A stretch of DNA of 41,094 bases from a virus, in the IMG/VR virus record IMGVR_UViG_3300020417_000006, positions 1 to 41,094 of that record; one strand, written 5' to 3'. Made by a program: the position numbers and the translations under genes. Below are positions 1 through 41,094 of the stretch, one piece after another; positions within the stretch are counted from its first letter, which is position 1; the number at the start of each line of letters is the position of its first letter. A model generated the notes under the pieces. The model did not search any database. It saw nothing but the letters and a program-made list of their open reading frames with translations, and had not been told where the DNA came from.

Positions 1-464
1 GCTGCCAATATCTTACTGCCATTTTCTAACTCCAATGAACCCTTGTTCCATGATAATATACCCTGTTGCATCCATTTAGGTAAGTTCTCATATGCAATCT
101 GTAATCTACTGAGAAGTTCCCTAGCAGTGGATGCTTTGTTTGCTAGGATGCCTATATTAACACTGTCATTGAAAACAGCATAGTGTAAAAGGAAAGAGAC
201 AACTGTAGTAGATTTGCCAGTCTGTCTGGGCATCTTACAGATGTTGAATCTGTTCTCATGAAAGTTCTTTACCAGTTTTTCCTGGAAGTCATATAGTTTG
301 AATGGTTGAAGACCATGATCCAGAGTAACAATCTGGACGTAGTTCTTTGCAAAATATACTGGATCGTTCTTACACCTAATATACTCTTGAATTTGCTCTT
401 CAGTAAATTCAATAGCAGTATTTGCTTTTTTTAGATTAGGATTACCAAGATAAATTTCACTCAT
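1..464 (-). CDS. 17: Terminase large subunit gp17, N-terminal part (cut by window edge)
   Basis: Packaging motor ATPase/nuclease that drives DNA into the prohead and cuts the concatemer. Only the first 154 codons are present; the C-terminal ATPase remainder and nuclease lie beyond position 1. I translated it directly from the minus strand, starting at the ATG at 464. It shows a Q-motif-like YDFQ at residues 58-61 and a Walker A loop PRQTGKST at 79-86. Then come ILANKAST and WNKGSLELENGS, which align well with T4 gp17 (SRQLGKTT, ILAHKGS, WNKGSIELDNGS). The N-terminus before Walker A is about 80 residues shorter than in T4. The start lies 7 bases after the stop of the upstream 402-residue gene. 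Identity is seen by motif comparison from memory and is secure. Confidence 0.95.
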   Translation of the reverse strand, partial: MSEIYLGNPNLKKANTAIEFTEEQIQEYIRCKNDPVYFAKNYVQIVTLDHGLQPFKLYDFQEKLVKNFHENRFNICKMPRQTGKSTTVVSFLLHYAVFNDSVNIGILANKASTARELLSRLQIAYENLPKWMQQGILSWNKGSLELENGSKILA

Positions 465-471
465 AAATTGA

Positions 472-1680
472 TTAGCAATTCCAGGCTCTGAGTGATTTAT
501 TTATTCTTGAATCTGGATCTCTTGCAGTCTTCTTGGAAGTTAATTTAGCTTTCATCCCCTTCATCCTGGCACAGAAAGATGCTCTGCGAGGGTTGCCAAC
601 TTTTTTTGATGGTGCTTTTAAATCAGAACCAGGATTCTCACGCTCATAAGACTTACGTCCTTTTTCATTGAGACCTCCTTCCTGGTTCTTACCAGACTTT
701 TTTGTCCAGGCAGCTCCTTCAGAAACTTCAGTCTCTTCACCAACATTGATCATCAACTCTCCAGGTTGATAGTTTGCTTTATCAAATCTCTTAAGTTGGC
801 ATCCAGGATATACTTTATCAAGTGCTCCCTGAACATCTGTTCTGCTGGGTGTTCCTACCTCAGGGAAGAAGATCTTCATAAGCATTAACTTACCTTTAAA
901 GGTAAACATCACTTGATAGACATTCCCAGTTTGAGCAGGAACTCTGATTGCCTCATCAATTTCACGTAGACCTGTTCCCTCACAATGTCTGCAACCCTCA
1001 CCTAAACACTTAGGGCATTCTTTCTGTTCCTTGACCTCTACTTCTTCTTTCTGGGTCTTTTTCTTCTTCTTGACACAGTTTGGATATCTCTTACCAAACA
1101 TTGTCTTCATTCCTTTCTTCTCATAACCATCCCAACAATCTTCACCCATGACTTGAACTTCAATGCCTGCTTCTCTCATCGCATTGATTTGAATTTGAGA
1201 GAGTTCAGGTAGTGCCAGAAACTCTTCTTTCTTTGTGGAATTGCCATAGTTCTTAGCACCTTTCTTGCGGCACTGAACTAAACGACCAGAAGCATAAGCA
1301 GAGGGCCAGACACTTGCAGATGCCTTTACTTTGTGGTAACAAGCATCTTTTTTACCTTCCTTTTCAAGAATGGTTTCTTCTTTTTGAGTTTTCTTCTTGG
1401 TATTCACGTGGATTGCAGCCCCTTTTCTATCTGGATTTGGATCATTTGCTCTCTTGCGTCTTACAGAAGCACCTCTCTCTGCTTTAGACATACTTGCTGC
1501 TTTCTCTTTAGATAAACACTTTGGTTTAGGACCATCACCCTTTCCATCACCGTCTTTATCTTCACGTGCACATTTGCCAACCTTTTCTCCTTTGGTATTG
1601 TAGCGATCCCATCCGCCTCCAGTAGCACTACCCTTAGGACCCTTGCCAAACCAATCTCTAAGATTTTCGTTAATAGTCAC
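472..1680 (-). CDS. Mosaic basic protein, DUF5872-like N-terminus, zinc-ribbon core, DUF6321-like C-terminus
   Basis: 402 residues, Lys-rich, function unknown. I see separate blocks. Residues 1-92 form a DUF5872-like basic domain (DWFGKGPKGS, GGWDRY). Residues 109-147 hold a YHKVK...VWPSAYASG block with two Cys. Residues 170-204 hold a WDGYEKKGMKT...YPNCVKK block. Residues 222-237 form a DnaJ-like CPKCLGEGCRHCEGTG zinc ribbon. Residues 244-315 form a small alpha/beta-looking domain. Residues 319-402 form a Ser/Lys/Arg-rich DUF6321-like end. Two linkers share the string KKKTQKEE (residues 95-102 and 206-213). Family names are from memory and need a profile search. A late-promoter motif lies 26 bases upstream, and the gene directly precedes gp17. 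A nucleic-acid-binding or virion-associated role is an inference from its charge and zinc ribbon. Confidence 0.85.
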   Translation of the reverse strand: MTINENLRDWFGKGPKGSATGGGWDRYNTKGEKVGKCAREDKDGDGKGDGPKPKCLSKEKAASMSKAERGASVRRKRANDPNPDRKGAAIHVNTKKKTQKEETILEKEGKKDACYHKVKASASVWPSAYASGRLVQCRKKGAKNYGNSTKKEEFLALPELSQIQINAMREAGIEVQVMGEDCWDGYEKKGMKTMFGKRYPNCVKKKKKTQKEEVEVKEQKECPKCLGEGCRHCEGTGLREIDEAIRVPAQTGNVYQVMFTFKGKLMLMKIFFPEVGTPSRTDVQGALDKVYPGCQLKRFDKANYQPGELMINVGEETEVSEGAAWTKKSGKNQEGGLNEKGRKSYERENPGSDLKAPSKKVGNPRRASFCARMKGMKAKLTSKKTARDPDSRINKSLRAWNC

Positions 1681-1705
1681 AATATTAGTAGAAAGTCTCT
1701 CTTTT

Positions 1706-1713
1706 TATTTATA
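1706..1713 (-). promoter_or_regulatory. Putative T4-type late promoter (TATAAATA)
   Basis: Minus-strand TATAAATA, a perfect match to the T4 late-promoter core. It sits in the 40-base gap about 26 bases upstream of the ATG at 1680 and would serve the 402-residue gene and gp17. Confidence 0.65.
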
Positions 1714-1720
1714 AAGGAAT

Positions 1721-2176
1721 TCAATCTGGAACATCTGGAGTAACTGGCCAAGTTACATCTAATGGATTAGATTTTGATGTTGTAATATCTCTCAGTTCTT
1801 GTATATAAGTATCAAGTTTACTAATGTCATCTGTTGTAGTTGTTATTCCAAGTCTTACTTCACTATGATATCTGAAAACTCTCCATTCAATCTCTTTAAT
1901 TCTTTCATTTCTAGCATCTCTAATTTCTTTCCAAAGACTATCAGTTTTAGATGCAATCTCTGCATCAGTCAAAGCAACAACTTCCCATGCTGATCCATTC
2001 CAAATAACTTTTTCAGTATCATCATTAAATGATGGATTTTCTCCTGCAGGAACATATCCAGCATCAGCAATTTCTTCTTCAGTAAATGTAGAAGAATCTG
2101 TGCGAGTAAGACCAGAAGAAAGACGAATTCTTTCTGGTAAAGGTTGTGGAAATTGATTATTATGTGAATAAAGCAT
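1721..2176 (-). CDS. Tail fibre assembly chaperone-like protein
   Basis: 151 residues. The C-terminal half (about 80-151) contains EIRDARNERIKEIEWRVFRY followed by LGITTTTDDISKLDTYIQEL and a Pro-rich end (DVTWPVTPDVPD). This layout, RDxRxxxxxxxxWRxxRxxxE...LxxYxxxLRDI, is characteristic of phage tail assembly chaperone / fibre assembly proteins (TAC-like, gp31-like). The N-terminal half resembles the 'W.G..WEV..LTDAE' region common to such proteins. It is the last gene of the fibre cassette, directly after two probable adhesins, which suits a role in folding or attaching them. It begins 5 bases past the upstream stop. Family placement is by pattern; the exact partner is inferred. Confidence 0.7.
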   Translation of the reverse strand: MLYSHNNQFPQPLPERIRLSSGLTRTDSSTFTEEEIADAGYVPAGENPSFNDDTEKVIWNGSAWEVVALTDAEIASKTDSLWKEIRDARNERIKEIEWRVFRYHSEVRLGITTTTDDISKLDTYIQELRDITTSKSNPLDVTWPVTPDVPD

Positions 2177-2181
2177 TTTAG

Positions 2182-3366
2182 TTAGTTTGAATAAACAGCA
2201 ATATACAGACTATCATTAGGATCCATTGCAGAACCAGTATAACCTGCAAGAGCATGAATAACTCTTATCCATTCTTGTCCTTGAAAATAATATAAAGGAC
2301 TTCTCAATACAGCACCACTATATCTAGTAGATCCACTAGTTTCTCTAAAGGCATAGTATGTGTTACTAGATTGAGAAATAGTAGCATCTCCAACTGATGC
2401 TATAGTGCCCCCTGAATAATATGAATTAGATATTCCATCAGCAGTCCCAGTATAGGAAGAACCAGTGCCTGTTGACCAACTCCATCTGTTACTATTTGCA
2501 GAAGTGCTCAAACTAGTGTAACTATGATTTTTTGCTGATGCAGGAGTGATTGGAAATCCAGTTGAAGAGGATCCATTCATCGCAGTATATGATGTCTGCC
2601 AGGAACTTCCAGATCCTCCGTTAGAAGTATTAAAAATCCAAGATTGAAGCAAAGTGGTTCTTGTTGAATCTAAGATCTGAATACCTGCTACAGAAATATC
2701 ATTATAAAAAGTTGTTGCTGCAGTAACTTTAATTCCAAGATATATTCTTCCGTATGATGCTGCAGAATTGGCAAAATCAGTTTGTACTTCACTAACATCA
2801 TATCCGCCATTATAGTCAGAACTGTTGCCCATGAAGCTATCAGAACTAATAAATCTCCTACTAATTTCATAGAATGATGATGTAATGTCTTGACCTGTAG
2901 AAACAGCAGCATCTCCTATTGTCAAATCCTCTGTTTCAATTAAAACTTGACCATAATCAATGCCAGCAGCATGCCATGATATAATTTCAATTTTAACAAC
3001 ATTTGATTCTGATAGACCATCTCCAACTGGGTTAATAACAAAACTTCCAGTGTTATTCGTAATATAAAAAAGTCCAGTCAATCCACCAGAAAAATCAGCA
3101 GCATCAACAGCTGTTCCAGAAACTGTTTGAATTCTGTAATATAACGGTGTGTTATTACCATAACCAACTGTATTCACAGTAAATGTATTATTTGTTTCCT
3201 CATTCAAAGTAGTTCCATTATCACTTGAAATAGAATCTATTTGCTTTTTGGTCCAAACATCACCAGTAACCTCTGCAGTATATTGATCGTAGATGCCATG
3301 CACACCACTATTCACATACAGTTCCAATTCTTGTTTTGGTCCTATTATTCCTGAATTACCTCTCAT
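2182..3366 (-). CDS. Putative tail fibre/adhesin protein with Calx-beta-like segment
   Basis: 394 residues, Ser/Thr/Gly/Tyr-rich and almost certainly all-beta. The N-terminus (residues 1-30) carries IIG...NSGVHGIYD, which resembles the start of the adjacent 313-residue glycine-rich protein (IIGNGLIVPGVSGIYD). Residues about 60-130 resemble a Calx-beta-type sandwich (NTFTVNT...LYYRIQTVSG...GSFVINPVGDG). The rest has no motif I recognise. No signal peptide or membrane segment is visible. The ATG overlaps the stop of the upstream gene (TAATG), indicating translational coupling. Context, between a glycine-rich adhesin and an assembly chaperone, points to a receptor-binding or fibre component; that role is inferred. 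Confidence 0.65.
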   Translation of the reverse strand: MRGNSGIIGPKQELELYVNSGVHGIYDQYTAEVTGDVWTKKQIDSISSDNGTTLNEETNNTFTVNTVGYGNNTPLYYRIQTVSGTAVDAADFSGGLTGLFYITNNTGSFVINPVGDGLSESNVVKIEIISWHAAGIDYGQVLIETEDLTIGDAAVSTGQDITSSFYEISRRFISSDSFMGNSSDYNGGYDVSEVQTDFANSAASYGRIYLGIKVTAATTFYNDISVAGIQILDSTRTTLLQSWIFNTSNGGSGSSWQTSYTAMNGSSSTGFPITPASAKNHSYTSLSTSANSNRWSWSTGTGSSYTGTADGISNSYYSGGTIASVGDATISQSSNTYYAFRETSGSTRYSGAVLRSPLYYFQGQEWIRVIHALAGYTGSAMDPNDSLYIAVYSN

Positions 3367-4307
3367 TATACATCTCCAGTATTAGTAGATGGGAATGATC
3401 TTCCTGCTCCCCAAATAATTCTTACTGCTCCACCTGAACCATTGCCACCTTTATTGTCAGTGCCACCTCCACCTCCTCCACCATATTCACCACCAGTTCT
3501 CGCCTCAGTTCCATCAATAGGATTAGTATCGTAATTATTAGTGTAAATTCTACCAGCACCTGCATATCCATCACCACCACCAGATCCTCCAGCGCCAGCA
3601 CCATTAGCTGTTGCAGTACCACTAGATGATTCACCTAGTATTCCAGTTCCACCACCTCCAAATCCCTTAGTAGAACCATTATTTCCTCCACCAGCACCAC
3701 CACCACCATTTCCAGCAGTGGGATTAAATCCAAAAAGATAACCACCATTACCACCATTACCTTGGTATCCTCCTGCTCCACCACCTCCTGGTGGTCCATA
3801 TCCTGAAGAACTGTAATAGACTACATTGCCACCACTACCACCACCATCACCATAATATCCTCCTCCATAAATGTATGAGGCATATCTACCAGCATTTCCT
3901 CCACTTCCTCTTACAGTACCAGAAGACGAAAAATAACTCTGACCGCCAGCAGTTGAATAACCACTATAATACCCAGCAACTCCACCTGAACCAACTACAA
4001 CAGTATAAATTGAACCTGGTGTTACTGTGATATTATTCCTCCATCCAAGTCCACCACCGCCACCGCCAGCCATAGAAAAACTACCACCGTTATAAATCAT
4101 TCCACCACCACCGCCACCAATACATACAGCACAAACAGAGTATACACCTGGAGGACAAGTCCAACTATATGTACCTGGAGTTGTATAAGCTGCCTGTCCT
4201 GCTACGACAGGGTTCAAAAACTTTGAATTCAGATCATAAATGCCACTGACACCAGGCACTATCAAACCATTCCCTATTATACTTGCATTTCTGGTATAAA
4301 ATGCCAT
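3366..4307 (-). CDS. Glycine-rich tail fibre tip/adhesin protein
   Basis: 313 residues with very high Gly content. Residues 1-30 form a short attachment-like motif (IIGNGLIVPGVSGIYD). About 40-300 hold many GGGGGG and GGxGG runs separated by Tyr/Ser/Asn-rich stretches. The end carries GGAVRIIWGAGRSFPSTNT, a terminal motif I recognise from marine T4-like fibre proteins. Poly-Gly adhesins of T-even phages (gp38 of S16/T2 type) form packed polyglycine II helices with variable loops that bind receptors; a comparable architecture is plausible here. The C-terminal AVRIIWG strand is typical of glycine-rich fibre domains. The stop overlaps the next gene's start. Receptor binding is inferred from composition and position. 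Confidence 0.75.
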   Translation of the reverse strand: MAFYTRNASIIGNGLIVPGVSGIYDLNSKFLNPVVAGQAAYTTPGTYSWTCPPGVYSVCAVCIGGGGGGMIYNGGSFSMAGGGGGGLGWRNNITVTPGSIYTVVVGSGGVAGYYSGYSTAGGQSYFSSSGTVRGSGGNAGRYASYIYGGGYYGDGGGSGGNVVYYSSSGYGPPGGGGAGGYQGNGGNGGYLFGFNPTAGNGGGGAGGGNNGSTKGFGGGGTGILGESSSGTATANGAGAGGSGGGDGYAGAGRIYTNNYDTNPIDGTEARTGGEYGGGGGGGTDNKGGNGSGGAVRIIWGAGRSFPSTNTGDV

Positions 4308-4309
4308 AA

Positions 4310-4684
4310 TTATTCACTAATCTCTTCGTATGAACAAGTTGCACTTAAGTCACCAGCGACACTTGCCTGAATGTATAATGACATATCTTCCTCCAAGTAA
4401 ATTGAAGTATCTTTTGAAACAACAACCAAAGTAGCATCAGCAGGTACACTAATTGTTTTTGCCAATGTGGAATGTGTGCTACTACCAGCAGCATCTCTAA
4501 GTGTTACAGTTATATCTGCAGCATTAGAACCATCAATATTTGCAATTATCAATGAATTTATTTTCAATATTTTTCCTGAAGATGCCGCATTAACTACAAG
4601 AGAAGCAGCACTAGACGCAATATCAGTATCATATACAGTTTTTCCGTATATACTTGCAACAGATACTATATTTGGGTTCGCCAT
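4310..4684 (-). CDS. Small conserved beta-rich virion protein
   Basis: 124 residues, with no signal peptide or transmembrane segment. The sequence runs NIVSVASIYGKT, LKINSLIIANIDGSNAADIT, ISVPADATLVVVSKDTSIYL and ends CSYEEISE. It alternates hydrophobic and polar residues as in a single beta-sandwich domain. I recognise it as a type of small protein common in cyanomyovirus structural regions, but I know no defined function. A strong Shine-Dalgarno (AAGGAG, 4695-4700) precedes the ATG at 4684, and a late-promoter-like CTAAATAA lies 23 bases upstream. It therefore probably has its own late transcript and is abundantly made. It could decorate a fibre or the capsid; this is inference. Confidence 0.75.
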   Translation of the reverse strand: MANPNIVSVASIYGKTVYDTDIASSAASLVVNAASSGKILKINSLIIANIDGSNAADITVTLRDAAGSSTHSTLAKTISVPADATLVVVSKDTSIYLEEDMSLYIQASVAGDLSATCSYEEISE

Positions 4685-4707
4685 TATTTAAATTCTCCTT
4701 TGTATGT

Positions 4708-4715
4708 TTATTTAG
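4708..4715 (-). promoter_or_regulatory. Putative late promoter (TCTAAATA type)
   Basis: Minus-strand TCTAAATAA, the N[A/C]TAAATA form seen at similar distance before other genes here. It lies 23 bases upstream of the ATG at 4684, with a good Shine-Dalgarno between. Confidence 0.45.
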
Positions 4716-4721
4716 AACTAA

Positions 4722-7211
4722 TCAACCAAAAACCATTGCCATAGCAATTGCTTTTCCTGTGGTGACACCACCACCTCCTCCTCCCCCTCCAGAGGAGCTG
4801 AAGGTTATACTATCTCCACTTGCATTAGTGGTGATAGTCATATTTGATCCAGCAACTAATGTCAAGGTATCAGTTGCACTATCAGCAACTATATCACTTT
4901 GACCAGAAACTGCAATGGTTTCAAATAGATTTTGTGTGGTTCCACCACCTCCAGTTTGATCTGCTACCCAAGCATAGTCAGAACCATTCCAACTCAGAAT
5001 TTGACCTGAAGAAGCACCACTAACATTCAGATGTGTATCTACATCAGAATCAGTATAACTTCCACCACTAGAAATAGAAGCAGTGGAGATTCCAGTGATT
5101 CTTCCATTAGCATCAACTACAATGACTGGTGTTGATCCAGAATCTCCATATGTAGCAGCAGATGCTCCTGTTAATGATGTAAGATTTGCACCACTTCCAT
5201 TATTGAGAAGAAGTGTGCCTGAAGATGATGGGAGTTTTATAGTTGGATTGCCACTGAAATCACCATGATCTGGTGCTTGGAGTCTAGCATAATGAGCATT
5301 GTTTGACTCACAATATAAATCAACTCTACCAGAAGTTCCATCATCACTTTTGACAGAAACAATGTTTGTTGCAGTAACAATACCTGTAACACTAAGATTG
5401 CCCTGATCATCTTCAACCACGTGATCAGATTGAATTTTAGACATCTTAATGGACTTAAGAGCATTATGTTTATCACGAATCTCAATAGCACCAGATGATG
5501 AATTCCTCTTTAACTTTGTGTCACCAATTTTGATTTCATCAGAACTTGGATCAAGGGTAATAGTTCCTTGTCCAACAGATAAAATACCAGTAATCCTAGC
5601 ATCACCTTCAACAAGAAGAGCAGTAGTTGCAGTTCCAGTATTAACAACAATTCCATTTCTAAATGTACCTACTCCAAGGGAGTCAACATTAGTAACATCT
5701 TCATATGTAAGAGTTCCAGCAATAGAAACATTACCAGTGGCAGTAATATTAGTGACTGTTATATCTGGAGAACCAGTAAGACCTGTAGCATTACTGCCCC
5801 CACTCAAAGCAGTACTGGCAATTCCTACCCATTTTGATTTTGTTTGATCATAAATGAGGAGTTTTCCTTCTCCTGTTGTCCTATCAAATTGGACATCATC
5901 CATGTCCTTGATGTTGACAGCACCACCTCCACCAAGAGTTGATAGTTGAGTATTGATCCTATTGATGAATAATTTATAGTGGTTTGATAGATCATCAAGT
6001 GTAGCAAACTTTTGATCAAGGGGAGTTAATGGGTCAGTTATCCCTTCAACTTCTTGTTTTGTATCTGAAGGTTCATTAAGAAGATAATTCTCCTCTAATT
6101 TTTTTTGATCCTTCTTAATTGAGGATGAAATTTTATTTAATTCTTTAATACCCTTTTTAAGTGAGGATATGTCACTTCTAAGGGAAGAAATATCCTTATC
6201 ATAATATTTTACTTCAGGGAGAGTATTGGGGAGCGCATCAACAGTTTCTTTTAGATCATTAAAGAACTCAAGTATTGATTCATCTGCTTTAATACTCTGC
6301 TCATTAATTTTCTCAATCTCCTTCTCAAGAGATTGTTTTAGTTTATTTTGCTCACTGGTGAGATGTTTCTTTAATTTTCTATCATCATCTTTGAAGGTAT
6401 TGTGGAGTTCCCAAATTCTGATAGAAGAATCTTTGAGTTCTTTGTATATTTTATCCTTTGTTTCTGTAATTCTATCATTAGTTTGATCAAAATTGTCGTT
6501 GATATTCTTTAAATCAACTTTTAACTCAAACTTTCTAATGTCATAATCTTCATTTATTTGATTGACTGTGCGGTCAATCTTTTCTTTCATCAAATCAAGA
6601 TGTCCTTGAACTTTGCTGAAATCATCATCAATAATACTAAAACTTTTACCAATCCAAGAGAAGTCTGGAACCTCATGAACCTCTTGAATCCAGTCAGGAA
6701 AGGTAGGAATTGCCTCTTTTACCTGCTCAATTCTCAATTTAAGGACTTTTAAGTCTTCTTCGTAGTACTTTACCTCTGGAAGATTGTTGATTTCCTCCTT
6801 AATATCAGATAATTTACCTTCAAATTCTTCATTTTGTGTACTCAGAGTATCAATTTTATCACTTTTTGCATAATCTTTCTCAATTTCTGAAATTTTACTG
6901 CAAATTTCATCTAATTGTTCATCATAATACTTAATTTCAGGTATTTTTGGAATATCTTTTCTTACGTCATTGACTAAACGAACTAATTCTGACCACTCTG
7001 GGGTCTGTATGACATCAGTTACTTCTAAAAATGACTCCCCATTTACATCTTCTATGGTTTGAGTCTCTTCTTCAATAAAATCTTGATTTGATTCTGGAAA
7101 ATATTCTTTTACTGAAGGCAGTTCTTCCTTCTTCTCTAAGAAATCCTTGTATGATGGAAGATTACTATCTCCCAATATATCATTTATAGATGGTAATTCG
7201 TCTTTTGCCAT
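4722..7211 (-). CDS. Long coiled-coil fibre protein (fibritin/whisker-like or tail fibre)
   Basis: 829 residues. Residues 1-45 hold three short LPS-x-based motifs (LPSINDIL, LPSYKDFL, LPSVKEYF). Residues 70-425 are strongly heptad-like and charged, punctuated by a repeated hinge: IPEIKYYDEQL (about 94), LPEVKYYEEDL (about 144) and LPEVKYYDKDI (about 331). Residues 430-800 are Gly/Ser/Thr-rich beta-type fibre sequence with repeated VTATNI/ITGILSVG phrases. A run of nine Gly precedes the end GKAIAMAMVFG, a terminal motif I know from cyanophage fibres. The order of coiled-coil stalk then beta shaft fits a trimeric fibre. T4 fibritin is a comparison, not proven homology. It starts the cassette between gp16 and gp17, with a GATAAATA motif about 41 bases upstream. 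Confidence 0.75.
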   Translation of the reverse strand: MAKDELPSINDILGDSNLPSYKDFLEKKEELPSVKEYFPESNQDFIEEETQTIEDVNGESFLEVTDVIQTPEWSELVRLVNDVRKDIPKIPEIKYYDEQLDEICSKISEIEKDYAKSDKIDTLSTQNEEFEGKLSDIKEEINNLPEVKYYEEDLKVLKLRIEQVKEAIPTFPDWIQEVHEVPDFSWIGKSFSIIDDDFSKVQGHLDLMKEKIDRTVNQINEDYDIRKFELKVDLKNINDNFDQTNDRITETKDKIYKELKDSSIRIWELHNTFKDDDRKLKKHLTSEQNKLKQSLEKEIEKINEQSIKADESILEFFNDLKETVDALPNTLPEVKYYDKDISSLRSDISSLKKGIKELNKISSSIKKDQKKLEENYLLNEPSDTKQEVEGITDPLTPLDQKFATLDDLSNHYKLFINRINTQLSTLGGGGAVNIKDMDDVQFDRTTGEGKLLIYDQTKSKWVGIASTALSGGSNATGLTGSPDITVTNITATGNVSIAGTLTYEDVTNVDSLGVGTFRNGIVVNTGTATTALLVEGDARITGILSVGQGTITLDPSSDEIKIGDTKLKRNSSSGAIEIRDKHNALKSIKMSKIQSDHVVEDDQGNLSVTGIVTATNIVSVKSDDGTSGRVDLYCESNNAHYARLQAPDHGDFSGNPTIKLPSSSGTLLLNNGSGANLTSLTGASAATYGDSGSTPVIVVDANGRITGISTASISSGGSYTDSDVDTHLNVSGASSGQILSWNGSDYAWVADQTGGGGTTQNLFETIAVSGQSDIVADSATDTLTLVAGSNMTITTNASGDSITFSSSGGGGGGGGVTTGKAIAMAMVFG

Positions 7212-7250
7212 TTTATTAGTAAAATACTTTGGGATTTCTCTCCCAGTGTA

Positions 7251-7673
7251 TTATTTATCTTCGCTAACTTTCTTCAACATTTTTTGAAGGTCAGCAGTTG
7301 ATCCAACAAAGAGGGCATTATTGACTGTTGTGGGACCTTTTGGTTCCTTATCTTCATTGACATCCTTTAGTTTCTTTTGAAGATCCATCAATTTATCAGT
7401 TGCATCAGAAACATTCTTGATTAGTTGGCCAGCAACTTCATATGCTCTGGGCATTTCACTTTCTTGAGCAAGTTCTAAGATTCCATTGATTGCTTCTTGA
7501 CCTTTTTCAATGATGGAATAAAGATTACCCCTGGTATATTCGTAATCTTTACGTATATCCTCTGAGGTGCTTTTAATTTTTTGAATTCTTTCATCTGGTG
7601 TGGTCTTCTGTATTTCTACCTCTGTAGGAGTTACATCAAATGTTTCATTCAATTTATCAAATTTATTAGACAT
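7251..7673 (-). CDS. 16: Terminase small subunit gp16
   Basis: 140 residues from the chosen start. The small terminase forms a ring that recognises or regulates DNA for packaging by gp17. The sequence is helical and charged, with DYEYTRGNLYSIIEKGQEAI and AYEVAGQLIKNVSDATDKLM forming the central coiled-coil helices expected for T4-type gp16. The length is close to the T4 protein (about 164). I chose the ATG at 7673 (MSNKFDKL) because GGAG lies 6 bases upstream at 7680-7683. An earlier ATG at 7685 overlaps the gp15 stop (TGATG) and could also be used. The gene lies between gp15 and the fibre cassette, as expected for 15-16 order, but is separated from gp17 by about 6.8 kb. Confidence 0.88.
   Translation of the reverse strand: MSNKFDKLNETFDVTPTEVEIQKTTPDERIQKIKSTSEDIRKDYEYTRGNLYSIIEKGQEAINGILELAQESEMPRAYEVAGQLIKNVSDATDKLMDLQKKLKDVNEDKEPKGPTTVNNALFVGSTADLQKMLKKVSEDK
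7252..7259 (-). promoter_or_regulatory. Putative late promoter (GATAAATA)
   Basis: Minus-strand GATAAATA overlapping the gp16 stop codon, about 41 bases upstream of the ATG at 7211. It would allow the fibre cassette to be transcribed independently of the gp13-gp16 genes. Confidence 0.5.
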
Positions 7674-7684
7674 CATAATCTCCA

Positions 7685-8692
7685 TCAAAAGGTGCTACCA
7701 TCAAATCCAAAGTTATCCCCTGAATCAATAAATGATGCATCTGCTTTTGTGATACTATTGATTGATGCACCTGAGGCGTGAATTGCTGCCTTAGTATTAT
7801 CCTGTGCTCTTCTTACTGTAAACTTATCTCCTGATTTATCCTTAATGTACATACTCTCACCATCAATATCTACATAAGATCCTACAGTGATTGCTGCAGC
7901 ATTACTTACTTCAATAACAGTGTCATCTATCTCAACATTGGCAGCAAGTTGAGTCAAGACTGAATTGTCATAATCAACAGTTGCTCTTGGTTCAACTCTA
8001 TAACTAACATCTCTTGTAAATGATCCAGTTGATGTCTTTCTATTGCCAGCAATATAACCAATCTGAACTTTCTTCACAATTTCACCTGTGACATCAGATA
8101 CAGGACCATAAAGCATGGTCTTTGCAGTGAATCTCAATGTATATACTAATGCTCTTCTAGTATCAAAGTTTCCCTCATAATCATCCTCCATAGAGATTGA
8201 TTCAATTTGGATGGGAACATTTTGAACTTCTGAAAGTTCACCCAAAAACTTAATAGGTAAAGTATATGCTGGTTGAAAATATGGAAGAATCTGCTCAACA
8301 ATCTGGAGCATATCATCATTGAGTTTAGTCATGATAGACAACTCAATTGTCATGTTATATGGGACAGGCATGAAAGTCTTTTTGACTTTTTCGCCATTAT
8401 CAGTTACAACATAAAATGCTTGAGTTTGAGTTGCCTTTCTTATTGGATCATACTGCAGATCAATGAACTCAAAAGACATTCTAGGAAGTGTCATCTGAAC
8501 AGGTCTGTTCAGGTCTGCTTCTTGCTCCAATCTCGCCAAAAACTTCTGTGTTGGACCATACGCAAGAGGAACTTTGATGATACTGTACACATCATCAGAT
8601 GAATCCTTGTGCTTGATCTCAATGCCATTGAAGAGAGATCCAAATCCAATGATTACAGATCTGAAAATCTCATTATAGAAGTAGTCAAACAT
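7685..8692 (-). CDS. 15: Proximal tail sheath stabiliser / tail completion protein gp15
   Basis: 335 residues against about 272 in T4. gp15 caps the tail tube and sheath and joins the tail to the neck. The first ~215 residues look like classical gp15: FDYFYNEIFRSVIIGFGSLF, KVPLAYGPTQKFLAR, LPRMSFEF, MTIELSIMTKLNDDMLQIVE, ILPYFQPAYTL. Residues about 246-315 form an extra module (VIEVSNAAAITVGSYVDIDG, then VRRAQDNTKAAIHASGA) that also occurs in the 4034- and 2512-residue proteins. T4 gp15 as I know it has no such module. It follows gp14 and is tightly coupled to gp16. A CTAAATAG late-promoter-like motif lies 22 bases upstream of the ATG. Confidence 0.93.
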   Translation of the reverse strand: MFDYFYNEIFRSVIIGFGSLFNGIEIKHKDSSDDVYSIIKVPLAYGPTQKFLARLEQEADLNRPVQMTLPRMSFEFIDLQYDPIRKATQTQAFYVVTDNGEKVKKTFMPVPYNMTIELSIMTKLNDDMLQIVEQILPYFQPAYTLPIKFLGELSEVQNVPIQIESISMEDDYEGNFDTRRALVYTLRFTAKTMLYGPVSDVTGEIVKKVQIGYIAGNRKTSTGSFTRDVSYRVEPRATVDYDNSVLTQLAANVEIDDTVIEVSNAAAITVGSYVDIDGESMYIKDKSGDKFTVRRAQDNTKAAIHASGASINSITKADASFIDSGDNFGFDGSTF

Positions 8693-8713
8693 TGTTGTAA
8701 CTTAATTATACTT

Positions 8714-8721
8714 CTATTTAG
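8714..8721 (-). promoter_or_regulatory. Putative late promoter (ACTAAATA type)
   Basis: Minus-strand ACTAAATAG just after the gp14 stop, 22 bases upstream of the gp15 ATG at 8692. It belongs to the N[A/C]TAAATA group. Confidence 0.45.
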
Positions 8722-11268
8722 TTAAGGCATTCCAAATGGATTCTTTGTGCTGAAATCTATAATTCTATCTGCTTCCAATTCAATAGTATCATTGTCTGCA
8801 TATGGTGTCACAAGATCATCAGTTTGGAGTGATTTGATGACATGTCTTGCACCAGACTCTTGACCAACAATATCCTCACCAACTTCAAATGTTCCAGAGA
8901 CAATGGAGATTTCCAATGTATTGTTGGTAGCATTGTACTCTTTCACTCTTGCTTCTGTTCCAGATGTTTGACCTACAACAATCTCATTGAATATGAATGA
9001 TCCAGTGTATGTTGAACCAAGACCAACAGGTGTGCTGAATGTCACATCAGGTGTGAGAACATATTGAGCACCAGAATTAGTGAGATAGACTTGAGTGACA
9101 TTTCCACTATTGTTAATAGTTGCAAAACCAACAGCCTGAGTCACGCCCTCAACCTCTTGAGCATAATTCTTCTCACTTACTTCATTGCTTATGGTAACAG
9201 TAGGTGGAGATAGATAACCACCACCACCATACGTGACAGTTATACCTGTTACAATGCCACAATTCTGAATACCAACTTCAATAGATGTGGTTGCTATTCC
9301 AATATTAGTAGATGCCTTGTTGACTATAATTTCACCTGTTCCAAATCCAACAATAAATGTGTCAGATTGGAAAGTTCTTATTCTTGCATATGTGCTATCA
9401 TAACCATATTGAACTCTTACTCTATCACCAATAATCATATTGGTAGTATTAATGCCAGTAATTACAGTAGAACCAATTCCAACAGTTCCTTCTGTCTTGA
9501 TTGAATCAAATCTAATAGTAGCAATACCAGTAGCAGTGAATTCTGTGTTACCAGCACTTGGAGATCCAAAGGATAGAGTTGGTGGTGATACATATCCATA
9601 ACCACTATTACCAATAGACAGTGTATTGACTGTTCCTGCAATAGAAACAGTTGCTGTTACTGTTGCTGTAGTGACACCTGTGCTTCCACTGAAGGAAATG
9701 GTTGGTCTGACAGTATATCCAGCACCAACAGTTGCTCCAGTACCAACACACCAAGGATCTGTTTGTGTATTAAATCCAACAGCAGTCACAAAACCTGTGA
9801 TAGGTGCAATAGTTGCAATACCAATAGCAGTTTGTGACACATCACTTCCTGTTCCTAAACCAATAGAGACAGTTGGTGCTACTAGATATGCTCTACCAGT
9901 TGTAGAAAAAGCAACTGATCCTGGATCAATACTTGATCCATCAATACCACCACCATTGTCAATGGTAGCACTAGCAAAACTAATACCTGGAGATGATACA
10001 GACACAGTAGGAGCAGATGTGTAGAACTTACCCTCTGTGGTAATTGCTACACTCTTAACAGTACCACCAGTGAGATGATATGTATCTAAAGTTGCAGAAC
10101 CCTCTGCCGTGTCTCCTGACCCTGTTGGTGGGGCAAAGGTAACAGTGGGTGCTGACTTGTAGTAAACACCACCTGTTGTGCCATGTGGGAACAGATAAGT
10201 GGCAATACCTACACTAACAGGTGCTGCAATGACACTTACACCACCACCAACTATTGAAGGTGTATCCAAAACAGCAGTTGCTGCTGCACCAACATGTCTA
10301 GGTGTAGAAATTCCAACTGTTGGAGCAGTGATATAAGCATTGCCAGAGTTGCCTATTGAGACAAACTGTACAGATGTAGTAGTCACAATACCAGCAGTTG
10401 CTTTAGCACCTGTTCCACCGCCACCTCTGATGGTGATCATTGGTGCAACAGTGTATCCACATCCTGCATTTGTAATATTGATAGCAAGAACCTTTCCAGT
10501 TTCAGTTCCCTTGCATCCAACATAGTCATCAGATATTGATGCTATACCAGTAGCAGTGACTCCACCTGCTGGTGCTGAGGAAAATGCCACTTGTGGCACA
10601 CTTGTATAATTTCTTCCTGCATTTGTGATTTCAATTGTTTGAACTGAACCAGCATCACACATATTTGCAGTCCCAGTAGCAGTTACTGCAACACCAACTG
10701 CAAGTAAAGTAAGTGTCTGGATATAACCAATCTGTTCAATCTCATCATCAATGGTTTCAATACCAGTATCAAGAACTTCATCTTCATATCTGAAGAGTTC
10801 GCATCTCAACTGATAAACATAATTCTTTTGCAGTTGATAGAATGGTTGCTCATGTTCAACATATTTAATTTCCATCAACCTATCACCCAGAGGGAAGTAA
10901 ATCAAATCCCCCTCTTTTGGTCTGGTTGCTAACTCTATATTTGGTAGATTTTCTGTAAGTGGTGTAATATAACTTTCATATCTTTCTCTAGATACAATCA
11001 AAGTCAGATCATCATTATTCTGAATTCCAAATTTTGATAATAGAGTTCCCTGTCCCCCATATCCATCATAATTATCTACATATGCTTCAAGAGGATATGC
11101 ACTTGTAAACTCAGATTGGATAACTTCTCTGATTACAGTATTCTTTTTCAGATATTTCCTTGGGATATAATATATCTCAACGCCATACATCTTCAACTGC
11201 TCATTGACCAGACTCTGAATCAGATTCTGCTCACTTGTACTGCTATTCAGGAAAAATGGATTGAGCAT
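8722..11268 (-). CDS. 14: Neck protein gp14 with large internal repeat insertion
   Basis: 848 residues, over three times T4 gp14 (about 256). gp14 forms the neck with gp13 after packaging. Residues 1-185 look like the conserved neck protein: LNPFFLNSSTSEQNLIQSL, GVEIYYIPRKYL, IREVIQSEFTSAYPLEAY, RPKEGDLIYFPLGDRLMEIK, ELFRYEDEVLDTG. The last residues (DTIELEADRIIDFSTKNPFG) match the usual gp14 end. Between them, about 208-760 is an array of at least eight degenerate beta-repeats of the form ITNAGxGYTxxPxVxIxxP, followed at 760-815 by a GQTSGTEA...GEDIVGQESGA module. Several Cys occur in the array (C204, C252, C270, C506, C670). The extra mass probably forms collar projections; that is inference. 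Position between gp13 and gp15 is canonical. Confidence 0.9.
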   Translation of the reverse strand: MLNPFFLNSSTSEQNLIQSLVNEQLKMYGVEIYYIPRKYLKKNTVIREVIQSEFTSAYPLEAYVDNYDGYGGQGTLLSKFGIQNNDDLTLIVSRERYESYITPLTENLPNIELATRPKEGDLIYFPLGDRLMEIKYVEHEQPFYQLQKNYVYQLRCELFRYEDEVLDTGIETIDDEIEQIGYIQTLTLLAVGVAVTATGTANMCDAGSVQTIEITNAGRNYTSVPQVAFSSAPAGGVTATGIASISDDYVGCKGTETGKVLAINITNAGCGYTVAPMITIRGGGGTGAKATAGIVTTTSVQFVSIGNSGNAYITAPTVGISTPRHVGAAATAVLDTPSIVGGGVSVIAAPVSVGIATYLFPHGTTGGVYYKSAPTVTFAPPTGSGDTAEGSATLDTYHLTGGTVKSVAITTEGKFYTSAPTVSVSSPGISFASATIDNGGGIDGSSIDPGSVAFSTTGRAYLVAPTVSIGLGTGSDVSQTAIGIATIAPITGFVTAVGFNTQTDPWCVGTGATVGAGYTVRPTISFSGSTGVTTATVTATVSIAGTVNTLSIGNSGYGYVSPPTLSFGSPSAGNTEFTATGIATIRFDSIKTEGTVGIGSTVITGINTTNMIIGDRVRVQYGYDSTYARIRTFQSDTFIVGFGTGEIIVNKASTNIGIATTSIEVGIQNCGIVTGITVTYGGGGYLSPPTVTISNEVSEKNYAQEVEGVTQAVGFATINNSGNVTQVYLTNSGAQYVLTPDVTFSTPVGLGSTYTGSFIFNEIVVGQTSGTEARVKEYNATNNTLEISIVSGTFEVGEDIVGQESGARHVIKSLQTDDLVTPYADNDTIELEADRIIDFSTKNPFGMP
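8989..10647 (-). repeat. Coding repeat array inside gp14 (GYTxxPxV repeats)
   Basis: Protein-level degenerate repeats about 40-60 residues apart, each with a core V-x-I-x-N-x-G-x-x-Y-x-x-x-P-x-V. Visible copies include ITNAGRNYTSVPQVAF, ITNAGCGYTVAPMITI, IGNSGNAYITAPTVGI, ITTEGKFYTSAPTVSV, GRAYLVAPTVSI, IGNSGYGYVSPPTLSF, YGGGGYLSPPTVTI and LTNSGAQYVLTPDVTF. Confidence 0.85.
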
Positions 11269-11272
11269 ATTA

Positions 11273-12154
11273 TCAACCTATCAAGTCTAGAGGTGGGATT
11301 TCATATGTGCTCATCATCTTTTGTCTAATCTCATCCAGTTCTCTTTGACCATCATCAAAGATTGCTCTTCCATTAAACTCAAGACCACCAGGCAATTTGA
11401 CTCCCTGGAATTTAATTAAGTTTTGACCCCACTGTCTTTTTATTAGTGCAGTGAGATATGGTTTCAAAAATGAATCATTCCATACTCTTACATAATCATT
11501 TGGATTAATTGCTCTAGAGCAGTCAATAATAATATAATCATCTTTTTTCAAAGTAGTCCAATCAATATCAAGATACATCCTATCTGATCTTTGATTGAAT
11601 CTAATTTGCTTATGAGTGTTCAGGACAAAGTTCATTGTCTCCAGATAACTCATAGTCATATCATATGAAGTCAGATCATATCCACTTGCATATCCTCCTC
11701 CCCACATACCAAATACATCATTCAACATATATTGATATTTCACATTAAAGATTCCACTTCCACTGTAGGAACCATCAAATTGAAATACTTTATTGATTCC
11801 AATAATATTGGGAGGAACCATTAAGTAGTTACTATTCTCATGATAATTCAATGTAGTATTAGATCCACCAGGATAATCAACAGTGACAGATGTGGTTGCT
11901 ATACCAACATTTCCTGCATCACTTGTTGGAGCACCAGGTGGACGAGCTAAACCTCTATTTACATCTTCTTCAGTAATTCTATACTTAAGATATGCCTGTT
12001 CAATACCATCAAAATGTCTTTCCTGAAAGAACTGCACTGCATCATCAACTAGGTCTTGAATTTGCTCATCAGCAACATTAACCTCTAAGACAGGTGCTCC
12101 CAACTGCCTTAAGCAATAATCTATCAGTTCTTGTCGTGTAGAGGGTTGAGCCAT
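11273..12154 (-). CDS. 13: Neck protein gp13
   Basis: 293 residues, close to T4 gp13 (309). With gp14 it forms the neck that seals the filled head and accepts the tail. The N-terminus STRQELIDYCLRQLGAPVLEVNV and DLVDDAVQFFQERHFDGIEQ is the pattern I know from T4-like marine phages. Further blocks are YLMVPPNIIGINKVF, YLETMNFVLNTHKQIRFNQR, LDIDWTTLKKDDYIIIDCSR and the end IRQKMMSTYEIPPLDLIG. A short SVTVDYPGGSNTT loop may be a lineage insertion. It directly precedes gp14 with a 4-base gap, as in T4. A CTAAATAG motif 20 bases upstream suggests a late promoter for the 13-14-15-16 block. Confidence 0.92.
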   Translation of the reverse strand: MAQPSTRQELIDYCLRQLGAPVLEVNVADEQIQDLVDDAVQFFQERHFDGIEQAYLKYRITEEDVNRGLARPPGAPTSDAGNVGIATTSVTVDYPGGSNTTLNYHENSNYLMVPPNIIGINKVFQFDGSYSGSGIFNVKYQYMLNDVFGMWGGGYASGYDLTSYDMTMSYLETMNFVLNTHKQIRFNQRSDRMYLDIDWTTLKKDDYIIIDCSRAINPNDYVRVWNDSFLKPYLTALIKRQWGQNLIKFQGVKLPGGLEFNGRAIFDDGQRELDEIRQKMMSTYEIPPLDLIG

Positions 12155-12172
12155 TATACACTATGTTTTTTA

Positions 12173-12180
12173 CTATTTAG
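12173..12180 (-). promoter_or_regulatory. Putative late promoter (TCTAAATA type)
   Basis: Minus-strand TCTAAATAG overlapping the stop codon of the upstream 125-residue gene, 20 bases before the gp13 ATG at 12154. It is in line with the other N[A/C]TAAATA motifs of the window. Confidence 0.45.
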
Positions 12181-12554
12181 AAGGCACCACCAACCACAAG
12201 TGCATTACCCTCAATGATTCTGTATGTACTTGAACCAATACTTACATTCATATTGTAGTAATATCTACCTGGAGTTAATTGATTAGTCACAGTATCTGTG
12301 AGAGAAATATTGAATTGTCCTGCTGCTGCACTAGTAAATCCAACAGTAAATGTTGCAGCAATTGCTACACTTGATCCAACATTGTTTGATCTCTTCATCT
12401 TAGCTTCACCAGTATATCCAGTGAAATCAAAGTTAGATGTATCATTATTCTTCACCTGGAATGTTGATCTGAAATCAGCACCCTTGTTAATATTAAGATT
12501 GACTCCATATGCTACTCCAGCAGCAGGGTCAAATGTGATAGTATTATTGGCCAT
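12177..12554 (-). CDS. Small beta-rich virion protein of unknown function
   Basis: 125 residues. It begins NTITFDPAAGVAYGVNLNIN and continues DFRSTFQVKNNDTSNFDFTG and GQFNISLTDTVTNQLTPGRY. It ends IIEGNALVVGGAF. The alternating pattern and Gly/Asn turns indicate an all-beta, Ig-like or sandwich domain. Similar small proteins upstream of gp13 are familiar from cyanomyoviruses, where the function is not known to me. No Cys, signal peptide or membrane segment is seen. The ATG overlaps the end of the 76-residue gene by 11 bases. A role as a baseplate or fibre accessory is only inferred from position. Confidence 0.75.
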   Translation of the reverse strand: MANNTITFDPAAGVAYGVNLNINKGADFRSTFQVKNNDTSNFDFTGYTGEAKMKRSNNVGSSVAIAATFTVGFTSAAAGQFNISLTDTVTNQLTPGRYYYNMNVSIGSSTYRIIEGNALVVGGAF

Positions 12555-12774
12555 TTTGCTTTACGATAGATTGGAGCATTGATTTGATATCATTTATGTC
12601 ACTAGAAAGGTTATCAACCTTTTCTTCAAGTTTATTGACTCTCTCCTTCTCAGAAGAGAGTCTGTTTCTATTGTTCATGTATGCTTCAAATTTTGTATGA
12701 TCTGTATTGATGATTGCACGGGTTTTGGAGTCCCTGTGGAAATCATCTTTTCCTTCAACTTTTAATAAACTCAT
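12544..12774 (-). CDS. Small coiled-coil protein
   Basis: 76 residues. The first 25 are polar (MSLLKVEGKDDFHRDSKTRA). Residues 30-76 form a clear heptad coiled coil (KERVNKLEEKVDNLSSDIND, then IKSMLQSIVKQNG). The family is a small protein of cyanomyovirus structural clusters with no function known to me. The ATG overlaps the stop of the 2512-residue gene (TAATG), so translation is probably coupled to that giant protein. It might trimerise as a small adaptor for a fibre or chaperone the large neighbour; this is inference from coiled-coil content and coupling. Confidence 0.75.
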   Translation of the reverse strand: MSLLKVEGKDDFHRDSKTRAIINTDHTKFEAYMNNRNRLSSEKERVNKLEEKVDNLSSDINDIKSMLQSIVKQNGQ

Positions 12775-15700
12775 TATGCTAAGGCAATAACTCTCAAGTT
12801 TCTAAACTGTGGAACAACAGACTGGTTGATTGAAGTACCAATCAGTTTGATTCTAAAACTGCTAAATGGTTGGAGATTATCAATTGTAAATGTGTGCTCC
12901 TTAAACTGATTAACAGCAGGTTCCTGAGTATATTGGTCAGATTTTCTAACCTCAATATCAGAAGTTCCATCACTTACAGATGGATTAATTACACCACCAA
13001 ACTCATCAATATTATTATAACCAGGGAATGCAGTGAATACTGTTTCAGTAACAGGTGCATCTTGATTCAATGAATAGAACATTCTAATATCATTGAAGTT
13101 TGAAACATAAGCATCAATGTAAACTCTTAGAGAAGTTGCAGGATTCTCAAGTGTGATATGTTTGGTAACATACATCAAACTGTTTGGATCATCACCTACA
13201 CTATTAACTCTTGAATCTCCAATGTAATCATTGATAGGAGCATTAACCCTATTAGAGACAAAGACAACAGAAGAATTATCTAAGTCAATTGTGGGTGAAA
13301 GTCTTGTATCATAAGTGTACATCTGGAGAGCCATTGAGAATGACTTGTTTCCAGGAAGTGTGGAGAGATATGCATCCTCATTTGTCTTAGAAACAACCAT
13401 TCTCTGGGAATCAAAGTAGTTCTTCTCTCTAAGAGCAATTTCCTGGTAACCTTGATCAATATAGGAGACCTCACTACCAGAAACACTAGTTTCAGAAACA
13501 GATCTAACAGAACCAAATACATTTGTGCCAGTTGGTGCTGTATTGTTAATATTAGGAACAATCAAACTGTAAGGAAGATTATATGATCCTCTTGCGTTGA
13601 TACCACCACCAAGTTTAATCTCATTAAGGTATCTTGCACCTAAAGAAGAACCAGGAGTTTTATCAGTGCCATCTTTAGACATATCAAGTTTGATGTGATA
13701 AAAGTCAATGCCAATAGGATCAATGACATCAGCATCAGCAAGAACATGAGTCTTATTGATTCTTCTGAGTGATACACCAGAGAACTCATACTTAGTAACA
13801 ATGTCATTCACACTGTGCTTAGCAGCAAGAGTATTGTCAACCCCTCTACTACTGATGCCAGTCAAAGTATTAGTATCAGATACACCAGTGTATTCAATGA
13901 CCTCAGCACCAATTCTCACATAACCTGGGTTTGTAGCGCCAACTCCAACACCTTCAAAGGTTCCAAAGTTAGCAGTGCTGCCAACAGAGATTACACCAGT
14001 TTCAGTCTTCTGATAGTCATTAGTGAGTTGTGTTGCAGGAACATCAGATTCAATGTTCTGAAGACTAACTCTATTGATATCAGAGTACATTCCATGATTT
14101 CTCTGGAAGATTTTGAGATGCAGTCCATCACTATTAATTCTTTGTGGTGAAATAACAAATACACTACCACCAATACCAGCATTGATATCAGTAGCAATTC
14201 CTGATGTATCCATGTACTGGAGTCTATTGTTAGGTCCAAAAGTGCCTTGAACTTTATCAAGAATCAATTCATTGAACCCTTCTAAAGCAGGAACAGAAAG
14301 TTGCATTCCAGAACCCAACTCATCAGAACCAATACTCAATGGTGTCAGAACATCACCAACTGAATAACCCTTACCACCAGCATTAACTGTTGCTGCAATA
14401 GCAACACCATTTGCCACTGTAATGTCTGCAGTTGCGTTGATGCCTCTTCCTGTAACAGAAGTTAGAGCAACACCAGTAAATGATTGTGTGCCATTTGATG
14501 GTGTATATCCTGAACCCACGTTAGTGAGTGTGAGAGGTCCAGTGATTGAACCAGCAAAACCTACAAGTTCACCAGTTGCATCAGAGTCTACCTGGATAAT
14601 AGTATTTCCAAGTTTGAGATCACTATCAGCCACTGTTGTTCCAATACCAATACTTAGGTTTCTAGGAATAGAAGTAACACCATTTCTACTGATTCTTTCA
14701 AGTTGAGTTGGCAGTTCTGGATTAAAGAATTCAACATTACCAGCTCCAACAAAATCAGAACGATAGAGGTTGAACTTAAGATCCTCATACTGGCTGGGTG
14801 TCCATACAGTAGAGTTCTGTGACTTGAATAGTGAACCAAGGATTGGTTGAGAGGTTACAAGAACTTGCCCTGCCTCTGTACCCAATGTTGTGATGTCTGG
14901 TTCACCAAGTCTTGAGATATAAACATTATACTCAGTTGTATTGGAGAGAAGAACCAAAGCATATTCTCTATTTCCTGCCAGATAAACAGGTGCCTCAAAG
15001 GTAAATGTAGTTCTTGCAGTAGCATCATCAGATACAATAACCTGATTAGGAGTCAAGTCTACCTCTGAATAGGGTAGAATCTTCTCGTTGGGTGTACCAA
15101 GTGAGGTTTCTCTAATCTGTAAAGTTACAGGAAGACTCTGTGCTTTTGTTCTAAAGAACACATCAACCTTAGTGACAAATATACCAGTCTCATCATCAAC
15201 TTTAAAGGTCTGAGCAAGAGGGTCACCACGTCTAGGTGCTGGAGGAGCTGGAGGAGCTGGTGGTGGTGGGGGTGGTGGTGTTGGTCTAAAGTTACTACCA
15301 GTGACTACTGAAATATCAAAATCATTTGATAACTGTCTAGTGTCTTGGAAATCATCATCAGTTGATACTCTAGCATTTCTCAATGAGAGTGTGACTTCTT
15401 GAGTATTGTCAATATCACCTTGTGAATAGAAGATTTCTTCACCACTAGTGGTTGTTGTTCCTCTAATAGTGCTATTGATTGGACTACTAGACAGTCTGAA
15501 GATGTTTCTACCAGTCTCAAAGAGTGGATTAGATACATTAGAGCTATCTGGTACAAAGTAAGAACCAATTAGTGTTCCTACATTGTCACTGATCAATCTT
15601 ACATTAGTTACAACTGCCTCAGCACCATTAGTTCCTCTAAGGATCATACCCTGTTGAATATAACCACTGAACTGTGGGAAATCTTCTGATTGTAGACTGA

Positions 15701-18700
15701 ATGTATCTACATTGACCAGTGATGTAGATTGTGTGTAACCAGTTGATACTGCATTGGATCTTGAATATGGATTGACAGTGTAGATATCAGTTGGAGCATT
15801 GTATGGACCATACTTGTGGTTAGAGTTTGCAACTCTGAATGTGATAGCAGCATTTGAACTTCCTGATGTGAGTTGTGAACTCTCAGAGGAAGGCATAGTA
15901 CCAGTCACTGTCTCACCAACAACAAATGTTCCTGTGGTCATTCTGACCTCAATAAGTTTAGGAACACTAAATCTATTTACATCTACACTATCAAAGAATG
16001 AATAAAGTGATGTAAATGGTTTGAACTTAGTTGCAGTGAACTGAATATTGCGAGATCTCATGAAGTGTTGGATCTCTCTATTAACAATTCTATCTCCAAG
16101 AGACTCAGTGTTAATTACTTCATTGATTGTTTGTTGTACACCAGTTCTATTTTGTTCCAGTGAAATTGAACCATCAATGGTTGTTGAACTAATATTGCTC
16201 AGATTGCCATTTGCCCAACCAGGAACATTTCCAATAACATCTCTCCCTAAACGATTTACAGCACTATTAAGAGACTCTGCTCTATTGGTCATTGAGTTGA
16301 CATCTAGTCCAACACTAGTGGTCTCCCAAGAATCCCACAGAACAGGTGTTACACCAATTCTTGATCCATCTGCATTATCAGTGATTTCAGCACCTAATGC
16401 CTCTGCTACACCCTCAAATGAACCTTCTAACTGAACATTACGTACTTCCTGTCTATTAGTATCAATCCAAACATCAACAGTTGGTTCAAGAGCAATAGAA
16501 CCTTGATAATAGGTGATTAAGAAAGGAGTGACATTTTCTACTCTTGTGGAGAAGGGTTGAGTCAACCAAGGAATTTCAGTATAATCAAGAGTAACCATTT
16601 GACCTGATCTCTTAACACCTGATCCACTCAAACTTTCAAATCTAGAATCATTATTAGTTTGAGTTGAAGTCAGAGACAGGTTAAATGCTGTTGAATAATG
16701 AGCAGGTCTCAGAACCTTTCTCTTTGTATCAATACTGTTCTTAATACCAATACCCATGTCCTGAGGTTGGGTAGATGTAAAGTTATCAACAAAAATACCA
16801 GATTTGAATCTATTCAAACCATTGATATCTGGAACAAAAGTATTCAGAGTTGATTGCTCAAGAAGATTAAGAGAAGTGTAGTATTCAAGATTCTTTATTC
16901 TCTGCTCAAGTCTAGAGATGTCATTCATCTGATATCTCTTATGCTCAATAGTCTTTATTCTTACATCCTCTACATTATAAAGGTAGGGAGGCATAAAGAT
17001 ATTACAAATATTCAGCGCTCCACTCTCCTCATCAGGAAGAGCAGGGATATCATCAGGAGCACCAGGTTTGATACTCATAACACCATCTTTGTTCAGATAG
17101 ATTCTATCTGCTCTTGCAAGGTAATAGTTATAATCAAGTGTTACTGATTCATCAGTTGATATAATTCTGCTAGAACTATGTTGTCCACCATCAAATAATC
17201 TTCCAGAGAACTCTAATGGGGAGTCTGAACCCTCTGTTACAACATATGGAGTAACTCTGGGTCTTGCATCAATAATATCAGTTGTCCTAACACCATCAAT
17301 TTGACCAATTTCTGTAGAATAATCAAAATCATTATATGAGTTTACTGTTGTAATGTCACCAGTATCTGCAGCATCATAATAAGCACTTGAGAAGTAAACA
17401 ATAAGTTTCTTAGTTGGAAGCGATCTGCCTCCTCTTCTCAAAATCCTTCCATAGTCATAATAACTTTCTCTCTGACCATTGTAGAACAAATAATCACCTG
17501 TTACATTAATAGATCCAACTTGAATAGTATTTGCCTTTGCCTGAACACCAGAATCAGAGAATACTACTGTTTCATTATTTTCAAATACACTCTCATTTTT
17601 ATAAACAAATCCAATTGTATTGTCAGTTTTTCTGGTCAGGTAAATTGCTTTTGCACCACTGATAGATCCTGTAACTGTTTCTCCAATAATCAAATCATTG
17701 GTAGATGCAGATGGTCCATTCATTGATGCAAGAGTCATAAATGGTGACTCAGGATCATTTGTATCAGTTGCTTCAAATATACCATATACTGATACAACAT
17801 CAGGAACATTCAGACTAATCTCTTTGTCTTGAACTCTTGTACCAAATGGGAAGTTGCCATATGCCAGACCATCATTAAGTGTAGTGCCACCAATACCTGA
17901 AGCAGGTAGTGTTGACTTGTCAATAATGATTCTATTTGCTACATTCTTCAGTTTTGTCTTAGAGGTGGCACCTTGCTTACGTACAGTGGCAATAAGTGTT
18001 GAATTAGGATCAGCACCACTCAAACCATCAATAGTTAAAATGGTTGATCCAGCAGTAAAGTTAAACTTATCTGCAGTCAGAACTTCTGTTTTACCATCTG
18101 AAGTAATCAATGAATATCTCTCCTCATCAAATGGGAGAAAGACCTCAGTGTTGGCATCTGATACATTGATAGCAGATGAGGAACCAGAAGAGTCAATAAC
18201 AGTGGAGAACTTCTGTCTGAAGATCATGTCAGATCCAGTAAGATCTACAGATTCAACATTTTTTCTAGGTAGGGTGCTAAACAGAGATTGATTATTAGAA
18301 AGATTTCCACTTCCATTGGACTTCTGTAATACACTACTGACAATTTTCAGATCACTAGCTGTAAAGTCAGCAGAAGGAAGACCACCATCACAAACACCTG
18401 TAACAGTATCTACACCAACAACAGTCAATTCATTTGTTGTGATGTTAGTGATTCTTGCAAAAGAGAAGTCATTAAGTCCTGGTCTTGAATATCTTACCAG
18501 GTTGCCTACTGTGGCAATTCCAGTGAATGATCTTCCGCCAAGTGCTGGACTAGTGATAGTAGATACACCCAGACTCTCTGATGTAATTTGAGCAACTTCA
18601 AATGAGAATGTAGGGGTCTGGATGATATCTGCTGTAAAAGTATTTGCTGTTCCTACAATACCATAGACAGATTTAATATCAGAGATCTTAAAGTTCTTAG

Positions 18701-20312
18701 CATCAACCAAGAATCTTGAATCGTCCAATATTCCATTGAACTTGAGTCTTTCCCCTTGGAAAAACTCTCCCTGAACACTATATGCAGTGAGGGCAGTTCC
18801 TGATGATACACTATGCTTCAAGAATCCAGTTGCACCACTTGACTCTCCTTCAATGTGCAATGGAGTATTGAGAGTTACTGCAATATTGATATCAAGATCC
18901 TGATAAGTATCAACATCAAAAAGTGAAAGATCCCACTGATTCAGAGCAGAATTTGTGTTATTATATGATCCAGACTCCAATGAGAAATCATATAGTCTTG
19001 CTTGACCTATTTCTTTTCCAGGAGCAGTAGTTGAGTCTACTCCCACTCTATGACTTCTTAAACTAAGAGTGTTAGTGGTGTTGAATCCAATAATTGGTGA
19101 ACCATAAACTCTATTAACTGCAAAAGTAGGACCAAATCCAAAATTGATTCCTTGATTTTTGACAAGTCTAGTTGTTCTGGGTTTTTCTGCATCAATCAGA
19201 GATGATGATACTTTTTCTACCTCATACCCTCTGACATACGCTTTACCAGGACTGACTTTATAGACCATCATATCATCTGATGGAATATTTCCTCCTGCAG
19301 TGATTTGACCAGGAAGATAGACACCTCTATTGCCCTCTTGATTATCTAAACTTTCTCTACAACTTGTAACAAACTCCTTAACATAATAATGACCTGATTC
19401 ATCAAAAGTTCTTTTTGCTAACTCATCACCCAAAACATTATATTTTGTAGTATTGAGAATTTCTCTTAAAGTACCATTAGAAACTTCAGCGAGTTGAACA
19501 AAACCCTGATCTGAATAGTCATCAGGAAGTTTTTTGCTTAAAACTGCTGTAATTTTAAATCTATCAGCACCTGGTGCTGTGTAATTGTTATATCCTTGGG
19601 CATTATCATTCAAAGATGGGTCAACATCTGAAGAAATTACCTCTTCATTGACTGTAAGACCAATTCTATAACTAGAATTTGTGCTATACTGGTCAAGAAT
19701 AAGAATTTGACTGTCTACATTGACAAAATATCCTCTGAGATAATATACACCTTCATTTAATACAAATGCAGAACCAGTAGCAGCTGCTTCAGTAGAAATA
19801 GTGCTAGCAAATCCCTCTCCTGCAGCAATAAATGTGGTTGCATAAGAGATACTAGTCTCAGTTACTAGAATTTCATCATCTTGGAATACATCAGTTGCAT
19901 TATCAGCACCTGATTCTTCATAATTTAGATAAAGTGTATATAATCCTCTAGTAGATTGTTGATTTGTAATATAAGTTACAACTGTTGCAGAGACGCCAGA
20001 TGATCTTCCAGTGATTCTTTTTCCAATTAACTGATCAAGGTACAGAGAAACAGGAATACCAAGATATTCTGACTGAATTTGAATACAATGAAATCTATCA
20101 TTATAATTCAACTGTCCTGGAATGACCACAGAACCCTCTTTAAAGAGGTTGTCACCCATATCTTCAATCTGATTCTGAAGAATAGACTGAAGGTTGTTTA
20201 ATTCTCTTGCCTGAATTGGATATGCAGGTTTGAATAATACTTTATTATAGTTACTCTCTGGATCAAAGTCGTCAAAATAAGGAGCAACGTTGAGGTTAGT
20301 TTCCTGTGGCAT
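12774..20312 (-). CDS. Giant DUF4815-domain tail/baseplate structural protein
   Basis: 2512 residues. The N-terminus (DFDPESNYNKVLFKPAYPIQ, then ARELNNLQSILQNQIEDMGD) is the DUF4815 signature found in large phage tail proteins. The middle contains several GETVTG...SGA modules. A coiled-coil-like stretch follows (KRYQMNDISRLEQRIKNLEY). At about residues 1675-1692 a Pro-rich hinge (PPPPPPPAPPAPPAP) precedes a DPLAQTF domain with jelly-roll-like character. Later come a GSGYT repeat (nt ~14330-14560) and an RGVDNTLAAKH module (nt ~13790-14000). It ends NQSVVPQFRNLRVIALA. Lying between gp8 and gp13 where T4 carries genes 9-12 and wac, it may form the baseplate periphery or fibre attachment; that role is inferred. 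Gene continuity is clear: one uninterrupted 7.5 kb frame. Confidence 0.85.
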   Translation of the reverse strand: MPQETNLNVAPYFDDFDPESNYNKVLFKPAYPIQARELNNLQSILQNQIEDMGDNLFKEGSVVIPGQLNYNDRFHCIQIQSEYLGIPVSLYLDQLIGKRITGRSSGVSATVVTYITNQQSTRGLYTLYLNYEESGADNATDVFQDDEILVTETSISYATTFIAAGEGFASTISTEAAATGSAFVLNEGVYYLRGYFVNVDSQILILDQYSTNSSYRIGLTVNEEVISSDVDPSLNDNAQGYNNYTAPGADRFKITAVLSKKLPDDYSDQGFVQLAEVSNGTLREILNTTKYNVLGDELAKRTFDESGHYYVKEFVTSCRESLDNQEGNRGVYLPGQITAGGNIPSDDMMVYKVSPGKAYVRGYEVEKVSSSLIDAEKPRTTRLVKNQGINFGFGPTFAVNRVYGSPIIGFNTTNTLSLRSHRVGVDSTTAPGKEIGQARLYDFSLESGSYNNTNSALNQWDLSLFDVDTYQDLDINIAVTLNTPLHIEGESSGATGFLKHSVSSGTALTAYSVQGEFFQGERLKFNGILDDSRFLVDAKNFKISDIKSVYGIVGTANTFTADIIQTPTFSFEVAQITSESLGVSTITSPALGGRSFTGIATVGNLVRYSRPGLNDFSFARITNITTNELTVVGVDTVTGVCDGGLPSADFTASDLKIVSSVLQKSNGSGNLSNNQSLFSTLPRKNVESVDLTGSDMIFRQKFSTVIDSSGSSSAINVSDANTEVFLPFDEERYSLITSDGKTEVLTADKFNFTAGSTILTIDGLSGADPNSTLIATVRKQGATSKTKLKNVANRIIIDKSTLPASGIGGTTLNDGLAYGNFPFGTRVQDKEISLNVPDVVSVYGIFEATDTNDPESPFMTLASMNGPSASTNDLIIGETVTGSISGAKAIYLTRKTDNTIGFVYKNESVFENNETVVFSDSGVQAKANTIQVGSINVTGDYLFYNGQRESYYDYGRILRRGGRSLPTKKLIVYFSSAYYDAADTGDITTVNSYNDFDYSTEIGQIDGVRTTDIIDARPRVTPYVVTEGSDSPLEFSGRLFDGGQHSSSRIISTDESVTLDYNYYLARADRIYLNKDGVMSIKPGAPDDIPALPDEESGALNICNIFMPPYLYNVEDVRIKTIEHKRYQMNDISRLEQRIKNLEYYTSLNLLEQSTLNTFVPDINGLNRFKSGIFVDNFTSTQPQDMGIGIKNSIDTKRKVLRPAHYSTAFNLSLTSTQTNNDSRFESLSGSGVKRSGQMVTLDYTEIPWLTQPFSTRVENVTPFLITYYQGSIALEPTVDVWIDTNRQEVRNVQLEGSFEGVAEALGAEITDNADGSRIGVTPVLWDSWETTSVGLDVNSMTNRAESLNSAVNRLGRDVIGNVPGWANGNLSNISSTTIDGSISLEQNRTGVQQTINEVINTESLGDRIVNREIQHFMRSRNIQFTATKFKPFTSLYSFFDSVDVNRFSVPKLIEVRMTTGTFVVGETVTGTMPSSESSQLTSGSSNAAITFRVANSNHKYGPYNAPTDIYTVNPYSRSNAVSTGYTQSTSLVNVDTFSLQSEDFPQFSGYIQQGMILRGTNGAEAVVTNVRLISDNVGTLIGSYFVPDSSNVSNPLFETGRNIFRLSSSPINSTIRGTTTTSGEEIFYSQGDIDNTQEVTLSLRNARVSTDDDFQDTRQLSNDFDISVVTGSNFRPTPPPPPPPAPPAPPAPRRGDPLAQTFKVDDETGIFVTKVDVFFRTKAQSLPVTLQIRETSLGTPNEKILPYSEVDLTPNQVIVSDDATARTTFTFEAPVYLAGNREYALVLLSNTTEYNVYISRLGEPDITTLGTEAGQVLVTSQPILGSLFKSQNSTVWTPSQYEDLKFNLYRSDFVGAGNVEFFNPELPTQLERISRNGVTSIPRNLSIGIGTTVADSDLKLGNTIIQVDSDATGELVGFAGSITGPLTLTNVGSGYTPSNGTQSFTGVALTSVTGRGINATADITVANGVAIAATVNAGGKGYSVGDVLTPLSIGSDELGSGMQLSVPALEGFNELILDKVQGTFGPNNRLQYMDTSGIATDINAGIGGSVFVISPQRINSDGLHLKIFQRNHGMYSDINRVSLQNIESDVPATQLTNDYQKTETGVISVGSTANFGTFEGVGVGATNPGYVRIGAEVIEYTGVSDTNTLTGISSRGVDNTLAAKHSVNDIVTKYEFSGVSLRRINKTHVLADADVIDPIGIDFYHIKLDMSKDGTDKTPGSSLGARYLNEIKLGGGINARGSYNLPYSLIVPNINNTAPTGTNVFGSVRSVSETSVSGSEVSYIDQGYQEIALREKNYFDSQRMVVSKTNEDAYLSTLPGNKSFSMALQMYTYDTRLSPTIDLDNSSVVFVSNRVNAPINDYIGDSRVNSVGDDPNSLMYVTKHITLENPATSLRVYIDAYVSNFNDIRMFYSLNQDAPVTETVFTAFPGYNNIDEFGGVINPSVSDGTSDIEVRKSDQYTQEPAVNQFKEHTFTIDNLQPFSSFRIKLIGTSINQSVVPQFRNLRVIALA

Positions 20313-20318
20313 AATTCT

Positions 20319-21872
20319 TTAGAACTGCAAGATAATCTTTACGTCTTCTTTTTGTGATGACGACCTTGTAACTGATGGCCTGTTGTCAACATATACAATG
20401 TTACCAGAATACTTTTTAGACTCTGGTTGGGCAACACCTTTAGTGAAGTCCTGACCTAGGTTATATGTCCTATTATTTATTACTGTTGTCAGACCTGTAA
20501 ATCCAGTATCAATTCCTAGTGTGACACTCCCACCTATAATATCCAAACTACCACTTACTGCAGGTGATGCAGTAAACTGAAGAGATTCAAATCCAAAAGT
20601 TGGACTATTATTTTGTGTTCCATCAGAGTTGAAACCACAATTTGTCCTATCCTGCCAATATTTAAGAACACCAGATGTTTGATCATAAGAAATGACTCTA
20701 CCAACAGCAGTAGAACCAAGACCAACAGTCTGTGTGATGTGATTATCAGCAGTGAATGTTGCTGAACTATAACCAGCACCAGTAAGTCTTAGTGCATAGA
20801 CTGCACTTGCCTTATCTGTATTAAGAACAGCAGATGAATCATATGCTTGTGGATTCTCAATCAGACCAACTCTTGAGAACTGGTTACCTGTGATAAAATC
20901 AGGGTTTTCAGTATCATTTTCAAATCTTGCATATGTTAATACATTATATGCTCCAAGTTCCTTGTAGATGTCAGCACCATGTCCACCATCAGGTGGAATA
21001 ATTACATTGAATACTGGTGTAGTGGAACCAGTTGGCACTCCACCAGCAGCAAGATTGACTGTTCCAAAAGTATAACCAGAACCACCCTTTGATACTGTTA
21101 CTGACTCAATCTTTGCATCAGCATTTACAACAACTGTAGCTTCTCCATTTTCACCATCACCAGTAATTGGAACCTGAGTGTAAGTTCTAGAGGTTCCAAG
21201 ACCTGCGCCACGATTTCTAATGGTTACAATTTTTAATTGACCACTTGTAGCAGCATTTTGTCTGACAGCTGCATCATCAGTGCTATTACTCCAATCATTG
21301 GGTACAGGAATATAATTAGTGGAGTCAAATTTTATTGCTTGACTTGGTTTAATGGTATAAAGGTACTTCCAAATATATCCATCACCACTAGACCCAGCAG
21401 ATCTAGGTTCTAAGTCAGTGAAAGTTGGTTCATCTAATGATGGACCACCAATAAAGTTATTCTCAGGACTTGCATTATTATATAAACAGATATACACCCT
21501 ATAATCACTATTCATTACATAGTAATTTGCAGAGTAAATATCAAATGAACCAGATGGTTGAGAAGCATTACTTCTGGTGATATCATTTCTCCACATGTCA
21601 TATGTGATACCAGATTGCCAAGTAGTTTTTCTTACAACTTGACTAATATCACTAGCATTGATTTTTTTCAATGCAATCATGGTATCCCAATAGTCATTAG
21701 ACTGATCTAGACTATCTTTTGGAGTAGGTGGATTTGTGTCCCAATCTGACTGATAATCAGGTGCGTTGGGGAGACCAAGAAATGCATAATAAGAATTTGT
21801 GCTGGATTGAACACCAGCTACAAAATTCTTGGCATTTAAAATTCTTAATTGGTCTGTAATTATCGCTGCCAT
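20319..21872 (-). CDS. 8: Baseplate wedge protein gp8
   Basis: 517 residues against 334 in T4. gp8 is a structural component of the baseplate wedge. Shared features with T4 gp8 are the central GDGYIWKYLYTIKPSQAIKF (T4 GDGYVWEYLFEIPPD) and the C-terminal YSGNIVYVDNRPSVTRSSSQ then EDVKIILQF (T4 GEMIYMENRPPI...EEINILFTF). The N-terminus is a familiar marine version (TDQLRILNAKNFVAG). The extra length includes a repeat-type stretch at about residues 210-280 (VTIRNRGAGLG..., VTVSKGGSGYTFGTVNL) related to the array in gp14. A perfect TATAAATA lies 20 bases upstream of the ATG. Confidence 0.88.
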   Translation of the reverse strand: MAAIITDQLRILNAKNFVAGVQSSTNSYYAFLGLPNAPDYQSDWDTNPPTPKDSLDQSNDYWDTMIALKKINASDISQVVRKTTWQSGITYDMWRNDITRSNASQPSGSFDIYSANYYVMNSDYRVYICLYNNASPENNFIGGPSLDEPTFTDLEPRSAGSSGDGYIWKYLYTIKPSQAIKFDSTNYIPVPNDWSNSTDDAAVRQNAATSGQLKIVTIRNRGAGLGTSRTYTQVPITGDGENGEATVVVNADAKIESVTVSKGGSGYTFGTVNLAAGGVPTGSTTPVFNVIIPPDGGHGADIYKELGAYNVLTYARFENDTENPDFITGNQFSRVGLIENPQAYDSSAVLNTDKASAVYALRLTGAGYSSATFTADNHITQTVGLGSTAVGRVISYDQTSGVLKYWQDRTNCGFNSDGTQNNSPTFGFESLQFTASPAVSGSLDIIGGSVTLGIDTGFTGLTTVINNRTYNLGQDFTKGVAQPESKKYSGNIVYVDNRPSVTRSSSQKEDVKIILQF

Positions 21873-21891
21873 TTTATTAGGACTTTTTTTG

Positions 21892-21899
21892 TATTTATA
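21892..21899 (-). promoter_or_regulatory. Putative T4-type late promoter (TATAAATA)
   Basis: Minus-strand TATAAATA, an exact T4 late core, in the 36-base gap between the protease gene and gp8, 20 bases before the gp8 ATG at 21872. Confidence 0.7.
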
Positions 21900-21908
21900 A
21901 GTTAAATT

Positions 21909-23588
21909 TTACTTTGTGACTGATCTATTTGTTCTAGGATATTTGATTCCAGGTGCATCAGGATTTCTATTACCAAATGTAGTTTGTTGAAGAGATCCAC
22001 TTGATTGTCTTTTTCTTTTTATAAAAGCATATCTATTGTTACTATTATCACCAATATGTTCCCAAGGGTCATGATTAATAGTCCCAGTAGATCCAACATC
22101 ACCAGATATTGAGTTTTCTATTAAATATTGAAGTGCCTCTGCCTGAGTAATGTTGGGTTGATTTTGAGCAATACATGCTATAATACCAGCAATTTGTGGA
22201 CTTGCCATGCTTGTTCCACTGATTGATCCTAAGTAGTAAGAACTATTTCTGGGGTCTTGTGGCAGAGATCCATAGGATTCAGCATTTGCACTATTGTAAT
22301 CATAAACAGCAGAAACAATATCACTACCTGGTGCCCAGATATCAACTCTTCTTCCACAATTACTGAAGTTTGATTTATATTCAGCAACTTTAGAACCAAT
22401 TGAACCTACACAGATAACATTATTAGCAGATCCTGGTGATGATCCTCTATTGTGATATACAGTCCAACTGCTACCAGTTACAGAATTGTTATAATCTTCA
22501 CCAGTAGGAATATCGCAGTTCCAATAACTATTTCCTGCAGATGAGATAATAATCACACCATCATCAATAGCATCTTGAATATCAGCTTCTACAGCATCAC
22601 TCCTAGAAGGAGTTCTGTACAAATAGTTAACACCAGGAACTGGAATACCATTATCTTCTGCAGAAACTCTCTTTTGAACATCATTCATTCCACTCCAATC
22701 AATAGTTGTTCCTCTGTAATTAATGGATATTATCCATGATAAGTAAATACTTCCATACGAATATCCCCAACTATGATTAGTAATTGTTGGATTTCTTCTG
22801 CCAGTTGCAGGGTTGATTGATTTGTTTTTATGGAAGTGACGAAGATAATCCCATAACTTTTCATCCCAATCAGTTACACCAGATAAGGTATCACTATAAG
22901 CCATATTGTAGATATTAGCATCTCTTGCCCAACCTTGTGTATTTCCAGCAACAGTTCCTGCTACGTGAGTTCCATGATTACTATTTGGTGAATAACCAGA
23001 TGTGCTGTAAGTATAAGTTCCATTAGAACCATAACCTAATACAGAATTATACTGGAACCAATTGAATTGGTTAACTCTACTTCCACCAGTTCCATCAACA
23101 TTAACTGCAAACTCAGGATGATCTGGATTGATATGACTGTCAACAATTACAACATCAACATTCTTTCCTGATACATCTGTTGCTATAGTTTTACCAGTCA
23201 ATTGTGGAGATCCATTACTTCCCCAATTGCTAGAAGTTTCACCCTCGATCATTCTGTAAAGACCCCAGTTTTTATCAGTAGAATCCAGAGTAAACATTGT
23301 TTTTTCAAAATTACCTGTTTGTTCCCAATGTTCCTCAGTTGTGATTGGAGCAGGTACATTATCTCTAGATTTTATTGGACGCTCACATGCAATGACTCTA
23401 GAATCCTTTCTAATCTCTACTGCTTCCTCTTCAGTCAACATGTAATGAGTGTTACGACTGATTTCTCTTCTATAAACAAGGTCAACTGCCCTGTCAGGAA
23501 TATAAAGTGATCCCCCAACAGTTTCTAGATCATCATATAATCCAACTAAGTCTTCTCTATTTTTACAGGTTACTATATATTCGTTCAT
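21909..23588 (-). CDS. Subtilisin-family (S8) serine protease
   Basis: 559 residues. All active-site elements are visible: Asp150 in VDVVIVDSHINPDHPEF, His205 in NSNHGTHVAGTVAG, oxyanion-hole Asn353 in IISSAGNSYWN, and nucleophile Ser460 in SGTSMASPQIAGI. Residues 1-72 (EYIVTCKNREDL... HYMLTEEEAVEIRKDSRVIA) resemble an I9-type propeptide/intramolecular chaperone. No secretion signal is visible, so the enzyme probably acts inside the infected cell or as part of the virion. The C-terminus (490-559) is basic and polar. The ATG overlaps the stop of the cupredoxin-fibre gene (TAATG), and gp8 follows under its own promoter. Its substrate is unknown; processing of a giant neighbour or degradation of host surface proteins are possibilities only. 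The catalytic assignment is strong. Confidence 0.92.
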   Translation of the reverse strand: MNEYIVTCKNREDLVGLYDDLETVGGSLYIPDRAVDLVYRREISRNTHYMLTEEEAVEIRKDSRVIACERPIKSRDNVPAPITTEEHWEQTGNFEKTMFTLDSTDKNWGLYRMIEGETSSNWGSNGSPQLTGKTIATDVSGKNVDVVIVDSHINPDHPEFAVNVDGTGGSRVNQFNWFQYNSVLGYGSNGTYTYSTSGYSPNSNHGTHVAGTVAGNTQGWARDANIYNMAYSDTLSGVTDWDEKLWDYLRHFHKNKSINPATGRRNPTITNHSWGYSYGSIYLSWIISINYRGTTIDWSGMNDVQKRVSAEDNGIPVPGVNYLYRTPSRSDAVEADIQDAIDDGVIIISSAGNSYWNCDIPTGEDYNNSVTGSSWTVYHNRGSSPGSANNVICVGSIGSKVAEYKSNFSNCGRRVDIWAPGSDIVSAVYDYNSANAESYGSLPQDPRNSSYYLGSISGTSMASPQIAGIIACIAQNQPNITQAEALQYLIENSISGDVGSTGTINHDPWEHIGDNSNNRYAFIKRKRQSSGSLQQTTFGNRNPDAPGIKYPRTNRSVTK

Positions 23589-24940
23589 TAGTCTTCCAAC
23601 TTAACTACAGTTAAATCAACAGTTAATGTTGATGATACAGATTCATTATTTGTTACTGCTGAGTATATTGTACTTCCAACAGAAACATCATTATTCCATC
23701 CAATAACACCAGGGGTCATTAAGAAACTGGTTGATCCAGTAGATATTGAACGAACCTCTGCAATCAATCCTGACCCTGGAGAGGGATCTGTTAAGTGTGA
23801 TCTACTTGCATCTGAAGTTCTTGATGCCTCATCAACATACAATCTAACCCAAGCAGCACTACTGATACCAACTTTAAGAAGTCCATAGGATTTAAATCCA
23901 GTGATATCTAAGTTGGTTGTAAGACCTGCCCCAACAGATCCTGTGGTTCCAGATACATCAGTTCTTACTCCAACTGCAGGTTCACTTCTTGGTATGATAT
24001 AAATGGGACCTCCCATATTTGGGTGTGCTGTGCATTGATAATAAAGAATATTTGGAGCATCAAATTGTACATCCCAAGTCAAAGTTCCATTAGAAACATT
24101 ATTAGTTGGAATACCATCATTATACTGAGTTCCAGCTGATCCATTAGGGGTGCTCTGAATCCTGAATGGATGAGCATTCATGTTATTGGTAAATTTATAT
24201 TGTTGCCCTCTTGTCAAATACAATGGAGGATCATTTTCTGCGCCAGTAAATCCAGGACCAGTGAAGGTATAGTGGTTAAAACCATCAGCACCAAGAGTCC
24301 ATTCAGAAGTATAAGTTGCAATCCCAGCAACTGATGCAAATGATGCAGTACTGCCACCAAGTGAATTGATAGTAACTATACCTGTTGGACCACCAGTTAG
24401 TGTAATATTAGTTCCAGCAACAATTGATGTCACAACACCAGTAAGAGATTCACCATTACCACTTAGAGTAGTAAAGGTGCCAGCAGTTCCACTAACATTG
24501 CCAGTAACATTTCCAGTTAAGTTGCCAGTTACATTGCCAGTTAAGTTGCCAGTAACATTTCCAGTAATATCTGAAGTGATTGTACTTGGCAATCTAGCAT
24601 CATTAATTGTTCCTGTTAGTTGAATTGAAGGAATATTTGTCAAACCTGCAGCAGAACCTGTAAATGATGATGCAGTTACAACACCACTCACTGTAACTGT
24701 ATTTGCAACAACTCTTGAGGTATCTGCCAATCCAGTGATTGTGACAGCACCAGTTGAACCACTTATTGAAATGTTGTCACCAGCAATAATTGAGGTGACA
24801 GGAGTACTTAAATTGGTGCCATCACCAATAAGTGTGTAAATCTCATTAAAATTACTATTGATCTTTTCTGCACCACCCAACAGGGTATCACCTGTACCGT
24901 CATTAGGTGTAGTACCTGTGCTTATACCTAGCTTTGCCAT
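23588..24940 (-). CDS. Fibre-type virion protein with cupredoxin domain
   Basis: 450 residues. Residues 1-40 (LGISTGTTPNDGTGDTLLGG, AEKINSNFNEIYT) match the anchor found at the start of many cyanophage fibre proteins. Residues 123-150 are TGNV/TGNL four-residue repeats. Residues 215-316 look like a cupredoxin: YLTRGQQYKFTNN, MNAHPFRIQS (His257), then LYYQCTAHPNMGG (Cys303, His306, Met309), matching the His...Cys-x2-His-x2-Met ligand order of blue copper proteins with a short ligand loop. Residues 325-450 form a beta domain (FKSYGLLKVGISSAAWVRLY) recurring in marine phage structural genes. No leader peptide is seen. Copper binding is inferred from ligands only. Its stop overlaps the protease start. 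Confidence 0.85.
   Translation of the reverse strand: MAKLGISTGTTPNDGTGDTLLGGAEKINSNFNEIYTLIGDGTNLSTPVTSIIAGDNISISGSTGAVTITGLADTSRVVANTVTVSGVVTASSFTGSAAGLTNIPSIQLTGTINDARLPSTITSDITGNVTGNLTGNVTGNLTGNVTGNVSGTAGTFTTLSGNGESLTGVVTSIVAGTNITLTGGPTGIVTINSLGGSTASFASVAGIATYTSEWTLGADGFNHYTFTGPGFTGAENDPPLYLTRGQQYKFTNNMNAHPFRIQSTPNGSAGTQYNDGIPTNNVSNGTLTWDVQFDAPNILYYQCTAHPNMGGPIYIIPRSEPAVGVRTDVSGTTGSVGAGLTTNLDITGFKSYGLLKVGISSAAWVRLYVDEASRTSDASRSHLTDPSPGSGLIAEVRSISTGSTSFLMTPGVIGWNNDVSVGSTIYSAVTNNESVSSTLTVDLTVVKLED
24489..24572 (-). repeat. Seven tandem 12-base repeats (TGN[V/L] coding)
   Basis: Seven consecutive 12-base units on the plus strand of the type ccagt[a/t]a[a/c][c/g]att[t/g]. Units two and six are identical (24501-24512 and 24549-24560), as are units three and five (24513-24524 and 24537-24548). 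They encode the TGNV/TGNL run within the cupredoxin fibre gene. Confidence 0.9.
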
Positions 24941-24961
24941 ATTGAGGACAGATTTTAGAAG

Positions 24962-24969
24962 TATTTATT
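24962..24969 (-). promoter_or_regulatory. Putative late promoter (AATAAATA)
   Basis: Minus-strand AATAAATA overlapping the stop codon of the 4034-residue gene, 22 bases upstream of the ATG at 24940. It fits the N[A/C]TAAATA group. Confidence 0.5.
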
Positions 24970-27900
24970 AAGTGTAATTGTTATATTTTAGGGAAGCAGT
25001 TCTGGTCACCAAAGCACTTGTTGATAAACCTGTTACACCTTGTAAATTATATGAATTGAAGGAATTAGCACCAGTTCTATTGGAAACATTGATTTTACCC
25101 CAACTGAATTCAGCAAAAGTAAAGTTAGAACTAATTCCACCCTGATAAACAGTGAAAGTTTGACTATCAAATGTGAATTGACTAGAGTCAAATGTTAGGT
25201 TGTCCATTCCAAAACTAATTGTGCTAATCCCACCCACATTGGTTATGACTCTTCTGACAGTGGTCATTCCTATTCCAAGGACATCAACTTGTAATGTTTG
25301 TACTGCTCCAACTTGATATGTGTTATCAATAAAATGTGTTGAGATTCCAAGATTAGATCCATCATTATATCCACTAAAGAATGGATCTCCTGGATTATTG
25401 GTAATAGTGATATTAGAATTGAAGATAGTAAAGAAGTCACCAGTACTAATTCCACTAACTGTTATACCAGATCCAACATAAACAGGATCTCTCATAAATG
25501 AATCTTTATCAATAAAGAAGTCAAAAATAATCTGTTGATTGGCAGTTAATAAACCTGTTGTTAGACCAAAACCAACCACTGAACCATAATCACCAGAATA
25601 AGAAGATACAGACATTTCTTCCTTAGACAATGTAGGTGGTTCTATGAGAACAGATGGTGGATTGGTTGATGTATAACCAGAACCAGGATTTGTAATATTC
25701 AGTGCAGTGATTGTACCACCAACAGACACTGTAGCAGTTGCAATTGCAGTGGTAGTTCCAGTCCCAATGGTGACGTTAGCACTGGATGAAGTATAACCAG
25801 CACCTGCATTTGTAATATTCAATGCAGTGATTGTACCACCAGCAGACACTGTGGCAGTTGCAATTGCTCCAACTTTAGGATCTTGAGAAACAACTGTAAT
25901 ACTATTCTGGAAATTTCTAATGGGAGCTTCATTAGAAGAATCAAACAGTGGTCTTACAGTATCAACATATGCGATGGTTGTATTAAATCCAAGTGGTTGA
26001 ATGAGATAAGATGCAGGATAAATTTGTGGTTCATATTCAATCCTATCCTTGCCAACAAATTTTCCATTGATAAACTTATCAGTAATTTGCTTACACCATG
26101 TTACTGGTCTGAGAGTGGTTTGAATACTTGTAATACCAGGACCTGGATAATTATTTGTTTCAACAGAATCAAGGGTATTGATCCCTGTAACAGTTCTCTT
26201 GTTTTGATTCAAAGTGATTGGTTGTCCAAGTTCAGGATTATTACTAATCTTGAGAGTATCACCAACCTTGACTGTTTCTAAGATATCTGTGAATACAACA
26301 TCAACATCTCCAGCACCCTTATAGAAGATAACTTTGGATGTATCACCACTATTCTCAACACCATCAAGACCAGGTTTTGGTGCCTCAGTGAATGTGATTA
26401 CGCTACCACCTCCAAATTGATATGCAACACCAGGTTCTTGTAAAATATCATTGATGAATACAAGCAACGTTTTGTCAACTTCAATATTAGAACCAGGTTG
26501 AGATCTGATAGAAATTGGACTGTTATTAATAGTCAACTTAAATGATTTTTGTGTTCCATCAAACTGACTATCCAGACTATCAAATACTTCAAATTCTCCA
26601 ACACTAAATCCATTGAACTGATCACTATAAGTGGATTCAATTGTTATCTGGAACTCTTTGAATGAAGATGATGTATCAAGAGGTATACCAGTTAAACCAC
26701 CAGTGGGAACAGTTAGTATTTGTCCAGGATTATATGAATAACCAAAATCTCTAAGTTCAAAATTAATGACACTGGAACCTGCTCCAACGACAATATCAAC
26801 AGTTGCACTTTGACCAATACCAGTGCTAGATGAAGTATATGTGAGTGGAATATCTGAATAACTCAAGGGTGAGTCAATCACAACCACTGGAGTGTTGGTT
26901 GAAGTGTAACCAGAACCAGGATTGGTGATATTGATACTTACAATATGACCACCACTAATAGTTGCTGTTCCAATATTTTCAATAGATGGAACTACACCAT
27001 TGAATGTTTGAACTCCTACATTAACAACTTGTGAACCTGCCCTGTATCCAGAACCACTATTGCCAATACTGATAGCAGAGATTGTTCCAGCAGAAGATAC
27101 AGTTGCTGTTCCAGCAGCAGATACCAGATTCTGGTAACCATGACCCTCAGTTGAACCAACAGAAACAATTAATCCACCAATGGGGAATCGTGTCTTATTT
27201 GGATCATAACCCTCTGGTTGATTAGAACCATTATATCTGATGGATGAAATACCATTATCTTCAATAACCTGATAATCACCTTGAACTGCTTGAATTCCCT
27301 GTGGTGCTTGATAGATGTTATTGGTCAAGATTACTGTGTCTGAAGTAATTCCAATTACATTAGAACCACCCTCTTGGAGTGTAAAGATACTAGTAACTCC
27401 AGTGAATCCTCCAGAAAAATCATCAAATACATGATTTTCATTATAAGTTTCAAGAGTCGTACCAGAACCAGCACGCTTCATAAATGTTCTACCTTGGAAT
27501 GTTGAACTAGAAGTAATTCCAGTCCAATCTCTCTCATTAGGATCTGCATTTGTTGAAGTCCCAATAGGAATATTGCCATAGGGAGCAGATGCAAAGTTAA
27601 GTCTATTGCCAGTAATATTATAGTTACCAGAGAACTTAGTGATTGTTGCACCAGAAAGGTGTTCAGCAAGTGTTGTCCCAAGTCTAGGTCTTTGAACAGT
27701 AATGTTTGTTGGAATACCAAATGATCCAACAGATTCAATAGTCATAAGTTCATCATCAATCTTGATAATATCACCAGATGAGAAAGAAGTAACTCCTGTG
27801 GTATTAAAGGTCAAATCAAACACAATGTTTTGTGCAAGTTCTGATGTGACAGTTGTTGGTGAAATGGGTGCTTGAATCATATTGTCAATAGCAACCAATG

Positions 27901-30900
27901 CTTTTGCATTTTGCTTCTTGGCAGTAATTGTATGAGAGTTGCCAATACCAACTGAGTTTATGGTTAGGGTGACTGGTGGAGCTGCAAGAGCATCCTCTGC
28001 AGTAGCAGCAAACTTCATCCTGCCCTCATCAACTTTAACAACAAAGAGATCTTCAGGAAGAAGAGTGGTTGCTCCAATTCCAGGTATAGTAGCAGTAACA
28101 ATACCAATGGCAGAAGTTTGACCAACTCCTGGCGAACTATATGATACGTTCTCACCAGTTACATAGAAATGATTAGGGATGATTATTTGATCATTAGCAA
28201 GATCAACAATACTTGCACTCGAACCATCAAAGATTCTTCTAAAAATGTCATTTCCTTTATGTCTAAGTTCAAAGGAATCAATAACACTCAGTCTTGTTCC
28301 TGCATACTGCTCAAAGTCAGTATCAATCACTACATTATTTAAATCAATATTGGTTGGATTTGTATTTTCATTATTAATTTGAAGTTGCTGGAAATATGCT
28401 CTCACTTCAACTGCCTTATTGGCAACTGGTGTATAAACAACATCAACTCCATTGGTTATTGTGCTGACCCCAACTGTTCCAATACCTGCTCCTGTTGAAA
28501 TATTTGCATATTCAACAAATGCTTCATTAGAGGAAGAATTGATGCAAGCAAACTCAAACATTTCATATTCATTATCAGTATTGTTCTCTACAACAAGGAC
28601 ACCATACATTGATTCATAAGGTGCTGTATAAGATATGATTGGATTTGCTGTAGGTGAACCAGATGCAGCAATAGATGAATAAGCAGAACCAACTCTTGAA
28701 ACTACAAGATCAGTGGAACCAATAGATGTTCCACCATCAGTAATAGCAACCACAGCAGAATTTGCAGTCAATCCTGATCCAACACTAGAGTGGAATTCAA
28801 CAATGATATTGCCACCAGTGATTCTTGCACCAAATGTGCCAATACCTGACCCATAGTCACCCTCTGCTTCATTCAAACTTCCATATTCAAGAATAGAAAC
28901 ATCTGTTCCATTGGAGAGAATATTGAGTTCAGTTGAATAGAAATCATCAGTTGATACATGTTCAATCAAAGTAAGAACTTTTAGTGCTCTATAAGAAGTC
29001 CCAACAGAAACAATAGTGGTTGATGCGTTAGGAGGGATAGCAGCTTTTTCAGAAATGACAGCAGCAACATCTCCAAAACTTTGGTTTCCTGTTGTTGTCT
29101 TATCATTTAGAATACTGAAACTTACAGTTGAAACATCATACGTGTTAAACTCAAACTTGACTGGGTAGAAAATAAGATCCCATCCATCAGATGTGGTGAG
29201 GTAGTCAAAGTATCCAAGATATGGATAAGTCTCAATACAAGCATATTGGGACATATAAGCAACATTCTCATTCTGAATCAATGAGACAACAGCAAACTGT
29301 CTCTCATCTGTAAAAATTCTATCTCTAGCATGAGTTAGAATTTTATTATATGTGTAATTACCAGGGAATGATGAGATTGGTTCATATGGTTCTGATCTCT
29401 CATTACTGTTAAACTGGGATGAGATATCATCAATACTAAGCACTCTGTTACCAACAGATTGGAAATAATCTGCAAGAATTTTGTTCTCAAATAAAATCTC
29501 ATCTGAGAACTCAAGACCATTTACAGAAAAACTAGTTTCAGTAACATTATCATAATCATAGTAGCAAGAAAGATCTCCTTTACCAATAATATCCACAACT
29601 GTTTCAATATTGGAATCTATTGCTTCAATAGGAACAGATTGTCCACCAACTGGTGCTGCAGCACTTTCAACTTCAAGATCAGCAAACTTCTTGAATCCAG
29701 CAGTGTGATTGAGTGAACCTACTGCATTATTCCAAGTATCAAAATCAACACTCGACTTCAGAGAGTATGAGAAGTTTTGATAATACTCATTATTAGGAAT
29801 TCTCTGGAGATTATCATTCAAGAATCCTGTGTTTCTATCCCAACCACTGATTACTGTTGCACCAGCTCCAGTTTCAATTTCTGCTTTGAAGTCATATTTG
29901 GTCTTAATCACTCCTTGAGTGTTTGAGGTGAGACCTCTTACTGTATCATTAAGTTTAAATTCATAAGAACTAGAAACTTTCAATATTTCTGTATTTTTAT
30001 TCCAACTTTCAACTTTACCTTGATTTCTACCATTTGTTACAATTTCATCTTGGAAATAGTCATTTTTTCTAAGTGAAATATCAAAGATTGGGAAATGGGA
30101 AGTAGGGATAATTCTACCTTTAATTGGTATGGTTGCATTTCCTGGTTCTTCTCCATCAAGAAGAACATCAGACATATCATAATCAATAAATGCACCAGAA
30201 CCACCAAGGTTAGTTTGAACTCCAACTACAGGGAAGTAAGCATAATTGTGTTGTGAGGAGTTGTAACCAGTTCCAGTTGTTCCTAATCCAACATTGATAC
30301 CTTCCACCAATACAGTCTCGCCAATAACAAATGGGAAATCTTCTTCATCACTGAATATTGCATTTAGTTGTGCTCTTACCTTCTTTGTGGAGTTTGTATA
30401 TGTGAGAGATTCTATACCAATTCCATTTGTATTATTAATTGGGACAATTCTGGGTGTGGTTTCATACAACTCAGTTGTATTTTTAATGATTGAAACCTGA
30501 TTATCACCAATGGCATAGGAAAGTTGAACTCCATCCATCAATTTGTTAGTATATCCATCAACAACTACAAGATCAGGAGCAAGAAGATAATTTACTCCAT
30601 TGGATGAAATACCAATTCTTTCAAAAGAATTCAGTGGTTCAATCTCAAGAATTTCAGGCAGATTTGCAATAGATCTCAAAGTTTCATCTGTAGGATAATC
30701 AAATCCAATGTTATTGGATGAATACCTAAAGTTTAAAATCTTACCAATATTCTGACTCTCAGGATAAAGGATAGCATCAGTTCCAAATCCACTTCTTACT
30801 GTATTGATTCCAGGGAGACTTCTATATCCTGTGCCTGCGTTTGTAATCACTACATCAGAAATAGAACCATAAGCAGTTAAAGAACTTGTATCATATGATG

Positions 30901-33900
30901 GTGAAGCATTGGTTGCACCATATGAAACCACTTCTGGGAATGAACCAATATTGAATGTAAATGTAGTTGTTCCAATACCTGTAACTTTTTGTCTTCCATC
31001 AAACTTTGTAGGAACAAGGTTGACTTGATTATTGGAATCTACATTAACATCAATTATCAAATCTCTCTTAATTAAAGGAGAGAATGATGTATTTACAGTG
31101 CTGAATGAATACCAAAGAGCAGAGGGTACTTCATCATTTATAGTGAGAGTCAAACTTCCATCCACACCAACTGTGCCACTCTTTGTTACTTCAAATGTAG
31201 GACTGTCTCCTGTGGTGATGAATAAAGTTCTGAAAGAAGGATCAGAATATAAATTAAGTTCAAATGCTGGATATTGAATACCGTTAGATGCAAATGACAA
31301 TGATGAATCAGAGAGATCAAATTTAAGAATATTATTTCTACTAACATCAACCATAGGATTGATCTTAGACAGGGTTCCAGAAGATGCAGAAGTAATCTGT
31401 ACAAAGTTTGGATTAACAGAATTAATCTCTGCTTTTGTTCTAACAAGTTTTATCTTTGTGGGAGTATAAAGTACAACATAATACATCTCTTCATTTATCA
31501 AACCACTGGATGGTGAAGAAGAGGTGTGAATTACCTTGTCACCTGTCTTGAACTCATTATTACTAAACAGAATGCTATTTTCAGATGTACTTACATCACC
31601 AGACGCAAAGGTCTTAGGATTAAATACCATTCTTCTATTGAAGTCATCATATTTTACAGTGATAACCACTTCATCTTTTGGTTTAAGATTGAAGTTAATG
31701 AAATCATCAACAAACAAACCATGTGTGGATGCAGTAGAAACTGTGACTACATTTTTTTGCAGTTGACCAGTGACTACATTTGTTCTTTTTGTCCTGAGAT
31801 TGTGATATACTCCTGAACCAACATTGGTGAAGTAAAGAAGACCAGCACCAGTATTGACACCAACATATTGACCTGTTATGGTGGAAATACCAACTTTGTT
31901 AGTTGATAGACCAATGAATCTGGAAGAGAGTGGAACAGCAAAGAATGTTCCAAGTCCAGACATAACATCAGTGCTTGCTGCACCAGTCAATCCATTCCAA
32001 ACTTGGATAGAGTCTCCACCATTTGTTGCATACTCAACAACATCATTAATTTCAAGACCATGATTAGGATAGTAGATTGCCTGTGGTGGGATGACAATAG
32101 AAGAGGCACCTGCACCTGGATTAGAGAATGTGACTGCTGTTCCAATGTTTGTTCCTAATACTGTTCCAAGACCCACTGCTTCAGAAGGATTGAAATACAA
32201 TACGTTGTTCAACCTAAGAGTCTGAGTAGTTCTTGCAGCACCAGAATTAATAGTAAGAGCTCTAGGATCTTTGAATATCTTTGTCAGTGCAAGATGTGAA
32301 GTTCCAATAGTTCCTGATTGCTCCCTAAGAACCTGAAGTCTTTGATTTCTTCTATCAAGAGTGAGAACTTTAACCTTCTCTCCACCAACTTCCATGATGT
32401 CATCTGGTCTTATAAAGGGATACTGAATAGCACCACCAATTTCAAGGTAAGTTGTTACACCAGTTACAGATGTATCACCAATACCAGTTAACAAAACAAA
32501 TGAACCAGTGCTGACGCCAATATTATAATTGCCATCCAATCCATCATAGTAATTTGAAAGACCTGAAATGTTAACTAGATCACCATCAGACAGATCATGA
32601 GGAACTGAACTATAACCTACAAATTGTCCTTTTGATGCGTAAGGTATAAATTCAATATCAGATACATGTGTGGATGTCACACTGATATTGTTTACAACCT
32701 TTCCTGATACTCTTTCAACTTTAGCTGCAGCATTCTTTCCATTGGTAAAGGAATTATCAAACAGCAGTTGATCATTAACTCTATAATCTCTACCACCTGT
32801 AAGAATGCCAACTCCTTGAATATTACCAGCAGAAGCTGATGTTACATCAATCTCCTGTTTCTTGTAAGTGTTTGAGTCAAAGATATAATCATATCCACTC
32901 AAAGGTGAGTTCATATGATATGGAGTAGTATTTCTAAACCACTTGTTCTTCTCAATATCATATTCTATATGATTTGAAGACGTGCTAAAGTTAAATGTAT
33001 TTGGTTCTGAATTAAATGAATTGCCAATTACATATGGGAATACTGGTCTTCTATAATTATTGAATGCACCAGAGGTATCTGAAGTTTCTTCAATGGTGGT
33101 GAAGTACGCATATGTGCCCTCTGGATAATCAGGAGTGATGCAGTATCTGCCATTGCTCTCATCTAGATCACCAGTTCCTCTAAATGCAAAATCTTCAACA
33201 AAGAATCCCTGAGCAAACTGTGAGACAGGAGGTCTATTAGTTGTCTGTAAGTTAACCTCATAACCAGAGATCATTCTCTTGATGGGTCCACCTGATGATG
33301 TTGCATAAGCATATGGACCATAAATTGGATGACCATCATACGACCAACCAAGGATTGGTGAGTGTTTTGATGAATCTATTTCTATATTATTTGTTTTATT
33401 GAGATCATTATCTGAATAGATGGTATTACCATTAGCATCTACAGCATAAGTTGTTTCTCTAAGATATCTGGATGGATATAGATGAGAATATTCAAGTGTA
33501 TCTCCATCAATTGAAGTATTGATGATTCCATCATCTGCTCCAATATTAGAAAGATTTCTTGCAAATAGGTTAACTGTCCATTGATTGATGCTAGTATTGA
33601 CAGTTGCATCAACTCCAGCAGGTCTAACCATAATGGTTGTATCACTCCCATAACCTGCACCACCACTGATAACTTTAACTTCAGTGATTGCACCACCACT
33701 CACAATAGGAGTGAGTCTGGCAAATGATCCAATACCAGTTATAACAAGATCAGGGGGAGAATTATATTCACTTCCACCCATATTAATTAAAACTTCAACT
33801 ATTCTGCCATTAGAAATAATAGGAGTTAGTTGAGCATCTTTTCCACTGTTGAAGTTTACGACAGGTTGTCTGGTGAAGTTTAATACTTCAGAAGAACCAT

Positions 33901-36900
33901 ACCCAACACCTTCATTAGTGATATCAATAGAGTCAATAGAACCTCTGAAGATTGGTTGAACCTTACAAGAGAAATCTTGACTAGTTAATGTGTTAACACC
34001 AATAGTTCCTTGAACAGAAACAGTGATTGGTTTGTAATTAAAACTACCATTACCTTCAGATTGAAGATTTGTAACAATATTGTTGTCATAGAAGTATTCA
34101 GATTGGGTTTGACCAGTCCCTACCTCTGAAAGTGAGAATACACTGTCACTAATCTTTACAACATAATACTCTGTTGTTGCGCCAAGACCAGCAACAGGAG
34201 ATGAACCTGCTGTATATTGAACAATCTCTCCTTCATCATAACCATGATCATCAATTGTGATCTCATTTGATGCAGTGTTGACACCAACAATGAGTCTTTC
34301 TTTGTTCTTATAACCTGAACCCTCTTGGTCTACAACAATGTTAGAGACAATCTTTTTCTTTTCATAAGATTTAAACTCTTGTCTACCCACACCATACCCA
34401 GTGAGGTTTACAGTGTTGATTCCTGCTTTAGCATCATTAAAATTATCATGGAGTGTAATTGTCAATGAATCAACTACATTTGCATAATAATCAGCATCTG
34501 TCTTAAGACCTGCAACACCATCAATTCCGTTAGACACATAGACAACTCTCTCATTGTCTCTAAACTTGTGGAATGTGGTAAATCCAATTGTATTGACTGA
34601 GAGTGACAAACCACTCTTAGTGCCAGGACCAGAATTGAACTGGACACTATGGTCAATAGAAGCAAGATTGACCTTTGCTGATGCATTGGTTCCCTGCCCA
34701 CCACTGATAATTACTACAGGTTCATCAACATAATCAAAACCATTATCAATAATTCTGACCTCTTTCAGAGATCCCTCCACAGCAACCACACCAGTAGCAC
34801 CAACACCAGTATTGTCACTAATAGTCATCAGAGGTGGATTGATTACATCATACCCCTGACCTCTATTGTTGACATTCAGACCTTTGATGCCACCATAATA
34901 TACAGTATCAAATGATTTATAGTTTATAAGTTCAACACCATTAATTAAAACACCAGTGTACCCTGGAGATGTTCTATATTCTCCTACCTTTGTAGATGGT
35001 GTTTTAATCTCTCTATAGATTTTTTGTGGTGATAACTCTTTATTGTAAAATCTAAAATAACAGAATTTACTATCAGTTACAGAACCAACAGGAGTAATAT
35101 ACTTGTTATTGTAGATATCTGATGAACTTCTAGCAAGTTTGATTGTGGTGGAACTTACTCTCTTAACATAGTAAACTCCCTCTGAAATATTATCAAAAGA
35201 ATCAACAGTCTCAGTTGTTTGGGTGATACCACTTGATGATGTTGTTGTGGTCTTGATTACTCTAGGTTTATAGTAAACAGGATCACCTGACTGAAAACCA
35301 TGATCAGATGTTGGTGTTACCACCAGATTGTCATTTACTGCTGAACCACTAAATGAAACCTCTCTATCATAAGGATTAGTGGGAATTGAGCTGTAGTTTG
35401 GAATAGAGTTTGACGCTACAAGCAGTTCACCACTAAACTTTTCATAAACATTGAGAACATTGACATTGATGTTATTAAGTTGTGGATATTTTGTAGAAGA
35501 TCCTTTGAGAATTTGATTCTCTAATGTCCAAACTTGAGAAAACTGTGCTGTGGTGATATTACCAGATAAAACTGCTACAATCTTTGTCTTGGAAAGGACA
35601 GACTGAACAGTGAGAGTTCTTGATAAACCGCCACTACTGGTCAGTGACATTTTATAACCTGGTCTCACAAACAGATCATCAAATGTTTCAATATTATAAG
35701 TTTTTTGTGTAGCATCAATTAATTCAAATGATGATACAGTCCACTTTGTTTTAACATTATACAACCAGGGAATTGCCTGTTTTTGTGTGGACTCCAAACC
35801 AATAGACTTAACATTGATTGTGTCATTTTTATTGAAGAAGTATGTTTCTTCATTCAGTTTTAGATTGGTAAGAGTTGAAACTACTTTTACTCTTACTTCA
35901 CCATTTTTTCCAGTTGCATAACTGTAATCATCTAGAGAAATATCTGATGTAGAGTTTATATTAGTTGTGGTTGTAGTAACACCTAAGAACTGAGTGAGTG
36001 TTTTATCTGAATATGAGAGAATATTTTCATCACCATCAACATTAAGAACTGATAGTTTGCCTGATGATGGAAAACTCAATGTGGAATCAACGTCCAATAC
36101 TGTTGATCCAACTGAAACATTATTAACAATCTTGGTTTTTGGATTAGGTTCAAATCTTCCATAGATTGAACCATCTACATCAATATCTCTTTGATAACCA
36201 TAGTCAATGGCAATTTGATAGAAATCGCCATCAGGGTAGTTGATCTTCTCTACATTGGTGATTGTTCCTCTTGCCTTTGTTCTATCTTGATAGAAAGTAA
36301 GGTTCTTGAGATCAAGAGGGTCTCCAACATATTCCTCAACAACATAATCTTGAGTGATTCTGTAATCAGCATCTGATGGTTTGATCAGGAACTTACTGGG
36401 TTTGATGACCTCTACATCTACGCCATACAGTGCTCTGAAAAGAATCTCAAATGATTGATCAGTTCCTTTAGATTTGTAGAAACTATCAGCAGTGAAGATG
36501 AAGTTTCTTTCATCTAGACCACTATAAAGTTTTCTCTGAGAAAAACCAGGAATGACTTGATTTTTAACTCTTTTGAAAAACTCCTGAAGAAATTTAACAT
36601 TCAGGTTGACAATGGTTGCTCCACTTTTGTGGTCTGCAGACTCTGTTTCTTTAAATGTCAGTTGATCAGGGGTATTAGTCCCAATGTAGTCTGTAACCCC
36701 ACTGAAACCCCTTGTACACCCCTCAAAAGTGGTGTCTGTCTTAGTCTCATATAAAATGATTTCATCATCAATTTGAATCAAACCCTTTGATTCAGGAAAT
36801 CCATCAGTGAAATTACTATTAGAAGAAGTTGTAATAGTAGTGTCAAGGAAAGTTATATCACCCTGCAAAATAGTGGATGATTTAAGATTATATAACTCAT

Positions 36901-37072
36901 CAACTTTTAAATATTGATCTAGGTTACTGATTAAATCTTCAGCGCCACCTTTTACTTCTTGTGAAATATAATACTCTTTTAAGAAGTCCACAAGAAGTGG
37001 AAAGTCATCCCTTACATACTCAGGTACACGACTCGCGATTATATCTTGGAACTTTACTCTATCTACTGCCAT
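24968..37072 (-). CDS. Giant gp7-like baseplate wedge protein with repeat-rich C-terminal extension
   Basis: 4034 residues, one uninterrupted 12.1 kb frame. The N-terminal ~240 residues (FPLLVDFLKEYYISQ, FLQEFFKRVKNQVIPGF, DSFYKSKGTDQSFEILFRAL, YGVDVEVIKPS) resemble the conserved part of T4 gp7 (FFESRSYDFYSTKG...YKFLFKVLYNEEVEIE). In T4 that part lies toward the C-terminus of a 1032-residue protein. An IDDEIILY...GCTRGFSG module is inserted at about 62-155. The rest is beta-rich: many GxGYxxxP repeats, a YHYH-type domain (HSPILGWSYDGHPIYGPYAY, nt 33085-33375), a second IDDELMTI...RPRLGTTLAEH module (nt 27637-27810) and a near-identical 40-residue tandem duplication near the end. It sits between gp6 and gp8, where T4 has gp7. 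A wedge-initiator core is inferred; the extension may form peripheral spikes. Confidence 0.85.
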   Translation of the reverse strand: MAVDRVKFQDIIASRVPEYVRDDFPLLVDFLKEYYISQEVKGGAEDLISNLDQYLKVDELYNLKSSTILQGDITFLDTTITTSSNSNFTDGFPESKGLIQIDDEIILYETKTDTTFEGCTRGFSGVTDYIGTNTPDQLTFKETESADHKSGATIVNLNVKFLQEFFKRVKNQVIPGFSQRKLYSGLDERNFIFTADSFYKSKGTDQSFEILFRALYGVDVEVIKPSKFLIKPSDADYRITQDYVVEEYVGDPLDLKNLTFYQDRTKARGTITNVEKINYPDGDFYQIAIDYGYQRDIDVDGSIYGRFEPNPKTKIVNNVSVGSTVLDVDSTLSFPSSGKLSVLNVDGDENILSYSDKTLTQFLGVTTTTTNINSTSDISLDDYSYATGKNGEVRVKVVSTLTNLKLNEETYFFNKNDTINVKSIGLESTQKQAIPWLYNVKTKWTVSSFELIDATQKTYNIETFDDLFVRPGYKMSLTSSGGLSRTLTVQSVLSKTKIVAVLSGNITTAQFSQVWTLENQILKGSSTKYPQLNNINVNVLNVYEKFSGELLVASNSIPNYSSIPTNPYDREVSFSGSAVNDNLVVTPTSDHGFQSGDPVYYKPRVIKTTTTSSSGITQTTETVDSFDNISEGVYYVKRVSSTTIKLARSSSDIYNNKYITPVGSVTDSKFCYFRFYNKELSPQKIYREIKTPSTKVGEYRTSPGYTGVLINGVELINYKSFDTVYYGGIKGLNVNNRGQGYDVINPPLMTISDNTGVGATGVVAVEGSLKEVRIIDNGFDYVDEPVVIISGGQGTNASAKVNLASIDHSVQFNSGPGTKSGLSLSVNTIGFTTFHKFRDNERVVYVSNGIDGVAGLKTDADYYANVVDSLTITLHDNFNDAKAGINTVNLTGYGVGRQEFKSYEKKKIVSNIVVDQEGSGYKNKERLIVGVNTASNEITIDDHGYDEGEIVQYTAGSSPVAGLGATTEYYVVKISDSVFSLSEVGTGQTQSEYFYDNNIVTNLQSEGNGSFNYKPITVSVQGTIGVNTLTSQDFSCKVQPIFRGSIDSIDITNEGVGYGSSEVLNFTRQPVVNFNSGKDAQLTPIISNGRIVEVLINMGGSEYNSPPDLVITGIGSFARLTPIVSGGAITEVKVISGGAGYGSDTTIMVRPAGVDATVNTSINQWTVNLFARNLSNIGADDGIINTSIDGDTLEYSHLYPSRYLRETTYAVDANGNTIYSDNDLNKTNNIEIDSSKHSPILGWSYDGHPIYGPYAYATSSGGPIKRMISGYEVNLQTTNRPPVSQFAQGFFVEDFAFRGTGDLDESNGRYCITPDYPEGTYAYFTTIEETSDTSGAFNNYRRPVFPYVIGNSFNSEPNTFNFSTSSNHIEYDIEKNKWFRNTTPYHMNSPLSGYDYIFDSNTYKKQEIDVTSASAGNIQGVGILTGGRDYRVNDQLLFDNSFTNGKNAAAKVERVSGKVVNNISVTSTHVSDIEFIPYASKGQFVGYSSVPHDLSDGDLVNISGLSNYYDGLDGNYNIGVSTGSFVLLTGIGDTSVTGVTTYLEIGGAIQYPFIRPDDIMEVGGEKVKVLTLDRRNQRLQVLREQSGTIGTSHLALTKIFKDPRALTINSGAARTTQTLRLNNVLYFNPSEAVGLGTVLGTNIGTAVTFSNPGAGASSIVIPPQAIYYPNHGLEINDVVEYATNGGDSIQVWNGLTGAASTDVMSGLGTFFAVPLSSRFIGLSTNKVGISTITGQYVGVNTGAGLLYFTNVGSGVYHNLRTKRTNVVTGQLQKNVVTVSTASTHGLFVDDFINFNLKPKDEVVITVKYDDFNRRMVFNPKTFASGDVSTSENSILFSNNEFKTGDKVIHTSSSPSSGLINEEMYYVVLYTPTKIKLVRTKAEINSVNPNFVQITSASSGTLSKINPMVDVSRNNILKFDLSDSSLSFASNGIQYPAFELNLYSDPSFRTLFITTGDSPTFEVTKSGTVGVDGSLTLTINDEVPSALWYSFSTVNTSFSPLIKRDLIIDVNVDSNNQVNLVPTKFDGRQKVTGIGTTTFTFNIGSFPEVVSYGATNASPSYDTSSLTAYGSISDVVITNAGTGYRSLPGINTVRSGFGTDAILYPESQNIGKILNFRYSSNNIGFDYPTDETLRSIANLPEILEIEPLNSFERIGISSNGVNYLLAPDLVVVDGYTNKLMDGVQLSYAIGDNQVSIIKNTTELYETTPRIVPINNTNGIGIESLTYTNSTKKVRAQLNAIFSDEEDFPFVIGETVLVEGINVGLGTTGTGYNSSQHNYAYFPVVGVQTNLGGSGAFIDYDMSDVLLDGEEPGNATIPIKGRIIPTSHFPIFDISLRKNDYFQDEIVTNGRNQGKVESWNKNTEILKVSSSYEFKLNDTVRGLTSNTQGVIKTKYDFKAEIETGAGATVISGWDRNTGFLNDNLQRIPNNEYYQNFSYSLKSSVDFDTWNNAVGSLNHTAGFKKFADLEVESAAAPVGGQSVPIEAIDSNIETVVDIIGKGDLSCYYDYDNVTETSFSVNGLEFSDEILFENKILADYFQSVGNRVLSIDDISSQFNSNERSEPYEPISSFPGNYTYNKILTHARDRIFTDERQFAVVSLIQNENVAYMSQYACIETYPYLGYFDYLTTSDGWDLIFYPVKFEFNTYDVSTVSFSILNDKTTTGNQSFGDVAAVISEKAAIPPNASTTIVSVGTSYRALKVLTLIEHVSTDDFYSTELNILSNGTDVSILEYGSLNEAEGDYGSGIGTFGARITGGNIIVEFHSSVGSGLTANSAVVAITDGGTSIGSTDLVVSRVGSAYSSIAASGSPTANPIISYTAPYESMYGVLVVENNTDNEYEMFEFACINSSSNEAFVEYANISTGAGIGTVGVSTITNGVDVVYTPVANKAVEVRAYFQQLQINNENTNPTNIDLNNVVIDTDFEQYAGTRLSVIDSFELRHKGNDIFRRIFDGSSASIVDLANDQIIIPNHFYVTGENVSYSSPGVGQTSAIGIVTATIPGIGATTLLPEDLFVVKVDEGRMKFAATAEDALAAPPVTLTINSVGIGNSHTITAKKQNAKALVAIDNMIQAPISPTTVTSELAQNIVFDLTFNTTGVTSFSSGDIIKIDDELMTIESVGSFGIPTNITVQRPRLGTTLAEHLSGATITKFSGNYNITGNRLNFASAPYGNIPIGTSTNADPNERDWTGITSSSTFQGRTFMKRAGSGTTLETYNENHVFDDFSGGFTGVTSIFTLQEGGSNVIGITSDTVILTNNIYQAPQGIQAVQGDYQVIEDNGISSIRYNGSNQPEGYDPNKTRFPIGGLIVSVGSTEGHGYQNLVSAAGTATVSSAGTISAISIGNSGSGYRAGSQVVNVGVQTFNGVVPSIENIGTATISGGHIVSINITNPGSGYTSTNTPVVVIDSPLSYSDIPLTYTSSSTGIGQSATVDIVVGAGSSVINFELRDFGYSYNPGQILTVPTGGLTGIPLDTSSSFKEFQITIESTYSDQFNGFSVGEFEVFDSLDSQFDGTQKSFKLTINNSPISIRSQPGSNIEVDKTLLVFINDILQEPGVAYQFGGGSVITFTEAPKPGLDGVENSGDTSKVIFYKGAGDVDVVFTDILETVKVGDTLKISNNPELGQPITLNQNKRTVTGINTLDSVETNNYPGPGITSIQTTLRPVTWCKQITDKFINGKFVGKDRIEYEPQIYPASYLIQPLGFNTTIAYVDTVRPLFDSSNEAPIRNFQNSITVVSQDPKVGAIATATVSAGGTITALNITNAGAGYTSSSANVTIGTGTTTAIATATVSVGGTITALNITNPGSGYTSTNPPSVLIEPPTLSKEEMSVSSYSGDYGSVVGFGLTTGLLTANQQIIFDFFIDKDSFMRDPVYVGSGITVSGISTGDFFTIFNSNITITNNPGDPFFSGYNDGSNLGISTHFIDNTYQVGAVQTLQVDVLGIGMTTVRRVITNVGGISTISFGMDNLTFDSSQFTFDSQTFTVYQGGISSNFTFAEFSWGKINVSNRTGANSFNSYNLQGVTGLSTSALVTRTASLKYNNYT
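25671..25867 (-). repeat. Tandem 120-base duplication within the gp7-like gene
   Basis: Positions 25671-25747 and 25791-25867 align over 77 bases with six mismatches by eye and a period of exactly 120. They encode two copies of ATATVS[A/V]GGTITALNITN[A/P]G followed by a GYTS motif, so the duplication is in frame (40 residues). Confidence 0.88.
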
Positions 37073-37077
37073 TTATC

Positions 37078-39186
37078 TTAATAGGAGTATGGTGTGGATG
37101 GGGATGATGAGGGAGTGCTGGGAGAGGGACTAGATGTTGGTGTAGTGCCAGTTGTTCTAGTCACTGATGATCCAGCATTACCAGTAGTGACAGTTACATT
37201 GGTTGTAACAGGGGTTGGGGTAGAGACTGTATTAGACTCAGAACTAACCAGAATAGGAGTTCCCCTTACAAGACTTCCATTTGAATAACTTGATGTAACA
37301 ATGTAGTTACTACCTGATACATCATCACCAGATGCAATTTGATCTGATACTGTATTGACTGTAACATTATTAGTATCCAGTTGAAGATATAGATCTTGAA
37401 GTCCTATAACATCATTTGAATATGGAACAGCAGAAACTTCAATGAGGGGTGTTCCTCTATTTACGCTGGTAGAAATGATCTTAATTGGGTTAAGTTTGAT
37501 TTCTCCTTTCACATAATCAATAATGCCAATATTCTGTTTTACAAATACTACTTCAGTGGGTGAGTTCAACTTAAACAAGAAAAGTGATCCTTTCTTGAGA
37601 GTCTGATCAGGACTATCACCCAGATACACATCACCAGAGATTCCAGCAACCTGGAATGCAGATGACTTGATGTTATATCCAATTTCTCCACCATGAGTCC
37701 CATGTCCATGGTTTTTGATAAAGAACCTATTACCAAAGCACAATTCATATTCAGCAAAGGTATTCAGAAGAGGTTCCATATCTCTTCTCATCTGAACAGT
37801 GGTGATGTTAGATGTAATAGATTGATGAGTATCATCAATAATCTTCTGATACTTAGAATACTTGAATCTAGCGCCAAACTTATTCAACTCAGTTGAGTCA
37901 GCGTATGCTCCAATATTACTAGTAACAAGTGAACTTACCACACTAGCAGAGGGTGCCTTGTTTTGATTGTAATAGACATAAGAATCAGTCTCAACATAGA
38001 GATACTTAAGATCTACAATCTCACTTACAATACCAGCAACTGAATACTTTCTCAGTTCTCTGGAGATGTCTTCCTTGATACTAGTGGATAGGTAAACACC
38101 ATTCTCTGGTTTTACACTGATAAAGACTTTACCATATTGTGGAGGAACCAAGTCTTCACCACCAAATGCAGAAACAGATTCTGCTTCTGGATAGATTCTA
38201 GGAATCAGAACCTCATAGTCTGCTGCAGTAACAGCACGATTCTGTGATGCATAGATCTGAGGAGCATTCTTTTTAACAGACTCAACACTTTCAATAGCAG
38301 AACCACCAAAGGATGTCTGATCTGTGTTAATCAGTGAAATTCCAGTAGTAATGGAAGTGTTATTGTTATCTACTAACTGACCAGCAAAGGTGAACTGTGA
38401 AATTCCATTACCTGCCTCACCACTAGATGTAATATATCCAACTTCTACAATATTTGGTTCTTCCAATTTCAGACCAAATACCCCATCACCAAACATCAGT
38501 TCATATCTTTCATTCTCAATCTCTTGAATAAAATAAACTGGTGATGTAGAATCTACTTCATATAGACTACTAAACTGCTTGTATGTTCTTACAATAGTAG
38601 AACTAGGTGCCTCTCTGACTGACACTGTAATCAGATCAGTATCAATACCACTATTATTAAGAATGTATTTCTGATTAGGTGTTCTAGAACTTACATTAAA
38701 TGATTGTGTAATATGAGTTCCTTCATGTACCTCAATATTATCAAAGAGTGCTAAACCATCACTATTGACTGGAACTGTGATGTCCTCTGGAATAGAGAAC
38801 ACATAACTGGTATTAGCAAACAAATTAGAGGAAACTAATGTAATTCCTCTTTTTAGAGTCACAGAGACTGCTGTAGTTGATGATGTATCCACTGCAAAGG
38901 ATACAAATGCTTTTGCAGCATTCCTGGACTTGGGGACATATCCAATATTTCTTGCTAATGAAACAACATTCTCTCTGAGTGTTGCTCCATCAATAAACAC
39001 CTCATTAGTTACCATATTGGCATTGTATGAGGTGATGTAGGTATTATAGGCAAGGATGTCTATAATGGTTGATAGATTAGATCCTTCATAATCATAATCT
39101 GTGAAGTTTGAGTTCGCACGAAGATAGTCCTTAATGGACGTCTTTATTTGATCAAAATCTAAGTTGCTGAAATTAACTAAAGGCAT
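37078..39186 (-). CDS. 6: Baseplate wedge protein gp6
   Basis: 702 residues, close to T4 gp6 (660). gp6 forms the inner iris ring of the baseplate wedges with gp25 and gp53. Conserved blocks include FTDYDYEGSNLSTIIDILAY (T4 FLDYDFEGSRLNVLCDLLAY), LRENVVSLARNIGYVPKSRN, RAVTAADYEVLIPRIYPEAE, and YGKVFISVKPENGVYLS. These match T4 gp6 in order. The C-terminal ~45 residues are a low-complexity Thr/Ser/Pro tail (TTPTSSPSPSTPSSSPSTPY) not present in T4 as I know it, perhaps a flexible linker. It follows gp25 immediately, with the gp25 stop one base before the start codon, and is followed at 5 bases by the gp7-like gene, giving the expected 25-6-7 wedge order. Confidence 0.95.
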   Translation of the reverse strand: MPLVNFSNLDFDQIKTSIKDYLRANSNFTDYDYEGSNLSTIIDILAYNTYITSYNANMVTNEVFIDGATLRENVVSLARNIGYVPKSRNAAKAFVSFAVDTSSTTAVSVTLKRGITLVSSNLFANTSYVFSIPEDITVPVNSDGLALFDNIEVHEGTHITQSFNVSSRTPNQKYILNNSGIDTDLITVSVREAPSSTIVRTYKQFSSLYEVDSTSPVYFIQEIENERYELMFGDGVFGLKLEEPNIVEVGYITSSGEAGNGISQFTFAGQLVDNNNTSITTGISLINTDQTSFGGSAIESVESVKKNAPQIYASQNRAVTAADYEVLIPRIYPEAESVSAFGGEDLVPPQYGKVFISVKPENGVYLSTSIKEDISRELRKYSVAGIVSEIVDLKYLYVETDSYVYYNQNKAPSASVVSSLVTSNIGAYADSTELNKFGARFKYSKYQKIIDDTHQSITSNITTVQMRRDMEPLLNTFAEYELCFGNRFFIKNHGHGTHGGEIGYNIKSSAFQVAGISGDVYLGDSPDQTLKKGSLFLFKLNSPTEVVFVKQNIGIIDYVKGEIKLNPIKIISTSVNRGTPLIEVSAVPYSNDVIGLQDLYLQLDTNNVTVNTVSDQIASGDDVSGSNYIVTSSYSNGSLVRGTPILVSSESNTVSTPTPVTTNVTVTTGNAGSSVTRTTGTTPTSSPSPSTPSSSPSTPYSY

Positions 39187-39588
39187 TTACCTAGTGGGTT
39201 CTAATGCGAAAGAGAGTTCTTGTGCTTGTGCATCTACACCTATGATTTGATATTGAATCTGTACATCAAATGCATTTGAATCTGCATTTGCTTTGACTAA
39301 TACATCAATCAGATCAACTCTAGGTTCATAGTTAGCAATAGTAATACGGATTTGACTGTCAATATTAGCTGCAGTGAGAGCATCTAAGTTATTAAACAGT
39401 AATCTACTCACATCAGAACCCAATGCTGGGCTGAATGGTCTTTCCCCAGGTCCAGTGAGAATCAAGTTACGAATAGATCGTGCAATTGCATTTGCATTAG
39501 TCAATCCAATTAAATCATTGTTAAGAGGATTAATCTGAAATGATGCACTTATATCCTTAAATGGTTTACTGGTCCTTTGAACAGGCAC
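39187..39588 (-). CDS. 25: Baseplate wedge protein gp25
   Basis: 133 residues, same length class as T4 gp25 (132). It belongs to the gpW/gp25 family and nucleates sheath assembly at the baseplate together with gp6 and gp53. Diagnostic stretches are ARSIRNLILTGPGERPFSPA (T4 IKNSLLGIITTRKGSRPFDPE), GSDVSRLLFNNLDALTA and IRITIANYEPRVDLIDVLV (T4 VRNYEPRIDKLAV). The EPR motif of the family is intact. A CTAAATAA late-promoter-like motif lies about 20 bases upstream and may drive the whole baseplate block. Assignment is secure. Confidence 0.95.
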   Translation of the reverse strand: MPVQRTSKPFKDISASFQINPLNNDLIGLTNANAIARSIRNLILTGPGERPFSPALGSDVSRLLFNNLDALTAANIDSQIRITIANYEPRVDLIDVLVKANADSNAFDVQIQYQIIGVDAQAQELSFALEPTR

Positions 39589-39608
39589 ACTGATACAAGA
39601 ATTCTACC

Positions 39609-39616
39609 TTATTTAG
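39609..39616 (-). promoter_or_regulatory. Putative late promoter (ACTAAATA type)
   Basis: Minus-strand ACTAAATAA in the 32-base gap between the 62-residue gene and gp25, about 20 bases before the ATG at 39588. Confidence 0.45.
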
Positions 39617-39620
39617 TAGA

Positions 39621-39809
39621 CTAATCTTCAGTTAATACCTGCTCACCACCACAAGTACACTCATGATCAGGATGTGAGCAATCTGTTGTCTCAAATAAAC
39701 CATCAGTGTTCTTCTTGATTCTATTCTTAGGTGTTAAACCATCATTAGCAATCTCACGTAACATCTTTTGATGCTGATCATTTGCTAAGTTATCTAGAAA
39801 ATCATTCAT
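39621..39809 (-). CDS. Small protein with possible zinc-binding cluster
   Basis: 62 residues, not recognised as a named family. The N-terminal half is helical (MNDFLDNLANDQHQKMLREI). The C-terminal half contains CSHPDHECTCGGE, with three Cys and two His within eleven residues, which could bind a metal ion. It overlaps the end of the 219-residue gene by 8 bases, suggesting translational coupling. Small proteins of this type precede gp25 in related marine phages. No function can be given; a zinc-binding regulator or structural adaptor is only a possibility. Confidence 0.7.
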   Translation of the reverse strand: MNDFLDNLANDQHQKMLREIANDGLTPKNRIKKNTDGLFETTDCSHPDHECTCGGEQVLTED

Positions 39810-40461
39810 CTTTATTATCTGCCAATGTTAAATTATCTAGGTCTGTAATCTCATACATGTAATGATCTGATGTTTCAATCCTTCGCTTATTCTCTACACT
39901 ATACACTGTAGTATCAATTTCAAATCCAGGATTCTTATCAATCCTATTAAAGGTCCATGCATTATCATACCAAATAATTCTATTGTTAGGATATGCATAG
40001 TAGTTGCCATTGTCCATCTTGAACAGATGCGCACACTTATGTTCTGGTGTTTCAGAGAAGTTTAGATCAGGCACACCCTTATTTTCCCAACTCCAATCAA
40101 AGGTCCACATATAACTGCCTTTGACTTTCTTACCATCAGGACGAATTAGTTCTGCCTCAAGACCAGATAACCTATGCCTTCTTTGTACATCAATATAAGG
40201 TGAGAAGCAATCCCAATACATGATGTCCTCTAAGGGTTCTATAGGGGCATCAGGCATCCAACAAAAGGCATGTAGGGGTCTACGTGTCCAGTTGACACCA
40301 TTCTCAAGAAATGCCTCAAACAAAGGCACACGCTTCTCCATACTAGCAACACTATGAACATCACATCTAGTGACTTCACCATGTCCTTTCTTATGATTAA
40401 ACAGGAACTCATTACGAATGTAACAAGACCAATCTGGTAAACTATGATTTAAGTAAGCCAT
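39802..40461 (-). CDS. Conserved hypothetical protein of the gp25-upstream cluster
   Basis: 219 residues, rich in Trp, His and Tyr (for example HAFCWMPDAPIEPLEDIMYW and YMWTFDWSWENKG). I recognise no catalytic motif; there is no signal peptide or membrane segment, and it looks like a mixed alpha/beta soluble protein. The reading is well supported because its frame is open for the whole length and is coupled to both neighbours: it starts within the last 13 bases of the SET-domain gene and ends inside the next gene. I recall comparable proteins upstream of gp25 in cyanomyoviruses, always of unknown role. Nothing in the sequence allows a functional call. Confidence 0.75.
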   Translation of the reverse strand: MAYLNHSLPDWSCYIRNEFLFNHKKGHGEVTRCDVHSVASMEKRVPLFEAFLENGVNWTRRPLHAFCWMPDAPIEPLEDIMYWDCFSPYIDVQRRHRLSGLEAELIRPDGKKVKGSYMWTFDWSWENKGVPDLNFSETPEHKCAHLFKMDNGNYYAYPNNRIIWYDNAWTFNRIDKNPGFEIDTTVYSVENKRRIETSDHYMYEITDLDNLTLADNKDE

Positions 40462-40823
40462 TCTCTTTCATTAGGATAGTAGTAGTCTAGTAGTTCTTCA
40501 TGAGGTTCAATGTCCCTAGTGGCATAAAGACAACCATTGTCCTTATTATAGGACACATTAGGTGAAAGCGAGTGATTAATGTAATACTGTGGTCCTATTC
40601 TATCCAGATCACAATCAATCCAGAATCCTTCCTCATCATAATAGGTTAGATTCTTCATTGCCACTCTCACGTCCTCTGGGACTTTCAACCACGGGATTTT
40701 TTGCGCATTTTTTGGTCTAAAGATCAAAGTATCAGCAGGTATAGGCACCAAAGAAAAAACACCCACCCCATCACAAACCTTAGAAGGTGAGAGGTAGGTG
40801 TATAAAGTTAATGAAAAGGTCAT
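40449..40823 (-). CDS. SET-domain protein, putative lysine methyltransferase
   Basis: 124 residues, consistent with a minimal SET domain without pre- or post-SET Cys clusters. Visible motifs are GVGVFSLVPIPADTLIF (residues 19-35, the glycine-rich SAM-binding start), INHSLSPNVSY (82-92, the NHSxxPN motif forming the pseudoknot), and RDIEPHEELLDYYY (103-116, the ELxxDY motif with the catalytic-type tyrosine). A protein Lys methyltransferase or a methyl-binding relic would fit; the substrate is unknown. The start ATG overlaps the stop of the 49-residue peptide (ATGA), so expression is probably coupled to that strongly initiated gene. Identification by motifs is good; activity is inferred. Confidence 0.85.
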   Translation of the reverse strand: MTFSLTLYTYLSPSKVCDGVGVFSLVPIPADTLIFRPKNAQKIPWLKVPEDVRVAMKNLTYYDEEGFWIDCDLDRIGPQYYINHSLSPNVSYNKDNGCLYATRDIEPHEELLDYYYPNEREWLT

Positions 40824-40969
40824 CCCCTTCCTTGACCTCTATAACGCTTCTTTGCATTATTACTGCTAGATGCAGCATACTTTGTGTGCTTCCCTTGTCC
40901 TTGTCGTGTCTTCTTGGGTTGGGATTCAATAAACACTGAACCCAGCAGTGACTTCTTTACTTTTGCCAT
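40820..40969 (-). CDS. Small basic peptide (49 residues)
   Basis: A short gene translated directly: MAKVKKSLLGSVFIESQPKK, then TRQGQGKHTKYAASSSNNAK, then KRYRGQGRG. It is very basic, Gly/Gln/Ser-rich and probably disordered, suggestive of nucleic-acid binding. The start is well supported by a perfect AGGAGG (40977-40982) seven bases upstream. The stop overlaps the SET-domain start by four bases (ATGA). The TRQGQGKHTKYA segment is one I associate with small cyanomyovirus proteins, but I know no function. An exposed Lys-rich tail beside a SET-domain gene makes it a conceivable methylation substrate; this is speculation. Confidence 0.8.
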   Translation of the reverse strand: MAKVKKSLLGSVFIESQPKKTRQGQGKHTKYAASSSNNAKKRYRGQGRG

Positions 40970-40976
40970 AATAATA

Positions 40977-40982
40977 CCTCCT
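40977..40982 (-). promoter_or_regulatory. Perfect Shine-Dalgarno (AGGAGG) for the 49-residue peptide
   Basis: AGGAGG on the minus strand, seven bases before the ATG at 40969. It is stronger than the sites of most neighbours and decides this short gene's start. Confidence 0.85.
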
Positions 40983-40999
40983 GTTTCGTAAACTCAACC

Positions 41000-41094
41000 T
41001 CAAATAACTCGTGTCTTTTCATGACCTACTCTGATCCTAGGATCACACCAGATCTCATATCCTGCCTCAATTGCATCTAAACAGAATGAGACAT
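41000..41094 (-). CDS. C-terminal fragment of an upstream gene, possibly glycosyltransferase-like
   Basis: Only the last 30 residues are inside the window: SFCLDAIEAGYEIWCDPRIR then VGHEKTRVI, stop at 41000-41002. The pattern C-x-DAIEAGYEIWCDPRIRVGH resembles the C-terminal end of GT-A-type glycosyltransferases, where 'A...G..I..DP...VGH' places a metal-binding His near the active site. This is a weak assignment from a short fragment; the body of the gene lies beyond the window edge. The 30-base gap to the next ATG contains the strong Shine-Dalgarno. Confidence 0.5.
   Translation of the reverse strand, partial: VSFCLDAIEAGYEIWCDPRIRVGHEKTRVI

Follow-up and report, generated by a model that had tools for sequence, protein, structure and literature searches.

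Do the fibres or baseplates of marine phages carry a copper-protein fold, and if so, what would a metal do there? The question is raised by a 41,094-base virus record (the window), in which a sequence-only reading had placed a cupredoxin domain with a full set of copper ligands inside a phage fibre protein.

Architecture of the protein and its gene neighbourhood

The ORF encoding this protein (23588..24940, minus strand) is genuine, with 450 codons, an ATG and a stop codon. It sits inside a cyanomyovirus baseplate cluster, where its neighbours encode a 4034-aa baseplate-wedge-like protein (24968-37072; weak baseplate-wedge match plus a YHYH domain), an S8 subtilase of phrog_9158 (21909..23588, minus strand; PF00082, E 9e-32) whose gene adjoins it, a gp8 homolog and a 2512-aa DUF4815 protein. 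Because the gp8 homolog is ~72% identical to gp8 of Synechococcus phages S-B05 and RB11-B and Prochlorococcus phage P-TIM68, the window is most likely a fragment of a T4-like cyanomyovirus. The YHYH domain (PF14240, E 6e-23) occupies residues 1232-1329 of the 4034-aa protein.

The 450-aa protein matched phrog_677 (E 3e-49), a cyanophage family named 'baseplate wedge tail fiber protein connector', with residues 143-317 aligning to the C-terminal part of the profile (249-410 of 412). All 48 members of our family alignment A1 match phrog_677 as well, and the cupredoxin domain corresponds to profile positions 305-410; the family record, however, names neither a cupredoxin nor a copper site, and the 450-aa protein differs in having an additional C-terminal domain. 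At the N terminus, residues 6-89 (24674..24925, minus strand) form a T4 gp9/10-type anchor that scored 26.4 bits against PF07880 (cut-off 25). Together with the baseplate neighbourhood (the baseplate-wedge-like giant, the gp8 homolog and the DUF4815 protein), this N terminus marks the product as a T4 gp9/gp10-like protein. Residues 322-449 (23594..23977, minus strand) are a separate beta-sandwich domain that matches phrog_15343 and recurs at the C termini of other marine phage fibre proteins; its AlphaFold2 (AF2) model consists mostly of beta strands (pLDDT 80.9), and a fold search of it against the PDB gave no confident match.

Judged from these matches, the 450-aa protein is a gp9-like fibre/connector protein in which the cupredoxin domain (residues 214-315; 23996..24301, minus strand) separates the anchor from the tip domain. 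The sequence-only reading had described just this order, a fibre anchor upstream and a marine-phage beta domain downstream of a copper-like module embedded in a virion-type protein, and the profile matches bear it out; its domain limits (residues 215-316) were correct to one residue, our match spanning 213/214-315. We infer that the 450-aa protein is present in the phage particle. One relative, from S-SCSM1, was labelled 'virion protein' by its depositors, and the S-CREM2 virion proteome contained no identification of the 450-aa protein.

Fold and predicted ligands of the central domain

The family profile, the AF2 model and the fold search against the PDB all assigned residues 214-315 to the cupredoxins. 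The model (pLDDT 91.9, pTM 0.85) comprises eight strands: His257 falls between the adjacent strands 4 and 5, the Cys/His/Met group falls between strands 7 and 8, and Cys303 is the final residue of strand 7. The 50 best Foldseek matches listed from the PDB were all cupredoxins or multicopper proteins, at modest TM-scores of about 0.4-0.56; the best was rusticyanin (1gy2, 7.9e-6), and a domain of a three-domain copper nitrite reductase (CuNIR; 2dv6) matched at 1.4e-5. Model and matches together describe the Greek-key beta-sandwich of about eight strands that defines the Cupredoxin superfamily. Searched against PDB sequences, the A1 profile likewise found mainly cupredoxins (CuNIR, amicyanin, pseudoazurin, plastocyanin and rusticyanin), with E-values of 1.1e-4 for CuNIR 9cck, its best match, 0.0014 for amicyanin 1sf3 and 0.0066 for algal plastocyanin 2plt. 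Profile and model are not fully independent because both rest on alignment A1.

The profile alignment set His257 (codon 24170..24172), Cys303 (24032..24034), His306 (24023..24025) and Met309 (24014..24016, all minus strand) on amicyanin His53, Cys92, His95 and Met98, so that all four coincide with positions in a copper protein of known structure. Together with the predicted topology, this alignment is compatible with a shared site, and so does not refute the sequence-only reading in the way that it had proposed, by residues placed far apart. These four amicyanin residues are its copper ligands (PMC12723479), so that Cys303 is the predicted thiolate ligand and Met309 the predicted axial one, with His257 the first ligand and His306 the remaining one. 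We confirmed in the ORF that the four residues lie where the sequence-only reading had put them. That reading had also likened their order and spacing to plastocyanin: the order stood, but the spacing did not, since the loop reads C-x2-H-x2-M as in amicyanin, and plastocyanin has C-x2-H-x4-M. When the protein was shuffled 200,000 times, the pattern H-x(35,60)-C-x2-H-x2-M arose only twice.

The likeness to amicyanin (1aac/1sf3) covers all four ligands one to one and the loop followed by a strand. Amicyanin, however, is a free electron carrier of methylotrophs, shares about 20% identity with the phage domain, which is embedded in a fibre protein, and has Asn after the first His where the phage domain has Pro. 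CuNIR and rusticyanin are likewise an enzyme domain and a free carrier, at about 16% identity in fold alignments and a TM-score of about 0.5. The domain of the 450-aa protein on its own fell below every Pfam and NCBIfam cut-off, did not match PF00127 (Copper-bind, plastocyanin/azurin) and scored 15.3 bits against the amicyanin equivalog TIGR02657 (cut-off 110.2); 26 of the 48 relatives in A1 matched PF00127 weakly, at best with 8e-5. By sequence, the domain resembles the amicyanin site without being a member of the amicyanin family. Neuraminidase matches from a single-sequence family search were dismissed as chance matches. PF25489, named after the plant protein At5g54830, was weakly matched by 35 of the 48 A1 members (best 8e-6) and was not found in the control genomes. 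Among viral models, the best fold matches were cyanophage fibre proteins; Pithovirus and marseillevirus 'beta-sandwich proteins' (BFVD A0A481Z6J5, A0A481YWX9 and others) also matched the domain model by fold.

How well the ligands are kept was counted in 117 family members below 90% identity. The family is diverse (mean pairwise identity 38%, mean column value 63%), and the ligand columns are among its most conserved: His257 is retained in 113 of 117, Cys303 in 104 of 110, His306 in 105 of 110 and Met309 in 104 of 110. All four are present in 103 of the 109 members scorable at every ligand column; one of the other six lacks a single ligand and five lack three. Five triple losses were reached in none of 20,000 trials of independent column shuffling, but this signal of joint loss is modest and supportive only, because as many are seen in 13 of 330 quadruples of other columns with equal conservation. 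Cys303 is the sole cysteine of the 450-aa protein, and exactly one cysteine occurs in 97 of 99 near-full domain members, so a disulfide within the chain or domain was ruled out as its role.

From fold and ligand register we conclude that residues 214-315 form a cupredoxin domain with a predicted type-1-like site of amicyanin loop spacing, which upholds the central proposal of the sequence-only reading at the level of sequence and model. Our preferred interpretation, which we hold with a little more confidence than doubt, is that this is a metal-holding, type-1-like cupredoxin module of the marine phage fibre, shared and mobile among phages, in which copper mainly stabilises. Each chain would take up one copper ion, released by the lysing host or drawn from seawater; the ion's main effect would be to lock and stabilise an exposed fibre module. 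Copper in the predicted site would serve stability more than electron transfer, for which the proteins examined offered no redox partner and which is therefore the less likely role. Against copper we count the Pro after the first His, the TM-scores of about 0.5, the scores below Pfam and NCBIfam cut-offs and the scarcity of free copper in the cytoplasm, where virion proteins are made.

The same scarcity makes an apo protein plausible. The module might then serve adhesion or spacing, its metal site disused or never filled in the virion, much like the copper-free cupredoxin fold of ephrins or the Ig-like domains on phages, and some tandem copies that lack three ligands do still align over the domain. 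The free shuffling of the module between fibre proteins also fits such a part. We nevertheless regard a metal-free module as rather unlikely, given that H-C-H-M persists in 103 of the 109 distinct members that could be scored, along with a lone cysteine that has no other evident reason to be kept.

Spread and cellular relatives

The sequence-only reading had proposed a profile search for the domain in other phages, and the domain proved to be widespread. Of 50,697 phage records searched by tblastn, 339 contained it; these were almost all cyanophages, and many carried it in proteins labelled gp9-like fibre connector. Two IMG/VR scans gave 74 loci and at least 80 loci. Its hosts include gp9-like connectors, long-fibre subunits and the podovirus P-GSP1, with more distant copies in a Pelagibacter phage and a Methylophilales phage. 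We conclude that the domain is a mobile beta-sandwich module common to fibre, connector and tail-protease proteins of marine phages. A search for it in plasmids gave no match, and alignment A2 found four loci in the genome collection, three of them phage tail-gene contigs in metagenome-assembled genomes (MAGs) and one a Bacteroidetes gene. The three contigs (L172, L173 and L174) are binned into MAGs of Planctomycetota, Rickettsiales and Gammaproteobacteria.

Residence in fibre and connector proteins would also suit a site occupied by a different soft metal (zinc, for example), or one that presents copper as a means of attaching to a host receptor for metal uptake, as the 'Ferrojan horse' idea supposes for iron-bearing phage fibres. 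Iron gives this idea a precedent: HxH motifs bind it in T4 gp37, and marine phage fibres have been proposed to contain it too (PMC11705849). Still, Cys/His/His/Met ligands with this loop are typical of type-1 copper, and the domain lies mid-protein in the 450-aa protein and C-terminally in just 35 of 181 ORFs (a number of these being truncated where the locus stops). We therefore consider another metal, or docking, quite improbable.

For the stabilising copper site that we favour, the iron of T4 gp37 fibres is, by analogy, the nearest precedent for metal in a phage fibre (cited in PMC11705849). That source also treats iron in fibres as established for T4 and as debated for ocean metal cycling. 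In the literature searched, we found neither a description of a cupredoxin or plastocyanin-like domain in phage tails or virions nor a report of copper as a phage-tail component. Filled sites would mean that cyanophage particles contain copper, on which the working of the fibre might depend; with hundreds of marine phages encoding the domain, the particles of all of these may carry copper. One portion of a cyanophage gp9-like protein, hitherto listed only as a connector, gains a fold and a testable function.

We also asked where the domain has cellular relatives. The nearest found were secreted proteins of Bacteroidia, several with collagen-like repeats, and a search covering 198 genomes of the class to which G001, the Bacteroidetes genome holding L175, belongs detected the domain in 11. 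These proteins (e.g., L179, L181 and L183) have the same domain with all ligands but are cellular, begin with signal-like segments and are not parts of virions. Among the Bacteroidia copies examined, some have the plastocyanin-like spacing C-x2-H-x4-M. In a tree of 52 domains, seven Bacteroidia domains stood beside 26 gp9-type phage domains, with support of 90/88 for the joint group, and four label changes were needed between phage and bacterial rows. Derivation from a host electron carrier, another suggestion of the sequence-only reading, was not supported: CuNIR and amicyanin outscored the cyanobacterial plastocyanins (1bxu 0.16, 1b3i 0.37, 1pcs 0.5), and among cellular proteins the closest found were those of Bacteroidia. 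We specifically rejected a recent copy of host plastocyanin (cyanobacterial PetE) on the C-x2-H-x2-M loop and on the E-value for 1bxu set against 1e-4 for CuNIR.

Subtilase-linked and permuted copies

Links between cupredoxin domains and S8 subtilases recurred in individual cases (among them L078, L082 and L142) and took several forms: adjacent genes, as in the window (21909-24940), C-terminal fusion (ACG-2014j) and insertion, the last two in other phages' relatives of the window's subtilase. Tandem cupredoxin copies N-terminal to the protease part were also seen. Such physical linkage, by adjacency, fusion or insertion, together with the full blue-copper ligand set, is what would speak for redox activity in the virion itself: the domain would carry electrons and might, for instance, switch electron transfer at the host surface or the tail protease next to it. 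No partner redox domain was seen, however, the database matches cover only fold and site, and the protease linkage may reflect shared module traffic within the tail cluster. We consider this role very improbable, although sequence cannot decide between redox and adhesion functions.

In S-CAM1 (L084) and its IMG/VR relatives (L064, L072, L073, L074 and L075), a subtilase-like protein harbours the module between its Asp-type and His motifs. These copies are permuted, the half with C-x2-H-x2-M coming first and the half with the His second, as would be expected had the domain been circularly permuted at the loop joining strands 6 and 7. All 7 distinct permuted units listed retain C, H, M and H. 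Whether S-CAM1-type proteins are active proteases is uncertain because the usual catalytic Asp motif reads Glu. A broader proposal is that marine phage virions are copper proteins, with type-1 copper needed for fibre stability or attachment and the permuted module carried in a tail-associated protease-like protein; we offer this tentatively, doubting it somewhat more than we believe it. A title and abstract search of the literature on circularly permuted cupredoxins returned nothing relevant. L073 and L075 contain a second permuted copy at another site, which is absent there in L064, L072 and L074; in the L073 ORF that begins at 3284, the two copies span residues 202-309 and 444-547.
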